A DNA stretch of 64,000 nt, from positions 62,001 to 126,000 of the forward strand of contig NZ_MAKX01000002.1 of assembly GCF_001693415.1 (NCBI RefSeq). Reading direction: 5' to 3'. Below are positions 1 through 64,000 of the stretch, piece by piece. The notes under the pieces are model-generated. The model searched no databases, was not told where the DNA came from, and saw nothing but the letters and a program-made list of their open reading frames with translations. Every line of letters starts with the position of its first letter. Position 1 is the first letter of the stretch. Source of the DNA: Tenacibaculum soleae. GTDB taxonomy: Bacteria > Bacteroidota > Bacteroidia > Flavobacteriales > Flavobacteriaceae. A program made the translations under genes and the position numbers.

Positions 1-564
1 TGGCATTTTAATATTTGCGTGTGTTAACTGCGTGAATATTAACGACATTGATTGATATAACATTACAATTGCAATTGGCGTACCAACTAACAGAACACCT
101 AACAAAGTAAACGCAAAACGAATAACACTTTCTAAAGGATGATGACGATTTGCTGTAGTTGTATCTACTTCATGATCGGTATGATGCACCAAATGAACCA
201 TCCAAAGTTTAGGAATTTTATGCTCAGTAAAATGTGCAAGATAAGCTCCAAAAAAATCTAGAAATAACACTCCTAAAACTACATATAACCACAACGGCAT
301 TTCTGGTAACCAATTAATCAATCCGAAATTATTTAATTGCACCCAATCGGCAGTTTTTAGTAATACAAAAGCCAAAGTAAAATTGATGATAATTGTTGTT
401 CCTGTAAAAAACAGGTTTGGTAAGGCATGTTTCCATTTATTATATTTAAAATTAAATAATGGTAAGGCACTTTCTAACAACCAAAAAAAAGTAATTCCAC
501 CAACTAAAATTAAACTTCGGTGACTAGACGGAATGGTTTCAAAATAATGAATTAGGGTTTCCAA
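1..564 (-). CDS. Sterol desaturase / fatty acid hydroxylase family protein (3' end beyond window)
   Basis: A membrane-bound di-iron hydroxylase of the fatty acid hydroxylase superfamily, running off the left edge; 188 codons are visible. The visible part starts at a TTG codon (564) because no ATG lies in front of the conserved start; the first residues read METLIHYFETIPSSHRSLI. Several hydrophobic membrane segments precede the histidine clusters HFTEH and, shortly after, HLVHH, which in this family bind two irons. The substrate cannot be told from the sequence; flavobacterial members act on lipids, sterols or carotenoids. It is transcribed away from argS and is 34 nt downstream of the YkgJ-type gene, so the two may share a transcript. 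The C-terminal histidine motif lies outside the window. Confidence 0.85.
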   Translation of the reverse strand, partial: METLIHYFETIPSSHRSLILVGGITFFWLLESALPLFNFKYNKWKHALPNLFFTGTTIIINFTLAFVLLKTADWVQLNNFGLINWLPEMPLWLYVVLGVLFLDFFGAYLAHFTEHKIPKLWMVHLVHHTDHEVDTTTANRHHPLESVIRFAFTLLGVLLVGTPIAIVMLYQSMSLIFTQLTHANIKMP

Positions 565-598
565 CGTAAAATATTTCTCTAAAAATAAGAAAAAAAAA

Positions 599-1126
599 CT
601 AACCTAATCTTTTTATTTTCTCGTTAGATCTAACTGGTAAACGTTTTTTTAATTCTTCAACAATTCTATAAGTTGCAGGGCAAATAACGGTATTAGCTAT
701 TGTTAAATCAGCTAATTGAATAAACTTTTTACGATTTGTATGAGGATATTCAGCACATGCTTTCGGGCGTACATTATAAATAAAACATGAATTATCGCTT
801 TCATCTAAAAATGAACAGGGCGCTGTTTTTAACACCATAAAATTATCAGCATCACGCTCTAAATATTGCGCTTCAAAATCACGAACCTTCATTTTTAAAT
901 GTTTAGAGATACGCTCAATATCTTTATCTGTAAAAATCGGACTCGTAGTTTTACAACAATTTCCACAATCTAAACAATCTGTTTTTTCAAATTCCTTATC
1001 ATGAATATCATGCACTACAACATCAAAATTTTTAGGTACTCGTTTTTTTATGGTGGCAAAATATTTTTTATTTTGCTTTTCTACATCTGCTGCTAACTTT
1101 TCTAAATTATCTAAATCTTTATCCAT
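599..1126 (-). CDS. YkgJ-type cysteine cluster protein
   Basis: A 175-residue soluble protein of the YkgJ family (Fe-S or zinc cluster). The signature is a CLDCGNCC cluster near residue 52, a single Cys in TAPCSFLD, then SCFIYNVRPKACAEYP. Such Cys patterns bind a metal or Fe-S cluster; the biochemical role is not established for the family. The start at 1126 (MDKDLDNLEKL) fits the family, which often has a short charged helix before the Cys cluster. It lies 34 nt upstream of the hydroxylase on the same strand and diverges from argS. Family assignment is secure, function unknown. Confidence 0.88.
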   Translation of the reverse strand: MDKDLDNLEKLAADVEKQNKKYFATIKKRVPKNFDVVVHDIHDKEFEKTDCLDCGNCCKTTSPIFTDKDIERISKHLKMKVRDFEAQYLERDADNFMVLKTAPCSFLDESDNSCFIYNVRPKACAEYPHTNRKKFIQLADLTIANTVICPATYRIVEELKKRLPVRSNEKIKRLG

Positions 1127-1273
1127 AATTTTTATTTTAAGAAGGAGTTTCGATGCTATTAATTAACGTATAATTATCTGAAATAATATTCTGAAATATT
1201 AAAGACAAAACTTACTGCAAAACTAACCATATAAATTGTTAGAATCAGTTTAAATATCATCCAAATAAATTAC

Positions 1274-1281
1274 GTAATTTT
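1274..1281 (+). promoter_or_regulatory. Likely -7 element of the argS promoter
   Basis: TAATTTTG matches the Bacteroidota -7 consensus TAnnTTTG and lies 22 nt before the argS ATG, leaving a short leader. No good -33 TTTG is seen at the expected distance, so this rests on the -7 box alone. An alternative TTG start at 1280 would overlap this box, which favours the ATG at 1304. Confidence 0.45.
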
Positions 1282-1303
1282 GCACTTCAATTTTCAACAA
1301 CTA

Positions 1304-3079
1304 ATGAGCGTACAAACCTTAATAGAAGCCAAAGTAAAAGAAGGATTTTTAACCTTATATAATATAGAAATTCCTACAGTAGAATTTCAAGCAACTCGTA
1401 AAGATTTTGAAGGAGATATCACCGTGGTGGTTTTTCCTCTTTTAAGGTATAAAAAAGGAAACCCTGTTCAAATTGGTGAAGATTTAGGGAAGTTTTTAGT
1501 TGAAAACGTAACAGAAATCACCAACTACAACGTGGTAAAAGGATTCTTAAACTTAGTAATTGACGATAGTTTTTACACTAACTTTTTTAATCAAATTACC
1601 AAAGATTCTTCTTACGGATTTATTACCCCTTCTGCGGATGATTCTTCTCGTATGGTTGAATATTCATCACCTAATACAAACAAACCTTTACATTTAGGTC
1701 ATGTACGTAATGTATTATTAGGATATTCTGTTGCTGAAATTTTAAAAGCTTCAGGTAAAAAAGTATACAAAACACAGATTATTAACGATCGTGGTATTCA
1801 TATTTGTAAATCGATGTTAGCTTGGCAAAAGTTTGGTGAAGGAGAAACTCCAGAATCAACAGGTTTAAAAGGTGATAAACTGGTTGGTAATTATTATGTG
1901 AAATTCGATCAAGAATATAAAAAAGAAATTGCTGAATTAGTCGCTTCAGGTACTTCTGAAGACGATGCTAAAAAGCAAGCGCCTTTATTTATTGAAGCAC
2001 AACAAATGTTACGTAAATGGGAAGCTGGAGACGAACAAGTTGTTGCTCTTTGGGAAACAATGAACTCTTGGGTTTATAAAGGTTTTGATGTTACTTATAA
2101 AAGTATTGGGGTAGATTTTGATAAATTATACTACGAAAGTAATACTTATTTATTAGGTAAAGATGTTATTGATGACGGACTAAAAAGTGGTGTTTTCTAT
2201 AAGAAAGAAGATGGTTCTGTTTGGTGCGATTTAACGGATGATGGTTTAGATGAAAAATTGGTGTTACGTTCTGACGGAACAGCAGTTTACATGACACAAG
2301 ATATTGGTACTGCTATACAACGTTCTAAAGATATGCCTGATGTTGGTGGAATGGTATACACGGTTGGTAACGAACAAGATTATCACTTTAAAGTATTGTT
2401 TTTAATCTTAAAAAAATTAGGATATTCTTGGGCAGAGCAACTGCATCATTTAAGTTACGGAATGGTAGATTTACCTTCTGGAAAAATGAAATCTCGTGAA
2501 GGAACCGTAGTTGACGCGGATGATTTAATGGATGAAATGACGGGTACTGCAAAAGCTATTTCGCAAGAATTAGGTAAATTAGAAGGGTATTCAGATTCAG
2601 AAAAAGAAGAATTGTATAAAATTATTGGTTTAGGTGCTTTAAAATATTTTATCTTAAAAGTTGATCCTAAAAAGCGTATTTTATTCGACCCAAAAGCATC
2701 GGTAGATTTTCAAGGAAACACAGGACCTTTTATTCAATATACGTATGCTAGAATTCAATCTATTTTAAGAAAAGCTGATTTTGATTATTCAAATGCAGTA
2801 TCGATTGAATTACACGAAAAGGAAAAAGAATTAATAAAACAATTAGAATTATATCCTGAAATAATTCAGCAAGCAGCGAGTAATTATTCACCAGCTGTTA
2901 TTGCTAATTATACCTACGACTTAGTAAAAGAATTTAATTCTTTTTACCAAAACGTACACATTTTAGGAGAAGAGAATCAAGATAAAAAAGTATTTAGAGT
3001 TCAGTTATCTAAAAAGGTAGCCGATACTATAAAATCAGCATTTGGATTGTTAGGAATTCAGGTTCCTGAGAGAATGTAG
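1304..3079 (+). CDS. argS: Arginyl-tRNA synthetase
   Basis: Class I aminoacyl-tRNA synthetase that charges tRNA-Arg with arginine; cytoplasmic and essential. 591 residues, normal for the family. The N-terminal additional domain is followed by the HIGH motif as HLGH near residue 130 (context SSPNTNKPLHLGH) and the KMSKS-type loop as KMKSREGT near residue 394; the DALR anticodon-binding domain forms the C-terminus and ends in the conserved VPERM. The start chosen is ATG 1304 (MSVQTLIEAKV); the frame is open 24 nt further upstream from a TTG, but that extension is not conserved in character and overlaps the promoter. It stands alone, followed by a 273-nt gap filled by repeats. Confidence 0.98.
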   Translation: MSVQTLIEAKVKEGFLTLYNIEIPTVEFQATRKDFEGDITVVVFPLLRYKKGNPVQIGEDLGKFLVENVTEITNYNVVKGFLNLVIDDSFYTNFFNQITKDSSYGFITPSADDSSRMVEYSSPNTNKPLHLGHVRNVLLGYSVAEILKASGKKVYKTQIINDRGIHICKSMLAWQKFGEGETPESTGLKGDKLVGNYYVKFDQEYKKEIAELVASGTSEDDAKKQAPLFIEAQQMLRKWEAGDEQVVALWETMNSWVYKGFDVTYKSIGVDFDKLYYESNTYLLGKDVIDDGLKSGVFYKKEDGSVWCDLTDDGLDEKLVLRSDGTAVYMTQDIGTAIQRSKDMPDVGGMVYTVGNEQDYHFKVLFLILKKLGYSWAEQLHHLSYGMVDLPSGKMKSREGTVVDADDLMDEMTGTAKAISQELGKLEGYSDSEKEELYKIIGLGALKYFILKVDPKKRILFDPKASVDFQGNTGPFIQYTYARIQSILRKADFDYSNAVSIELHEKEKELIKQLELYPEIIQQAASNYSPAVIANYTYDLVKEFNSFYQNVHILGEENQDKKVFRVQLSKKVADTIKSAFGLLGIQVPERM

Positions 3080-3096
3080 ATAATTAACAAGTACAC

Positions 3097-3266
3097 GCGT
3101 TAGGGATTGAAGTGGCATCCTTTTTAAAAAATTACAATAAACGCGTCATTACGAGGAGAAACGACGAAGTAATCTCATTAGATTAAGAGATTTCCTTAGT
3201 TTATAAGAAAGGAAACTTCGTAATGACATTTTTAAAAAGATATAACGGAAAGCCCGCTCGAACGCC
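3097..3266. repeat. Intergenic inverted-repeat element (GCGTTAGGGATTG ... GCCCGCTCGAACGCC), type A copy 1
   Basis: The element begins GCGTTAGGGATTG and ends AAAGCCCGCTCGAACGCC, so the outer ends GCGTT/AACGC are inverted. Inside, ATCCTTTTT and AAAAAGAT are also inverted. A second copy with the same ends lies at 30878-30952 but is only 75 nt long. The extra length here is a second, unrelated repeat at 3144-3227. Similar sequences recur in flavobacterial intergenic regions from memory; I cannot count copies here. It has no coding content and fills most of the 273-nt gap between argS and lpdA. Confidence 0.75.
3144..3227. repeat. Nested hairpin repeat (CGTCATTACGA ... TTCGTAATGAC)
   Basis: CGTCATTACGA at the left end and TTCGTAATGAC at the right end form a 10-bp inverted repeat; internal AATCTC/GAGATT pairs extend the fold. 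It sits inside the larger element at 3097-3266, dividing its left and right parts. This belongs to the common class of CGTCATTnCGA intergenic hairpins found in many Bacteroidota. An open frame on the minus strand across this stretch is an artefact of the repeat. Confidence 0.75.
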
Positions 3267-3352
3267 AAAATTCTCGATATAATTTTGAGAAAACAATTAA
3301 AGTGAAGTGACATAAATAAAAATAATAAACAAACAACAATAAAGACATACAC

Positions 3353-4741
3353 ATGAAATACGACGTATTAATAATAGGAAGTGGTCCTGGAGGATATGTA
3401 ACTGCAATTAGAGCATCTCAATTAGGATTTAAGGTTGGAGTAATTGAAAAAGAAAATTTAGGTGGAATTTGCTTAAACTGGGGATGTATTCCTACAAAAG
3501 CATTATTAAAATCTGCTCAAGTTTACGATTACTTAAAACATGTTGATCAATATGGTTTAAAGGCAGAAGCAATCGATAAAGATTTCGAAGCTGTTATTAA
3601 ACGTAGTCGTGGTGTTGCTGAAGGAATGAGCAAAGGTGTTCAGTTTTTAATGAAGAAAAACAAAATTGATATTATTAACGGTTTTGGTAAAATTAAAACT
3701 GGTAAAAAAGTAGATGTTACTGCCGAAGATGGTACTGTAACTGAATATTCTGCAAACAATATTATTATTGCTACTGGTGCGCGTTCGCGTGAGTTACCAA
3801 ACTTACCACAAGATGGTAAAAAAGTTATTGGATATCGTGAAGCAATGAGCTTACCAAGTCAACCAAAATCTATGATAGTTGTAGGTTCTGGTGCTATTGG
3901 TGTTGAATTTGCGCATTTTTACAACTCAATGGGAACTGAGGTTACTGTTGTAGAATTTATGCCAAATATTGTACCTGTTGAAGATAAAGATGTTTCTAAG
4001 CAAATGGAGCGTTCTTTCAAAAAAGCTGGAATTAAAGTAATGACAAATTCTTCTGTAGAATCTGTTGATACTTCTGGTGACGGAGTTAAAGCTACCGTAA
4101 AAACTAAAAAAGGTGAAGAAATTTTAGAGGCTGATATCGTATTATCGGCAGTTGGAATTAAAACGAATATTGAAAACATCGGTTTAGAAGATGTTGGTAT
4201 TATAACTGATAGAGATAAAATTTTAGTAAACGACTGGTATCAAACTAACATTCCTGGTTATTATGCTATTGGTGATGTTACTCCTGGACCTGCATTAGCA
4301 CACGTTGCTTCTGCTGAAGGAATTACTTGTGTAGAGAAAATGGCTGGTGTACATACAGAAGCTATCGATTACGGAAATATTCCTGGTTGTACTTATGCTA
4401 CTCCAGAAATTGCATCTGTTGGTTTAACGGAAGAAAAAGCTAAAGAAGCGGGTTACGAATTAAAAGTTGGTAAATTTCCATTTTCGGCATCTGGTAAAGC
4501 TAAAGCAGCTGGAACTCCTGACGGATTTGTAAAAGTAATTTTTGATGCTAAATATGGAGAATGGTTAGGTTGCCACATGATTGGTGCTGGTGTAACTGAT
4601 ATGATTGCCGAAGCTGTTTTAGGACGTAAGTTAGAAACTACTGGTCATGAAGTATTAAAAGCTATTCACCCGCACCCAACAATGAGTGAAGCGGTTATGG
4701 AAGCTGTTGCTGATGCTTATGATGAGGTAATTCATTTATAA
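3353..4741 (+). CDS. lpdA: Dihydrolipoyl dehydrogenase
   Basis: FAD-dependent E3 subunit that reoxidises dihydrolipoamide in the 2-oxoacid dehydrogenase complexes (and the glycine cleavage system), reducing NAD+. 462 residues, typical length. It shows the N-terminal FAD Rossmann motif GSGPGG, the redox disulfide in GGICLNWGC (C40 and C45), a second Rossmann motif GSGAIG for NAD, the ATG motif, GDVTPGPALAH for the FAD, and the C-terminal active-site HPHPTMSEA. The ATG at 3353 gives the usual MKYDVLIIGSG start. The gene is monocistronic: a repeat lies upstream and a terminator follows. E1/E2 genes are not in the window. Confidence 0.97.
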   Translation: MKYDVLIIGSGPGGYVTAIRASQLGFKVGVIEKENLGGICLNWGCIPTKALLKSAQVYDYLKHVDQYGLKAEAIDKDFEAVIKRSRGVAEGMSKGVQFLMKKNKIDIINGFGKIKTGKKVDVTAEDGTVTEYSANNIIIATGARSRELPNLPQDGKKVIGYREAMSLPSQPKSMIVVGSGAIGVEFAHFYNSMGTEVTVVEFMPNIVPVEDKDVSKQMERSFKKAGIKVMTNSSVESVDTSGDGVKATVKTKKGEEILEADIVLSAVGIKTNIENIGLEDVGIITDRDKILVNDWYQTNIPGYYAIGDVTPGPALAHVASAEGITCVEKMAGVHTEAIDYGNIPGCTYATPEIASVGLTEEKAKEAGYELKVGKFPFSASGKAKAAGTPDGFVKVIFDAKYGEWLGCHMIGAGVTDMIAEAVLGRKLETTGHEVLKAIHPHPTMSEAVMEAVADAYDEVIHL

Positions 4742-4762
4742 GAAATTATAGTATTATATTTA

Positions 4763-4790
4763 AGCCTCGCATTTTGCGAGGCTTTTTTTT
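4763..4790 (+). terminator. Rho-independent terminator of lpdA
   Basis: AGCCTCGC pairs with GCGAGGCT around a 5-nt loop, followed by a run of eight T. It sits 22 nt after the lpdA stop. Confidence 0.92.
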
Positions 4791-4803
4791 ACCCAAATTT
4801 TAA

Positions 4804-6030
4804 ATGAAAAAAATTACTTCTACCCTCTTTTTATTATATTCTTTTATAACATTCAGTCAACAAATAAACTCTGAAAAAATTAATTGGTTAAAAAAGAATA
4901 TTCATCCAATTAAAAACATTGATAATTCCAAAGACCAAGGTTTAAATTGGTTTTATCAAACAGTTAAAAATATTAATATTATTGGCTTAGGCGAAGTATC
5001 TCACGGAAGCCATGAAAATTTTATTATTAAAAATAAAATTGTACAATTTCTAGCTAAAAGAGACAGCTCTTTTAACGTTTATGCTTTAGAATCTAATATG
5101 GCTAAAGGTAGTCTTATTAATAATTTTATTCATAATAATACAAACAGTTCTCCCAAAGAGGTTTTACAAAATGTACATGGAATTTATCAATCTCAAGAAT
5201 TTATTGATTTACTAAATTGGATGAAAGACTATAATAAAATTGATTTTTATGGTTTTGATATACAGTATTTTCAACAATCTATTATTGAAATTAAAAAAGA
5301 ATTAAAAGATAAAACATCTTTAAATTTAATTTCTGAAATAAATAGAATTTTAACATCAACATTTAAGAAAAGGTTAGCATCAAAAGATTTTATTTCTTTA
5401 TCTAAGAAAGATAGAGGTCTATTTTTTAAAAATATTAAATTATTAAAAAACAAATTAGAAAAACTAGAAACCTCTGATAAACAAAAAGAATGGCTAAATC
5501 AAAATTTAAAACTATTAACTCAGTTCATTGACTATAAAAATAGGTACACAAGAGATAAAGCTATGGCTGAAAATATTCTATGGATAAAAAAACAACATCC
5601 AAAATCTAAGATATTAGTTTCAGCTCATAATCTTCATCTAAGAAAAGACAAGTTTACACAAGGTCATTTTTTAAATAAACAATTTAAAGGTAATTATATC
5701 TCAATCGGCTTTCTATTATATGAGGGAAGCATAGCAGCAAAAAGCACTAAATATGATAATAAAAAAAGAAAAATATTATTAGATAAAACTCCTACCAACA
5801 GTTACGAACACATTCTTAATCAATTAAATGAACCTTTATTTTTAATAGATTTAAGGACTATAAAAAATGAAAATAGTAATTATAGTAAATGGTTTTTAAA
5901 AAAACGTAAGCATAGAGAAGTTGGATCTACTATATACACTAATAGCTTTAATAAATATAATATTACTAAAATGTTTGATATTATAATTTTCATAAAACAT
6001 TCAACTCCTTCGTTTTTTTTTCATAAATAA
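4804..6030 (+). CDS. Erythromycin esterase family protein (secreted)
   Basis: 408 residues with an N-terminal signal peptide (MKKITSTLFLLYSFITFSQ). The family signature GLGEVSHGSHENF near residues 60-75, followed by a conserved YALESNM segment, and later a VSAHNLHLRKD motif place it in the erythromycin esterase-like (EreA/EreB-related, PF05139) fold, where His and Glu residues form the active site. The C-terminus FDIIIFIKHSTPS matches the usual end of the family. Most flavobacterial members are of unknown substrate and do not confer macrolide resistance, so no resistance call is made. Very A+T-rich and Lys-rich compared with neighbours. It directly follows the lpdA terminator. Confidence 0.85.
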   Translation: MKKITSTLFLLYSFITFSQQINSEKINWLKKNIHPIKNIDNSKDQGLNWFYQTVKNINIIGLGEVSHGSHENFIIKNKIVQFLAKRDSSFNVYALESNMAKGSLINNFIHNNTNSSPKEVLQNVHGIYQSQEFIDLLNWMKDYNKIDFYGFDIQYFQQSIIEIKKELKDKTSLNLISEINRILTSTFKKRLASKDFISLSKKDRGLFFKNIKLLKNKLEKLETSDKQKEWLNQNLKLLTQFIDYKNRYTRDKAMAENILWIKKQHPKSKILVSAHNLHLRKDKFTQGHFLNKQFKGNYISIGFLLYEGSIAAKSTKYDNKKRKILLDKTPTNSYEHILNQLNEPLFLIDLRTIKNENSNYSKWFLKKRKHREVGSTIYTNSFNKYNITKMFDIIIFIKHSTPSFFFHK

Positions 6031-6118
6031 TATTTTTTAAGTGTTAACTCTAAATTTATCAATTCTTAGGTTAAAAAAATTACATATTTAAGAATTTCAC
6101 TGATTAGTAAGGTTTTTT

Positions 6119-6126
6119 TATATTTG
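6119..6126 (+). promoter_or_regulatory. -7 element abutting the lipoprotein start
   Basis: TATATTTG fits TAnnTTTG exactly and ends 3 nt before the ATG at 6130. Transcription from it would begin at or just inside the start codon, so the mRNA would be leaderless, unless translation begins elsewhere. No matched -33 box was found. Confidence 0.4.
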
Positions 6127-6129
6127 AAC

Positions 6130-6591
6130 ATGAAAAAATTTATCCCAATATTCGTACTAATAATTGTATGTTTTTCTTCTTGTAAAACAGCAGAAAAAAA
6201 AGCCTCAACTCCTACACACCCTTTAAATCTTCCTTTTAACGAACGACCTGTACCAACTCTTCCAAACGTTAGCAATGTTTCTGTTAATGTTATAGGTGGT
6301 GCACATTATATTTGCCCTAAAAAATGTAAAGGTGGAACTTCAAATGTTAAAGGTACTGCTTGTACTGTTTGTAAAACACCTCTTGCACACAACCAAGCAT
6401 TTCATAACACACCACAAGCACCATCTTCACCAGTTTCAACTCCTGTAGCTCCGTTACCTGCTTCAGGTCCTAATGCTGCGGGACAATATCATTATACTTG
6501 TAACAATGGATGTGCTGGGGGTGCTGATGCTGCTGGAAAATGTAAAAGTTGTGCTAGCGATTTAGCGCATAATGCTGCTTTTCATAGCTAA
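6130..6591 (+). CDS. Small lipoprotein with two Cys-rich metal-ribbon-like repeats
   Basis: A 153-residue protein with a signal peptide and a lipobox (CFSSC, lipidated Cys near residue 19), so outer-membrane or periplasm-anchored. Two tandem modules follow, separated by a Pro/Ala/Ser-rich linker. The first reads HYICPKKCKGG ... CTVCKTPLAHNQAFH, the second YHYTCNNGCAGG ... CKSCASDLAHNAAFH. Each has C-x3-C, then C-x2-C, then a LAHNxAFH tail. The layout recalls the heavy-metal-binding YTCPMHP/PGKCPKCGM domain of copper exporters, though without the Met. Metal binding is inferred, function unknown. It stands alone between its own promoter and terminator. Confidence 0.8.
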   Translation: MKKFIPIFVLIIVCFSSCKTAEKKASTPTHPLNLPFNERPVPTLPNVSNVSVNVIGGAHYICPKKCKGGTSNVKGTACTVCKTPLAHNQAFHNTPQAPSSPVSTPVAPLPASGPNAAGQYHYTCNNGCAGGADAAGKCKSCASDLAHNAAFHS

Positions 6592-6613
6592 AAACACATA
6601 AAACTTATACTAT

Positions 6614-6643
6614 AAAACCTTGCCTTTTTGGTGAGGTTTTTTT
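6614..6643 (+). terminator. Terminator of the Cys-repeat lipoprotein gene
   Basis: AAAACCTTGCC pairs with GGTGAGGTTTT (two G-T pairs) around TTTTT and is followed by a T run. Confidence 0.85.
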
Positions 6644-7070
6644 GTATTTGTAAAAACCACGGATTTAAAAGGCTTTGATAGGCTAAATATAGAACTAAAA
6701 ATTGCATATGGTTGTAAAGTTGAAAATTCAACAACGTCTTTTGTAAAAATGACTTTATCATAGAGTTACCTTATGAAGGGAACATTACCTTAAAAAGAAT
6801 TATAAAAATTAAGGAAGCCTAAAACATAAATACTAATTTTAGATTTAGAAGCTAATTTTTACGATAATAATGTGAAATTTAAATAAGTTTAAACTCATAA
6901 GCACAATAATTTAACTTGTATTCTATTAATAATTAAAAAAAATAATATAAAATTATGTTTTCGGCACACTTATTGATTTTAACAAATCTTTAACACAAAT
7001 CACAAACTATGAAGAACTATTTACTTAACAGTTTTAATTGGTGGGAGAATTGTTAAATGAAAAGGAAAGA
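6644..7070. other. Non-coding stretch with a possible decayed gene fragment
   Basis: About 430 nt of A+T-rich sequence with no convincing gene. The only protein-like trace is a 32-codon open stretch at 6724-6822 on the plus strand, which reads FIIELPYEGNITLKRI near its end and stops at TAA 6820. It has no start codon, follows an in-frame TGA and matches nothing I recognise. It may be a remnant of a longer gene or chance. Confidence 0.4.
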
Positions 7071-7110
7071 AAAAACTCGAAGTATGCTAGCTTCGAGTTT
7101 TTGTTTTTTT
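7071..7110. terminator. Terminator of ettA (works in both directions)
   Basis: AAAAACTCGAAG pairs with CTTCGAGTTTTT around TATGCTAG; T-runs occur on both sides. It lies just past the ettA stop. The same 12-bp stem recurs at 12327-12356. Confidence 0.9.
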
Positions 7111-7134
7111 TTATAAAAAAATGTAAAAGTTAAT

Positions 7135-8826
7135 CTATCTAATTAACTTTCTGTATTTAATTCGTTTTGGCATTAAATCTCCACCTAAACGTTTCTTCTT
7201 GTTTTCTTCGTAATCTGAGAAACCTCCTTCAAAGAAATACACTTCACTATTACCTTCAAAAGCCAAAATGTGTGTACAAATACGATCTAAAAACCATCTA
7301 TCGTGACTAATAACAACTGCACAACCAGCAAAGTTTTCTAAACCTTCCTCTAAGGCTCTTAATGTATTTACATCTAAATCATTCGTTGGCTCATCTAATA
7401 ATAAAACGTTTCCTTCTTCCTTTAAAGTCATTGCTAAATGCAAACGGTTACGTTCACCTCCAGAAAGTGTAGAAACTTTTTTATTCTGTTCACTTCCTCC
7501 AAAATTAAAACGACTTAAATACGCACGAGAATTTACTTGCTTACCGCCCATCATTACCAAATCTTGCCCTTCAGAAAAGTTTTCCCAAATAGATTTATCT
7601 GGATCAATGTTTGAGTGTGCCTGATCTACATATGCAATTTTTGCAGTTTCACCTACTTTAAAATTTCCATCGTCTGGAGTCTCCTCACCCATAATCATTT
7701 TAAAAATTGTGGTTTTACCAGCACCGTTTGGCCCAATAATACCTACAATTCCTGCTTGCGGAAGATTAAACTCTAAATTATCATATAATAATTTATCTCC
7801 AAATGCTTTTGATACTCCAGTAGCTTCAATAACATTAGTTCCTAAACGTGGCCCGTTAGGAATGTAAATTTCAAGTTTTTCATCTGTTTGTTTTTGATCT
7901 TGACTCATCAATTTTTCATAGTTCTTCAAACGTGCTTTTTGCTTTGTTTGACGACCTTTTGCCCCTTGACGAACCCATTCTAACTCACGTTCTAACGTTT
8001 TTTGACGTTTAGAAGCTGTTTTACTTTCTTGTGCTAACCTGTTTGACTTTTGATCTAACCAAGAAGAATAATTTCCTTTCCAAGGAATTCCTTCTCCTCT
8101 ATCTAATTCTAAAATCCAACCAGCAACATTATCTAAGAAATATCTATCGTGCGTTACAGCAATTACCGTTCCTTTATATTGTGCTAAATGATGCTCTAAC
8201 CAGTGTACAGACTCTGCATCTAAGTGGTTAGTAGGCTCATCTAATAATAAAATTTCTGGTTCTTGTAATAATAATCTACATAAAGCAACTCTTCTTCTTT
8301 CCCCTCCAGATAAGTTTTTAATTGGCGTATCACCATCTGGAGTACGTAATGCATCCATGGCAATTTCTAACTTCGTGTCTAACTCCCAAGCATTAGAAGC
8401 ATCAATTTTATCTTGAAGTTCTGCTTGTTGTGCCATTAACTTATCCATTTTATCTGCATCAGAATATACTTCTTCTAATCCAAACATGTCGTTAATTTTA
8501 TTGTACTCTTCTAAAATAGCAACTGTTTCTGCAACACCTTCTTTTACAATTTCAATAACTGTTTTAGAATCGTCTAATTTTGGTTCTTGTTCTAAATAAC
8601 CAACTTTATAACCTGGTGAAAAGGTTACATCACCCTGGAAGTTTTTTTCAACTCCTGCAATAATTTTTAATAAGGTAGATTTACCCGATCCGTTTAAACC
8701 TAAAATACCAATTTTGGCTCCGTAAAAGAAGCTTAAATAAATATCTTTTAAAACTTGTTTGTTGGTACTTTGGTAGGTCTTAGAGACCTTATTCATTGAA
8801 AAAATGACTTTCTTATCGTCTGACAT
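7135..8826 (-). CDS. ettA: Energy-dependent translational throttle protein EttA (ABC-F)
   Basis: A 563-residue soluble ABC-F ATPase that binds the ribosomal E site and gates translation according to the energy state. It has two ABC cassettes: Walker A GLNGSGKST near residue 43 and GPNGAGKTT in the second half, with signatures LSGGERRR and LSGGERNR and Walker B/D-loop LLLDEPTNHLD and LLLDEPTNDLD. The linker between them is the charged ABC-F arm. The end SDYEENKKKRLG followed by MPKRIKYRKL is typical of EttA. ATG at 8826 gives MSDDKKVIFSMNKVSKTY. The small membrane gene lies 21 nt upstream on the same strand, so the two are probably cotranscribed. Confidence 0.96.
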   Translation of the reverse strand: MSDDKKVIFSMNKVSKTYQSTNKQVLKDIYLSFFYGAKIGILGLNGSGKSTLLKIIAGVEKNFQGDVTFSPGYKVGYLEQEPKLDDSKTVIEIVKEGVAETVAILEEYNKINDMFGLEEVYSDADKMDKLMAQQAELQDKIDASNAWELDTKLEIAMDALRTPDGDTPIKNLSGGERRRVALCRLLLQEPEILLLDEPTNHLDAESVHWLEHHLAQYKGTVIAVTHDRYFLDNVAGWILELDRGEGIPWKGNYSSWLDQKSNRLAQESKTASKRQKTLERELEWVRQGAKGRQTKQKARLKNYEKLMSQDQKQTDEKLEIYIPNGPRLGTNVIEATGVSKAFGDKLLYDNLEFNLPQAGIVGIIGPNGAGKTTIFKMIMGEETPDDGNFKVGETAKIAYVDQAHSNIDPDKSIWENFSEGQDLVMMGGKQVNSRAYLSRFNFGGSEQNKKVSTLSGGERNRLHLAMTLKEEGNVLLLDEPTNDLDVNTLRALEEGLENFAGCAVVISHDRWFLDRICTHILAFEGNSEVYFFEGGFSDYEENKKKRLGGDLMPKRIKYRKLIR

Positions 8827-8847
8827 TTTATTGTATTTTTTTATTAA

Positions 8848-9030
8848 TTAAACGCGTCCTTTTAATGCATTAAAAACCCATGCATTTGCAAAAAAACCTA
8901 AACCTACTGCTGCAAATCCGTAACCTGCTACCTCATCATACCTAAAAGCGCCTAAACATACTAGTAAAAGCCCTATTAAAATCATTATTAAAGTAGCCCA
9001 TCCTAAAACGGTATTTTTATTCATTGCCAT
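8848..9030 (-). CDS. Small two-helix membrane protein (CAL67264-like)
   Basis: A 60-residue protein made almost wholly of two predicted membrane helices (about residues 8-28 and 36-54) with a short charged tail. It resembles the small CAL67264-type membrane proteins that flavobacteria carry next to ettA; I rely on memory of that family for the name. Two start codons are possible: ATG 9030 (MAMNKN) and ATG 9024 (MNKNTV). It probably heads the ettA transcript. Function unknown. Confidence 0.75.
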   Translation of the reverse strand: MAMNKNTVLGWATLIMILIGLLLVCLGAFRYDEVAGYGFAAVGLGFFANAWVFNALKGRV

Positions 9031-9149
9031 AATCTATTCTTTATAAAAATGTGAACCGCAAATATCGGTATTTATTTTATCTTTTCTGTTTAAAAAGTTT
9101 ACTCAAAAACCTCTTTTATAGTGAGATTTTAAAAAAGTGTCTTTATTTT

Positions 9150-10136
9150 TTACTCTCTTGCCAACTTACGTAAAGCTACCCATTGTTTCATCATTTCTCT
9201 TGAGTCAGTTGCTGGGTACCCTACAACTGTTTTTCCTGCTGGCACATCAGCAATAACTCCAGATCCTGCTCCTACTTTTGCTCCTGAATGAATGGTTGTG
9301 TGATCTTTTATAGATGCGCTACCGCCAATAACAACACCGTCGCCTAAGGTAACAGAACCTGCTAACCCGCTATTTCCTGCCATAATACAAAACTTCCCTA
9401 ATACCGAATTGTGTCCAATCTGTACCAAATTATCAATTTTACAGCCATCACCTAAAATAGTAGCGCTAAATTTACCTCTATCAATACAAGAGTTTGCGCC
9501 TACCTCAACCTGATTACCTATTACAACATTACCAATATGCGGAATTTTAGTTAACCCTTGTTCGCTTGGTCTGTATCCAAATCCGTCTGAACCAATACTA
9601 ACGTTTGTATGAAAAATACAGTGGCTACCAATTACACTTCGTTCTCTTATTACGGTACCTGACCAAACCGTTGTATTATTTCCTATTGTAGTGTCATCAA
9701 AAATGGAAACATTTGGATATAAAATAACTTCGTTTGCTAAAATTACGTTTTTACCTACATAACAATTTGCTCCAATTTTACAACCCTCGCCTATTTTTGC
9801 TGTTTTATCAATTACAGCTGTTGGATGAATTTCTGTTTCAAAATAAGGTGCTTCAGGTTGAAAAACTTCTAATATGATAGCCATTGCTAAATCAGCATTT
9901 TTTACCTTAATCAACGCTTTATTTTCTCCTGGTTCTATTATTATTTTTTCATCAACGATTACTGCACTTGCGTTTGAAGTTTGCCATAAACGAGCAAACT
10001 TTTTATTTCCAATAAAAGTAATTTGACCTTTTTCCGCTTTTTCAATTTGCGCTGGGGCTGTAATTTTTTCGGAACAATCTCCTATTAATTCCCCGTTTAA
10101 TAATGAATTAATCTCTTTTATTGTAAATGATTTCAT
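9150..10136 (-). CDS. lpxD: UDP-3-O-(3-hydroxyacyl)glucosamine N-acyltransferase
   Basis: Third step of lipid A synthesis: transfers a 3-hydroxyacyl chain to the 2-amino group of UDP-3-O-acyl-glucosamine. 328 residues. The N-terminal uridine-binding domain (about 1-100, with ITFIGNKKFARLW) is followed by a left-handed beta-helix of hexapeptide repeats (IGEGCKIGANCYVG, VIGNQVEVGANSCIDRG, and so on). The catalytic His lies in VQIGHNS near residue 240, and the FGYRPSEQGL stretch is a family hallmark. The C-terminal helix with PATDSREMMKQW closes the trimer. Start ATG 10136. It is not in an lpx operon here; fadH lies upstream, transcribed in the same direction but with a terminator between. Confidence 0.95.
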   Translation of the reverse strand: MKSFTIKEINSLLNGELIGDCSEKITAPAQIEKAEKGQITFIGNKKFARLWQTSNASAVIVDEKIIIEPGENKALIKVKNADLAMAIILEVFQPEAPYFETEIHPTAVIDKTAKIGEGCKIGANCYVGKNVILANEVILYPNVSIFDDTTIGNNTTVWSGTVIRERSVIGSHCIFHTNVSIGSDGFGYRPSEQGLTKIPHIGNVVIGNQVEVGANSCIDRGKFSATILGDGCKIDNLVQIGHNSVLGKFCIMAGNSGLAGSVTLGDGVVIGGSASIKDHTTIHSGAKVGAGSGVIADVPAGKTVVGYPATDSREMMKQWVALRKLARE

Positions 10137-10185
10137 GTTTGATTTTTCTGATTAGTTTGCTAAAAATACTATTTAATTTTTTAAC

Positions 10186-10210
10186 AAAAAAAATCCTGCA
10201 TATAGCAGGA
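10186..10210 (-). terminator. Terminator of fadH
   Basis: Read on the minus strand, TCCTGC pairs with GCAGGA around TATAT and is followed by a run of eight T. It lies between the fadH stop and lpxD. Confidence 0.85.
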
Positions 10211-10237
10211 CTTTTAATATTTCGAGGGTTTCATATT

Positions 10238-12316
<2,079 letters not shown>

Positions 12317-12326
12317 TTAGAAAACA

Positions 12327-12356
12327 AAAAACTCGAAGAATACACTTCGAGTTTTT
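12327..12356 (-). terminator. Terminator of the pirin gene
   Basis: AAAAACTCGAAG pairs with CTTCGAGTTTTT around AATACA, just past the pirin stop. The stem is identical to that of the ettA terminator. Confidence 0.88.
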
Positions 12357-12376
12357 TAATAAATTATATTTAATTA

Positions 12377-13246
12377 TTAATATAAATATCCCATTTTTCC
12401 TTTCTGAAAATCACGCATCGCTTCCATAATTTCTGTTTGTGTATTCATTACGTATGGCCCGTATTGTGCTATTTTTTCATTAATAGGTTCACCTGATAGT
12501 ACTAATAAATTACTTTCTTTTTTCGTTTCAATATCAATTGTTTTTCCTTCTTTATTAAAAGTTAGCATTTGAATTGCTCCTTTTTTTAAGATTTCTGCAC
12601 CGTTTATTATTGCTTCACCATCTAATAAATAGACTAGTGACTGATGTGTTTCAGGAATATCTACCATCATCGTTCCTGCTCCTTTAGCTTTTAAAGTAAA
12701 AACATTTACTGCTGTTTGTGTTTTTATCAACCCTTTTTCAATGCCTTGCTTACCAGCAACAATTTTTAAACGAATCGTTTTAGATTGATTTTCAATCACT
12801 GGGATATCTTCACTTTTTAAATGTTGATAATTTGCTGGCATCATTTTTTTTGATGCTGGAAGATTTAACCAAAGTTGAATCCCCTCTAACTCGCCTCCTT
12901 TTTCGATAAATTCTTTCGATGGTCCTTCAGCATGCATGATTCCCCTACCAGCTGTTGTCCACTGTACATCACCTGCTTTTACCAACATTTCATTCCCTAA
13001 AGAATCTCTATGTAATTGTTCCCCTTTAAATAACAATGTAATCGGTTCGAAACCGCGATGTGGATGCGCTCCTAAATCAAACGGATTATTAAATACACTA
13101 ATTGCATAAGGGCCATAATGATGTAATAATAAAAACGGATCTACATTTTCAATACCTTGTGCAGGTAAAGGTTGACGTAGTCTTATAGGGCCCATACTTA
13201 CTAACGGACTATCTACTTTATGTTGTATTGTTTTTAAATTTTTCAT
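12377..13246 (-). CDS. Pirin family protein
   Basis: A cupin-fold protein of 289 residues. The metal ligands are visible in the N-terminal cupin: HPHRGFE near residue 60 and GIMHAEGPS near residue 103, the usual three His and one Glu of pirin. Bacterial pirins show quercetinase activity or bind metabolic enzymes; the role here is open. The C-terminal cupin domain ends with the conserved PYVMNTQTEIMEAMRDFQ segment. It lies 57 nt downstream of the marR gene on the same strand and has its own terminator, so it may be the last gene of the stress operon or a separate unit. Confidence 0.93.
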   Translation of the reverse strand: MKNLKTIQHKVDSPLVSMGPIRLRQPLPAQGIENVDPFLLLHHYGPYAISVFNNPFDLGAHPHRGFEPITLLFKGEQLHRDSLGNEMLVKAGDVQWTTAGRGIMHAEGPSKEFIEKGGELEGIQLWLNLPASKKMMPANYQHLKSEDIPVIENQSKTIRLKIVAGKQGIEKGLIKTQTAVNVFTLKAKGAGTMMVDIPETHQSLVYLLDGEAIINGAEILKKGAIQMLTFNKEGKTIDIETKKESNLLVLSGEPINEKIAQYGPYVMNTQTEIMEAMRDFQKGKMGYLY

Positions 13247-13303
13247 TGGTGTTTTATTTTAATAAAAATACTCCTGAATATTATTTTTAATTTCACTAAA
13301 CAG

Positions 13304-13741
13304 TTACCTAATTTTATCTAATAAATCACTTAACTGAATAGCTTCTTTTTCTGTTAAATTTTCTAAAAAATCTAATTTTAAAGAAGCATCAATGGTAGAC
13401 AATAACTCTAAACCTTGCTTAGAAATATTAATATAAACCACTCTCCTATCGTGCTCACACCTAATTCTTTCTATTAATTTTTTATCATTCAATTTATCCA
13501 TTAAACGAGTTGCATTTGGTGCTCGCTCAATCATTCTATCTTTAATAACTTGTACTTTAATTGCTTTTTTTGCGCCTCTTAAAATTCGAAGAATATTAAA
13601 TTGTTGTGGCGATATTCCGTAAGGCTTAAAAAAATCATTTTCTTTACTACATAACCAATTTGTAGTATATTTAAGGTTAATTAGGGCCTTTACTTTGTTA
13701 TTTGGAAACTTAGATTGTATGTCTTTAGAAATATCTCCCAT
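13304..13741 (-). CDS. MarR family transcriptional regulator
   Basis: A 145-residue winged-helix regulator. It has an N-terminal dimerisation helix, a DNA-binding domain around FNILRILRGAKKAIKVQVIKDRMIERAPNATRL, where helix 3 reads APNATRLMDKL, and the wing CEHDRRVVYINIS. It is the last or near-last gene of a five-gene minus-strand run (DoxX, OsmC, FMN reductase, glutaredoxin-like, MarR), spaced 4 nt from the gene before it. Such MarR proteins usually repress their own operon in response to electrophiles or oxidants. A 22-bp inverted repeat upstream of the first gene is a likely target. Cys is present only at the NWLCSKE position, so thiol sensing is possible but unproven. Confidence 0.92.
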   Translation of the reverse strand: MGDISKDIQSKFPNNKVKALINLKYTTNWLCSKENDFFKPYGISPQQFNILRILRGAKKAIKVQVIKDRMIERAPNATRLMDKLNDKKLIERIRCEHDRRVVYINISKQGLELLSTIDASLKLDFLENLTEKEAIQLSDLLDKIR

Positions 13742-13745
13742 CTTA

Positions 13746-13997
13746 TTAAATTAAATCTCTCATTATTTTATTAAATTCATCTGTTGTTGGTTCTAAATAC
13801 ACCTTATCATCGACAAATAATGTTGGAAATTTCACCATACCTCCATACAATTTTTTTGTATGATTTTTAGCTGTTTCATCTATCATGATATCTTTATAAA
13901 TAAACGGAATATCTCCCATTTTTAAATAATTTTTAAAAGCTACCGTATGTGCATGTCCCTTTTTACCATATAAAGTTACTCTTACTTTTTTTGTCAT
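13746..13997 (-). CDS. Glutaredoxin-fold protein lacking the CxxC active site
   Basis: An 83-residue protein with the glutaredoxin beta-alpha-beta pattern: VRVTLYGKKG, then helix HTVAFKNYL, then IPFIYKDI, and the cis-Pro loop KFPTLFVDDKVYL. At the place of the CPYC motif it reads HAHT, so neither redox cysteine is present; no Cys occurs in the protein at all. It cannot act as a thiol oxidoreductase in the standard way. The two His residues at that position could bind metal or haem (inference). It sits inside the DoxX-OsmC-FMN reductase-MarR operon, 10 nt after the reductase and 4 nt before marR. No in-frame TGA suggests a selenocysteine. Confidence 0.78.
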   Translation of the reverse strand: MTKKVRVTLYGKKGHAHTVAFKNYLKMGDIPFIYKDIMIDETAKNHTKKLYGGMVKFPTLFVDDKVYLEPTTDEFNKIMRDLI

Positions 13998-14007
13998 AAT
14001 AGTTACA

Positions 14008-14538
14008 TTATAATGAGTTATTAAATTTTGTTATCTCTTCTTTTAACTGTTCTTTTAATACATTATCAACAATATTTCCGTCATTAAAATTATCATAAAA
14101 ACTAGGCAATGAGAAATCAGCAACTACATTTCCGCCCATGTGTGGAAATCCGTTTTTAGCAATTGACATTACAGAAGCGCCACCTCTTGCTCCTGGAGAA
14201 GTTGCCAATAATAGCATCGGAACATTATTCCATAATTTCTGATTAATACGAGACATCCAATCGTAAATGTTTTTAAATGCTACTGTAAAATTTCCGTTAT
14301 GCTCTGCTAATGACAAAATAACTCCGTCTGCTCCTTGAATAATATCAAAGAATTTTTGTGCATTTTCTGGAATTCCATTTTTGGTTTCCTCATCTATTCC
14401 ATATATAGGTAATGGAAAATCATTTAAATCTAACACAACCGTTTCAACCTCATCTATAAAAGTTGAACTATATACTGCTAATTCTTTATTGATTGATTTT
14501 TTACTATTACTACCCGCAAAAGCTACTATTTTTTTCAT
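14008..14538 (-). CDS. NADPH-dependent FMN reductase family protein
   Basis: A 176-residue flavodoxin-like reductase (PF03358 family). The phosphate-binding loop AGSNSKKSINKELA begins at residue 8, and the flavin loop ILSLAEHNGNFT lies near residue 95, with SPGARGGASVM as the second flavin-contact segment. Such enzymes reduce FMN, quinones or electrophiles with NAD(P)H. Membership of a MarR/OsmC operon suggests quinone or electrophile detoxification. It follows osmC by 1 nt, so translation is probably coupled. Start ATG 14538. Confidence 0.9.
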   Translation of the reverse strand: MKKIVAFAGSNSKKSINKELAVYSSTFIDEVETVVLDLNDFPLPIYGIDEETKNGIPENAQKFFDIIQGADGVILSLAEHNGNFTVAFKNIYDWMSRINQKLWNNVPMLLLATSPGARGGASVMSIAKNGFPHMGGNVVADFSLPSFYDNFNDGNIVDNVLKEQLKEEITKFNNSL

Positions 14539-14539
14539 T

Positions 14540-14947
14540 TTATTTTATTTTTGATGTAATTGGTGTTGCTCCTTTTACCATTTTTGCAACAGGACATTTT
14601 CCTGCCATTTCTAATAATTTTACACGTTGCATTTCTGTAATTTCATTTTCAAACGAAATTTCTTCAATTAATGTTTTTTTAATTCCTTCAGATGTTAATT
14701 CTTCTTTCTGGATTACATTTACGGTAACTTCTCCAATGTCCCAATTTTTACGTTCAGCATACATTTTTATTGTAATTGCAACACATCCGCCTATGGCTGT
14801 TAAAAAATATTCTACAGGTGTAGGCCCTTTATTACTACCACCTTTATTTATAGGCACATCAATTGCAGCCTTGTAATTTCGCATAGTTGCCTCTGCAAAA
14901 TAATTACTTGTTGTTAATATTGTTTTTGAAGATACTTTACTAGCCAT
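14540..14947 (-). CDS. OsmC family peroxide-detoxifying protein
   Basis: A 135-residue protein with the two conserved cysteines of the OsmC/Ohr fold: GGCVAITIKM near residue 54 and GKCPVAKM near residue 122. These reduce organic hydroperoxides in characterised members. The GPTPVEYFLTAIGGC stretch is typical of the OsmC branch rather than Ohr. It is second in the MarR operon, 3 nt after doxX and 1 nt before the FMN reductase gene. Confidence 0.93.
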   Translation of the reverse strand: MASKVSSKTILTTSNYFAEATMRNYKAAIDVPINKGGSNKGPTPVEYFLTAIGGCVAITIKMYAERKNWDIGEVTVNVIQKEELTSEGIKKTLIEEISFENEITEMQRVKLLEMAGKCPVAKMVKGATPITSKIK

Positions 14948-14950
14948 TTA

Positions 14951-15304
14951 TTATATTATTTTTTTACCAAAAACATATGATATTATTAATAAAATCATTG
15001 CAACTAAAGCTCCTGTTTGCTCACCATCACCAATCATAACATGTGCAAAAAAGGCTAGTATAAAAGCGAAGAAAAAACCTGCATACGCCCATTCTTTAAT
15101 TACTTTATTATTGATAAACCAAATAGCAACAAGACCTAATATTTTTGCTATTGCATACGGATAAATTATATATGTTGGATATCCAAAATTAGTAAACATT
15201 CCTGCTACCGCTTCGTAATTAAACAAATACATTCCTGCCGAAAACAACATCAGTAAGGTTAACAAACCTTTTGCTGCATAATAAATTATTTTATTTTTTC
15301 TCAT
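14951..15304 (-). CDS. DoxX-like membrane protein
   Basis: A 117-residue, four-helix membrane protein of the DoxX superfamily. Helices run at about residues 9-28, 40-60, 66-86 and 95-113. Related DoxX proteins work with thiosulfate or quinone redox enzymes and are common beside OsmC and MarR genes. It is the first gene of the stress operon; the promoter-like box and inverted repeat lie just upstream. Start ATG 15304, MRKNKIIYYA. Confidence 0.85.
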   Translation of the reverse strand: MRKNKIIYYAAKGLLTLLMLFSAGMYLFNYEAVAGMFTNFGYPTYIIYPYAIAKILGLVAIWFINNKVIKEWAYAGFFFAFILAFFAHVMIGDGEQTGALVAMILLIISYVFGKKII

Positions 15305-15327
15305 CTTTATCTGTTTTAAATTTTATA

Positions 15328-15335
15328 CAAAGATA
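15328..15335 (-). promoter_or_regulatory. -7 element of the DoxX-OsmC-MarR operon
   Basis: Reads TATCTTTG on the minus strand, a full match to TAnnTTTG, 23 nt before the doxX ATG. The expected -33 position falls in the inverted repeat at 15347-15368, which fits repression by occlusion. Confidence 0.6.
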
Positions 15336-15346
15336 CAAAATTAAAT

Positions 15347-15368
15347 ATTAATTTCCACGGAAATTAAT
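15347..15368. promoter_or_regulatory. Inverted repeat, candidate MarR operator
   Basis: ATTAATTTCC and GGAAATTAAT are 10-bp inverted arms around AC. The repeat overlaps the presumed -33 region of the DoxX operon, whose MarR protein is the obvious candidate to bind it. The divergent GNAT gene starts 53 nt away and could be coregulated. Confidence 0.55.
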
Positions 15369-15408
15369 TACATGGAATATTATTAACATAAAAACAATAC
15401 TATTTTTA

Positions 15409-15416
15409 TATTTTTG
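15409..15416 (+). promoter_or_regulatory. -7 element abutting the GNAT start
   Basis: TATTTTTG matches TAnnTTTG and ends 4 nt before the ATG at 15421, so the transcript would be nearly leaderless, as at 6119-6126. No clear -33 box. Confidence 0.4.
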
Positions 15417-15420
15417 TAAA

Positions 15421-15888
15421 ATGAATACAATAGAAATAGAACATTTTAAAACTGAATATTCAACTCATTTTTACAATCTGAATATAGAATGGTTACAAAC
15501 TTTTTTTTATGTTGAACCTTTTGATGAAGAAGTTTTAAGCAATCCTACTACATATATTATTAATAAGGGCGGACATATATTTTTTGCTAAATTAAATAAT
15601 GAAATTGTTGGTACTGTTGCCTTAATGCCTAAACAAACTACTTTTGAGTTAACAAAAATGGCAGTTTCTCCAAAACATAGGGGTTTTAAAATCGGGCAAC
15701 AATTAATGGAATACTGCATAAATTTTGCAAAACAAGAATTGCAATTAAAAAACTTAATTTTATACTCTAACACCAAATTAGAAAACGCTATCTACATCTA
15801 TAAAAAATATGGATTTACAGAAATTCCTGTTGAAGAAAATTGCCCATACGAACGTTGTAATATTAAAATGGAATTACCTTTTAGCTAA
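15421..15888 (+). CDS. GNAT family N-acetyltransferase
   Basis: A 155-residue acetyl-CoA-dependent acetyltransferase. The core motif A is ELTKMAVSPKHRGFKIGQQLM near residues 77-97, where the R/Q-x-x-G-x-G/A loop appears as HRGFKIG and binds the acetyl-CoA pyrophosphate. The motif B end ENAIYIYKKYGF is present. Substrate not predictable. It diverges from the DoxX operon and converges on aceA, with a shared terminator between. Confidence 0.9.
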   Translation: MNTIEIEHFKTEYSTHFYNLNIEWLQTFFYVEPFDEEVLSNPTTYIINKGGHIFFAKLNNEIVGTVALMPKQTTFELTKMAVSPKHRGFKIGQQLMEYCINFAKQELQLKNLILYSNTKLENAIYIYKKYGFTEIPVEENCPYERCNIKMELPFS

Positions 15889-15892
15889 TAAA

Positions 15893-15918
15893 AAAACTCC
15901 AGCTAATGCTGGAGTTTT
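15893..15918. terminator. Bidirectional terminator between GNAT gene and aceA
   Basis: AAAACTCCAGC pairs with GCTGGAGTTTT around TAAT. It lies 5 nt after the GNAT stop and 60 nt past the aceA stop on the other strand, so it can end both transcripts. Confidence 0.9.
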
Positions 15919-15977
15919 CACTTCAAAATAAAATATATAACTAACTAATCATACATTTATAATTTAATATAAATAAC

Positions 15978-17600
15978 CTAAACGGCAGCTTCAATTTTTC
16001 TAGTTTCTTCTTTATTTGTTTCAAATTGATTAGACGTGTTTTTTTCTCCCCCTGCTTTTAATGCATTATCTCCTGCAAAAAATACTTTATGATCATCACC
16101 TAAGTTAGACCCTGCCATTCTTTGATGTTTTACACAAGCAACTCCTTTTCTAATTTCTTGCCTTTGCACATCCTTTACATATGCTAACATTCCGTCTTCA
16201 CCAAAATAACCAGCAGTTAAATCATTCATATGAAGTGCTGTCGTATGATAAGTTGGTAGCGTAATTAAATGATGAAAAACTCCTGCTTTTTGTGCACTAT
16301 CTACCTGAAAAGTTCTAATTTTTTCATCAGCAAGCTTACACAATTCAGAACCATCATATTTAGCATCCATTAAATTATTTTTATCATAAAAAGACATATC
16401 TTTTCCTTTCATTAACATTTCATCATATACTTGATTACGGAAATTTAACGTCCAATTAAAAGAGGGTGAATTATTATACACCAACTTTGCATTAGGTACA
16501 ATTTCTCTTACTCTATTAACCATATTGGCTATTTGGCCTACATGTGGTGTTGGAGTTTCAATCCACAATAAATCGGCACCGTTTTGCAAACTTGTAATAC
16601 AATCTAACACTACTCTATCAATATTAGTACCTTCTTTAAACTTGTACAACCCGTTTGATAATCTTACTGGACGCACTAATTTACCCTGCCTTTTTAGCAA
16701 GACATCATCTTCTTTAGCTTCATTTATAGCAATCTCTTCAGCTTCGACAAAAGCAAGGTATTGGGATGCTAAATCTCCTGGTTTTTGACTTACTGGTAAT
16801 TTTTGTGTTAAACCTGCTCCTTCTGAATCTGTACGTGCCACAATAACTCCGTCTTCAACACCTAATTCTAAAAACGCATAACGAATTGCATTTAACTTTG
16901 CTATAAAATCTTCGTGCGGCACTGTAACTTTTCCGTCTTGATGCCCGCATTGTTTTGCATCAGAAACTTGATTTTCAATTTGGATAGCACAAGCGCCTGC
17001 TTCAATCATTTTTTTAGCTAAAAGATATGTTGCTTCCTCATTACCAAAACCAGCATCAATATCAGCAATTATAGGCACAATATGTGTTTCAAAATTATCA
17101 ATTTGCTCTTGCACATCTTCACCATTTTCTAATCGTCTAAACAAATCATTCAACTCAATTGCATCTGCTTGACGTAAAAAATCATAAATCTCAGCTATTA
17201 AAGAAGAAACTGCTGTTTTTTCATGCATTGATTGATCGGGAAGCGGCCCAAATTCAGAACGAAGAGCAGCCACCATCCAACCAGATAAATACAAATATTT
17301 TTTACTGGTAGTTTGATGATGTTTTTTTACTGAAATCATTTTTTGCTGCGCTACAAATCCGTGCCAGCAACCTAAAGATTGTGTATATTTTGATGAATCC
17401 GCATCATATTCAGCCATATCATTTCTCATAATAGTAGCGGTATATTTTGCAATTTCTAAACCGGTTTTAAAACGATTTTGAGTAATCATTCTAGCAGCAT
17501 TTTCAGAAGTTATAGCATTCCAACTGCTTCCATATTTTTCTTTTAGAGATTTTACTTTTTCTAATACCGAACTATAGTTTTGTTGCGCTAAATTTTTCAT
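15978..17600 (-). CDS. aceA: Isocitrate lyase
   Basis: First enzyme of the glyoxylate shunt: isocitrate to glyoxylate plus succinate, needed for growth on acetate and fatty acids. 540 residues from ATG 17600 (MKNLAQQNYSSVLEKVK), the longer Pseudomonas-type subfamily. The active-site motif is KQCGHQDGKV near residue 222, with the PIIADIDAGFGNEEAT metal/substrate region before it and NNSPSFNW after. The frame is open upstream to 17678 but that part covers an intergenic hairpin and is rejected. It is 82 nt downstream of aceB and probably cotranscribed with it, ending at the terminator shared with the GNAT gene. Confidence 0.97.
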   Translation of the reverse strand: MKNLAQQNYSSVLEKVKSLKEKYGSSWNAITSENAARMITQNRFKTGLEIAKYTATIMRNDMAEYDADSSKYTQSLGCWHGFVAQQKMISVKKHHQTTSKKYLYLSGWMVAALRSEFGPLPDQSMHEKTAVSSLIAEIYDFLRQADAIELNDLFRRLENGEDVQEQIDNFETHIVPIIADIDAGFGNEEATYLLAKKMIEAGACAIQIENQVSDAKQCGHQDGKVTVPHEDFIAKLNAIRYAFLELGVEDGVIVARTDSEGAGLTQKLPVSQKPGDLASQYLAFVEAEEIAINEAKEDDVLLKRQGKLVRPVRLSNGLYKFKEGTNIDRVVLDCITSLQNGADLLWIETPTPHVGQIANMVNRVREIVPNAKLVYNNSPSFNWTLNFRNQVYDEMLMKGKDMSFYDKNNLMDAKYDGSELCKLADEKIRTFQVDSAQKAGVFHHLITLPTYHTTALHMNDLTAGYFGEDGMLAYVKDVQRQEIRKGVACVKHQRMAGSNLGDDHKVFFAGDNALKAGGEKNTSNQFETNKEETRKIEAAV

Positions 17601-17645
17601 AAATTTGTTTTTTATTATTGAAATTTTATAGGTTTTGATAATTAC

Positions 17646-17676
17646 GTCTCGTAATCTATTGCCGTAGTTACGAGAC
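17646..17676. promoter_or_regulatory. Hairpin in the aceB-aceA spacer
   Basis: GTCTCGTAA and TTACGAGAC are 9-bp inverted arms around a 13-nt loop, within the 82-nt spacer. On the aceBA transcript it is not followed by a T run, so it is not a standard terminator. It could protect or process the mRNA to set the aceB/aceA ratio (inference), or be a protein site. Confidence 0.5.
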
Positions 17677-17682
17677 ATTTTT

Positions 17683-19278
17683 TTATAAATATTTGTATGC
17701 AGGTAACGTTAAAAACTCTACAAATTCTTCATTTAGAATTAAGTCATCAAATAACTTAATTGCCGTTTCAAACTCTCCTTTCTCATATCGAATTTCACCA
17801 ACATATTCTTTTATTTTTTTAATTTCTTCTTGTTTTAATTGTTGATACATTGCTACTGTAAAAACTCTTCCATCTTCAAGTGTTATATTTTTATGTAACC
17901 ATTGCCAAATCTGTGTTCTAGAAATTTCTGCCGTTGCTGCATCTTCCATTAAATTATACAAAGCCGCAGCACCTTGCCCTATTAGCCAAGATTCTATATA
18001 TAAGATTCCTACATTAATATTTTTACGAATTCCGTTTTCTGTAACTGTTCCTTTTGGAAGCGCTACTAACTCAGCTTCAGCAATGTTTAAAGCTGTTAGT
18101 TTTTTGTCTATTTGATTTGCATTTGGCATTGATTTATTAAAAACATCCATCGCAACTTTTACCAATCCTGGATGCGCTACCCAAGTTCCGTCATGACCAT
18201 TTTTAACCTCTTGCTCTTTATCTTTTAAAACTTTAGAAAACGCTAATTCATTGGCTGCATCATCATTTTTTACAGGAATTTGAGCAGCCATACCACCCAT
18301 GGCGTGTACGTTTCGTTTATGACAAGTTTGAATTACACGTAAAGAATACGCTTTCATAAAAGGTGTTTTCATAGTTACTTGATCTCTATTTGGAACTACA
18401 AAATTTCGATGATTTCTAAATTTTTTGATGTAAGAAAAAATATAATCCCAACGCCCACAATTTAAACCAGCCATGTGATCTTTTAACTCATAAATAATTT
18501 CATCTAACTGAAAACTAGCCGTAATAGTTTCGATCAATACCGTTGCTTTTATTGTTTTTTGTGGCACTTTTAAATATTCTTGTGCAAATACAAAAACATC
18601 GTTCCACCAACGAGCTTCATTGTAATGCTCTAATTTTGGTAGGTAAAAATAGGTTGCCGAACCTTGCTCTAATAAAGCTTTGATGTTATTGAAAAAGAAC
18701 AACCCAAAATCGACCAACGAACCTGACATTTGAACACCGTCAATTAAAAAATGCTTTTCATTTAAATGCAAACCCCTTGGTCTTACCAATAAAGTAGCTG
18801 AGGTTTCATTTAACTGATAAGTTTTATTTTTTTTATCATTATAAAACGAAATAGTTTTATTTACAGCATCCTTTAAGTTTACCTGCCCATCTAATAAATT
18901 AGCAATTGTAGGTGAATTACTATCTTCAAAATCGGCCATAAAAGTTTTTGCACCCGAGTTTAACGCGTTGATCACCATTTTACGATCTACCGGCCCAGTA
19001 ATCTCCACTCTCCTATCTAATAAGTCGTCAGGTAATTCTGCACACACCCAATCACCCTCTCTAATAGTTTTTGTTTCTGATGGAAAAGTTGGATAATTTC
19101 CCATATTAAAATACGCTTGATCTATTTCTCGCTCTTCTAATAATTGCAATCTTTTATTATTAAATTTTTCGTGTAATCGAGTTAAAAATATTTTAGCATC
19201 ATTTGTTAAAATATTTTTATAATTACCCTCATTAAATCCTACACACTCAATTTCTTTTTCTAAAACATGTTGATTCAT
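17683..19278 (-). CDS. aceB: Malate synthase A
   Basis: Second glyoxylate-shunt enzyme: glyoxylate plus acetyl-CoA to malate. 531 residues, typical for the A isoform. The family pattern is clear: FMADFEDSNSPTIAN near residue 92, the LLVRPRGLHLNEKH loop with the catalytic Arg, FYLPKLEHYNEA, TVLIETITASFQ with the Mg-binding Glu, GLNCGRWDYIFS with the second acid, and AHPGLVKVA. Start ATG 19278. It leads the aceBA unit and diverges from the ScfR/RamB-type regulator; a long palindrome lies between them. Confidence 0.97.
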   Translation of the reverse strand: MNQHVLEKEIECVGFNEGNYKNILTNDAKIFLTRLHEKFNNKRLQLLEEREIDQAYFNMGNYPTFPSETKTIREGDWVCAELPDDLLDRRVEITGPVDRKMVINALNSGAKTFMADFEDSNSPTIANLLDGQVNLKDAVNKTISFYNDKKNKTYQLNETSATLLVRPRGLHLNEKHFLIDGVQMSGSLVDFGLFFFNNIKALLEQGSATYFYLPKLEHYNEARWWNDVFVFAQEYLKVPQKTIKATVLIETITASFQLDEIIYELKDHMAGLNCGRWDYIFSYIKKFRNHRNFVVPNRDQVTMKTPFMKAYSLRVIQTCHKRNVHAMGGMAAQIPVKNDDAANELAFSKVLKDKEQEVKNGHDGTWVAHPGLVKVAMDVFNKSMPNANQIDKKLTALNIAEAELVALPKGTVTENGIRKNINVGILYIESWLIGQGAAALYNLMEDAATAEISRTQIWQWLHKNITLEDGRVFTVAMYQQLKQEEIKKIKEYVGEIRYEKGEFETAIKLFDDLILNEEFVEFLTLPAYKYL

Positions 19279-19306
19279 AATAACTTACTTTTATTTATTG
19301 ATACAC

Positions 19307-19314
19307 CAATAGTA
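19307..19314 (-). promoter_or_regulatory. Candidate -7 element of aceBA
   Basis: TACTATTG on the minus strand differs from TAnnTTTG at one position and lies 29 nt before the aceB ATG. The -33 position, about 19 nt upstream, falls inside the 40-bp palindrome, so the operator would control access of RNA polymerase. Confidence 0.45.
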
Positions 19315-19323
19315 TAAAAAATA

Positions 19324-19363
19324 ATTTAATTAATTTAGCGAACGTTCGCTAAATTAATTAAAT
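19324..19363. promoter_or_regulatory. Perfect 40-bp palindrome between aceB and the ScfR-type regulator (operator)
   Basis: Every base of 19324-19343 pairs with 19344-19363. The core is TTTAGCGAAC/GTTCGCTAAA, flanked by TTAATTAA-type arms. A further half-site, TTCGCTAA, lies at 19381-19388, next to the regulator's own -7 box. RamB and related ScfR regulators bind TTGC-type sites near aceA/aceB in actinobacteria, so this is a strong candidate target for the adjacent regulator, with autoregulation through the half-site. Confidence 0.75.
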
Positions 19364-19394
19364 ATTCAAATTTTTATTAATTCGCTAATTTTAA

Positions 19395-19402
19395 TACCTT
19401 TG
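19395..19402 (+). promoter_or_regulatory. -7 element of the ScfR/RamB-type regulator gene
   Basis: TACCTTTG matches TAnnTTTG, 27 nt before the TTG start at 19429. The half-operator TTCGCTAA lies 7 nt upstream of it. Confidence 0.55.
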
Positions 19403-19428
19403 AATTACGAATCTTTTAATAAAAAACT

Positions 19429-20907
19429 TTGGAAGAAGAATACATTAGACTTGTTTTTGGATTAAAACTAAAACAAATACGTACTGATAAAAAATTATCA
19501 CTCTTCGGATTAGCTAAATTAACAGGCTTATCTAAATCTTATTTAAATGAGATTGAAAAAGGAAAAAAATATCCCAAAACAGATAAAATTGTAATTCTTT
19601 CTGAAAAACTAGAAGTTACGTACGATCATTTGGTTTCTTTAAAACTAGATAAAAACTTAGCACCAATTGGTGAAATATTACAATCGAAAGTTTTAAAAGA
19701 AATTCCGTTAGATTTATTCGGTATTAAAGAAAGCAACTTAATCGACATTATTGCCAACGCACCCGCCAAAGTAAATGCGTTTATTAGTACTATCATAAAA
19801 ATAGCTCAAAACTATAATTTAACACGTGAAAATTTCTTTTTAGCTTCTTTGCGTTCTTATCAAGAAGCACATAATAATTATTTTGAAGATATTGAAAGTA
19901 GTGTTATTGCCTTTGCCAAAGCTTATCATATAAACTTAAACAAACCTATAAGTGCTAGCGATTTAGAAGATATTTTGATCGAAGAATATGGTTATACGAT
20001 TAATACCGAGGAACTTTCTAAACATCAAAAATTATCAGAAATAAGAAACATTTACATTCCCAAAAACAAAACATTACTTATTTATAACGATATAAGTGAA
20101 GCTCAAAAAACGTTTATCTACGCAAAAGAATTAGCCTACAACTATCTAAAAATTGAAAACAGGCTATATACTTTTCCTTGGATAAAATTCGAAAGTTTTG
20201 ACCAAGTTTTAAATAACTTTATTGCTTCTTATTTTGCTGGGGCACTTATAATTCCGAAAGAAAATCTTATCAAAAACTTAACACATTTTTTCTCATTAAA
20301 GGAATGGCAACCGTTACAATTACATAAAATCACTAAAAACTACAATTGCTCAGACGAAACCTTTTATCAGCGATTAACCAACATACTACCAAAACATTTT
20401 AATATAAAAAATCTGTTTTTTTTACGATTTACACATCAAGAAAACTCACCTGTTTTTAAACTATCAAAAGAGTTACACATAACCCAACAACAAGCACCAC
20501 ATGCGAATAGAAATAACGAGCATTATTGCAGAAGATGGGTTTCTATAAAAACAATTCAAGATTTAGAGAAAGCTGTTGATAAAAATTCTTCTTATGGTAT
20601 ACAAATATCATCTTATGAAAATTCGACGAATGAATACTTAGTATTATCTGCCGCCACTTCTGATCCTTTTAAAGAAAAAAACAATCGTAGCGTAAGCATT
20701 GGAATATTACTATCGCCTCATTTAAAGAAAAAAATTAAATTCTTTAAAGAGAATACTTTTACAAATAAACAAGTTGGTGTTACTTGTGAAACCTGTGCCG
20801 TAAAAAACTGTACCGAACGCGTAGCCGAACCTCGTGTTTTAAATAAACAATTTAGAAATAATGAAATTGCAAAAACAATAGACAACATACTACAATCATA
20901 CATTTAA
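19429..20907 (+). CDS. ScfR/RamB-type transcriptional regulator (XRE HTH + IrrE-like + C-terminal zinc-type domain)
   Basis: A 492-residue regulator of short-chain acyl/acetate metabolism by family. The XRE helix-turn-helix is at about residues 10-65 (LSLFGLAKLTGLSKSYLNEIEKG). The middle (about 150-300) is the IrrE/ImmA-like domain, but the metal-binding HExxH is absent, reading AKELAYNYL. The end carries the Cys pair CETCAVKNCTERV seen in the family's C-terminal domain. In actinobacteria RamB controls aceA and aceB; here the gene diverges from aceBA across the 40-bp palindrome. It starts with TTG: the HTH begins only 10 residues in, and no ATG lies close by. The carboxyltransferase gene follows 59 nt downstream. 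Confidence 0.88.
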   Translation: MEEEYIRLVFGLKLKQIRTDKKLSLFGLAKLTGLSKSYLNEIEKGKKYPKTDKIVILSEKLEVTYDHLVSLKLDKNLAPIGEILQSKVLKEIPLDLFGIKESNLIDIIANAPAKVNAFISTIIKIAQNYNLTRENFFLASLRSYQEAHNNYFEDIESSVIAFAKAYHINLNKPISASDLEDILIEEYGYTINTEELSKHQKLSEIRNIYIPKNKTLLIYNDISEAQKTFIYAKELAYNYLKIENRLYTFPWIKFESFDQVLNNFIASYFAGALIIPKENLIKNLTHFFSLKEWQPLQLHKITKNYNCSDETFYQRLTNILPKHFNIKNLFFLRFTHQENSPVFKLSKELHITQQQAPHANRNNEHYCRRWVSIKTIQDLEKAVDKNSSYGIQISSYENSTNEYLVLSAATSDPFKEKNNRSVSIGILLSPHLKKKIKFFKENTFTNKQVGVTCETCAVKNCTERVAEPRVLNKQFRNNEIAKTIDNILQSYI

Positions 20908-20966
20908 ACGACTTGTATTATAAACCGTTTTTCTTAATTTAGCAATCGCAAACAAATAACTTACAA

Positions 20967-22595
20967 ATGGATCTTAACTTCAATAAAAACGAAGACCACA
21001 ATAAACTTTTAGCATCAGATTTAAGAAGGCGTTTTGCCCAAGTTAAATTAGGGGGTGGTCAAAAGCGTATCGATAAGCATCACGAAAAAGGAAAATTAAC
21101 CGCAAGAGAGCGTATAGATTACCTTTTAGATAATGATTCTAAATCTATAGAAATAGCCGCTTTTGCTGGCGAAGAAATGTATAAAGAACACGGTGGTTGC
21201 CCTTCTGGTGGTGTTGTAGTAAAAATAGGTTATGTTAGCGGTAAGCAATGCATTGTTGTTGCCAATGACGCAACAGTAAAAGCAGGCGCTTGGTTTCCTA
21301 TCACTGGGAAAAAGAATTTAAGAGCGCAAGAAATATCAATAGAAAATAAGTTACCTATTATCTATTTAGTAGATTCTGCTGGTGTTTATTTACCTTTACA
21401 GGATGAAATTTTTCCTGATAAAGAACACTTCGGACGTATTTTTAGAAATAATGCCGTAATGAGCAGCATGGGGATTACACAAATATCTGCCGTTATGGGC
21501 AGTTGTGTTGCCGGAGGTGCTTATTTGCCAATTATGAGCGATGAAGCTTTAATTGTAGACAAAACTGCAAGTATCTTTTTAGCCGGAAGTTATTTAGTAA
21601 AAGCTGCTATTGGTGAAAGTATTGATAACGAAACACTTGGTGGAGCAACTACGCATTGCGAAATTTCAGGCGTTACCGACTACAAAGCTAAAGATGACAA
21701 AGATGCTTTAGATAAAATAAAGTTTATTGTTGATAAAATTGGAGATGCTGATAAAGCTGGATACAATCGTAAAGAAGCTTTTCCTCCAAAAGAAAACGAA
21801 GAAGACATTTTCGGAATCCTTCCGAAAGAAAGGAATGCACAATATGACATGCTAGAAATTATCAATCGTTTGGTTGATAATTCTGAATTTGAACAATATA
21901 AAGAAGGTTACGGTAAAACAATTATTACCGGTTATGGCCGTATTGATGGTTGGGCTGTTGGTATTGTTGCCAATCAACGAAAATTAGTAAAAACTAAAAA
22001 AGGAGAAATGCAGTTTGGCGGCGTTATCTATAACGATTCTGCCGATAAAGCAACACGTTTTATTGCAAATTGTAATCAGAAAAAAATTCCGTTGGTATTT
22101 TTACAAGACGTTACCGGTTTTATGGTTGGTTCTAAATCTGAGCATGGCGGTATCATAAAAGATGGCGCAAAAATGGTAAATGCGCTAAGTAATTCTGTTG
22201 TACCAAAATTCACCATCGTTATTGGTAATTCATACGGAGCAGGTAACTACGCTATGTGTGGTAAAGCCTATGATCCTAGGTTAATTGCTGCCTGGCCAAG
22301 TGCCGAATTAGCAGTTATGAGTGGTAACTCAGCAGCAAAGGTTTTACTACAAATAGAAACTGCATCATTAAAGAAAAAAGGAGAAGAAATTACCCCTGAA
22401 AAAGAAGCTGAATTATTTGACAAAATAAAATCTCGTTACGACAAGCAAATCTCTCCATACTATGCTGCTGCAAGAATTTGGACAGACGGCGTAATAAACC
22501 CGTTAGACACTAGAACATGGATTTCAATGGGAATAGAAGCTGCAAATCATGCACCTATTGAAAAGAAATTTAATTTAGGCGTTATTCAAGTATAA
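20967..22595 (+). CDS. Acyl-CoA carboxylase beta (carboxyltransferase) subunit, methylcrotonyl-CoA type
   Basis: A 542-residue biotin-dependent carboxyltransferase. Two crotonase-like halves are seen: the first with LPLQDEIFPDKEHFGRIF and AVMGSCVAGGAYLPIMSDEA, the second with VTGFMVGSKSEHGGIIKDGAKMV and GAGNYAMCGKAYDP. These match methylcrotonyl-CoA carboxylase beta subunits (leucine degradation); propionyl-CoA or another acyl-CoA substrate is possible. The biotin carboxylase/BCCP partner is not in the window. A -7-like TAATTTAG (20935-20942) lies upstream, overlapping TTTAGC, which resembles the aceB operator half-site, so ScfR control is possible but weakly supported. Start ATG 20967. Confidence 0.9.
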   Translation: MDLNFNKNEDHNKLLASDLRRRFAQVKLGGGQKRIDKHHEKGKLTARERIDYLLDNDSKSIEIAAFAGEEMYKEHGGCPSGGVVVKIGYVSGKQCIVVANDATVKAGAWFPITGKKNLRAQEISIENKLPIIYLVDSAGVYLPLQDEIFPDKEHFGRIFRNNAVMSSMGITQISAVMGSCVAGGAYLPIMSDEALIVDKTASIFLAGSYLVKAAIGESIDNETLGGATTHCEISGVTDYKAKDDKDALDKIKFIVDKIGDADKAGYNRKEAFPPKENEEDIFGILPKERNAQYDMLEIINRLVDNSEFEQYKEGYGKTIITGYGRIDGWAVGIVANQRKLVKTKKGEMQFGGVIYNDSADKATRFIANCNQKKIPLVFLQDVTGFMVGSKSEHGGIIKDGAKMVNALSNSVVPKFTIVIGNSYGAGNYAMCGKAYDPRLIAAWPSAELAVMSGNSAAKVLLQIETASLKKKGEEITPEKEAELFDKIKSRYDKQISPYYAAARIWTDGVINPLDTRTWISMGIEAANHAPIEKKFNLGVIQV

Positions 22596-22613
22596 TTTTA
22601 CGCATCATCAGTT

Positions 22614-24602
22614 ATGAGAAAAAAGATTTTATGGGTCATTCTACTCGTTTTTTTAGGGTTTATAGCCTACCAAGCATATGTTTTTACACTTGCCAAACAA
22701 GATAATATCAAACCTATTTATCTGATACCTGAAGATGCTATTTTTATTTTAGATACTGAAAGACCCATTGATACTTGGGATGAAATTAATGCTAGCGATA
22801 TTTGGAAACATCTACAAAAAAACGCTTATTTTAATGACATCAATAAAAACATCAACACTCTCGATGAGGTTATAAAAGAACAAAGAAGTATTCTTAATTT
22901 TATTGGCGAACGTGATGTATTAATATCTGCACACGTATACAAACCTAAAAATTATGATTTTTTATACGTTGTAGACCTTGAAAAATTATCAAAACTTAAT
23001 TTTTTAAAAAACAGTATTACAAACTTAGCTGGTAATAATTATAAAATTACTAACAGGTTATACAAAGACCACGAAATAACTGAGCTTTACGATAAAAAGA
23101 AAAGGGAAACATTACATATTGCCTTTATAAAAAATCAATTAATTGCTTCATACACGCACCTTTTAGTTGAAAACGCTATAAATCAATATCAAACCCCTAT
23201 AATTGGTAGAGATGTTAACTTTGTTGAGATTACCAAAGAAACATCAGAAGATGGCTTTTTTAAAGTTTTTTTTCAGTATAAATATTTACACAAATATCTT
23301 GCCTGTTTTACCAATAAAACTAACAAAGAAGTAGTTGAAAATATTCAAAATTCGCTTCATTATTCAGGATTTGATGTTTCTTTAATTGAAGGAACCATTA
23401 TTCAAGCAGAAGGCTACACAAATGTAAAAGAAGATACTGAAACCTATTTAACTGCCATTCAAAAATCAGGAAAAGGTAAAAGATCTATTGCAAATATAGC
23501 ACCAAGAAACACCGCACTATATTCGAGTTTTGCTTTTGATAGTTTTGAAACTTTTCATGAAAATTTTGAAATTCTGAAAAAAGAAAAAACTGAAGAGTTT
23601 AAAAGCTACACAACACAAATTACTGAAATTGAAAACCTTTTAGACATTAATATTAAAAAAAATGTATATAGTTGGATAGGAAATGAAGTTGCGTTGATTC
23701 ATTTTAACTCTTCACTTTCAAAAAACAAAAAAGACATTGCGGCGATTTTTAAAACCAATGATATTGAAGATGCTACCGAAAATTTAAACTTTATCCTTTC
23801 AAAAATAAAAGAAAAAACACCTTTAAAATTTAAACAAATACCTTACAAAAACCATACTATTAACTTTTTAGATTTAAAAGGATTTTTTAAAATAGTGGCT
23901 GGTAATATGTTTAAAAAAATGGAAAAACCTTATTTTACAATAATTGATGATTTTGTAGTTTTTAGCGCAAGCCCGAATACGCTTAAAGAAATTATTAATA
24001 ACAATATAATGAAGTATACCTTGGCTTCTTCAAAAAACTTTGAAGAATTTTCATATTTATTCGACAACAAATCTACTGTTTTCACTTATATAAATACACC
24101 ATATATTTACAGTGATTTAATAAGTCTTGTTGACCGAAAAACACAACTTCAATTAAGTAAAAATAAAGATTATTTTACCTGTTTTTCACAACTAGGTATC
24201 CAACTAACCTCAGATGGAAATATTTTTAAAAGCAGCATTACCGCTTCTTTCAACGACCCTAAGTTAGTAAACGAAACTATTATTGCAGAACAAGATTTAA
24301 AAAATCAACTCACTTTAAAGTTAGTATCAAAAAAAGACACAATCGCTACAAACTCTTTATTTAATTTTAAAGAAATTCATCCTACCGATTTAAGCGCAAG
24401 CACTTATAAAGAATATTATAATAACAGAAAACTAAAGTTTGAAGTTGAGCTAGATGATGGTTTATTAGACGGTAACTATAAAAGCTATTACCCTAACGGG
24501 CAGATAAAAATAAAAGGAAATTATAAAAACGGAAAAAAATCGGGTACCTGGAAAGCTTACAGTGAAAAGGATGGTAAACTTATTATCAAAAAAAGATTTT
24601 AA
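22614..24602 (+). CDS. Membrane-tethered hypothetical protein with C-terminal MORN-type repeats
   Basis: A 662-residue protein. One N-terminal hydrophobic helix (about 5-25) serves as anchor or signal, leaving a large Lys/Asn-rich extracytoplasmic part with repeated beta-rich segments of the kind seen in DUF3352-like proteins; that link is tentative. The end (about 610-655) has two MORN_2 repeats: DGNYKSYYPNGQIKIKGNYKNGKKSGTWKAYSEKDGK. In Bacteroidota such tails are common on surface or periplasmic proteins, including toxin-immunity-type proteins. It follows the carboxyltransferase by 18 nt with no terminator, so it is likely cotranscribed though functionally unrelated by sight. Confidence 0.7.
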   Translation: MRKKILWVILLVFLGFIAYQAYVFTLAKQDNIKPIYLIPEDAIFILDTERPIDTWDEINASDIWKHLQKNAYFNDINKNINTLDEVIKEQRSILNFIGERDVLISAHVYKPKNYDFLYVVDLEKLSKLNFLKNSITNLAGNNYKITNRLYKDHEITELYDKKKRETLHIAFIKNQLIASYTHLLVENAINQYQTPIIGRDVNFVEITKETSEDGFFKVFFQYKYLHKYLACFTNKTNKEVVENIQNSLHYSGFDVSLIEGTIIQAEGYTNVKEDTETYLTAIQKSGKGKRSIANIAPRNTALYSSFAFDSFETFHENFEILKKEKTEEFKSYTTQITEIENLLDINIKKNVYSWIGNEVALIHFNSSLSKNKKDIAAIFKTNDIEDATENLNFILSKIKEKTPLKFKQIPYKNHTINFLDLKGFFKIVAGNMFKKMEKPYFTIIDDFVVFSASPNTLKEIINNNIMKYTLASSKNFEEFSYLFDNKSTVFTYINTPYIYSDLISLVDRKTQLQLSKNKDYFTCFSQLGIQLTSDGNIFKSSITASFNDPKLVNETIIAEQDLKNQLTLKLVSKKDTIATNSLFNFKEIHPTDLSASTYKEYYNNRKLKFEVELDDGLLDGNYKSYYPNGQIKIKGNYKNGKKSGTWKAYSEKDGKLIIKKRF

Positions 24603-24660
24603 TTGTAAATAAATAACGCAATAGTTACATTTGCCATTGCGTAAATATAATTTTTAAGAA

Positions 24661-25380
24661 ATGGGAAGAGCATTTGAATTTAGGAAAGCAAGAAAAATGA
24701 AACGTTGGTCGGCAATGGCTAAAACATTTACCAGAATTGGTAAAGACATTGTTATGGCAGTTAAAGAAGGAGGTCCTAATCCTGAAACTAACGCACGTTT
24801 ACGTGCCGTTATACAAAATGCAAAGGCTGCAAACATGCCTAAAGATAACGTTGAGCGCGCTATAAAAAAAGCATCTGACAAAGACACTGCCAATTATAAA
24901 GAAACTCTATTTGAAGGTTATGCTCCACATGGTATCGCTTTAGTTGTTGAAACCGCTACCGATAACAATAACCGTACTGTAGCTAATGTTAGAGCAGCTT
25001 TTAATAAATGTGATGGAAATTTAGGAACTTCTGGTTCGGTTGTTTTTATGTTTGATCACACTTGTAATTTTAGAATAAAAGCTGAAGACTTAAAGATAGA
25101 TTTAGAAGAATTTGAATTAGAAATGATCGAATTTGATGTAGAAGAAATATTTGAAGATGAAGACGGAATTTTAATCTACGCTCCGTTTGAGCAATTTGGT
25201 GCAATTCAAAAATATTTAGAAGAAAATAATCTTGAAATTTTATCTTCAGGTTTTGAAAGAATTCCTACAACAACAACTAAACTTTCAGAAGAACAACAGG
25301 CTGATGTTGAAAAACTTTTAGAAAAACTAGAAGACGAAGACGATGTTCAAAACGTATACCACAGTATGGCTATAGTATAG
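24661..25380 (+). CDS. YebC/PmpR family DNA-binding regulatory protein
   Basis: A 239-residue member of the YebC (TACO1) family. The N-terminal signature GRAFEFRKARKMKRWSAMAK differs slightly from the usual GHSKWANIKHRK opening, as it does in other Bacteroidota. The rest follows the family, with MAVKEGGPNPETNARLRAVIQNAKAANMPKDNVERAI and LFEGYAPHGIALVVE. Members act as transcriptional regulators or, in recent work, help ribosomes at polyproline stretches. Starts at ATG 24661, 58 nt after the preceding gene, and is followed by a strong terminator. Confidence 0.93.
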   Translation: MGRAFEFRKARKMKRWSAMAKTFTRIGKDIVMAVKEGGPNPETNARLRAVIQNAKAANMPKDNVERAIKKASDKDTANYKETLFEGYAPHGIALVVETATDNNNRTVANVRAAFNKCDGNLGTSGSVVFMFDHTCNFRIKAEDLKIDLEEFELEMIEFDVEEIFEDEDGILIYAPFEQFGAIQKYLEENNLEILSSGFERIPTTTTKLSEEQQADVEKLLEKLEDEDDVQNVYHSMAIV

Positions 25381-25402
25381 TTATATTACACATAACAAAA
25401 AC

Positions 25403-25433
25403 AAACCTCTCTATAAAAAATATAGAGAGGTTT
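25403..25433. terminator. Bidirectional terminator after yebC
   Basis: AAACCTCTCTATA pairs perfectly with TATAGAGAGGTTT around AAAAA. It serves the YebC gene and, on the other strand, the VWA gene that ends 5 nt away. Confidence 0.92.
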
Positions 25434-25437
25434 TATT

Positions 25438-26829
25438 TTATATCCCTGCATATTTATTTATCAATCGAACAATTAAGTTATTTAACTTTTCTACTTTAAA
25501 ATCGGTTGTTGTTGGTTTTAAGTGCTTGTTTCCAATTCCGCTATCATCAGTTAAAAAAACATAGGTTCCATTTGTAGAAACACTAAAATAACGCATTAAA
25601 TATTCAACCGTTTTATCTGCACCACTAGCAACAATCGGAATAATTTTAATCCCTTTTTCTTGCGCTTTCTTTATTTGGTTTTTTATCGTATTAATGTTTT
25701 CTTTATTTAAATGAGGCGGTGCATCTAATAATAAAAACAACAACCTAGATTTTGCATTTATATTCCATGATTTAGATAATGAAACCCTTAACGCTTCCTC
25801 TACAGCTTCTTCGTAATCACCGCCTCCACCAGCAGTTTGATGAGATAAATTTTCTTTTATTTTAGTAATATCGGTAGTAAAATCAAAATCTCTAACAACA
25901 TATTCATCTCCATGATCTCTATAAAATGTTAAACCAATTCTTTTTTTATGAACACTTGAATCTACACGGGTAATGATATTTTTTATTTCAGATTTTAAGT
26001 AATTAATCTCATCGCCCATTGAGCCTGTTGCATCGATGGTAAACATGATGTCAATGTCATTTAATTTTTCATTTAAATTATATGAAAATTCAATTTTTGT
26101 AGTTTCTCTATTAATTCTTATTCCTTTTATCTCATTTTTATAAATTACCTGAAGTGTATAATGCTTACTATCATTTTTAAAAACTAAAGCTTTACCAAAA
26201 ACATCTGTCTTTGTTTTAAAAATCATCCTGTTTTTATCATCTAAAAACAAAACCGTAGCATTTATAATTGGAATATTATTTACATCTTTCACTAATACAT
26301 CAACCTTTTCTTTTAAAGAAAATTTCCAATTATTTTTCACTTTTAAAAACATATCGTTTTTCATTAACAACTTCCAATCATCCCATTTTTCTAAATCATT
26401 AATTTCTCCTGCTGTTAATTGTCCTGATTGTGGTGTATCTATTTTTACAAAAGATGGTTCTTTTATTTTTTTTGATGAATATGTTAATGATTTACTTTCT
26501 CTTTTAATTCCCATAGCAACTACTACTACTTCATCTAAAACATGAGTGTTTTCAGTTAGTAAAACATTAATTATAGTTTTATTTTTTACCAGAACTTCTT
26601 TCGTTTCCATTCCTATAAATGAAAAAACTAATACATCTCCTTTACCTGCTTTTATAGCATATTTGCCATCAAAATCAGTTTCAACACCTGTTTCTGTTCC
26701 TTTAATTAAAACAGTAACTCCTGGCAAAACACCAGAATTATCAGAAACAATTCCTTTTATTTTTTTCTCTTGTGCTTGTAGTAATGACACAATAGTTATT
26801 AAAAATATGAAAGTTATTTTTTTTAGCAT
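25438..26829 (-). CDS. SusC-head / von Willebrand factor A chimera
   Basis: 463 residues from ATG 26829. Signal peptide (MLKKITFIFLITIVSLLQAQ), then a carboxypeptidase-D-like regulatory domain (about 21-100: IKGIVSDNSGVLPGVTVLIKG ... DGKYAIKAGKGDVLVFSFIGMET), then DEVVVVAMGIKRESKSLTYS, which is the region SusC proteins use as TonB-box and plug entry. After residue about 130 the SusC likeness stops. A linker with a beta domain leads to a VWA domain (about 255-450) with MIDAS motif DATGSMGDE and PPHLN, TAGGGGDYEEA. VWA domains bind metal and protein partners. The frame extends to 26901 but the preceding residues would precede the signal peptide. A bipartite inverted repeat lies upstream. Confidence 0.82.
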   Translation of the reverse strand: MLKKITFIFLITIVSLLQAQEKKIKGIVSDNSGVLPGVTVLIKGTETGVETDFDGKYAIKAGKGDVLVFSFIGMETKEVLVKNKTIINVLLTENTHVLDEVVVVAMGIKRESKSLTYSSKKIKEPSFVKIDTPQSGQLTAGEINDLEKWDDWKLLMKNDMFLKVKNNWKFSLKEKVDVLVKDVNNIPIINATVLFLDDKNRMIFKTKTDVFGKALVFKNDSKHYTLQVIYKNEIKGIRINRETTKIEFSYNLNEKLNDIDIMFTIDATGSMGDEINYLKSEIKNIITRVDSSVHKKRIGLTFYRDHGDEYVVRDFDFTTDITKIKENLSHQTAGGGGDYEEAVEEALRVSLSKSWNINAKSRLLFLLLDAPPHLNKENINTIKNQIKKAQEKGIKIIPIVASGADKTVEYLMRYFSVSTNGTYVFLTDDSGIGNKHLKPTTTDFKVEKLNNLIVRLINKYAGI

Positions 26830-26890
26830 AATTATAGATTTTAAATTTGATATAAACCTATTGTTATTTGTAAGGATAAAAAATCGGCAA

Positions 26891-26923
26891 TGAGTGAACA
26901 CTTACTTTAAGTAAGTAAACTCA
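26891..26923. promoter_or_regulatory. Bipartite inverted repeat in a divergent promoter region
   Basis: CTTACTT and AAGTAAG form inverted arms around one T (26901-26915), and outer TGAGT/ACTCA (26891-26895 and 26919-26923) are also inverted. It sits between the divergent VWA and zinc-ribbon genes. It could be an operator or a hairpin in a leader; nothing points to a specific regulator. Confidence 0.4.
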
Positions 26924-26984
26924 GCTATTTAATTAGTCTAAATGTGTCAATTTTTAATATATTTAGCAAAAAAATAAAATTGAT

Positions 26985-27590
26985 ATGATTTTTTACGGAA
27001 CAAAAGGTTCACACCTAAAAAGTGAAAGAAGAGGAGGTATAAAATGTGATCATTGTAATGAAATTACAAATCACACAATTTCCGTGTATGGTAAATACGC
27101 CTACTTATACTGGATTCCTGTTTTTCCTATGACTAAAAAAGTATTTTCAGAGTGTTCAAATTGCAAGACAACCAAGGCTTACAAAGAAATGAACGAAAAA
27201 CTTAAAGATGCTGCTATAGAGGTAAAGCGAAATGTAAAAACTCCTATTTGGTATTGGTCTGGCTTGGGTATTATTGCTCTTATAATAGCTTTCGGCGCAT
27301 ATTCAGCTGGTAAACATAAAAAAGATTTAGTAAATTATATTAAAGAACCTGCTGTTGGTGATGTAATTGAATTTAGAGTTACTCAAACAGGGTATTACTC
27401 TACTTTAAAAATTAAATCGGTCACTAATGATTCTATTTTCGTAATTCAAAATGATTATGAAACAGATAAAAAGAAAGGAATTTCTGGTATCGACAAGGCT
27501 AAAAATTATACAACAGCACCTTATAGTTTAGGTAAAAATGAAATTCAAGGACTTTTTGACAAGGGCTTATTCTATGATATAAATAGATAG
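26985..27590 (+). CDS. Zinc-ribbon protein with one membrane segment
   Basis: A 201-residue protein. The N-terminal zinc ribbon has CDHC near residue 22 and CSNC near residue 58, between which lies YGKYAYLYWIPVFPMTKK, a sequence typical of zinc-ribbon domains in small bacterial membrane proteins. A transmembrane helix lies at about 90-108, and the C-terminal part (about 115-201) is a small beta-rich domain outside the membrane. The zinc ribbon suggests protein or nucleic-acid contact in the cytoplasm. Function unknown. It converges on menE: its stop is 5 nt from the menE stop, and its terminator lies in the menE coding region. Confidence 0.8.
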   Translation: MIFYGTKGSHLKSERRGGIKCDHCNEITNHTISVYGKYAYLYWIPVFPMTKKVFSECSNCKTTKAYKEMNEKLKDAAIEVKRNVKTPIWYWSGLGIIALIIAFGAYSAGKHKKDLVNYIKEPAVGDVIEFRVTQTGYYSTLKIKSVTNDSIFVIQNDYETDKKKGISGIDKAKNYTTAPYSLGKNEIQGLFDKGLFYDINR

Positions 27591-27594
27591 TTGT

Positions 27595-28641
27595 TTAAAA
27601 CTTAATCAAATCCAGCGTTTTTTTTCGTTGGATTTTTTTTGTTTCTGTTTCTATAAACTGAGGTAGAAAATAAACTGCTTTCGGTATTTCGAATTTTGAA
27701 AGTGTATTTAATTCAGAAAAATCAATTTCTTTCTTTACTCCTTCAATTACAAGAATTAACTTTTCTCCTAAAACTTCATCTTTAATTCCTGATACAAAAA
27801 AACGTTGCTCGATAATTTCTGATAACTTCTCTTCTATTTTCTCCGGATGTAATTTTACACCTCCTGAATTTATAACATTATCTATTCGTCCCAGCCACTC
27901 AAATGTTGTTTTAGAAACGATATTTACAACATCGTTTGTAACAATTTTTTCTATTGTTACTTTTGGTGCTTCGATTACTAAACAATTTCTATCGTCTTTG
28001 CTTAATAGAATATTTGGAAGCGTTTTATAAACACTTCTCGACTCCGCCATAAGTGGTAAATCATTCAGTTTTTTAACAGCAATATGAGTTATCGTTTCTG
28101 TCATTCCGTAAGTAGCAAATACTTTTGTCGAAATATTTTGAATTGCAGCTATTAAATCAGCAGTAACAACTCCACCACCAACAATTAGTTTATCTATTTT
28201 ATGTAATTCATTCAACGAACTTCTTAACTGTAAGGGTACCATAGCCGAAAAATCATACTGCTTTTCTATGCCTTTTAACGGGTTCGATTCTGGTTTTACA
28301 ACATCTAATTGCCACCCTAAAGTTAAAGCTCGTACCAACATCATTTTACCTGCTATATAATCAGTAGATAAACATAACAATGCTACTGTATTTTCTTTTA
28401 AATTAAAAAATGTACCCGTTGCTAAAGCTGAGTTTTTCATAAACTCTTTTTTTAACTGAATAGGTTTTGGTTTACCTGTTGAACCTGATGTTTGCACAGT
28501 TACAAAGTCCTTTTGATGAAACCAATCACTTAAAAATTTAGCTATTGAATTTGAAATCGTTCTAGAAAATGCAACCAATTCTTCTTCGGATGAAAAAGAT
28601 ACTCCGTTTAATTTAAAATTTTCATGAAACTGATTTCTCAT
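27595..28641 (-). CDS. menE: o-Succinylbenzoate-CoA ligase-like AMP-forming enzyme
   Basis: A 348-residue AMP-binding enzyme, shorter than most ligases but usual for flavobacterial MenE. The P-loop VQTSGSTGKPKPIQL near residue 48, the ATYGMTETITH motif near residue 180, and the WLGRIDNVINSGGVKLHPEKIEE hinge near residue 250 are present. It would activate o-succinylbenzoate with CoA in menaquinone synthesis. Assignment to MenE rather than another acyl-CoA ligase rests on nearby menC and menA. It is separated from the CPBP protease gene by 205 nt holding an intergenic repeat, and its 3' end is shared with the terminator of the converging zinc-ribbon gene. Confidence 0.88.
   Translation of the reverse strand: MRNQFHENFKLNGVSFSSEEELVAFSRTISNSIAKFLSDWFHQKDFVTVQTSGSTGKPKPIQLKKEFMKNSALATGTFFNLKENTVALLCLSTDYIAGKMMLVRALTLGWQLDVVKPESNPLKGIEKQYDFSAMVPLQLRSSLNELHKIDKLIVGGGVVTADLIAAIQNISTKVFATYGMTETITHIAVKKLNDLPLMAESRSVYKTLPNILLSKDDRNCLVIEAPKVTIEKIVTNDVVNIVSKTTFEWLGRIDNVINSGGVKLHPEKIEEKLSEIIEQRFFVSGIKDEVLGEKLILVIEGVKKEIDFSELNTLSKFEIPKAVYFLPQFIETETKKIQRKKTLDLIKF
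27608..27640 (+). terminator. Terminator of the zinc-ribbon gene, inside menE
   Basis: AAATCCAGCG pairs with CGTTGGATTT around eight T, then a run of T. It lies 18 nt after the zinc-ribbon stop and within the last codons of menE on the other strand. Conversely, it is read as coding sequence (end of MenE) on the minus strand. Confidence 0.8.
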
Positions 28642-28721
28642 ATCTATAGTTAATGATTACTTCGTTCTTAGCCCCCTTAGTAACGTTCGTATTTATTTCC
28701 CTGCCATAATTATACTTTTCA

Positions 28722-28804
28722 CGTCATTCCGAATTTATTTCGGAATCTCATCAACCAAAAAACAATTTCTTAGTATGAGAACCTGAAACAAGTTCAGTTT
28801 GACG
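28722..28804. repeat. Intergenic hairpin repeat (CGTCATTCCGAA ... GTTTGACG)
   Basis: CGTCATTCCGAATTTATTTC at the left matches, with several mismatches, the reverse complement of GAAACAAGTTCAGTTTGACG at the right; ATCTCAT and ATGAGA pair inside. This is the widespread Bacteroidota CGTCATTCCGAA-type element. It fills much of the 205-nt gap between the CPBP protease gene and menE. Confidence 0.7.
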
Positions 28805-28846
28805 AATTATATTTACCATCAATTAAAAATAATAACTGTTCAACTT

Positions 28847-29776
28847 TTATGGTTTTTCAATTTTACCCACCAACTTATCTTTCCAGTTTGTCCAACCATA
28901 TTTTTTTGAAAACAACAATAACAGTAACGGGTATAATACAAAAACAGGTAAAAACATTTCTATACCAACTGAAGGGTCAGAAGTATCAATAAACAAGGCG
29001 TCTGTTTGAAAAACCATCCAATCGGTAGTTACCAAAAATGCTGCTACAATATTATTTATAGCATGTAAGCCCAAGGCTAACTCTGTTCCTTCATCCATCA
29101 AGGTTACAATTCCGAAAAAGAAACCAGTACCTATATAAAATACCATTGAAATATAGCCTAGTTTTTCAACCTCAGGATTTGCACCATGTAACAAACCAAA
29201 AGCGACAGAAGTTATAATTAAAGGAACCCATCTATTTTTAAACCACGTTCCTAAACCTTGCATAAAATAACCTCTAAAAAGCAATTCTTCAAAACTGGTT
29301 TGTAATGGTAAAAACAAAAAAGATATGGCTACCAATGTAAAAAACGGTATTGGTTTAAAATTCCATGTATAATATTCTGGCTCTAAAAAAATTCCTAATA
29401 ATGTGATGCTAACTGCTACGATTCCCCAAACAACAAAACCAAACCAAAACCTACTCCAATCAATAGATTTTCTACTTGTTATTAAGGTTTTTACTGCGCG
29501 CTTATGTATAAATTTTATTGTTAAAAACAAAAAAAGTAAACCGACTGCAAACATTAATATCATTAAAAATAAAAACAAGTTTTTATTAATACCTAAAGTC
29601 ATGAAACTATTATTTGCGGCGCTTGAAAATTCGTTAAAATCTTCTGAATATAAAACAGCCGTTATAGCCAAAGGTGTAATTCCTATAAATTGCCAACCAA
29701 ATATTATTAATAAAATACCCCCTAAATAATAAGGCCAATCGTTACTACCTTTATATGCTTGTTGTATAAAATTCAT
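28847..29776 (-). CDS. CPBP family intramembrane metalloprotease
   Basis: A 309-residue membrane protein with about seven or eight helices. The CPBP/Abi motifs are seen in the second half: EELLFRGYFMQG near residue 167, FGLLHGANPE near residue 201, and LHAINN near residue 243, the Glu, His and Asn/His residues forming the putative metal site. Family members process prenylated or membrane peptides (Rce1-like) or have immunity roles. It lies between menC and menE on the same strand, 41 nt downstream of menC, and could be cotranscribed with them; a link to menaquinone synthesis is not established. Confidence 0.88.
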   Translation of the reverse strand: MNFIQQAYKGSNDWPYYLGGILLIIFGWQFIGITPLAITAVLYSEDFNEFSSAANNSFMTLGINKNLFLFLMILMFAVGLLFLFLTIKFIHKRAVKTLITSRKSIDWSRFWFGFVVWGIVAVSITLLGIFLEPEYYTWNFKPIPFFTLVAISFLFLPLQTSFEELLFRGYFMQGLGTWFKNRWVPLIITSVAFGLLHGANPEVEKLGYISMVFYIGTGFFFGIVTLMDEGTELALGLHAINNIVAAFLVTTDWMVFQTDALFIDTSDPSVGIEMFLPVFVLYPLLLLLFSKKYGWTNWKDKLVGKIEKP

Positions 29777-29817
29777 GTGTAAGCGTATTACTATTTTAAA
29801 ACAAATTCAAAGTTATG

Positions 29818-30858
29818 TTAATCTAAATTAAATTTCCACTTTTTAGACAAATCGTACTCCAATCCACCATTTAAAACCGTTAACGGGCTTTTAAAATTAT
29901 TTGTAAACAAACTACCTGTTCCTAAACCTTGTGGTAACGGGTTTTGTAAAGTGTAGGTATATTGCGCTATGGCATTTAACCCGATATTACTTTCTAAAGC
30001 CGAAGTAATCCAGTTATCTGCTTGGTATTTATTAGCTATTAAAATCCACTCATTGCTTCCTTTAAATCCACCCACTAAACTTGGTTTTAAAATAATGTAT
30101 TGCGGTTGTATGGTTTGAATGCATTTTTCTTTTTCTTCGGATGTAAAAACACCTATCAACTCTTCGTCTAATGCTATTGGCAAAGGTGTTTTTTCACACA
30201 AAGCTGCCATTTCCTGCCATTGCCCTTGCTTGATTGGTTGCTCGATTGAATGAATATCTAATGCAGCCAATCGTTGTAATTTTTCTAAAGCATTTTTTGG
30301 TGTAAACCCACCGTTTGCATCTACTCTTAAAGTGATTTCTTTTGATGAAAATTCTTTTCGTATTGATTTTAACAAATTGATTTCAGTATTAAAATCAATT
30401 GCACCAATTTTCATTTTAATGGTTGAAAACCCTTGTGCTAGTTTATCTTTTATTTGTTGTTGCATAAAAGATTTATCGCCCATCCAAATTAATCCGTTGA
30501 TAGCAATATTTTGTTTTCCTGCTGTAAAATCTGATGGAAATAATTTAAACGGATTTTTAGCTTTTAATGATAAAAAAGCTTGTTCTAATCCAAATTGAAT
30601 ACTTGGGTAATGAATGGTTGCTATCAATAAATTTTCTAACCCTAGATTAATGTTTTGACAAACCCATTGTAGTTTTTGCTCATAATCGGGCGTGTCATCG
30701 ATACTTAAACCTCTAAACAATCCGCATTCTCCAAAACCTATTTCATCCTGTTTTTTTAATGTTATAAACCAGGTTTCTTTGGTACGTAATATTCCGCGTG
30801 ATGTTCCGCTGGCTTGCTTAAAGTTTAAAATATATTTTTTATAGGTTGCTTTTATCAT
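29818..30858 (-). CDS. menC: o-Succinylbenzoate synthase (enolase superfamily)
   Basis: A 346-residue enolase-superfamily enzyme that dehydrates SHCHC to o-succinylbenzoate in menaquinone synthesis. The N-terminal capping domain carries GFGECGLFRGLS near residue 39. The barrel shows the catalytic Lys in STIKMKIG near residue 145, the metal acids in LRVDANGGFT near residue 178, SIEQPI and LDEELIG, and the second Lys in ILKPSLVGGF near residue 256. L-Ala-D/L-Glu epimerase is a related alternative, but neighbouring menE and menA favour MenC. Start ATG 30858. Confidence 0.9.
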   Translation of the reverse strand: MIKATYKKYILNFKQASGTSRGILRTKETWFITLKKQDEIGFGECGLFRGLSIDDTPDYEQKLQWVCQNINLGLENLLIATIHYPSIQFGLEQAFLSLKAKNPFKLFPSDFTAGKQNIAINGLIWMGDKSFMQQQIKDKLAQGFSTIKMKIGAIDFNTEINLLKSIRKEFSSKEITLRVDANGGFTPKNALEKLQRLAALDIHSIEQPIKQGQWQEMAALCEKTPLPIALDEELIGVFTSEEKEKCIQTIQPQYIILKPSLVGGFKGSNEWILIANKYQADNWITSALESNIGLNAIAQYTYTLQNPLPQGLGTGSLFTNNFKSPLTVLNGGLEYDLSKKWKFNLD

Positions 30859-30877
30859 TATAGCCTACTATTGGTTT

Positions 30878-30952
30878 GCGTTAGGGATTGCAATGAAAAT
30901 CCTTTTGTGAGGCACGAGCAAAAGATTGTAGTGTAAAGCCCGCTCGAACGCC
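30878..30952. repeat. Intergenic element type A copy 2 (GCGTTAGGGATTG ... GCTCGAACGCC)
   Basis: The same ends as at 3097-3266: GCGTTAGGGATTG and AAAGCCCGCTCGAACGCC, with ATCCTTTT and AAAAGAT inverted inside. This copy is short and has no nested repeat. It lies between menC and the SRPBCC gene, 7 nt from the end of the latter. Confidence 0.78.
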
Positions 30953-30959
30953 CAAAAAA

Positions 30960-31472
30960 TTATTTTTCTGCTATTTTTTTAAATTGATTCATATAATTTA
31001 GGCTTAAACTTTTAAAGGTGCCTTTAAAATAAGGGAACATGCATGCTGACATGTATGATTTACTATTAACTCCGCAATTTTGTACTATTTTGGTGGTGTT
31101 TCCGTTGGCGATAAAATTATAATCATCGGTTTTTACCATTTGATCGGAGTGAAATTGAAGGGTGATTTTTTTATTTGGAATATAGGCTGTTATTTTTTCG
31201 ATCATTTTAATTTCTTGTCCGTTATTTTCAACAACCATCGTGTAAGTACTTCCAACTTTTCCTGGTTTCTCTTCAAGAATTTCGATCGATTTAACGTCGG
31301 GCAACCATTGTTTCATTAAATCGGTGTCTTCAAATTTTTTAAAAACTTCCTCTATTGGTTTATTTACTTCTATTTCTACCGTATATTTTACTTCTGTAAC
31401 TACTATTCCTGTTAACAAAAACACTACTACTAGAGCTGTTACAATACCTAAAACTATTTTTACTGTTTTCAT
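30960..31472 (-). CDS. SRPBCC family protein with N-terminal membrane helix
   Basis: A 170-residue protein. One hydrophobic helix (about residues 5-27, IVLGIVTALVVVFLLTGIVV) anchors a START/polyketide-cyclase-like SRPBCC domain (about 30-165) that begins YTVEIEVNKPIEEVFKKFEDTDLMKQWLP and continues GSTYTMVVENN. SRPBCC domains bind hydrophobic ligands such as lipids or quinones. Its position between menC and menA suggests a ligand of that pathway, but nothing in the sequence proves it. The Cys residues QNCGVNS and SACMFPYF are notable. Start ATG 31472. Confidence 0.82.
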   Translation of the reverse strand: MKTVKIVLGIVTALVVVFLLTGIVVTEVKYTVEIEVNKPIEEVFKKFEDTDLMKQWLPDVKSIEILEEKPGKVGSTYTMVVENNGQEIKMIEKITAYIPNKKITLQFHSDQMVKTDDYNFIANGNTTKIVQNCGVNSKSYMSACMFPYFKGTFKSLSLNYMNQFKKIAEK

Positions 31473-31513
31473 TATTATTTGTATAAAATTATATTTTAAA
31501 TTCTTATTGTTAT

Positions 31514-32431
31514 TTATAAAACGTTACTTAAACCAAAAAGAATTGCATATAAAAAAGTGCTTAATGCTACTTTTTTTAGTTCACCATCTAAGTCTGACTG
31601 AATTTTGTTTTTTGCCACTGTTACAATGTTTAAAAATAACGGAATAAATGCTATTAAAAATATAAATTGAATTGGAGATTTGTATTGCAAAAGAGTATAA
31701 ACTAAAGTAGTTATTAAAGCTCCTATAATTAATATATAATGATATATTTTTGCTTTTTGGCTTCCGATTTTTACAACCAGAGTGTTTTTACCAACTTTTG
31801 CATCGTTATTTATATCACGCATGTTATTTAAATTTAAAACTGCGGTGCTTAACAATCCGATGGTTATTGCTGGTAAAAAAATAATTAAATTTAGCTGTTT
31901 TGTGTATAAAAAGTAGGTTCCTACTACGGCTAATAACCCAAAGAAAATGAATACAAACACATCTCCAAACCCGCTATAACCATAGGCTGATTTACCAACG
32001 GTATATTTAATTGCGGCTACAATTGAAACAATTCCTAACACAAAGAAAGTTACCGAATATAAAAAATTTTCTTTTCCGAAAGCAACATATATAAGTAACA
32101 ACGCAATAAACAACGTTACAATACCTGTTACTATCATTGCTGTTTTCATTTGTTTAGGACTTATGGCTCCTGATGAAACCATACGTGCTTCACCTTCTCT
32201 ATTATCATCAGCTCCCTTAACTCCGTCTCCATAATCATTTGCAAAATTTGACAGTACTTGAAAACCGATGGTTGTTAAAATTGCTAACCAAAATATTGGA
32301 GTTTCCAATAAAGTTATTGTGCTATCAGCATACATTACGTTATCAAAACCCAATTTACTTCCAACAATGATTCCTGAAACTGATAATGGTAATGTTCGTA
32401 AACGTGCTGCTTTTATATAGTTTTTTAGCAT
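31514..32431 (-). CDS. menA: 1,4-Dihydroxy-2-naphthoate polyprenyltransferase
   Basis: A 305-residue UbiA-family membrane prenyltransferase that attaches the isoprenoid tail to DHNA, giving demethylmenaquinone. The first Asp motif NFANDYGDGVKGADDNR near residue 65 binds the polyprenyl diphosphate via Mg; the second, NNMRDINNDAKVGKNTL near residue 207, completes the site. About eight helices follow the family pattern. The start MLKNYIKAARLRTLPLSVSG is typical. It is 41 nt upstream of the SRPBCC gene and downstream of the Fe-S pair, separated from the latter by a hairpin. Confidence 0.95.
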   Translation of the reverse strand: MLKNYIKAARLRTLPLSVSGIIVGSKLGFDNVMYADSTITLLETPIFWLAILTTIGFQVLSNFANDYGDGVKGADDNREGEARMVSSGAISPKQMKTAMIVTGIVTLFIALLLIYVAFGKENFLYSVTFFVLGIVSIVAAIKYTVGKSAYGYSGFGDVFVFIFFGLLAVVGTYFLYTKQLNLIIFLPAITIGLLSTAVLNLNNMRDINNDAKVGKNTLVVKIGSQKAKIYHYILIIGALITTLVYTLLQYKSPIQFIFLIAFIPLFLNIVTVAKNKIQSDLDGELKKVALSTFLYAILFGLSNVL

Positions 32432-32453
32432 TTTAAATTTTGATTAAAACTTT

Positions 32454-32500
32454 TCGACTGCGCTTGATAAGACATATTTTGCCTGTTCAAACGCAGTCGA
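32454..32500. repeat. Hairpin repeat with TCGACTGCG arms
   Basis: TCGACTGCG at 32454-32462 and CGCAGTCGA at 32492-32500 are perfect 9-bp inverted arms. It resembles decayed copies of the common Bacteroidota TTCGACTGCGCTC intergenic hairpin. It lies between menA and the CCG-domain protein gene and may act as a weak terminator or boundary. Confidence 0.65.
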
Positions 32501-32522
32501 TAATTATTAGTTGTATTATTTT

Positions 32523-33302
32523 TTATAAATTGTTTGCTTCTGCTATTAACTCGGCAATATCTTTTACAACTATTTGATCTTCTTTCATCTTAAACTTAAC
32601 ACCATCTGTCATCATTGTATTACAATAAGGGCAACCTGTTGCTATAATTTGTGGATTGGTTTTTAAAGCATCTTCAGTGCGCAGTACATTAATATCCATT
32701 GCTCCTTTTTCAGGTTCTTTAAACATTTGCGCCCCTCCAGCACCACAACATAATGCGGTAGATTTATGACGTTTCATTTCGGTCATTTTAACACCTAAAC
32801 TTCTAATTAGTTCTCTTGGTGTTTCATATACATCATTTGCACGACCTAAGTAACATGGATCATGATAAGTTAATCGTTTACCTTTTAAATTGGCATCATC
32901 TATTGATAAACGTCCTTCACTAATTAATTTATTAATAAACTGTGTATGATGGTATACTTTATATGTACCTCCTAATTCAGGATATTCATTTTTTAAAGTG
33001 TTAAATGAATGTGGGTCACAAGTAACAATTGTTTTAACTTCATACCCGTTTAAAACTTCAATATTCATCATTGCCTGCATTTGAAACAAAAATTCGTTTC
33101 CTGCACGTTTAGCTGCATCACCTGTTGAACTTTCTTCGGTACCTAATACTGCAAAATCTACTCCTGCTTTGGTTAAAATTTTTACAAACGCTTTGGTTAT
33201 TTTTTTTGCTCTATCATCATAACTTCCTGCTGCTCCTACCCAAAACAACACTTCTGGTTGTTTTCCTTGAGCCATCATATCTGCCATTGTTGGTACGTTC
33301 AT
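32523..33302 (-). CDS. CCG-domain Fe-S protein (heterodisulfide reductase-like)
   Basis: A 259-residue soluble protein with two CCG domains that in HdrB-type proteins bind non-cubane Fe-S clusters: CDPHSFNTLK and YHDPCYLGRAND ... LCCGAGGAQMF, and CPYCNTMMTDG at the C-terminal. It pairs with the membrane Fe-S protein encoded upstream (107 nt apart, same strand). Such pairs are thought to form an electron-transfer complex to the quinone pool; the donor is unknown. The gap between the two genes carries no clear terminator. Confidence 0.88.
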   Translation of the reverse strand: MNVPTMADMMAQGKQPEVLFWVGAAGSYDDRAKKITKAFVKILTKAGVDFAVLGTEESSTGDAAKRAGNEFLFQMQAMMNIEVLNGYEVKTIVTCDPHSFNTLKNEYPELGGTYKVYHHTQFINKLISEGRLSIDDANLKGKRLTYHDPCYLGRANDVYETPRELIRSLGVKMTEMKRHKSTALCCGAGGAQMFKEPEKGAMDINVLRTEDALKTNPQIIATGCPYCNTMMTDGVKFKMKEDQIVVKDIAELIAEANNL

Positions 33303-33408
33303 AATTTTATGTTTTTTTTATTGATATGCTTTTTTCTGTAAATATTATCGATACAATTTTTCTTTGTTATTAAAAAAACTACTCGAATTAACAATTAGCC
33401 TAGACTTA

Positions 33409-34725
33409 TTATTCGTCTTTCCAGTTTAATCTATCTTGTTGACTATATTGCCAAGGTGCTCCATTGTTTTCAATGTTTGTCATCATCATATTTAACTCTT
33501 GCGGAGCTGCAGATTCTTCCATTACTAAATAACGACGCATTTCTGTAATAATTGATAATGGATCGATACCTATTGGACATTCTTGTACACAAGCATTACA
33601 ACTTGTACACGCCCATAATTCTTCTGGAGAAATATAATCGTTTAGTAATTGTTTTCCATCATCTTTAAAAGTACCGTTATTTGCATCAATATTTTTACCA
33701 ACTTCTTCTAAACGGTCACGTGTATCCATCATAATTTTACGTGGAGATAGCTCTTTACCCGTTAAATTTGCTGGACATGACGAAGTACAACGCCCACATT
33801 CTGTACATGTATACGCATTCATTAGCTGCACCCAGTTTAAATCGGTAACATCAGAAGCTCCAAACTTTGCTGGCTCCTCTTCTTCAGCTCCTTCTTCAGG
33901 AATTGCATACGGATCTGCATCTGGATCCATCATCATTTTTACTTCTTTAGTAACAGCCTCAACATTTGTAAACTGTCCTTTTGGTTTTAAATTTGCAAAA
34001 AACGTATTTGGAAATGCTAATAAAATGTGTAAATGTTTTGAGTAATATAAATAATTTAAGAAAATTAAAATTCCAACAATGTGTGCCCACCATGCTGCTT
34101 TTTCAATAGTATGTAACTCTTCAACTGAAAAACTATTAAACCAAGGTGCTATAAATTGAGAAATAACATTACCAACACCTGCTTCTTGAAAAGGAACATC
34201 GGTTGCGTTCATTATTAAAAATAATGACATTAATACCATTTCGAAATATAAAATAATGTTTCCATCATTTTTTGGCCAACCTGTCATTTCTTTACTCCAA
34301 AAGCGTTTTACTTTTTCGATATTTCTACGAAACCAAAAAATTACTACTGCTACAAACACTAAGGCTGCTAGTACTTCAAAATTACCGATTAAAAAACCGT
34401 AAATACTGTTACCTAAAATTGGTTGAAAGACACGGTGTGTACCAAATAATCCATCAATAACGATTTCTAACATTTCGATGTTTATCAAAATAAAACCTAC
34501 ATATACTACTACATGTAAAATTCCTGAAACCGGACGACGTACCATTTTATATTGTCCTAAAGCAATTTTTGCCATATTTTTCCAGCGTTCAGGTTTGCGA
34601 TCGGTTCTATCAATATCCTTTCCTAATTTAATATTCCTAATAAGTTTACGAACATTCAATATAAAATATCCAATTCCTGCAACTAAAATAAATGCGAAAA
34701 TGATGTTTGATAAATATTTCTCCAT
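33409..34725 (-). CDS. Membrane-bound 4Fe-4S electron-transfer protein
   Basis: A 438-residue protein. The N-terminal half has about five to six transmembrane helices (residues about 5-25, 70-95, 110-130, 155-175, 210-240) resembling nitrate-reductase gamma-type membrane subunits. The C-terminal half has two 4Fe-4S motifs, CTECGRCTSSCPANLTGKE near residue 306 and CTSCNACVQECPIGIDP near residue 378. With the CCG protein this forms a candidate quinone-linked heterodisulfide-reductase-like complex. Upstream is an MCE gene, 34 nt away. Start ATG 34725. Confidence 0.9.
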   Translation of the reverse strand: MEKYLSNIIFAFILVAGIGYFILNVRKLIRNIKLGKDIDRTDRKPERWKNMAKIALGQYKMVRRPVSGILHVVVYVGFILINIEMLEIVIDGLFGTHRVFQPILGNSIYGFLIGNFEVLAALVFVAVVIFWFRRNIEKVKRFWSKEMTGWPKNDGNIILYFEMVLMSLFLIMNATDVPFQEAGVGNVISQFIAPWFNSFSVEELHTIEKAAWWAHIVGILIFLNYLYYSKHLHILLAFPNTFFANLKPKGQFTNVEAVTKEVKMMMDPDADPYAIPEEGAEEEEPAKFGASDVTDLNWVQLMNAYTCTECGRCTSSCPANLTGKELSPRKIMMDTRDRLEEVGKNIDANNGTFKDDGKQLLNDYISPEELWACTSCNACVQECPIGIDPLSIITEMRRYLVMEESAAPQELNMMMTNIENNGAPWQYSQQDRLNWKDE

Positions 34726-34758
34726 TGTTAGTTAATTATTTTTTTGGTTAACCTTAGC

Positions 34759-35724
34759 TTATTTATTACTTATATTTTTTGTGTTATTTTCTTCATTATA
34801 TGCTTTGGCTTTTTTACCAAATAATGAAAAATGAACAAACCTTTTTGGATTTAATTTCATTTCACGTAACAACTCTTCCATTTCTTTAGATGCATTGGTT
34901 AAATTTGTATACATCTTATCATCGGTCATTAACTTTCCTAAGGTTCCTTTACCAGCTTTCATATTTGCTAATAAACCGTTTACATTGGTTAATGTTGTTT
35001 CTAATTTTTTAACTGTTTCTCCTAAATTAGCTTTTGCTAAATCTGTTGATATTTTAGAAAAATTATCGGTAATTTTTTTAGCATTGTTAAGTGTCGAATC
35101 TAAATTATCTTTATTAGTTACCAATAGTGTATTTACTGATGATAGCGTTTTGCGAACATCATAAATTACGCCTTCTAAACCAATAATACTTCTATTTAAA
35201 CTTTTACGTGATTTTTTATCGAGCACTTCATTGACTCCATTTAATAAAGAATCTGCTCCTACCAATACGTTTTCTAATTTTGATTGAATAGGATTTAATT
35301 TTTCTCCTACTGATGAAAAAATATCCGCTTCGACTTTACCTATTAAATAATCTCCAGAAACCGCAGTTTGACCATCATATTTAGGAACAATTGCTAAATT
35401 TTGCCCTCCCATTAAACTAGCTGAATATATTTTAGCAATACTATTTTTAGAAAAACTAAAATCAGTGTCTAATGATATTTTAACTAATAAAATTCCTTTT
35501 TTTTCAGGAGTTGGATTAAATGAGATATCATCAACCTTACCAACTTTTAAACCATTAATAGTTACTAAACTAGCGGTATTAAGCCCATTAATATTTTCAT
35601 ATTCAACAAAAAAGTGACGATTATTACCATTAAATAAGTCCTGTCCTTTTAAAAAATTGTATCCCCAAATAAATAACACTATAATTATTACAGCAACAAT
35701 TCCTGTTTTAAGTTCTTTTGACAT
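34759..35724 (-). CDS. MCE family (MlaD-like) lipid-binding protein
   Basis: A 321-residue inner-membrane-anchored MCE protein. One helix at about residues 8-24 (GIVAVIIIVLFIWGYNFL) is followed by the MCE domain (about 38-120, FFVEYENINGLNTASLVTINGLKVGKVDDI). The C-terminal part (about 140-300) is a long amphipathic helical region. In MlaD and Mce proteins such domains form hexameric rings that carry phospholipids between membranes. No Mla permease or ATPase is near. It lies between the amidase and the Fe-S protein genes. Start ATG 35724. Confidence 0.92.
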   Translation of the reverse strand: MSKELKTGIVAVIIIVLFIWGYNFLKGQDLFNGNNRHFFVEYENINGLNTASLVTINGLKVGKVDDISFNPTPEKKGILLVKISLDTDFSFSKNSIAKIYSASLMGGQNLAIVPKYDGQTAVSGDYLIGKVEADIFSSVGEKLNPIQSKLENVLVGADSLLNGVNEVLDKKSRKSLNRSIIGLEGVIYDVRKTLSSVNTLLVTNKDNLDSTLNNAKKITDNFSKISTDLAKANLGETVKKLETTLTNVNGLLANMKAGKGTLGKLMTDDKMYTNLTNASKEMEELLREMKLNPKRFVHFSLFGKKAKAYNEENNTKNISNK

Positions 35725-35788
35725 TATAAAAAATTATAGCACGAAAATAGTAATAATTTTGGTTCTATAAATATAGAACCCCTCTAAA

Positions 35789-36988
35789 TTAAAGGTTTTT
35801 CAATGCTTCCTTGATTGAAATTTTCTGTTTACCTTTAAAAGCAACAACCCAAGCATCTTTATATCCTGTTTTTCTAACTTTTGATAAAATCTTTTTTATC
35901 TCTGTAAAACTTGAAGAATTACCATGGTAATATTTATGATAACCATCAATAAACATTGATTCTACATTTTTTAAACCTTTAAAATTAAAATTGGTATTAT
36001 TTAATTTGGTTTTTGAAGCTGCTATTTGCACTTTAAATGTAATTGCTGCAACTATTTTTTTAGCTGGTGTTTTAGCTTTTACAATTACTTTTTTAGCTGG
36101 TACTTTTTTGGGTATTACTTTTGGTGCTGGTTTTTGTGTTATTTTTTTTGAAACTTTTTTAGGCGCCACTTTTGTTGCAACTACTTGTTGAACCGTATTT
36201 AATTTTAACCTATTTATGTATTTTTTTATTGCATCAGCAATTGCTTTTGCCATTTTTATTTGTCCAGACCTTGTATTTAAAAACTTCCCTTCCTTTTTAT
36301 TTGTCAAAAAACCCAACTCAATTAAAACACTTGGCATTACTGTTTCTCTTAACACTAAAAAGTTGGCTTGCTTTACCTTTCTGTTATTTCTTTTTAAAGC
36401 CACAAAATTACCTTGAACAAAACTGGCAATTCCTAAACTATTATCTAAATTCTCTTCTTGAAGTACTGATAAACCTATAACTGACTCTGGTGAATTTGGA
36501 TCATAATCATAGTTTTGTTTATAATTATCCTCTAATAAAATCACGGCATTTTCTCGTTTAGAGATTTCGAGATTTTCTTTATTTCCATTTAACCCTAACA
36601 CAAATGTACTTGCTCCATTAGGTTCTGATTTGTGAAATGCATCACAGTGAATAGACACAAATAAGTCGGCTTTTTTTGTGTTGGCAATTTTTGCTCGGTT
36701 ATGTAACTCAACAAAAACGTCTTTCTTTCGAGTATAAATCACCTCTATATCTCTAGCTGTTAACAACTCTTTTCCTACATCTAAAGCAACTCTTAATGCA
36801 ACTTTTGCTTCTTTATAACCATTACCAACATTACCAGGATCTTTACCTCCATGCCCTGCATCAAGTACTACAGTATATTTTTTTTGAGCAGAAATTTTTG
36901 CTGAAAACCCCAAAATAAAGAATAATGAGATTAAAAATAAAAAATAAATTTTTAGGTGATTATATTTACGTAATTTTAAGAATTGCAT
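35789..36988 (-). CDS. N-acetylmuramoyl-L-alanine amidase with SPOR-like end
   Basis: A 399-residue zinc-dependent amidase that cleaves peptide stems from peptidoglycan. The signal peptide (residues about 1-35) is followed by an Amidase_3 domain: zinc ligands in LDAGHGGKDPG, GYKEAKV, SIHCDAF, and the catalytic Glu in VLIELGFLTN. A Lys/Pro/Ala-rich linker (about 265-320) and a SPOR-like domain (about 320-399) that would bind denuded glycans at the division site follow. The frame begins with TTG at 36991, but ATG 36988 is the better start. It diverges from the LptD-like gene, with promoters back-to-back. Confidence 0.93.
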   Translation of the reverse strand: MQFLKLRKYNHLKIYFLFLISLFFILGFSAKISAQKKYTVVLDAGHGGKDPGNVGNGYKEAKVALRVALDVGKELLTARDIEVIYTRKKDVFVELHNRAKIANTKKADLFVSIHCDAFHKSEPNGASTFVLGLNGNKENLEISKRENAVILLEDNYKQNYDYDPNSPESVIGLSVLQEENLDNSLGIASFVQGNFVALKRNNRKVKQANFLVLRETVMPSVLIELGFLTNKKEGKFLNTRSGQIKMAKAIADAIKKYINRLKLNTVQQVVATKVAPKKVSKKITQKPAPKVIPKKVPAKKVIVKAKTPAKKIVAAITFKVQIAASKTKLNNTNFNFKGLKNVESMFIDGYHKYYHGNSSSFTEIKKILSKVRKTGYKDAWVVAFKGKQKISIKEALKNL

Positions 36989-37002
36989 CAATAAAATTTA
37001 AC

Positions 37003-37010
37003 TATTTTTG
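37003..37010 (+). promoter_or_regulatory. Candidate -7 element of the LptD-like gene
   Basis: TATTTTTG matches TAnnTTTG. An ATTG about 17 nt upstream could be the -33 box. The start would lie about 65 nt before the TTG start codon. Confidence 0.4.
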
Positions 37011-37061
37011 GTTTTTTATATTTTGATATTCAAAGAGCTTGCCAAGCTTTTAAATATAACA

Positions 37062-37092
37062 CAAAAATAGTATTTATAACATTGCGAACAAA
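37062..37092 (-). promoter_or_regulatory. Promoter of the amidase operon
   Basis: On the minus strand TTTG (37089-37092) is 19 nt from TATTTTTG (37062-37069), the full Bacteroidota pattern. It lies 73 nt before the amidase ATG and overlaps the start of the divergent LptD-like gene. Confidence 0.65.
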
Positions 37093-39790
37093 TCTAACTT
37101 ACATACTTTTAGTTTTCTACCTTTTTTGTTTTCAATTAAGTGTAGCGCAAGATTTTGGTAACACTAAAACACCTAATCAAAAAACTAAAAAAAAGCCTTC
37201 TTTAGACACGCCTAAAGACTCTTTGCCTAAAATAAATTTAAAAGATCTTTTACCCATTAAAAAAGACTCCATCAATAACGATTCTATTAAACCCAAAGAA
37301 GTTATTGAAGGTATTATTACTCACAATGCTGAAGATTACACCATTCAAAACGCTAAAAACAAAACAGTAACTTTATATAATAATGCTCAAGTAACTTATA
37401 CTGATATTGACTTAAAATCTGGTATAATTGTGTTAGATTATAAAAACAATACTGTTTATGCAAGAGGTATAAAAGATAGTTTAGGCTATCATCAACGACC
37501 AGTATTTAAACAAGGTGGTCAGGAATCAGAACAAGATTCAATTATATTTAACTTTAAAACTAAAAAGGCTTTAATTTATGGAGTAAAAACCGTGCAAGGT
37601 GAAATTATTACCTATGCTCAAAAAACAAAACGTGTAAATGACTCAACTATTTATATGCGTCGATTGCGTTTTACTACTTCAAAAAAGAAAATACCTGATT
37701 ATTATATTCAAACAAATAAAGCAAAGTTAGTTCCTGGAAAAAAAATAATTGTAGGAGGTAGTAATTTAGTTTTAGCAGATGTACCTACACCAGTATATTT
37801 ACCTTTTGCTTATTTTCCTATGACTAACAAAAGAACTTCTGGATTTATCATTCCTTCATGGGGAGATAGCAACACTCAAGGCTTCTTTTTACAAAATGGA
37901 GGATATTATTTTGCCCTAAGTGACTATTTTGACTTAACCCTTTTAGGAGATTTATACACCAATGGTAGTTGGGGATTACGAGCTGACTCAGATTATTATG
38001 TTCGTTATAAATTTAACGGAAACTTTAGTGTACGTTTTGAAAATATTATTAGAGGTCTTAGGGGCTTAAGTGATTATAGTAAATCATCGAACTTTAATAT
38101 TCGATGGAGCCATAGTCAGGACGCAAAATCGAGTCCAAACTCTCGTTTTTCTGCTTCAGTTAATTTAGGTAGTAGTAAATACTATAGACAATCGTTAAAT
38201 GAATTTAATAACTCTCAATTTTTAACCAATACTTTAAGCTCATCCATTTCTTACTATAAAAAGTTTGTTGGTACACCTTTTAATATTAACGTTACTGCTA
38301 CCCATTCTCAAAACACGAATACTCAAAAAATAACAATGACGCTTCCATCTTTACAATTAAACATGGATCGTATATACCCTTTTGCAGGAAAAGACGGTGT
38401 TAAAAGAACACCTATTCAAAAAATGGGATTAAATTATAGCATGCAAGGTAAATATCAGATTAACACTACTGATGATGAATTTTTTACCGAAAAAATGTTT
38501 AGAACAGCAAAAAAGGGGATTCAACACAATTTAAGTACAAACACAAACATAAAAGCTTTCAAATACTTTACGTTATCACCAAGTATAAATTATAAAGAAG
38601 TTTGGTATTTTGATAAAATTAACAAACGATACGACCCTAATTTTGTAAATTCTAATGGAAATTTAGGAGCTGCTGTAAATGACACCATCAGTGGTTTTAA
38701 CCGTTTTCATGAATACAATTTTGGTGCCTCGTTATCAACAAATATATACGGAACTTTTAATTTTAAAAAAGGACGATTAAAAGCCATTAGACACACTATA
38801 AGACCTTCTATTTCTTACGGATATCGACCTAATTTTGCGCAAGATCACGATTTAAAAGTACGACAAAATTCAGATCCTACCGATTTACTTACCTATTCTC
38901 CTTTTGAAGGAGGCATCTATGGTACTCCTGGTAGTGGTATTTCTAACTCTATCGGTATTTCGGTTAACAACGTTTTAGAAGCTAAGGTGGCCCCAAAAGA
39001 CCCAGATAGTGATGAAGAAGATAAAAAAATAACCATTTTAAACAATTTAAACTTTAGTACTAGTTACAATATTGCTGCTGATAGTTTACGATGGAGTCCT
39101 GTAAGTGCAAATGCTGGTACTCGTTTATTTAAAGATAAATTAGCTTTAAATGTAAATGCTAGTTTTGATCCTTATCAAGTTAACGATAAAGGACAAAGAA
39201 TAAATAGATTTAATGCTGGTATTTTAAGGCTTACACGCTTTGGAGTTACCGCAAACTATTCGTTATCGAGTAAAGATTTTGAAAAAAAAGAAGAAGGAAA
39301 AAAAGAAGACACCAAAAACAATGGTAACGGAGCCCAAGATACTCCTGATGTATTTGGTCAAAACATGTCTCCTACTAATGGTTTTGCAAATAATCCTAAT
39401 AATCGACAAAACAACGAAGAAAACAAAACGAAAGAAACCGAATTATACAAAGCAAAAATTCCTTGGACATTAAATTTAGCCTACGCTATGAATTACTCAA
39501 ACAACGGACTTGAAAGTAGTGTTGGTAGTAACTCTTTAATGTTTAGTGGTGATGTTGAATTATCTCCAAAATGGAAAGTTGGTTTTTCTTCTGGTTACGA
39601 CATAAAAGATAACGCATTTACTTACACCAGGCTTTCTTTTTCTAGAGATTTAGATAGCTGGCGTTTAAACTTTAACTGGACTCCCTTTGGTATAAATTCT
39701 TCTTACAATTTCTTTATCGGTGTAAAATCTTCTATGCTAAGTGATTTAAAGTGGGATAAAAATAAACCACCTGATAGAGTTCTTTTCTAA
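37082..39790 (+). CDS. lptD: LptD-like lipopolysaccharide assembly outer-membrane protein
   Basis: A 902-residue outer-membrane protein. Signal peptide (about 1-22), then a short OstA-like beta-jellyroll region (about 85-200, VTYTDIDLKSGIIVLDYKNNTVYARG), then a large beta-barrel (about 220-900) rich in alternating aromatic and polar residues, including the FPMTNKRTSGFIIPSWGD stretch typical of LptD. A low-complexity Asn/Glu/Lys loop sits near 740-790. It would insert LPS in the outer leaflet with LptE. The start is TTG (MRTNLTYILLV); no ATG lies nearby. Cys residues for the LptD disulfides are not prominent. Diverges from the amidase gene. Confidence 0.85.
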   Translation: MRTNLTYILLVFYLFCFQLSVAQDFGNTKTPNQKTKKKPSLDTPKDSLPKINLKDLLPIKKDSINNDSIKPKEVIEGIITHNAEDYTIQNAKNKTVTLYNNAQVTYTDIDLKSGIIVLDYKNNTVYARGIKDSLGYHQRPVFKQGGQESEQDSIIFNFKTKKALIYGVKTVQGEIITYAQKTKRVNDSTIYMRRLRFTTSKKKIPDYYIQTNKAKLVPGKKIIVGGSNLVLADVPTPVYLPFAYFPMTNKRTSGFIIPSWGDSNTQGFFLQNGGYYFALSDYFDLTLLGDLYTNGSWGLRADSDYYVRYKFNGNFSVRFENIIRGLRGLSDYSKSSNFNIRWSHSQDAKSSPNSRFSASVNLGSSKYYRQSLNEFNNSQFLTNTLSSSISYYKKFVGTPFNINVTATHSQNTNTQKITMTLPSLQLNMDRIYPFAGKDGVKRTPIQKMGLNYSMQGKYQINTTDDEFFTEKMFRTAKKGIQHNLSTNTNIKAFKYFTLSPSINYKEVWYFDKINKRYDPNFVNSNGNLGAAVNDTISGFNRFHEYNFGASLSTNIYGTFNFKKGRLKAIRHTIRPSISYGYRPNFAQDHDLKVRQNSDPTDLLTYSPFEGGIYGTPGSGISNSIGISVNNVLEAKVAPKDPDSDEEDKKITILNNLNFSTSYNIAADSLRWSPVSANAGTRLFKDKLALNVNASFDPYQVNDKGQRINRFNAGILRLTRFGVTANYSLSSKDFEKKEEGKKEDTKNNGNGAQDTPDVFGQNMSPTNGFANNPNNRQNNEENKTKETELYKAKIPWTLNLAYAMNYSNNGLESSVGSNSLMFSGDVELSPKWKVGFSSGYDIKDNAFTYTRLSFSRDLDSWRLNFNWTPFGINSSYNFFIGVKSSMLSDLKWDKNKPPDRVLF

Positions 39791-39830
39791 AATATTATGA
39801 ATAAAAACAACTTTTGAAAATAAAAAAAGA

Positions 39831-40211
39831 ATGAAAAAAATTATAACGACTCACAAAGCTCCTGCTCCAATTGGCCCATACAATCAAGCTATTTTAAGCG
39901 GAAATACATTATATACCTCAGGTCAAATAGCGCTACACCCAACCACAGGGGAACTAGTTATAAATTCTATTGAAAACGAAACAAAACAGGTAATGGAAAA
40001 CATGAAAGAAGTTTTAGCCGCTGCTGAAATGACTTTCGAAAACGTAGTAAAATCATCTATTTTTATATCAGACATGCATAACTTTTCTAAAATAAATGAT
40101 GTTTATGCTCAATACTTTGATGAAACCACTGCACCTGCAAGAGAAACCGTTGAAGTTGCCAATTTACCTAAATTTGTAAATGTAGAAATTAGTATGATTG
40201 CTGTTAAATAG
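39831..40211 (+). CDS. RidA family reactive imine deaminase
   Basis: A 126-residue RidA/YjgF/TdcF protein that hydrolyses 2-aminoacrylate and other imines formed by PLP enzymes such as serine/threonine dehydratase. The catalytic Arg is in PARETVEVANLPK near residue 103, and the trimer motif GPYNQAILSGNTLYTSGQIAL near residue 16 is intact. It follows the LptD gene by 40 nt with no clear terminator. Confidence 0.95.
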   Translation: MKKIITTHKAPAPIGPYNQAILSGNTLYTSGQIALHPTTGELVINSIENETKQVMENMKEVLAAAEMTFENVVKSSIFISDMHNFSKINDVYAQYFDETTAPARETVEVANLPKFVNVEISMIAVK

Positions 40212-40259
40212 TAATTAAATTTAAGCTTAATTTTTTACTATTATCTTTTACAATAAAAA

Positions 40260-40826
40260 ATGAACAATCTTAGAAAATTTATTGACACTATTTCGCCAAT
40301 GAATGATATCGATTGGCAATTTTTCTCTTCAAAACTACAAGAAGTTAGGTTAAAAAATAATACAACACTATTAAAAGCTGGAAAGATAGAAAATCATCTA
40401 TCATTTATTTCTAAAGGAATAGTAAGACTTTATATTCCAAATGTTAAATACGATTTAACATTTGGCTTTTTATTTGATAACGAATTTGTTACCGCTTATG
40501 ATTCGTTTTTAACACAAACACCATCCAAATATCAAATAGAAACACTAACCGAAACAACCCTGTTAAAAATTTCAAATAACGATTTACAAGAAGTATACAA
40601 CAATACAAGTAATGGAAATATTATTGGAAGAAAAATGGCCGAAAAAATGTTTCTATTAAAATCTAAAAGAGAACTCTCCTTATTAAATAAAAGCGCTGAA
40701 GAACGCTACCTAAATTTATTTACTGAAAGACCAATACTATTACAGCAAATTCCATTAAAATATATAGCCTCTTATATTGGAGTTACGCCACAAGCCTTAA
40801 GCAGAATAAGAAAACGTATTAGTTAA
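40260..40826 (+). CDS. Crp/Fnr family transcriptional regulator
   Basis: A 188-residue regulator. The cyclic-nucleotide-binding-like beta-roll is at about residues 20-110, and a short helix-turn-helix at the C-terminus (LKYIASYIGVTPQALSRIRKR). It lacks Cys ligands for an Fe-S cluster and lacks the RxS cAMP motif as far as I can see, so its effector is unknown. In Bacteroidota such short Crp/Fnr genes usually control a neighbouring small membrane protein or reductase. The membrane protein gene 62 nt downstream, behind an inverted repeat, is the likely target. Start ATG 40260. Confidence 0.9.
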   Translation: MNNLRKFIDTISPMNDIDWQFFSSKLQEVRLKNNTTLLKAGKIENHLSFISKGIVRLYIPNVKYDLTFGFLFDNEFVTAYDSFLTQTPSKYQIETLTETTLLKISNNDLQEVYNNTSNGNIIGRKMAEKMFLLKSKRELSLLNKSAEERYLNLFTERPILLQQIPLKYIASYIGVTPQALSRIRKRIS

Positions 40827-40862
40827 CTTAGATTCATTTATTTTCCTTATTCTTTTCTGACA

Positions 40863-40883
40863 TTTGTATTTATAAAATACAAA
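40863..40883. promoter_or_regulatory. Inverted repeat, candidate Crp/Fnr operator
   Basis: TTTGTATTT and AAATACAAA are perfect 9-bp arms around ATA, ending 4 nt before the ATG of the membrane-protein gene. Crp/Fnr proteins bind such symmetric sites. The position, overlapping where the transcript would start, suggests repression. Confidence 0.5.
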
Positions 40884-40887
40884 AAAA

Positions 40888-41340
40888 ATGAAACCATTAA
40901 CCGTTCTTTTATTAACTTTCGTAGTAGTTCTTTTTGTTATTAAATTTACACAAAAAGAACACAACTTTACTCTTTCAGCCAGAATAGCAATAGCAACAAT
41001 GTTATTATTTACAGCTATAGGGCATTTTATTTTCACAAAAGGAATGTCAATGATGATTCCTAGCTTTATACCTTATAAAATAAATATTATTTATTTAACA
41101 GGTATATTTGAAATACTTTTAGCCGTAGGACTATTAATTCCCAAATTTCAAATAATTTCAGGATGGTTACTCATCATTTTCCTAGTTTTAATGCTACCTG
41201 CTAATATATATGCTTCATTAAACAAAATAAATTACCAAAAAGGTACATTTGATGGTAATGGACTTAGTTATCTATGGTTTAGAATACCCTTACAAATCCT
41301 TTTTATTATTTGGACCTATATTAGTTCTATTCGTTTTTAA
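40888..41340 (+). CDS. DoxX-like membrane protein
   Basis: A 150-residue membrane protein with four helices (about 4-20, 32-50, 65-85, 90-110) plus a last one near 128-146. It resembles the DoxX superfamily, with AIGHFIFTKGMSMMIP and FEILLAVGLLIP. It is the downstream neighbour of the Crp/Fnr gene and likely controlled by it. Function not known beyond a general redox or quinone link of DoxX proteins. Confidence 0.8.
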   Translation: MKPLTVLLLTFVVVLFVIKFTQKEHNFTLSARIAIATMLLFTAIGHFIFTKGMSMMIPSFIPYKINIIYLTGIFEILLAVGLLIPKFQIISGWLLIIFLVLMLPANIYASLNKINYQKGTFDGNGLSYLWFRIPLQILFIIWTYISSIRF

Positions 41341-41367
41341 CCTTCCTTAAATTTAACTAACTAATTT

Positions 41368-41730
41368 TTAAATAGCTTTCATTAATAATTCTGCTGTCGC
41401 AGGATTAGTTGCTAACGGAACGTCATGTACATCACACAAACGCAACAACATGGTAATGTCTGGTTCATGTGGATGTTTTTCATGCGGATCTCTAAAAAAC
41501 AATACCATATTACATAAACCTTCGGCTACTCTACTTGCTATTTGAGCATCACCACCATAAGGTCCTGATAAAAATTTTGTTACCTTAAAGCCTGCTTTTT
41601 CTGCTTTAGCTCCTGTAGTTCCAGTTGATATAAGTGTTATATTTTTTTGATGCAAAACGGTTTTATGTTCATTTAAAAACTGTACCATTTCTGCTTTCAT
41701 GCCATCATGTGCAATAATTGCTATTTCCAT
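41368..41730 (-). CDS. mgsA: Methylglyoxal synthase
   Basis: A 120-residue enzyme that converts dihydroxyacetone phosphate to methylglyoxal and phosphate, an overflow bypass of lower glycolysis. The phosphate-binding and catalytic residues are seen in IAHDGMK, STGTTGAKAE, LSGPYGGDAQIA with the catalytic Asp, DPHEKHPHEPD with the key His and Asp, and ATNPATAELL. It is a little shorter than E. coli MgsA, as is usual for this group. It follows the gap operon on the same strand, but a terminator lies between. Confidence 0.95.
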   Translation of the reverse strand: MEIAIIAHDGMKAEMVQFLNEHKTVLHQKNITLISTGTTGAKAEKAGFKVTKFLSGPYGGDAQIASRVAEGLCNMVLFFRDPHEKHPHEPDITMLLRLCDVHDVPLATNPATAELLMKAI

Positions 41731-41746
41731 AATTATAAAACTAATT

Positions 41747-41771
41747 AAAAATTCCCGCTAATAGCGGGAAT
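41747..41771 (-). terminator. Terminator of the downstream gap gene
   Basis: On the minus strand, ATTCCCGC pairs with GCGGGAAT around TATTA, then a short T run. It lies 27 nt past the gap stop and separates the gap genes from mgsA. Confidence 0.88.
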
Positions 41772-41797
41772 CAATATTAAATTAAAATCATCTTTTT

Positions 41798-42790
41798 TTA
41801 CAAAGATGCTGAATATTCTAATAAATCAACAATCTTCGTAGCATAACCAAATTCGTTATCGTACCAAGAAATTACTTTAAAAAAGTTTTCATTTAGTTCT
41901 AAACTTGCTTCAGCATCAATTACTGATGTTCTTGTTTCTGATACAAAATCTTGAGAAACTACCTCATCTTCAGTATAGCCTATAATACCTTTAAACTCAT
42001 TTTCAGAGGCTGCTTTAAAAGCAACCATAATCTCATTTAATGAAGTTGCTTTTGCTGTTTTAAAAGTTAAATCAACTAGTGAAACATCAGCTACAGGAAC
42101 CCTTACAGCCATTCCTGTTAACTTACCTAACATTTCAGGAATTACTTTTGTTACTGCTTTGGCTGCTCCTGTTGATGTTGGAATGATGTTATTTACTACC
42201 GAACGCCCTCTTCTCCATTTTTTATTAGGTCCATCTACCGTATTTTGAGTTGATGTTGCCGCATGCACCGTTGTCATTAATCCTTCTGTCATACCAAAAT
42301 TATCATTAATAACCTTTACCAATGGTGCCAAACAGTTTGTTGTACAAGATGCATTTGAAAAAACATTTTCACTTGCTGTTAAATCAGTATGATTTACCCC
42401 CATTACATACATGTTTGCATCTTTAGAAGGTGCTGAAATTATTACTTTCTTCGCCCCTCCTTTTATATGCAATGCTGCTTTATCTTTATCTGTAAAAAAA
42501 CCTGTTGATTCTATAATATATTCAGCCGATACCTCATTCCATTTTAAGTTTTCGGGATTTCTATCAGCTGTAACCCTAATTACTTTTCCGTTTACAATTA
42601 AATTGCCATCTTTTACTTCTACATCTCCTTTAAAACGCCCGTGAACAGAATCATATTTTAATAAATATGCTAAATAATCTACATCTAACAAATCATTAAT
42701 TGCTACAATTTCTATATTATCTCTATTAATTGCCGAGCGAAAAGCTAGCCTACCTATCCTTCCAAATCCGTTAATTCCTATCTTAATCAT
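41798..42790 (-). CDS. gap: Glyceraldehyde-3-phosphate dehydrogenase, paralogue 1
   Basis: A 330-residue NAD-dependent GAPDH. The NAD motif [14 protein letters not shown] starts at residue 4; the IND (AINDLLD) at about 33 favours NAD over NADP. The catalytic Cys is in [12 protein letters not shown] near residue 153, and the His in [10 protein letters not shown]. The S-loop reads [15 protein letters not shown], as in standard GapA. Both phosphate-site motifs STGAAKAV and TGMAVRVP are intact. It is the last of the pfkA-gap-gap run, 153 nt after the first gap gene, with terminators on both sides, so it may also have its own promoter. Confidence 0.97.
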
Positions 42791-42888
42791 TTTCTTTATA
42801 TTTTGAATACTATGAGTCGTTTTATTAAAAAAAACTTAATTTTTTTCTTAAAAAAAAGAAGATTACAAATATAAAGATTATCGCAATA

Positions 42889-42919
42889 AAAAAACCTGAT
42901 AATTATCAAAACTATCAGG
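42889..42919 (-). terminator. Terminator between the two gap genes
   Basis: On the minus strand CCTGATA pairs with TATCAGG around an 11-nt loop, followed by a run of T. It lies 25 nt past the stop of the upstream gap gene. Confidence 0.78.
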
Positions 42920-42943
42920 CTATTTAACTTATGTAAATAAAGA

Positions 42944-44943
<2,000 letters not shown>

Positions 44944-44954
44944 AAGATGAATAT

Positions 44955-44962
44955 CAAATTTA
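44955..44962 (-). promoter_or_regulatory. -7 element of pfkA
   Basis: TAAATTTG on the minus strand fits TAnnTTTG, 12 nt before the ATG at 44943. It supports that start and an own promoter for pfkA-gap. No clear -33 box was seen. Confidence 0.45.
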
Positions 44963-45012
44963 CTCATTTTAAATTATTTTAAATACAGAGAAATATTACC
45001 AAAAAGCATTAC

Positions 45013-45891
45013 TTATGCTAATTTTTTTAAAAAAGAATTATCGTCTTTTATTGATTCTATAAACGCTATTAATGGTCTTCTAATAAAGTTTTCAGGTGCT
45101 TTTATTTGTCTTTTTTCTAATACTTCTTTTATTATTTCTCGGGCATGGTATCCTATAGATCCAATAAAATATATAGGTACTTTATTTAACTCATTACTAT
45201 ACTTAAGCAACTGCTTATCAATAAATTCAGATATACAACTGGTTATTATACTTTTAGCATACGGATGCTCAATATTTTCAAATAGAAAACGAGCGTATTT
45301 GGCTAAATATTTATTAGGCATTTTTGATCCGTATAATTTAGAAAGTACTTTATCGTTATTTAAATTAAATTCTTTTTCTAACGAAAACTTTAAATCTTCC
45401 GGTAATTCTTTATAATAATAAGCTCTTAAAACTTCTTTTCCTAAATGATTACCACTACCTTCATCCATTAAAATATATCCCATTGCTTTTACTCTCTGCT
45501 CAATTGTTTTTCCATTAAAAAAACAGCAATTAGAGCCTGTACCTAAAATAGCTACCACCGATGGTTTACGTGATGCTGACAGTACTGCCAACATTAAATC
45601 TTCTTTAACTACTATTTTTGATAAATTATTAAAATAGCTATTAAACACTTTTTTTACTTTTCGTTCTGCTTTTATATTATTGCAACCTGCTCCAAAAAAA
45701 AAAACAGCAGTTATTTCATTTTTAAACTCATTCAACTCTTTACTATTCGTAAGAATTTGATGAATACTTTTTTTCTTTAAAACAGAAGGGTTTACACCTG
45801 CCGTTCTTAACCTTTTGACAACCTTATTATTTATAAGTTCATACAAAAACCAATCACATTTTGTAGAACCACTATCTGCTATTAAAATCAC
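45013..45891 (-). CDS. BadF/BadG-type sugar kinase (probable N-acetylglucosamine kinase)
   Basis: A 292-residue ASKHA-fold kinase of the BadF/BadG/BcrA group. ADSGSTKCDWFLYE (phosphate 1) at residue 5, AILGTGSNCCFFNG (phosphate 2) near residue 112, and GYILMDEGSGNHLGKE near 135 are seen. Family members phosphorylate GlcNAc or related amino sugars. The start is GTG at 45891, 1 nt after the LacI stop, so translation is probably coupled. Its neighbours (GH20, NagB fusion, SusCD) make GlcNAc the likely substrate; MurNAc or glucosamine cannot be excluded. Confidence 0.85.
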   Translation of the reverse strand: MILIADSGSTKCDWFLYELINNKVVKRLRTAGVNPSVLKKKSIHQILTNSKELNEFKNEITAVFFFGAGCNNIKAERKVKKVFNSYFNNLSKIVVKEDLMLAVLSASRKPSVVAILGTGSNCCFFNGKTIEQRVKAMGYILMDEGSGNHLGKEVLRAYYYKELPEDLKFSLEKEFNLNNDKVLSKLYGSKMPNKYLAKYARFLFENIEHPYAKSIITSCISEFIDKQLLKYSNELNKVPIYFIGSIGYHAREIIKEVLEKRQIKAPENFIRRPLIAFIESIKDDNSFLKKLA

Positions 45892-45892
45892 C

Positions 45893-46474
45893 TTAAGAAG
45901 CTTTTAATTGTACATTATTTTGTCTTATCCTAACGATTAAATCGTTTACTATTTTTTTACCATAATTGGTTGTCAACTCTTTAGTATCTTCTGTAACAAC
46001 ATTCTTTTTATTTATTATTGTAAATGGAGTATTACTTTTTGAAATATTATAATAACTTTTATTACCTGCTAAATATTTTTCTGAAAAAAAAGAGGTGCAA
46101 ACAATTAACCCGTCAATAATATCTTCTGATAATAATTTAATATAATTCACTTCTTTATTAGGATTATTACAAGTTTGATATATCATAACCCGATGACTAT
46201 TTTCACTTGTTTCTTCTGTTATTCCGTTTACTAAATTGTAAAAAAAATCGTTTCTAAAATCAGGAATAATAACACCTATTATGAAGTTTTTTTTCTTTTT
46301 TAAATTTCGTGCAAAAAAATTAGGTGTATAATTTAACGCTGAGGCTATTTTTATTATTTTCTCTTTAGTTAGTGTACTAATTTCATGACTATCATTCAAA
46401 GCTTTTGAGACTGTTGATATCGAAAATCCTGTTTCTAAAGCTATATTTTTTAGTGTTACTGTGTTTTGTTGCAT
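45893..46474 (-). pseudogene. LacI family regulator, internally deleted
   Basis: 193 residues from ATG 46474 (MQQNTVTLKNIALETG), against about 340 in normal LacI proteins. The HTH (FSISTVSKALNDSHEI) and hinge (LNYTPNFFARNLKK) are intact, followed by the first part of the ligand-binding domain (FIIGVIIPDFRNDFFYNLVNGITEE ... GLIVCTS). After TPFTIINKKN the sequence jumps to GKKIVNDLIVRIRQ, which looks like the last helix near the end of LacI proteins. About 130-150 residues between appear missing, in frame. The DNA-binding part may still work but ligand response is probably lost. Could be a functional short form rather than a pseudogene. Confidence 0.6.
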
Positions 46475-46584
46475 TTTTAAAAAGATTTTTCGCTGATTTA
46501 TAGATAAAAGATTCAAAAAAAATCTTTATCAACTTATATTATATATCATTTCTTTACCCTTCACTTAACATGAATCGGTTACAT

Positions 46585-48624
46585 TCAAGTTAACTTTTTT
46601 ACTAATTTTTCTAATGAAGAATAAACCATTAACTCTGTATCCTCAAGCGGGTTACTTAATTTTTTTAAAGTTTTTTGAAGTTCCATATTTTCTTTTTTAT
46701 TAAAAGATTGCCCTTCTTTTAAAACTTTTAAAAGTAATAAGGAGACGTTGTTTAAATCACTATAAGATGTTTTTATGTTTTTTAATAACGGATTGTTTGG
46801 TATTGTTGAAAAATTACTAAACCCTTGAGTCCATCTTTGAAGTAAAATAATTATCTCTTCTTTACTTTCATTTGATGCCTCTTTTAAAAATATTTCGGTT
46901 GCTTTATTAAAAGTAATCGCATCTACAGCATCGGTTGAACAAGCATCTGCAAAAAGTGTAAATGGTGAAAACGTTTTGTACTCTGTACCGCCTTTGTTTC
47001 TTGAATATACTTTTAAAGGCTCGTAAATATTAGTCAATATTTTTAACGAAGTAACATCTTTTGTTTTGCTGATGTTTCTTAAAATAAATTCTTTATTTTT
47101 AAGATGCGTAATTCCTAATTCTTCTAATTGACCATTAACAACAGTTAATCTTTTTCGCATATTATCAACATCTGTCACTTTTTTTGAAGACCAAAATCGT
47201 TCTGCAATAGCAGCGGTTCTTGGCCAAATTCTAGAATCAATTGTAAGCGGAGTTACCAACTCACTCCACATGGTTGCCTCAGCTCCTAAAACTCTTTTTC
47301 GCTCTTCTTTAGTTAGTATCGCATCTCCTATAGGATCTACTGAATAATGATGTTCTACCGACAACATTCTATCAATATAATATCCGTTAGAAAGTACGGT
47401 TTGATATCCTTTTTTAGCAGCTTCTATTAAAGTACTTTGTTTTAATCCTTCGTGTTTTCCTCTCCAAGAATGAATCACTGCTGTAGTTGGTAAAGATGGT
47501 GTTAATATTTCATCCCAACCCATTAACTTTTTATCTAACTTTTTTAATATTTTTTCTAATCTGATGTTAAAAAAAGTTTGTAAATCATGGTTTGTTTTTA
47601 AATCGTGCTTCTTTTTAAATGCTTGAATTTCTATATTTTCATCCCAATGTTTCCCTTCATTTTCATCACCTCCAATATGAAAATATTCATCTGGAAACAA
47701 CGGTGCTATTTCTCTAAATATGGTTTCTAAAAATAAATAAGTAACTTCTTTAGACGGATTTAATGTTGGATCAAAAACTCCAGAAAAACGCTCAACACCG
47801 TACTCATAATTATCTTTACTTCCTAACTGTGGATAAGCTGCTAATATTGCTGATGCATGCCCAGGGACATCAAATTCAGGTACTACTCTAATTCCTAATT
47901 TGGTAGCGTAATTAACTACATCTTTAATTTGTTCTTGCGTATAATACAATCCGTCGGCTGCAATTTCTTGTAATTTTGGATACACCTTCGACTCTACCCT
48001 AAACCCTTGATCATCTGTCAAATGCCAATGAAAAACATTTAACTTTACCGATGCCATGGCTCTTAAATTTCTTTTAATTACATCTATTGGCTGAAAATGT
48101 CTTGAAACATCAATCATTAAACCTCTCCAAACAAAACGAGGTGAATCTTTTATTTCAACCCCAGCTATATAAAAAGAATTTTTATCAAAATTTACTAATT
48201 GCAATATTGTTTCTAAAGCTCTTATTGCGCCAATATCAGTATTTGCAACAATCTCAATTTGACTCTTATTTACATGAATAATATATGATTCATCTGTATC
48301 AGAATTTAAAGCACTTACATTTTTAAAAGTAATTTTAACCGTTGCTTTTTCTTTTTTTACCAAAGGAAACCCCTCGTTAATAAAAACACCCGTTCTATTC
48401 GTTACTCTTCTAATAAAATTAGTTGCATATTCATAAATTCTACTCTCTTTTTTAGACAAACTAATCGTAAAATTTTCATCAACAATTACCTTATTTTTAT
48501 TTTCTATTATTTCTTGTGGCCAAGGCATTAAATTATATTTTTTTGATAATTTATGTTGACTAGTCATACTTAAGAAACAAAGTAAGAAAACTATATAAAG
48601 CTTTTTTATTATTATTTTTAACAT
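46585..48624 (-). CDS. Beta-N-acetylhexosaminidase (GH20)
   Basis: A 679-residue secreted exo-hexosaminidase that frees terminal GlcNAc (or GalNAc) from oligosaccharides. Signal peptide at about 1-22. A GH20b domain (about 35-145) precedes the barrel: HWHLTDDQGFRVESKVYP near 200, VPEFDVPGHASAIL, and the catalytic Asp-Glu pair in FHIGGDENEGKHW near 315, then WDEIL. The C-terminal region has no recognised domain. It is 110 nt upstream of the short LacI gene and 62 nt after the NagB fusion gene, all on the same strand. Chitin oligosaccharides are the likely substrate. Confidence 0.95.
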   Translation of the reverse strand: MLKIIIKKLYIVFLLCFLSMTSQHKLSKKYNLMPWPQEIIENKNKVIVDENFTISLSKKESRIYEYATNFIRRVTNRTGVFINEGFPLVKKEKATVKITFKNVSALNSDTDESYIIHVNKSQIEIVANTDIGAIRALETILQLVNFDKNSFYIAGVEIKDSPRFVWRGLMIDVSRHFQPIDVIKRNLRAMASVKLNVFHWHLTDDQGFRVESKVYPKLQEIAADGLYYTQEQIKDVVNYATKLGIRVVPEFDVPGHASAILAAYPQLGSKDNYEYGVERFSGVFDPTLNPSKEVTYLFLETIFREIAPLFPDEYFHIGGDENEGKHWDENIEIQAFKKKHDLKTNHDLQTFFNIRLEKILKKLDKKLMGWDEILTPSLPTTAVIHSWRGKHEGLKQSTLIEAAKKGYQTVLSNGYYIDRMLSVEHHYSVDPIGDAILTKEERKRVLGAEATMWSELVTPLTIDSRIWPRTAAIAERFWSSKKVTDVDNMRKRLTVVNGQLEELGITHLKNKEFILRNISKTKDVTSLKILTNIYEPLKVYSRNKGGTEYKTFSPFTLFADACSTDAVDAITFNKATEIFLKEASNESKEEIIILLQRWTQGFSNFSTIPNNPLLKNIKTSYSDLNNVSLLLLKVLKEGQSFNKKENMELQKTLKKLSNPLEDTELMVYSSLEKLVKKLT

Positions 48625-48686
48625 CTATTATTATTTTTCTGAAAATTTTACGACTATTGTTCTGCTTATCTTATATTTTTTTTGTT

Positions 48687-50624
48687 TTAAAAGTGGTATC
48701 TTTTAAATGCCTCGATAGCTGCGTAATTAGCCATTCCTAATTTATGATATCTTTCTGCTGTTAATCTATTTCTATCTTCAGCTCTTACCCAAAATTCTCT
48801 AGCATCGTTTCCTTGAAACATAACACCATCTTTTTGAGATTGATGGTAAAAAATTGCGTGACGCTTTTTTATTACCTGATCAGGACTCATAGGTACTGCC
48901 ATTTCAATTTCATGTGATCCCCATTCAAACCAAGCTCCTCTATACAACCAAACCCAACAGTCTTTCATATACTCTTTAGTTTTAAGTATTTCTATCGCTT
49001 CAAACAAAGCATCTAAACACACTTTATGAGTTCCATGTGGATCTGCTAAATCACCTGCGGCATAAATTTGATGCGGCTTAATATCTTCTATCAAAGCACA
49101 CATAATATCTAAATCATCTTTTGACAGATTATTTTTTTTTACCTTTCCTGTTTCATAAAAAGGAAGGTTTAAAAAGTGAACATTCGAATCTTCAAGGCTT
49201 AAGTATCTTGTTGCAGCTAATGATTCTGCTCTTCTAATTCCACCTTTTAACATTCTAACCTCTGGGGAATCAATATGATTTAATGTTTTATTTTTAATAC
49301 TTTTTATAATCGCATCTAAACCTTCATGATCTGATGTTAATGTTTTTGCTACCTCTGCAAATTTTAAAGCGTCGCTGTCTGCTACTGCAATATTACCTGA
49401 TGTTTGATAAGCGATATGCACTTCATGACCTTGTTCAACCAAACGATCAAATGTTCCTCCCATAGAAATAACGTCATCATCTGGGTGCGGACTAAAAATA
49501 AGTACTCGTTTTTTTGAGGGTGTTGCTCTTTCAGGGCGATTACTATCATCTGCATCTGGCTTACCTCCTGGCCAACCTGTAATTGTATGTTGTAACTTAT
49601 TAAATATCTTTATGTTAAAATCATAAGCACTTCCCCCTTCTTCTGATAATAAACCAGACATACCGTGCTGGTTGTAGTCTTTATCAGTAAGTTTTAAAAT
49701 TGGTTTATCAACTTCTTCACTTAACCAAAACACTGCTTTTTTCTTTAATTCTTCTGTCCAAACACATGATGTTACTAACCAAGGTGTTTTAATTCTTGTT
49801 AACTCTGTTGATGCTTCTGCATCAAGAATAAAAGTTGCATTTTTATGTTTTTGTAAATAACTAGCTGGTATTTGCGATGTTATTTCTCCTTCAATTGTTT
49901 CTTTAATAACTGCAGCTTTGTTAATACCCCAAGCTAGCAACACAACTCTCTTTGCGTTTCTAATGGTATTAATACCCATGGTTATTGCTTTTCTAGGTAC
50001 ATTATCTATCCCTAAAAAACTAGGTGCTGCATCTTGTCGTGTTATATGATCTAAGGTTATACTTCTTGTTCCTGAATTATAATGCGATCCTGGCTCATTA
50101 AAACCTACATGACCAGTTCTACCAATACCTAACAATTGAAAATCTAACCCTCCTGATTCTTTTATTTTCAACTCATAATCTACACAATATTGATGAATTT
50201 CTTCTGCCTTTATTGTACCGTCTGGAACATTGATGTTTTCTGGTAATATATCAATATGATTAAATAAATGTTCGTGCATAAAATAATGATAACTCTGCAC
50301 ATCATCTGGTTGCATTGGCCAATACTCATCTAAGTTAAAAGTAACTACATTGGCAAAACTCAATCCCTCTTCATTATGTAAGCGAACTAACTCTTCATAT
50401 ACTTTAATAGGTGAAGATCCGGTTGCTAAACCTAAAACGCATTTTTTATTTTCGCTCTCTTTTTGTTTTATCAGCTCAGCTATTTCATTAGCTACAATCT
50501 TTGAAGCTTCAAGAGAATTGTTAAAAATTATATTATGATTTTTCTCATAACGAGTCTCCTCAAATTGACCTGCAGGTTGATATACTATACTTTGGTGATT
50601 ATATATTTGTACGTCTTTAATCAT
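48687..50624 (-). CDS. nagB: Glucosamine-6-phosphate deaminase fused to a PIG-L/LmbE-type deacetylase
   Basis: A 645-residue two-domain protein. NagB part (about 20-290): TGSSPIKVYEELVR, TFNLDEYW with the catalytic Asp, LGIGRTGHVGFNEPGS, and QIPASYLQKH, converting GlcN-6-P to fructose-6-P plus ammonia. A linker with DADDSNRPERATPSKKR leads to a PIG-L domain (about 370-640) with zinc ligands SPHPDDD and ADPHGTH. PIG-L enzymes remove N-acetyl groups from amino sugars, so this protein may turn GlcNAc-6-P into fructose-6-P alone; no separate nagA is in the cluster. The fusion is known in Bacteroidota. A hairpin terminator lies upstream between it and susD. Confidence 0.95.
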   Translation of the reverse strand: MIKDVQIYNHQSIVYQPAGQFEETRYEKNHNIIFNNSLEASKIVANEIAELIKQKESENKKCVLGLATGSSPIKVYEELVRLHNEEGLSFANVVTFNLDEYWPMQPDDVQSYHYFMHEHLFNHIDILPENINVPDGTIKAEEIHQYCVDYELKIKESGGLDFQLLGIGRTGHVGFNEPGSHYNSGTRSITLDHITRQDAAPSFLGIDNVPRKAITMGINTIRNAKRVVLLAWGINKAAVIKETIEGEITSQIPASYLQKHKNATFILDAEASTELTRIKTPWLVTSCVWTEELKKKAVFWLSEEVDKPILKLTDKDYNQHGMSGLLSEEGGSAYDFNIKIFNKLQHTITGWPGGKPDADDSNRPERATPSKKRVLIFSPHPDDDVISMGGTFDRLVEQGHEVHIAYQTSGNIAVADSDALKFAEVAKTLTSDHEGLDAIIKSIKNKTLNHIDSPEVRMLKGGIRRAESLAATRYLSLEDSNVHFLNLPFYETGKVKKNNLSKDDLDIMCALIEDIKPHQIYAAGDLADPHGTHKVCLDALFEAIEILKTKEYMKDCWVWLYRGAWFEWGSHEIEMAVPMSPDQVIKKRHAIFYHQSQKDGVMFQGNDAREFWVRAEDRNRLTAERYHKLGMANYAAIEAFKRYHF

Positions 50625-50700
50625 CGTATTTGTTTTTAGTAAATTTAATGGCTATCTCTTTTTTTTGCTAACTTTTTCGACTAAAAGCTAAAAAAAAGGC

Positions 50701-50740
50701 ATAAAAAACAACCAGAAATACATGATGTACTTCTGGTTGT
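50701..50740 (-). terminator. Long hairpin terminator between susD and nagB
   Basis: ACAACCAGAAATACA pairs with TGTACTTCTGGTTGT with one mismatch and a 3-nt loop; on the minus strand it is followed by TTTTTTAT. It lies 30 nt past the susD stop and would end or attenuate the susCD transcript before nagB. Confidence 0.88.
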
Positions 50741-50769
50741 ATTATTCAAATAAAAAAACAGTGTGCTAC

Positions 50770-52359
50770 TTAAAAATTTGATGCTCCGGTATCCCACCAA
50801 AGTCTTGTACCTCCATTATCTGGACCATTCAAATACCCAACAGCGGTTGTTACATTTGCTCCATTAGTATTCTTTTCAATATCTACAAAGTTAATACGAC
50901 GCACTTGAATATTGGTATCAATATCTCCTCCACTATTATTTACAACAACAGGGAAAACTCTTGGATATCCTGTTCTTCTGAATTCTGACCAAGCTTCTTG
51001 CCCATCAGGAAACATTGCAATCCATTTTTGAGTAATTATTTGCTCTAACTGCTCTTCATTAGAACCAGCATCGTTATAAGCTACTTTTACATCACTTGCA
51101 TACGCTATATCATTTGCATTATTTAACGCATCTACAAAATCGTTTGGTGTACTTGTATTATCTGCTAAATAAGCATCTACTCCCGAAGAACCATGCTGCA
51201 TGAAAGAAGCTCTTACTCCTGCTTCGTAATTCATTTTAGCATCTCCGGCTCCTGCCCAACCTCTTAAAGCTGCTTCTGCTTTTAAGAAAAACACCTCTGC
51301 TGTTGTTAACCATACTTTACTATTAGCATTTGTAACAATATTTCCTATTGCAGAATGATGTTCATACTGAGATTTAGCAGTAATATCAATTCCTTGACGA
51401 ATCCCTTTATAATCACTTAAAGTCACATCAACTGGGATATTAAAATATTCACTTATTCTATTATCATTAAATCCTTTTAAAATGACTTCCATTTCCGCAC
51501 TCATTCTAATATCTCTCCACCCACTAATTGTTGCTATTGGATGCGTAAAGCCTCCCATATCAACTGTCATTGTTTCAGTAATAAAACCAGCATCACTTGC
51601 TAAGGCTTTTTCTCCTTCAGTTTTTGCTAAAGCTTGATCTGTCTTAGAAACTCTAATAGCTAATCGCAATCGTACTGAATTTGCAAAAGCTCTCCATAAT
51701 GCAATATCTCCTCCTAAATTAGATTCGTCAAAAGGAATAAATTGTACATCTCCTTCATACTGTTTTAAACCATCTATAGCTTCATCTAAATCTGCAAAGA
51801 AAGCTTTATATGCATTTTCTTGAGAATCGTACTCTCCGGTAGTTGCATAATCATCATATTTTGAATATCGTATTGGCCCGAAATTATCAGACACCCTATG
51901 CATTGCCATTACCTTAATAATGTTTGCTAAAAAGATAAATTTCTCTCCACCTGCTGAGTTTGTTAACTCAACCTGTTCTTTTATACCCCTAGCATAAGGC
52001 ATCACTCCGTTCCCATTCTCCGCGTCATAAGCATCCGTCCATATAAAACCATTCCATCCATTAACTAAAGCATAAGTCTGGTTGTTTATATTTCCTGCAA
52101 ACGGAGTTGGAGAAGCCATGTAACCAGAAAAAATATCTGCACTTAAATTTTGTTGCAATTGATAATTCCAAGCTGGTTCAACACGAATTACATTTGAGAA
52201 CATTGGTGAAAACCTAGATCCGATATGGTTATTTCTTTGCGTTAAACTTTCGTTAGATATTTTGTTTGGATCGGTATTAATCCCTGTAAAATCATCTGTA
52301 CATGCATTAACAATAACTAAAACTATTAATAGCTGTATATATTTAATTGTTTTTTTCAT
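50770..52359 (-). CDS. SusD/RagB-type glycan-binding lipoprotein
   Basis: A 529-residue surface lipoprotein that caps the SusC transporter and binds glycan. Lipobox VIVNAC near residue 15-20. It belongs to the SusD-like_2 branch: the RxxY/Trp-rich pattern and the tail EQIITQKWIAMFPDGQEAWSEFRRTGYP near 440-470 are diagnostic. Together with the upstream susC gene (3 nt away) it forms the outer-membrane import pair; the ligand is inferred to be GlcNAc-containing oligosaccharides from the cluster, not from the protein itself. Start ATG 52359. Confidence 0.94.
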   Translation of the reverse strand: MKKTIKYIQLLIVLVIVNACTDDFTGINTDPNKISNESLTQRNNHIGSRFSPMFSNVIRVEPAWNYQLQQNLSADIFSGYMASPTPFAGNINNQTYALVNGWNGFIWTDAYDAENGNGVMPYARGIKEQVELTNSAGGEKFIFLANIIKVMAMHRVSDNFGPIRYSKYDDYATTGEYDSQENAYKAFFADLDEAIDGLKQYEGDVQFIPFDESNLGGDIALWRAFANSVRLRLAIRVSKTDQALAKTEGEKALASDAGFITETMTVDMGGFTHPIATISGWRDIRMSAEMEVILKGFNDNRISEYFNIPVDVTLSDYKGIRQGIDITAKSQYEHHSAIGNIVTNANSKVWLTTAEVFFLKAEAALRGWAGAGDAKMNYEAGVRASFMQHGSSGVDAYLADNTSTPNDFVDALNNANDIAYASDVKVAYNDAGSNEEQLEQIITQKWIAMFPDGQEAWSEFRRTGYPRVFPVVVNNSGGDIDTNIQVRRINFVDIEKNTNGANVTTAVGYLNGPDNGGTRLWWDTGASNF

Positions 52360-52362
52360 TTC

Positions 52363-55300
52363 TTAAAAGTTTATATTAACATTAACTCCAATACTTCTTG
52401 TTGATGGTTGATTATAAATATCAACCCCTTGCAAACCTATACCTGTACTTGCAGAAATATTTGGATCAAATGGAGCCTCTTTGTAAAAGAAGAATAAATT
52501 ATTTGCTATTAGTGATAATCTTACACTTTTAAAGAAATCATTTTTTACAGGTAGTTTATATCCAATAGATAATTCTCTTAAACTTACATTAGTCGCATCA
52601 TACACATACTCGCCTAACATACCATCTCTACCACCTATTGTATTATAATAACTCTGTGCAGTAATTTGAGATCCAACACCTGCTTGATCCACAACGTTAA
52701 TCATTCCTCCATTAATATTTCTAGCATCAGCAGTTGCTTGTGAAACACCATACTTATCATTTACAGCTTCTGTTACACTTACTACATCTCCTCCGAATTT
52801 ACCATCAATTAAAAAACTAAACGTAAAGTTTTTATAATCAAAAGTATTACTCCAACCTAAAGTAAAATCTGGTTGCGCATGAGCTATTGTTTCAAAATCA
52901 GTAGATTCTAAAGTTCCTGATGCATTAACTACTGGCACTCCATTAGCATCTCTTACTAAAGAACGTCCTTTAATACTACCAAAGTCTTCTCCTTCAATTA
53001 ATGAAAACTCATAACCATTAACACCTCTTGCTGTAATAATAGCTTCTCCGTTCTGTAGTGATGGATGTACTGCTACTACTTCATTTTTATTTTGTGCAAA
53101 ATTCAATGCTGAATTCCATGTAAAATTATCATTCTGAATAGGCTTACCATTTAATACTAATTCGATACCTTTATTTGATATCTCTCCCGCATTTACGATA
53201 TTTTGTGAATATCCGTTTGGATTAGGTGCCGCTTGAATAAAAAATATTTGATTTTCAGTTTTAGTATTATAATATGTTAATTCTAAACCTAAACGATTAT
53301 TTAAAAATCGCCATTCTGTACCAATTTCAAACGCTTTTTGTCTTTCTGGTTTTAATGTTTCCCCTTCAATTGGAGCAAAAGTTGGAGAACTTACAGAGGT
53401 ATTTGTTTGATTTATTGAATTTAAAGGTATCGTTGCATAAACAGGAATATCTTTACCCACCTCAGCATAAGAAACTCTAACTTTTGCAAAATTAATTGCT
53501 TCTGGCATTTCAAACATTTCTGATAAAACCCCTGTTAAACCTACTGATGGATAAAAAAACGAGGTAGACTCTGTGTTTACTAATGTAGAAGACCAATCTG
53601 TTCGACCTGTTATATCTAAAAACAGCCTCTTTTTGTACCCAAAGTTTGCTGATGCAAATACAGATTGTACTTCTCTATTTCCTACTGATTGTCTAATATT
53701 ATTAGTTGTTGCAAAATTTGCTATTGTAAATTCATTAGGGAAATTTAATCCCATTCCGTCTCTTCCTGAATCTAATAAAACTTGATCTCCAATAGTATAC
53801 TTAGTTAAACTAGTACCTAACAATCCTGTAAAACTTATATTTTCTGAAAAATCCTTAGAATAATTTGCGATTAAATCAACATACTGTTGTGTGTTTTCAG
53901 TTTTTTCTAACACATATCTTCCATTATCACCAGAATTTACAGGATCTGTACCTGCATACTCTCTCTTATCAAAAGTAAAAAATGATTTATCATAACTAAC
54001 TCTTGATTGTAACGAAAAATCATCTGTTATTTGATATTTAGCAGACACATTTGCTAAAATTCTTTGCGCAACATCTTTACTTAAATTTCTATTAACTAAC
54101 CAATATGGATTTTGTTGAATATTCTCATCAAATGAGGTCGTATATTGATCCATCATATTCGTTACTTGATTAAAATACTCAAATTTATTTTTGTAAATAT
54201 CTCTATCAATTCCAACAGGATGCAAATAAACACCTGTTAATGCATTTGCATACAAACCATTGGTAGGTCTGTTATTAATTCTTTGATCCGACAAGTTAAT
54301 ACTAGCTGAAATATCAATTTTATCATTTAAAAACTTAGCTGTTTCTCTTAACGTTACATTGTTTTTAATTAATTTATTTTGAGGTATTACTCCTTCTGCT
54401 AAGGTATTAGCATAAGAAAAGTATGTTTGTACTTTAGCGTTACCCGATGTTAAAGCTATTGAATTGATTGCTGTATAACCCGTATTAAAAAAACTTTTAG
54501 CATCATTAGATAATCCTGCAGTTTTTGCCCCCCATGATTTAGGATCTGCTACATTACCATTTTCAGCAATCGCACCTCCAACAGAAGCTGATTGATATTC
54601 TGATTGCAACTTAGGCAAAGACATTACATTATCAACCGTAAAACTAGATGATACGTTTACTGACAATCTACCCTCTTTACCTTTTTTTGTGGTAACTAAA
54701 ATTACACCATTTGCTCCTTGACTACCATATAAAGCTGATGCTGACGCACCTTTTAATACCGTAATAGACTCAACATCATCAGGATTAATTAAAGACATAG
54801 CATCTCCACCATCTCTATTTCCTGTTTGACTACCAAAAATATCAGTTCCTGGCTCTGATCCGTTAGAACCATTACCACTATTTAACATTGGCACACCGTC
54901 AATAACATATAAAGGATCATTGTTTGTTGTAGAAGAATTACCTCTTAAAACAACTTTAGCAGCCCCTCCTAAACCAGAAGAACTTCTTGTAATAGTAACC
55001 CCAGCAGATTTACCTGACAAACTATTAATAGGATTTGTTTGCTTTACTTTGGTTAATTCATCACCTTTTACTTCTTGTGCAGAATAAGTAAGCGCTTTCT
55101 TTTCTTTTTTAATACCTAAAGCAGTTACAACCACCTCATCTAAGACGTTATCATTTTCTAATGACACATTAACAACATTAGCATCTCCTACTGTTACCGA
55201 TGCTGTTTTCATACCTACAAACGAAAAGACTAAAACATCTCCTTTGGCAGCCTTTACACTATATTTTCCATCGAAATCTGTTTCAGCACCCTTAGTTGTA

Positions 55301-55446
55301 TTGCTTATTACTACACTTACACCTGGTAAAGGTTCCTTGTCAGTGGCTGACATTACTGTTCCTGTAATTGTTTTTTCTTGTGCTAACGAGTTGTAGGTTA
55401 ACATCAACGAAAAACAAAAGAATAACAGGTTTTTAATTTTTTTCAT
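52363..55446 (-). CDS. SusC/RagA-type TonB-dependent outer-membrane transporter
   Basis: A 1027-residue transporter. Signal peptide (about 1-22), carboxypeptidase-D-like domain (about 24-95, ITGTVMSATDKEPLPGVSVVI), TonB-box/plug entry DEVVVTALGIKKEKKALTYSA, plug domain with VTITRSSSGLGGAAKVVLRG and NNDPLYVIDGVPML, and the 22-strand barrel ending VGVNVNINF. It diverges from the LytS-type kinase; the 194-nt gap between them contains no perfect palindrome and no full promoter match on the minus strand that I could find, which suggests an activator is needed. First gene of the GlcNAc block. Confidence 0.96.
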   Translation of the reverse strand: MKKIKNLLFFCFSLMLTYNSLAQEKTITGTVMSATDKEPLPGVSVVISNTTKGAETDFDGKYSVKAAKGDVLVFSFVGMKTASVTVGDANVVNVSLENDNVLDEVVVTALGIKKEKKALTYSAQEVKGDELTKVKQTNPINSLSGKSAGVTITRSSSGLGGAAKVVLRGNSSTTNNDPLYVIDGVPMLNSGNGSNGSEPGTDIFGSQTGNRDGGDAMSLINPDDVESITVLKGASASALYGSQGANGVILVTTKKGKEGRLSVNVSSSFTVDNVMSLPKLQSEYQSASVGGAIAENGNVADPKSWGAKTAGLSNDAKSFFNTGYTAINSIALTSGNAKVQTYFSYANTLAEGVIPQNKLIKNNVTLRETAKFLNDKIDISASINLSDQRINNRPTNGLYANALTGVYLHPVGIDRDIYKNKFEYFNQVTNMMDQYTTSFDENIQQNPYWLVNRNLSKDVAQRILANVSAKYQITDDFSLQSRVSYDKSFFTFDKREYAGTDPVNSGDNGRYVLEKTENTQQYVDLIANYSKDFSENISFTGLLGTSLTKYTIGDQVLLDSGRDGMGLNFPNEFTIANFATTNNIRQSVGNREVQSVFASANFGYKKRLFLDITGRTDWSSTLVNTESTSFFYPSVGLTGVLSEMFEMPEAINFAKVRVSYAEVGKDIPVYATIPLNSINQTNTSVSSPTFAPIEGETLKPERQKAFEIGTEWRFLNNRLGLELTYYNTKTENQIFFIQAAPNPNGYSQNIVNAGEISNKGIELVLNGKPIQNDNFTWNSALNFAQNKNEVVAVHPSLQNGEAIITARGVNGYEFSLIEGEDFGSIKGRSLVRDANGVPVVNASGTLESTDFETIAHAQPDFTLGWSNTFDYKNFTFSFLIDGKFGGDVVSVTEAVNDKYGVSQATADARNINGGMINVVDQAGVGSQITAQSYYNTIGGRDGMLGEYVYDATNVSLRELSIGYKLPVKNDFFKSVRLSLIANNLFFFYKEAPFDPNISASTGIGLQGVDIYNQPSTRSIGVNVNINF

Positions 55447-55640
55447 AAAATAAAAGTTAATTATTTGTTTTGTTAAATTTAGGTTAAATAAAAAAAGACT
55501 TTAAAAAAAAATATACGAACGACTTAAAAACAAGAACAAACAACATGTTTTTTATAAAAATGACAATTCTATAAATTTTCTTATTGTTTATTACTAAAAA
55601 AAAATTATTTTTCTGCTTTTTTCAACACATTAAAAGATAA

Positions 55641-56702
55641 ATGCCCAATAAAATATTAAATAAAAAAAGCAACAGAACTATTTCAAGAAAACACCATATT
55701 ATATTTTGGTTAAGTTATTTTGTTTTTAACGTGGTACGATGGGGTAGCTATTTTGATGATTATTGGTATTCTTTAAAATCAAATTTAGTTGAATTTCCCT
55801 TACATATTATATTAGTTTATACAAACGTGTATTTTTTTATACCTAAATACTTAATTACCAAAAAGTATAAAACTTATGTTGCTTTATTGCTTTTAGCTTT
55901 AGGTATGCTTTATATGGTTAGAACAGGTTTAAATTATATATTGGTTACCAAAAATATTTGGCCTGAAACAGAACTATATCAACAAGCTTTTACCTTTAAT
56001 CATATTACAGCAGTTACTATTGGCGAACTTTATGTTCTTGCTTTAGCTACTGCCATAAAACTAACAATAGATTGGATTAATCAAAAAAACAGAATAGAAA
56101 CCTTACGAAAAGAGCATTTAAAAAGTGAATTAAACTTTTTAAAATCTCAAATACAACCTCATTTTTTTTTTAACACTCTTAACAATTTATACGCTTTAAC
56201 TCTAGAAAAATCTAACCTTGCTCCTGATGTTGTTTTAAAATTATCAGACATTATGCAATATGTTATTTATGATATAAAAAAAAGTAAGGTGAAATTATTA
56301 GATGAAATTAAGTATATTCAAAATTATGTTGATTTAGAGCTTTTACGTTGTCATGAAAATTCAAAAATAGATATTCATATAAAAGGAAATATTAATGACG
56401 TAAAAATTCCTCCTTTAATTTTTCTATCTTATATTGAAAACTGTTTTAAACATGGTAACAAAAATAGTAGCGATTTTTATATTTGTATTAAAGTAAAAAA
56501 AGAATCAAATGATTTTCTTATTTTAAACATCGAAAACTCAATTGATGATACCAATGTATTTATGAATAATAATTTAAAAGGAGGTGTCGGAAATTCTAAC
56601 ACAAAAAGAAGACTAGACCTTATTTATAAAAACAACTATCGTTTAAATATTCAAAAAAAGGTAAAAAAATTTACCGTAAACCTTAAAATTCCTTTAACTT
56701 AA
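55641..56702 (+). CDS. LytS-type sensor histidine kinase
   Basis: A 353-residue membrane kinase. Four helices at about 20-145 make up the sensor; then the His_kinase domain with the phospho-His in LKSQIQPHFFFNTLNNLYALTLEKS near residue 175, and an HATPase end where N and G boxes appear as YIENCFKHGNKNSS and GGVGNSNTKRRLDLIY. It forms a two-gene unit with the LytTR regulator (10 nt apart). Position opposite susC implies control of the GlcNAc locus, replacing the usual hybrid two-component system or SusR found in other polysaccharide-use loci. Confidence 0.93.
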   Translation: MPNKILNKKSNRTISRKHHIIFWLSYFVFNVVRWGSYFDDYWYSLKSNLVEFPLHIILVYTNVYFFIPKYLITKKYKTYVALLLLALGMLYMVRTGLNYILVTKNIWPETELYQQAFTFNHITAVTIGELYVLALATAIKLTIDWINQKNRIETLRKEHLKSELNFLKSQIQPHFFFNTLNNLYALTLEKSNLAPDVVLKLSDIMQYVIYDIKKSKVKLLDEIKYIQNYVDLELLRCHENSKIDIHIKGNINDVKIPPLIFLSYIENCFKHGNKNSSDFYICIKVKKESNDFLILNIENSIDDTNVFMNNNLKGGVGNSNTKRRLDLIYKNNYRLNIQKKVKKFTVNLKIPLT

Positions 56703-56712
56703 AAATAAAAAA

Positions 56713-57420
56713 GTGAACATAAACTGTGTTATTATAGACGACGAACCTTTAGCTATAAAGGTTATTAAAAATCATTTACAGGAATTTAAAAACATCGTAA
56801 TTGTTGATACTTTTAACAATCCTATTGAAGCGATGCATACTATTGAAAGTAATAAAATAGATGTCATCTTTTTAGATATCAACATGCCTAAAATGAGCGG
56901 GTTAGAATTTTTACGAAATACAAAAATAAAACCATACGTAATAATTACTACTGCTTATCGAGAATTTGCTATTGAAGGATACGACTTAGATGTTTTAGAT
57001 TACCTTGTAAAACCAATTCCTTTTCCTCGATTTTTAAAAACCATTAACAAACTAACCCAACGCATACAAAGTAATAACACGGATATAGAAATAACCAAAA
57101 ACTCTCACATATTTTTAAAAGTTGATAAAAAACTCGTTAAAATAAAACATAACGACATTTTATATATTGAAAGTTTAAAAGACTATATAAAAGTTACCAC
57201 AATAGAAAACAATTACGTTGTACACAAATCCCTAACAAGTATAACTGAAGAATTACCAAGTGAATATTTTTTAAGAATACACAGATCTTACACTATTGCC
57301 TCTGATAAAGTTAATTATATTGAAGGAAACTCTTTAAACATCAATAATAAAAGAATCCCTATCGGACGAAAGTATTTAAACATCACCAAGCAAATTATTT
57401 TAAAGACAAACGACGAATAA
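56713..57420 (+). CDS. LytTR response regulator
   Basis: A 235-residue regulator. Receiver domain (about 1-120): the acid pocket IIDDEP at residue 7, phospho-acceptor Asp in DVIFLDINMPKMSG near 55, and Thr/Lys positions TTAYREFA and YLVKPIPF. LytTR DNA-binding domain (about 137-235): FLKVDKKLVKIKHNDILYIESLKDYIKV ... LRIHRSYTI. It probably binds direct repeats upstream of susC or the symporter gene, though I saw no convincing site. Start codon is GTG at 56713. Confidence 0.94.
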   Translation: MNINCVIIDDEPLAIKVIKNHLQEFKNIVIVDTFNNPIEAMHTIESNKIDVIFLDINMPKMSGLEFLRNTKIKPYVIITTAYREFAIEGYDLDVLDYLVKPIPFPRFLKTINKLTQRIQSNNTDIEITKNSHIFLKVDKKLVKIKHNDILYIESLKDYIKVTTIENNYVVHKSLTSITEELPSEYFLRIHRSYTIASDKVNYIEGNSLNINNKRIPIGRKYLNITKQIILKTNDE

Positions 57421-57532
57421 AATGAATCTCTTTATTTAAATGTTGTTTAACAAAAAAATAACGTTGTTAGTAGAATTTATTAACACAAAGGTGTTCAACT
57501 TCCCTAAATTTAAAATCTAAAATTTAAAATAA

Positions 57533-59263
57533 ATGATCAACTTAGGCTTGCTCGATTCTTCAATCATCATCGGTTTTTTCATTCTCTCATTACTCATTGG
57601 TATATGGGCTTCAAAATCTGCAGGAAAAAGCAGTGCTGAATTCTTTTTATCTGGTAGAAACATGCCTTGGTGGTTATTAGGAGTCTCAATGGTTGCAACC
57701 ACTTTTGCTGCTGACACTCCTGGTTTAGTGACTGAACTAGTCCGAAAAAATGGTGTTTCAGGTAACTGGGTTTGGTGGGCAATGCTACTAACAGGAATGC
57801 TGACCGTTTTTTTTTATGCTAAACTTTGGAGAAAATCTGGAATTAGCACCGATTTAGAATTTTATGAGTTGCGTTACTCTGGTAAAATGGCAAGTTTTTT
57901 AAGGGGCTTTAGAGCTATTTATTTAGGGGTAATTTTTAATATTATTACCATGGCGGGTGTTTGTTTAGCGGGAGCTAAAATAGCCAACATTTTATTAGGT
58001 ATTTCGCAAGGTGAAATGCTTTTATACTCATCGATAATTGTTGTAATATACTCTTCTTTAGGAGGATTGAAAGGTGTTTTATTGACTGATTTTGTGCAGT
58101 TTTTAATAGCGATGGTCGGTTCAGTTTGGGCAACTGTTTACATTTTAGACTTACCAGAAATAAATGGATTATCTAATTTATTAAGCCATCCAAATGTAAG
58201 CGATAAACTAGCTTTTTTTCCTGATTTTTCTAATACTGAAGCTTTAATTACATTATTTATAATTCCGTTTGCAGTGCAATGGTGGAGTACTTGGTACCCT
58301 GGTGCCGAACCTGGTGGAGGTGGTTATATTGCACAACGTATGTTAGCTGCCAAAGATGAAAAAAACGCAACCTGGGCAACCTTATTTTTTAACTTTGCAC
58401 ACTACGCTTTACGTCCTTGGCCATGGATTATTGTTGGATTAGCTTCATTAATCATTTTTCCGAGTTTAGATAGCATGAACCAAGCTTTTCCAAGTTTATC
58501 AGCAGACATGCAAGGACATGATGTTGGATATGCCGCTATGATGACTTATTTACCTGCCGGATTGTTAGGTATTGTATTAACCTCATTAATTGCTGCTTTT
58601 ATGAGTACTATTTCAACGCAATTAAACTGGGGTAGTTCATACTTAGTAAACGATTTTTATAGCCGATTTATAAATAAAGATGCTTCTGAAAAACAAAAAG
58701 TTGTTGTAGGTAGAGTATCAACGGTTTTATTAATGTTATTTGCCGCATTATTTTCTTTTTACTTACAATCTGCAAAAGATGTATTTGATTTATTATTACA
58801 AATTGGAGCCGGAACTGGATTGTTATTTATTTTACGTTGGTTTTGGAGTAGAATAAATCCGTATAGTGAAATTGCAGCAATGGCTATTTCTTTTATTATT
58901 GCTGTTTTCTTTTTTGTTAATGGAAAAATGGAAACACCAATGGTTGAAATCGCAGGATACTGGCAATTAATTATAGGAGTAATCATAACAACCATCGGAT
59001 GGGTTACAGTAACACTTTTAACACAGCCTAGTACCCCTGAAACTATTGCAAATTTTGAAAACTTAATTTTTGACGGAGAAAGTAAGTTTAAAAATATTGG
59101 TGCTAAAATAGTAGGTTTTATTACAGGTACTATTGGTGTTTACAGCTTCCTATTTGCAACAGGTAACTTTATTTATGGTAAAATGTTATTAGCTATCACG
59201 CTATCAATAGTTACCTTACTATGTATATATATTTTGAGGAGAATTTGGAAATACATCTCTTAA
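57533..59263 (+). CDS. Sodium:solute symporter (SSS family)
   Basis: A 576-residue inner-membrane symporter with about 14 helices. It carries the SSS signature region GLKGVLLTDFVQFLIAMVGS and the Bacteroidota-type WWSTWYPGAEPGGGGYIAQRMLAAKDEKNA; NWGSSYLVNDFYSRF is also typical. Its cluster position makes GlcNAc or a chitin disaccharide a likely cargo, Na+-driven, but substrate cannot be read from the sequence. It follows the LytTR gene by 112 nt and has its own strong terminator. Start ATG 57533. Confidence 0.93.
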   Translation: MINLGLLDSSIIIGFFILSLLIGIWASKSAGKSSAEFFLSGRNMPWWLLGVSMVATTFAADTPGLVTELVRKNGVSGNWVWWAMLLTGMLTVFFYAKLWRKSGISTDLEFYELRYSGKMASFLRGFRAIYLGVIFNIITMAGVCLAGAKIANILLGISQGEMLLYSSIIVVIYSSLGGLKGVLLTDFVQFLIAMVGSVWATVYILDLPEINGLSNLLSHPNVSDKLAFFPDFSNTEALITLFIIPFAVQWWSTWYPGAEPGGGGYIAQRMLAAKDEKNATWATLFFNFAHYALRPWPWIIVGLASLIIFPSLDSMNQAFPSLSADMQGHDVGYAAMMTYLPAGLLGIVLTSLIAAFMSTISTQLNWGSSYLVNDFYSRFINKDASEKQKVVVGRVSTVLLMLFAALFSFYLQSAKDVFDLLLQIGAGTGLLFILRWFWSRINPYSEIAAMAISFIIAVFFFVNGKMETPMVEIAGYWQLIIGVIITTIGWVTVTLLTQPSTPETIANFENLIFDGESKFKNIGAKIVGFITGTIGVYSFLFATGNFIYGKMLLAITLSIVTLLCIYILRRIWKYIS

Positions 59264-59270
59264 AAACAAA

Positions 59271-59308
59271 AAAAAAGCCTTAAGATAAATTTATTTTAAG
59301 GCTTTTTT
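59271..59308. terminator. Bidirectional terminator overlapping the TPR gene end
   Basis: AAAAAAGCCTTAA pairs perfectly with TTAAGGCTTTTTT around GATAAATTTATT. On the plus strand it ends the symporter transcript; on the minus strand the stop codon of the TPR gene lies in its loop, so it also ends that one. Confidence 0.9.
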
Positions 59309-60661
59309 ATAACTTGATAATATGATTTGAACTTTTTCGTTTTCAAAAACGGTAGGAAATAATTCTTTAATAATTGTATGATATTCGTAGTTAATCGCTA
59401 TTGCATTTCTTAAATGTGTTAAACCATAATCTTCCTTTTCTAAAATCATGAATAACCCGCACAAGCGATATTCTATCTCAGCAAATTCTTTATATATTTT
59501 TTTTGCCTTAACAACCACTTTTAAAGCTTCATTAAAATTCCCTAAAAACAATAAAACATCTGCCAATGTAATGTAAACTTCTACCTCTTGCTCTTCTATA
59601 CTAACTGCGGTATAAAAAGCTTTTACAGCTTCTTCATAAAAATTTAGCTTCAAATTAATGTCAGCATATATTTTCCAGTAAAAAGAATTTATTTCATCTA
59701 TCTGTATTGCTTTATTAATATAATACAATGCTTTTTGATAGTCATTATCTTTATAACAAGCACTTGCCAACAGCATCCAACCTTTATCCAATAAAGGATC
59801 TTCGTGAACCGCTTTTTTATAAAAATGTATTGCTGTATGAATAGTATCTAATTTTTCATAACACTTACCTACCCTTATGTAGGCAAAAGCAGTAGGATCA
59901 TCTAATTCAAGGGTAATTAAATAGTTACTAATTGCCTCTTCATAACGACATAACTCTTCTAATGTTTTTGCTTTTTCTAAATACCCTCCAATAAAACTTT
60001 CATCTATCAACACAGAAAAATCAAAAGCCCTAAGTGCCTTTTTATGCATTTCTAATTCAGAATATTGTTTTCCTAATTGATGCCAAGCCACTTCACAATA
60101 AGGATTAACATCTACATATTCATTTAAAAACTTTATTGCCTCAATATGTTTTTTTTGCATATCAAAACAATACACAACATTATATAAAGACGAGTAATCT
60201 TCATAATCTTCAGCTACACACTTCTCAAAATTTAATCGGGCATTTTCAAAATCATCTAAATATAAATACTCCATACCTAACATTGACCAAATATCAGCAG
60301 GATCCTCAACATATGATAATGATTCTTTTAAAACATTTATCGCTTTTATATGTTGCTTTTTTTTAGATAAAATTAATGCTTTTTGAATAAAAACTTCATC
60401 ATTATGAGGTTCTATTGCTTCAATATCAGTTAACATTTTAACTGCTTCTTGTAGTTTATTTTCAAAAATTAAAATCTCTACCTTCATTAATTTCAATTGA
60501 ATTGAAGTAGGGTGCTGTTCTAAACCTAACTGTACAGCTTTTTTTGCCAACGAATGTTTTGCTATATTTAAATAATGCTCAATAATTGTTTCAAACTCAA
60601 CAGCATCAAAAAAATATACATCGTTGGTTTTCAACATAGACTCAAATTTCAATATCGACAT
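59291..60661 (-). CDS. Tetratricopeptide-repeat protein
   Basis: A 456-residue protein built almost wholly of TPR helix pairs, about 10-11 of them (for example AIKFLNEYVDVNPYCEVAWHQLGKQYSELEMHKKALRAF). No signal peptide or membrane helix, so cytoplasmic or peripheral. TPRs mediate protein contacts; the partner is unknown. ATG 60661. Its stop codon lies inside the terminator hairpin of the converging symporter gene. Confidence 0.9.
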   Translation of the reverse strand: MSILKFESMLKTNDVYFFDAVEFETIIEHYLNIAKHSLAKKAVQLGLEQHPTSIQLKLMKVEILIFENKLQEAVKMLTDIEAIEPHNDEVFIQKALILSKKKQHIKAINVLKESLSYVEDPADIWSMLGMEYLYLDDFENARLNFEKCVAEDYEDYSSLYNVVYCFDMQKKHIEAIKFLNEYVDVNPYCEVAWHQLGKQYSELEMHKKALRAFDFSVLIDESFIGGYLEKAKTLEELCRYEEAISNYLITLELDDPTAFAYIRVGKCYEKLDTIHTAIHFYKKAVHEDPLLDKGWMLLASACYKDNDYQKALYYINKAIQIDEINSFYWKIYADINLKLNFYEEAVKAFYTAVSIEEQEVEVYITLADVLLFLGNFNEALKVVVKAKKIYKEFAEIEYRLCGLFMILEKEDYGLTHLRNAIAINYEYHTIIKELFPTVFENEKVQIILSSYKKALK

Positions 60662-60784
60662 AAGTTACATGTTTCATGTATATATAAATTTACTACAAGA
60701 ATAAGAGTTTTTCACTATTACCAATTTTTGTTTTCAACAATTTAATTAACAATAATATACGTATGATCTCTTTTATTTTTCTTG

Positions 60785-60815
60785 TTTGAAAGAACCAATT
60801 ATTTTTCTATATTTG
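60785..60815 (+). promoter_or_regulatory. Promoter of the DUF2853 gene
   Basis: TTTG at 60785-60788, a 19-nt spacer, then TATATTTG at 60808-60815: a full Bacteroidota promoter. The leader would be about 47 nt. Confidence 0.8.
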
Positions 60816-60867
60816 GAATAACTAAAGTTTTACAAAAACTTATATCTAATAAAAAATAAAAAAAATC

Positions 60868-61209
60868 ATGAGTAAATTTGACGAAAAAGTAGAGTTGTAT
60901 AAAAAATTTATGGACGATAGAGATATTCGCTCTAACACAGATTTATTAAAAGCTGTTACTAAAGGCCTAGGTCCTTCTATTTACAAAAAAGACGCTGAAA
61001 CTGTATCTGGTACTGATGCTAAAGAGCTAGAAACAGTAAAGAAAAATTTTTTAATGAAAAAATTAGGTTTAGCTGATAGCCCTGAATTAGATAAGGCTAT
61101 TGATGAAGTTATGGAAAGAATTGGAAGATCTGAAAGAAACAAATATCGTGCTGTAGTTTATTATATGTTAGCTAAAAAATTTGATAAAGAAGCTGTTTAC
61201 GGAATGTAA
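60868..61209 (+). CDS. DUF2853 family protein
   Basis: A 113-residue small, all-helical, acidic-basic protein of the DUF2853 family; there is no signal peptide. It has the conserved GLGPSIYKKDAETVSGTD segment near 34-52 and the end YRAVVYYMLAKKF. Function is unknown, though a structure of this family shows a compact helical fold from memory. It is monocistronic with its own strong promoter and terminator, so probably well expressed. Confidence 0.85.
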   Translation: MSKFDEKVELYKKFMDDRDIRSNTDLLKAVTKGLGPSIYKKDAETVSGTDAKELETVKKNFLMKKLGLADSPELDKAIDEVMERIGRSERNKYRAVVYYMLAKKFDKEAVYGM

Positions 61210-61231
61210 AATTTACTATTTTCATAAAAAA

Positions 61232-61266
61232 AAGTCTTGTATTGATTTTAATACAGGACTTTTTTT
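61232..61266 (+). terminator. Terminator of the DUF2853 gene
   Basis: AGTCTTGTATT pairs with AATACAGGACT (one G-T) around GATTTT, then a T run. Confidence 0.88.
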
Positions 61267-61295
61267 ATTTTAGCCACAACAAACAAACTATATTT

Positions 61296-62720
61296 ATGTC
61301 GCAATTTATTAGTGTTTTTGACATGCTAAAAATTGGCGTTGGTCCCTCAAGCTCACACACTTTAGGTCCATGGAGAGCCGCCCAACAATGGATTGAAAAG
61401 TTAAAAAAAAATACTCTTTTTAACAACATTGATGGTATTAGAATAGATTTATATGGCTCTTTATCACTAACAGGTAAAGGACACGCTACTGATTTATCAG
61501 TATTATTAGGATTAAGTGGTACGGATCCAGAATATATTCCTGTTGAAAATATAGACACTATTATCAGTAAAATAAAAGAAACGAATCGTTTAAATTTTAA
61601 TGCAGAAAAACAACTCGTTTTTTCAACCGAAAACATTGTTTTTAACAAAGATTTTTTACCTTTTCATTCTAACGGATTAACCTTTCGAGGTTTTACTAAA
61701 GGAAAAGAAGTTTCTACCGAAACCTACTACTCTATCGGTGGTGGTTTTGTTATTCAAGAAGAAGTAACCACTCCTTCTGATACTGAAATTAATAAACAAA
61801 ACTTTCCTTTTCCAATAAACAGAGCTACCGAATTAGAAGCATACTGCGACAAAGAGCAACAAAAAATATCTGACATTGTTTATCAAAACGAACTTGTTTT
61901 AAAATCTTCTACCGAAATAGACACCGAATTAAAACGAGTTTGGGAAACCATGTTAGAATGCATGTATATCGGTTGTCATACCGAAGGTGTTTTACCTGGC
62001 GGATTAAATGTAAAACGAAGAGCTTTTGACACGCATAAAAAACTCATAAAAAAAGCTAATTACACAAATCAAGATGAATGGATTACTGCCATTAGAAGTA
62101 CCGAAGTAAAGTTTCGTGAAATTTTAAAATGGGTAAGCTGTTTGGCTTTATCTGTAAATGAAGTAAATGCTGCTTTAGGTAGGGTTGTTACCGCTCCTAC
62201 CAATGGAAGTGCTGGAGTTATCCCCGCTGTTTTAATGTATTATTTAGTAATTGAAAACCATAAAGCTGATTTTGAACATATTAAAAAATTCTTATTAGTT
62301 GCAGGCGAAATAGGAAGTATTTTTAAGAAAAATGCGACAATATCAGCAGCTATGGGAGGTTGTCAGGCAGAAATAGGTGTTTCATCTGCAATGGCAGCAG
62401 CAGCACTAACCGAGCTTTTAGGTGGTACACCAGCACAATGTTTGGTTGCTGCCGAGATAGCAATGGAACATCATTTAGGTTTAACCTGTGACCCTATTGG
62501 TGGATTAGTGCAAGTGCCTTGTATTGAACGTAATGCAATGGGAGCTATTAAAGCAATTAATGCTGCTGAGATGGCTTTAGAAACAGATCCTAAAAATTCT
62601 TTAGTGCCTTTAGATAAGGTAATTGATACCATGTGGGAAACAGCTAAAGATATGCACCGAAACTATAAAGAAACTTCTGAAGGTGGCTTAGCTATTACTG
62701 TTGGTTTGGCCGCTTGTTAA
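61296..62720 (+). CDS. sdaA: L-serine ammonia-lyase (Fe-S type, single chain)
   Basis: A 474-residue iron-sulfur L-serine dehydratase that turns L-serine into pyruvate and ammonia. N-terminal beta domain (about 1-170, ISVFDMLKIGVGPSSSHTLGPWRAA) is fused to the catalytic alpha domain (about 190-470). The 4Fe-4S-binding cysteines are likely those in MGGCQAEIGVSSAMAAAAL, CDPIGGLVQVPCIERNAMGA. ATG 61296 gives MSQFISVFDMLK; a frame opening at 61242 overlaps the terminator and is discarded. It has no close operon partner. Confidence 0.97.
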   Translation: MSQFISVFDMLKIGVGPSSSHTLGPWRAAQQWIEKLKKNTLFNNIDGIRIDLYGSLSLTGKGHATDLSVLLGLSGTDPEYIPVENIDTIISKIKETNRLNFNAEKQLVFSTENIVFNKDFLPFHSNGLTFRGFTKGKEVSTETYYSIGGGFVIQEEVTTPSDTEINKQNFPFPINRATELEAYCDKEQQKISDIVYQNELVLKSSTEIDTELKRVWETMLECMYIGCHTEGVLPGGLNVKRRAFDTHKKLIKKANYTNQDEWITAIRSTEVKFREILKWVSCLALSVNEVNAALGRVVTAPTNGSAGVIPAVLMYYLVIENHKADFEHIKKFLLVAGEIGSIFKKNATISAAMGGCQAEIGVSSAMAAAALTELLGGTPAQCLVAAEIAMEHHLGLTCDPIGGLVQVPCIERNAMGAIKAINAAEMALETDPKNSLVPLDKVIDTMWETAKDMHRNYKETSEGGLAITVGLAAC

Positions 62721-62723
62721 AAT

Positions 62724-62754
62724 AATTGACGCATAATAAAAAAATGCGTCAATT
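62724..62754. terminator. Hairpin between sdaA and yaaA
   Basis: AATTGACGCAT pairs perfectly with ATGCGTCAATT around a 9-nt loop. No strong T run, so it is a possible bidirectional terminator for the two convergent genes. Confidence 0.6.
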
Positions 62755-62759
62755 AAATA

Positions 62760-63518
62760 TTAACGTGTAAAAACCAATTCGTTTTCTGATGACATTTCTT
62801 TTGAAAACAAATAACCATCAATGTTAAAGCCCTGTAAACCATCTATGGTTTCAATTTCGTTTTCAATTATATAACGAACCATTAAACCACGTGCTTTTTT
62901 AGCAAAGGTCATAATTGTTTTATATTGTCCGTTTTTAAAATCTTTAAAAACAGGAGTAACCATTGGCACTTTTAGTACTTTTTTAGGCAACGCTTTAAAA
63001 TACTCTGTACTTGCTAAATTTACCAGCAACTCATCATCTGCTAGTTCTTTATTTAAAGAATCTACTAACTCATTGTTCCAAAATTTATACAAATTTTCAG
63101 TACGACCTACTTTTAACTTCGTTCCCATTTCTAAACGGTAAGGCTGAATTAAATCTAAAGGTTTTAACAATCCATATAATCCTGATAAAATACGAAGTCG
63201 TTCTTGTAAAACTGGCAATTTATCTTCTGCCAATGTAGTTACATCTATCCCTCTAAAAACCTCACCCGTAAAAGAAAAAATGGCTTGTTTTGCGTTTTCT
63301 AATTCAAATGGTGTTTGCCAATTTTGATTTCTTTCATAGTTTAAATTAGCTAAATCATCAGAAATTTTCATTAAGTCACTTAACTTTTTTCTAGAAAGTG
63401 TTTTTAGTTTTTTATTCAGTTTTGCTGATTGTTCTAAAAAACGTGGTTGTGTGTATAAATTAGTGTTTGCTTTTGTTTCAAAATCTAATGATTTTGCAGG
63501 AGATATAATTATTTTCAT
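62760..63518 (-). CDS. yaaA: Peroxide stress protein YaaA
   Basis: A 252-residue protein of the YaaA (DUF328) family that limits iron-driven damage under peroxide stress in E. coli. The pattern is clear: IIISPAKSLDFE at residue 3, FTGEVFRGIDVTTL near 85, LRILSGLYGLLKPLDLIQPYRLEMGTKL near 107, and NLASTEYFKAL near 165. ATG 63518. Converges on sdaA with a hairpin between. Confidence 0.96.
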   Translation of the reverse strand: MKIIISPAKSLDFETKANTNLYTQPRFLEQSAKLNKKLKTLSRKKLSDLMKISDDLANLNYERNQNWQTPFELENAKQAIFSFTGEVFRGIDVTTLAEDKLPVLQERLRILSGLYGLLKPLDLIQPYRLEMGTKLKVGRTENLYKFWNNELVDSLNKELADDELLVNLASTEYFKALPKKVLKVPMVTPVFKDFKNGQYKTIMTFAKKARGLMVRYIIENEIETIDGLQGFNIDGYLFSKEMSSENELVFTR

Positions 63519-63616
63519 TCAACTAATATTTAGTGTAAAAATAAGAAGCCTTCTTTTAATCTAAAATCATTTTTAGAATTAAAAATTAATAGTACTATTA
63601 ATAAATTCAATACTGC

Positions 63617-64000
63617 CTAAATTTTCAATCCATCATAAGCTAAAAACACATTTTCAGGCAGCTCTTTTTCTACTTCTTCATGTAAACCTAACAACTCGCT
63701 TATATGCGTTAAATATGCTTTTTTAGGTTTTAATTCTTTAATAAAAGCCAAAGATTCTTCCAAATTAAAATGCGTTGCATGTGGCTCTCTTCTTAATCCT
63801 GTTACAATAAGTGTATCTAAATTATATAATTTCTTTTTTTCTTCTTCGGTAATTGTTTTAATATCTGTAAGGTAAGCAACGTCATTAAATCGATAGCCTA
63901 AAATTGGTAATTGTCCATGCATTACCTCAATCGGAATTACATTTACATGATTAAAGTAAAAACTTTGCTGATGAGAAATAATGTTCGGTGCTACTTTTGG
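63617..64000 (-). CDS. MBL-fold metal-dependent hydrolase (5' part outside window)
   Basis: 128 codons of the C-terminal part of a metallo-beta-lactamase-fold phosphodiesterase, resembling PhnP/RNase-Z-like enzymes; the frame is open to the window's right edge. Visible features are the metal His/Asp region FNHVNVIPIEVMHGQLPILGYRFNDVAYLTDIK, LIVTGLRREPHATHFN and AYLTHIS. The N-terminal HxHxDH motif is outside. The ATG at 63922 is internal, since the frame stays open and conserved upstream. Substrate unknown. Confidence 0.85.
   Translation of the reverse strand, partial: PKVAPNIISHQQSFYFNHVNVIPIEVMHGQLPILGYRFNDVAYLTDIKTITEEEKKKLYNLDTLIVTGLRREPHATHFNLEESLAFIKELKPKKAYLTHISELLGLHEEVEKELPENVFLAYDGLKI

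Follow-up and report, generated by a model that had tools for sequence, protein, structure and literature searches.

What does the perfect 40-bp palindrome between the glyoxylate-shunt genes and a regulator gene in Tenacibaculum soleae do, and which protein reads it? We analyzed a 64,000-nucleotide stretch of this genome (hereafter the window, whose own coordinates are used throughout). On its minus strand lie aceA, an isocitrate lyase gene of the PRK06498 type (15978..17603; 991 bits vs 446), and aceB, encoding malate synthase A (17683..19278; TIGR01344, 775 bits vs 594.5), followed by the palindrome and, on the plus strand, the regulator gene (19429..20907). A sequence-only reading had placed an exact 40-bp palindrome at 19324-19363 between aceBA and this regulator and proposed that the regulator gates the glyoxylate shunt and itself. 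The gene order was confirmed, as was the palindrome, whose two 20-nt arms (19324-19343 and 19344-19363) are 100% complementary with a spacer of 0 nt. We favor, with a probability of about three in four, the reading that the core of the palindrome is the operator of the adjacent regulator, and that this acyl-CoA-responsive protein activates aceBA, controls itself and, in a few genomes, blocks the pyruvate carboxylase gene pyc.

The surroundings of this arrangement vary. Behind the same aceB, the isocitrate lyase of loci L052-L071 is of two kinds, ~80% or ~30% identical to that of the window, with regulator and palindrome unchanged. Directly 3' of the window's regulator is a pccB-like acyl-CoA carboxyltransferase gene (20967..22595, plus strand; assigned from its profile and gene order), possibly co-transcribed with the regulator. 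It occupies this place in only 29 of 146 loci, from Tenacibaculum, Polaribacter and related records, which rules out the pccB linkage as a general feature.

The palindrome at 19324-19363 (no strand assigned) is the longest perfect one in the window, ahead of palindromes of 26 and 18 bp, and the maximum reached in 40 order-3 Markov surrogates of the window was 26 bp. The conserved unit is 14 bp long, AGCGAA-NN-TTCGCT, which consists of two head-to-head half-sites and reads AGCGAACGTTCGCT at 19337-19350 in the window (again strandless). Across 138 sites whose half-sites are exact, perfect symmetry most commonly spans 14 bp (99/138), reaches 24-26 bp at four places and extends to 40 bp only in the window genome. 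The long AT arms belong to this Tenacibaculum genome alone and are unconserved in 22 aligned family loci; conservation among relatives holds for the 14-bp core and not for the 40-bp length. The family alignment was anchored on CGAACGTTCG, leaving out two partial-regulator loci without it, so that those ten columns are fixed by choice, but the bases flanking CGAACGTTCG outward are also conserved (G in 21/22, C in 22/22). The inner two bases in the phylum sample (n=163) are CG in 125 sites, AT in 20, TT in 6, TA in 4, AA in 4, GT in 3 and CT in 1, and AGCGAACGTACGCT is the form of the site in one group of Flavobacterium. Elsewhere in the window, a 26-bp perfect palindrome around TTATGCATGCATAA (12276-12301) lies where a gene for a FadH/OYE-family oxidoreductase begins, whose best profile, TIGR03997, scores 433 bits and is below its cut-off; the similar words TATGCATGCATA or ATGCGCGCAT precede pyruvate carboxylase in genomes G039, G063 and G547.

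To measure conservation, we tolerated no more than a single mismatch across the ten bases of the two half-sites. At this threshold, GCGAA-NN-TTCGC occurs in 163 of 170 regions upstream of the regulator gene, a partly redundant set of 22 family, 68 phylum and 80 named loci, compared with 3.8/170 in Markov controls; it is absent from the remaining seven (L122, L132, L134, L135, L155, L162 and L164). The phylum loci come from a sample of 395 genomes, 70 of which have the regulator and 69 of which supplied stretches. Among representatives with less than 80% identity to each other, 76 of 83 carry the palindrome, 57 of them with aceB in the examined stretch and 19 without, the stretch being short for some. 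The core is thus conserved beside the regulator across the phylum sample, whereas the sequence-only reading had named loss of the palindrome in relatives as the observation that would count against it. From such sequence comparison, we infer that the adjacent acyl-CoA-type regulator very probably binds the palindrome as its conserved site.

The regulator is a 492-residue protein with HTH_3, M78-like and ScfRs-like domains. Its start in the window is taken to be the TTG at 19429, the place where homologues begin with ATG, and its nearest named relative, 91% identical, is from Tenacibaculum sp. AHE14PA (the records closest to the window's genome may be absent). Among Pfam profiles, HTH_3 scores over its cut-off, while M78 reaches 21.5 against a cut-off of 22 and ScfRs 21.4 against 24; of 63 relatives at E 0.001, 49 match M78 and 16 match ScfRs. 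A phmmer search of the single protein against the PDB returned HTH proteins only, and a profile of the 63 relatives reached PrpR weakly (E 0.0026). Because the match to PrpR was weak at the sequence level, we used a fold search. An AlphaFold2 model built on the 63 aligned relatives (mean pLDDT 84.6) has the HTH, IrrE-like and GAF-like fold of MtPrpR, which is also its best structural match (Foldseek E 9e-13; VIA alignment Z 26.0 over 299 residues, rmsd 4.5, 17% identity), followed by PprI and CapP at Z about 14. The predicted Fe-S ligands of the window's regulator are C367 and C453-X2-C456-X4-C461, which match Cys363 and C447-X2-C-X4-C455 in MtPrpR (PMC6765138). All four cysteine columns (367, 453, 456 and 461) are filled in 62 of the 63 aligned regulators, although the exact C-X2-C-X4-C spacing is missing in 18 of 147 relatives, and S37, Y38, I42, E43 and K47 in and beside the third HTH helix are invariant. 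The PrpR fold and the four cysteines identify the regulator as a divergent ScfR/IsaR-family protein. We consider the 14-bp core the putative operator of a Bacteroidota branch of this family (PrpR/RamB), whose members, by analogy with MtPrpR, probably bind CoA or a short acyl-CoA together with a [4Fe-4S] cluster. The family is already known; the branch appears to be new within the literature searched.

RamB of Corynebacterium and Mycobacterium is known for targeting acetate genes. The sequence-only assignment to RamB/ScfR stands at the level of fold, although the RamB equivalog profile NF038139, which covers the regulator's HTH and M78-like part, scores 55.7 bits (49.2 bits in the genome search), far below its cut-off of 700. 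PccR of Cereibacter (Rhodobacter) sphaeroides, whose motif is reportedly TTTGCAAA-N4-TTTGCAAA, acts on propionyl-CoA carboxylation, unlike the glyoxylate-shunt neighbors of the window's regulator. This ScfR-family protein controls pccB (PMC12632250), and here a pccB-like gene follows the regulator. MtPrpR (Rv1129c) of M. tuberculosis (PDB 6CYJ, 6CYY, 6CZ6, 6D2S) resembles our regulator in its fold, its Fe-S cysteine pattern and the divergent orientation of its gene from the genes controlled, but shares about 17% identity and targets the methylcitrate cycle. According to the site descriptions in PMC6765138, the M. tuberculosis PrpR/RamB site is TTTGCAAA-N-TTTGCgAA and the MtRamB box is TTTGC(A/G)AA, whereas the sites here combine a head-to-head GCGAA-NN-TTCGC with boxes 17-18 and 34-36 bp further on. 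The downstream half-site of many flavobacteria, TTCGCAAA, is the reverse complement of the box TTTGCgAA. In Paracoccus denitrificans, RamB (Pden_1365) is an ScfR-family protein with its gene divergent from those of malate synthase and isocitrate lyase, as here; its two boxes upstream of the operon, 18 bp apart and 82 bp upstream of the gene, differ from the adjacent head-to-head boxes of the window, and the box sequences in the oligonucleotides given in PMC10370305 are unlike GCGAA/TTCGC. The class 2 RamB site of P. denitrificans, with its pair of nearly identical boxes 18 bp apart upstream of aceB, has no counterpart at this locus. Tandem TTCGCNAA boxes 6-14 bp apart gave 0 places (control 1), and TTNGCNAA-NN-TTNGCNAA, at 5 places in the window genome vs 3 for the reversed pattern, was too loose to be of use.

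The position of the core relative to predicted promoters suggests what binding would do. The sigma-A -7 box of F. psychrophilum, TAnnTTTG, spans -12 to -5 (PMC9723704). On this basis, together with the sequence and the box spacing in relatives, TACTATTG (19307..19314, minus strand) is the predicted -7 box of aceB; sequence and box spacing in relatives likewise indicate TACCTTTG (19395..19402, plus strand) for the regulator. On the aceB strand, 40 of 57 representatives have a -7 box, allowing up to one mismatch, whose first base is exactly 29 bp from the palindrome center (control mean 0.39; 6 the highest at any offset). The center is then at -41.5 relative to the predicted aceB promoter, and this holds for the window too. 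A center at -41.5 is the position of a class II activator. TTG occurs at -35 to -33 on the aceB side in 43/57 representatives and on the regulator side in 0/57; the window's predicted aceB promoter is without it, and the palindrome edge touches the predicted -33 position there, in agreement with the overlap that had been expected. The regulator's own -7 box starts 49-52 bp from the center in 42/57 representatives (control mean 3.8, maximum 9).

From these computed positions we infer activation of aceBA and repression of the regulator's own gene. Bound at -41.5, the regulator would activate aceBA as a class II activator and so turn on the glyoxylate shunt once acetyl-CoA is the form in which carbon comes in. 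The chief alternative, which we consider unlikely though worth weighing, is that the regulator binds the same operator and represses aceBA, with repression lifted by acyl-CoA or when the Fe-S cluster is lost, as M. tuberculosis RamB is believed to act on fermentable carbon. The contact of the core with the predicted -33 element would suit a repressor, and MtRamB has been described as more likely a repressor (PMC6765138). Against this, the placement at exactly -41.5 in 40/57 representatives is that of a class II activator, and RamB of P. denitrificans activates the same two genes (PMC10370305).

Further half-sites accompany the palindrome. A third one, TTCGCTAA (19381..19388, plus strand), had been noticed beside the regulator's -7 box; its sequence checks out, and it lies 36 bp from the right half-site, covering about -26 to -19 of the predicted regulator promoter, at an offset that is enriched in relatives. 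TTCGC recurs at +34 to +36 from the right half-site in 32 of 76 representatives (control mean 0.4, maximum 3), the window having +36, and at +17/18 in 20 of 76 (control mean 0.3, maximum 2, 300 runs); a mirror half-site 17-19 bp beyond the left one is found in 7 of 76 (control mean 0.19, maximum 3). The half-site within the regulator's promoter would provide self-control, most likely repression, in contrast to MtPrpR, a tetramer reported to activate its own gene (PMC6765138). By analogy, one tetramer of our regulator might spread over three or four half-sites. Together, the conserved core, the promoter geometry and the half-site in the regulator's promoter support the proposal, made from sequence, that the regulator gates both the glyoxylate shunt and itself. 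In several relatives, the regulator's ATG stands ~5 bases past the -7 box, as if the mRNA were almost leaderless.

In the family sample, the regulator is encoded in 23 of 149 genomes, in two of them in pieces (a fragment in G013, split over two contigs in G124). The CG-core form of the palindrome, GCGAACGTTCGC, occurs in 22 of the 149, at one place per genome: 21 of the 23 regulator genomes have it immediately 5' of the regulator, and 1 of the other 126 has it elsewhere (Fisher p = 3e-22, ignoring kinship). The exception, in G112, is inside purL and was taken as chance, as was a palindrome place in G101 that we judged by eye to be inside a YebC-like open frame. G013 (locus L073), which has no GCGAACGTTCGC, shows a deletion scar that joins a fragment of the regulator to a fragment of aceA, with aceB and the palindrome gone. 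A looser pattern, AGCGAANNTTCGCT, is found in 32 of 149 family genomes, 10 of them without the regulator; away from the regulator it has 13 places vs 18 for the reversed pattern, which is chance level.

Since aceB is present in exactly the 21 family genomes that have GCGAACGTTCGC at the regulator, the family sample alone cannot assign the site to the regulator or to aceB, and this shared distribution would also fit a different transcription factor binding the palindrome with the regulator gene a mere neighbor. We regard that explanation as very improbable, because the palindrome stays with the regulator as the neighboring gene changes. Genome G038, with no aceB match, retains the regulator with ACGAACGTTCGC. 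Of 27 loci picked as lacking aceB/aceA, 22 had a divergent open frame and 15 were scanned, ten of them chosen after reading the first residues; the divergent neighbor encodes a fadD-like ligase in 7, an adenylate kinase in 4, a protein without family in 1, and aconitase, pckA and enoyl-CoA hydratase in one each, and 12 of the 15 loci carry the palindrome. The resemblance of the half-site to the PrpR/RamB box, as described for M. tuberculosis, also points to the regulator. A structural role as a cruciform, attenuator or terminator hairpin, suggested by the perfect 20-nt arms, can be dismissed because conservation is confined to the 14-bp core and does not extend to the arms, and the element sits between divergent promoters with separate half-sites phased to it.

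With the palindrome read as the regulator's operator, a second copy becomes of interest. The window genome contains AGCGAANNTTCGCT twice, and the sole copy besides that between aceB and the regulator precedes pyruvate carboxylase (NF009554, 1737 bits vs 965), as does the only exact copy in G038; the count in the window genome is no higher than the control (2 vs 3 reversed, at one mismatch). We searched 60 genomes and examined the 23 in which full-length pyc was recovered as a locus. With at most one mismatch, the palindrome is at pyc in 5 of 17 genomes with the regulator (G000, G536, G038, G549 and G544) and 0 of 6 without (p 0.27). Our argument for this site relies on its identical placement in the five genomes and not on the presence contrast: by eye, all five palindromes begin one base past the predicted -7 box, with the center at +4.5, a repressor position at which bound protein should block pyc transcription. 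In the window genome and a few related ones, the regulator would thereby block the pyruvate carboxylase route. G549 (Xanthomarina spongicola) has no aceB within its 9.5-kb regulator locus and keeps the 10-bp core there; its regulator is identical to that of G038 at 395 of 491 positions, so the absence of aceB in both may be one shared loss.

The sequence-only reading had also suggested looking for the motif at other acyl-CoA genes. In other families it precedes some of them; in the window's own family it stays at chance level away from the regulator. Across the phylum sample, 55 of the 70 regulator genomes were searched, and the exact palindrome was found in 47 of them, at 86 places vs 11 for the reversed pattern. 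Among the matches listed, from genomes with extra places, we surveyed 37 such places on 36 stretches. Eight of these 37 coincide with the starts of genes for beta-oxidation or ETF, namely fadB, fadE (twice), acyl-CoA dehydrogenase, enoyl-CoA hydratase and ETF in G321 and fadE and fadB in G183; three of the eight fall inside the opening codons of the longest open frame. Also among the matches listed, three of the 37 precede aconitase, two lie between yigZ and sdhC, closer to yigZ, and two between pckA and a peptide transporter, for a total of 15/37 at acyl-CoA/TCA-type genes and 22/37 elsewhere. The 22 include ilvD (2), glutamate synthase (2), TonB_C proteins (2), helicases (2), insides of open frames and genes without family. 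The ilvD places are in two genomes of one family (L306, L311) and the glutamate synthase places in two of another (L296, L309), a hint of targets beyond acyl-CoA metabolism.

These places invite a broader proposal: a phylum-wide acyl-CoA switch with the operator AGCGAA-NN-TTCGCT, in which an old ScfR-type regulator, probably a tetramer on 3-4 phased half-sites, turns the shunt on from -41.5 and pyc off from +4.5, and has moved to beta-oxidation, aconitase and PEP carboxykinase in other families. We hold this only tentatively and think it somewhat improbable as a whole, because matches remote from the regulator are no commoner than chance in the window's own family. If it is true, a single regulator switches the cell from one anaplerotic route to the other and back.

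The literature searched, which included few subscription journals and had the 2015 ScfR survey outside its scope, yielded no such operator from Bacteroidota, and neither a regulator of the glyoxylate shunt nor a ScfR site for the phylum; within it, the operator, its spacing to the promoters and the site at pyc all appear to be new. The outcome is a regulator, an operator and a set of targets, all open to testing, for the central carbon metabolism of Bacteroidota. The palindrome may be the site that decides when these bacteria switch on the route for growth on acetate or fats, and whether marine flavobacteria use the glyoxylate shunt or pyruvate carboxylase matters for their carbon economy. If Actinobacteria and Bacteroidota do share a half-site, an acyl-CoA sensor would have kept its DNA code even as its targets moved from pathway to pathway.
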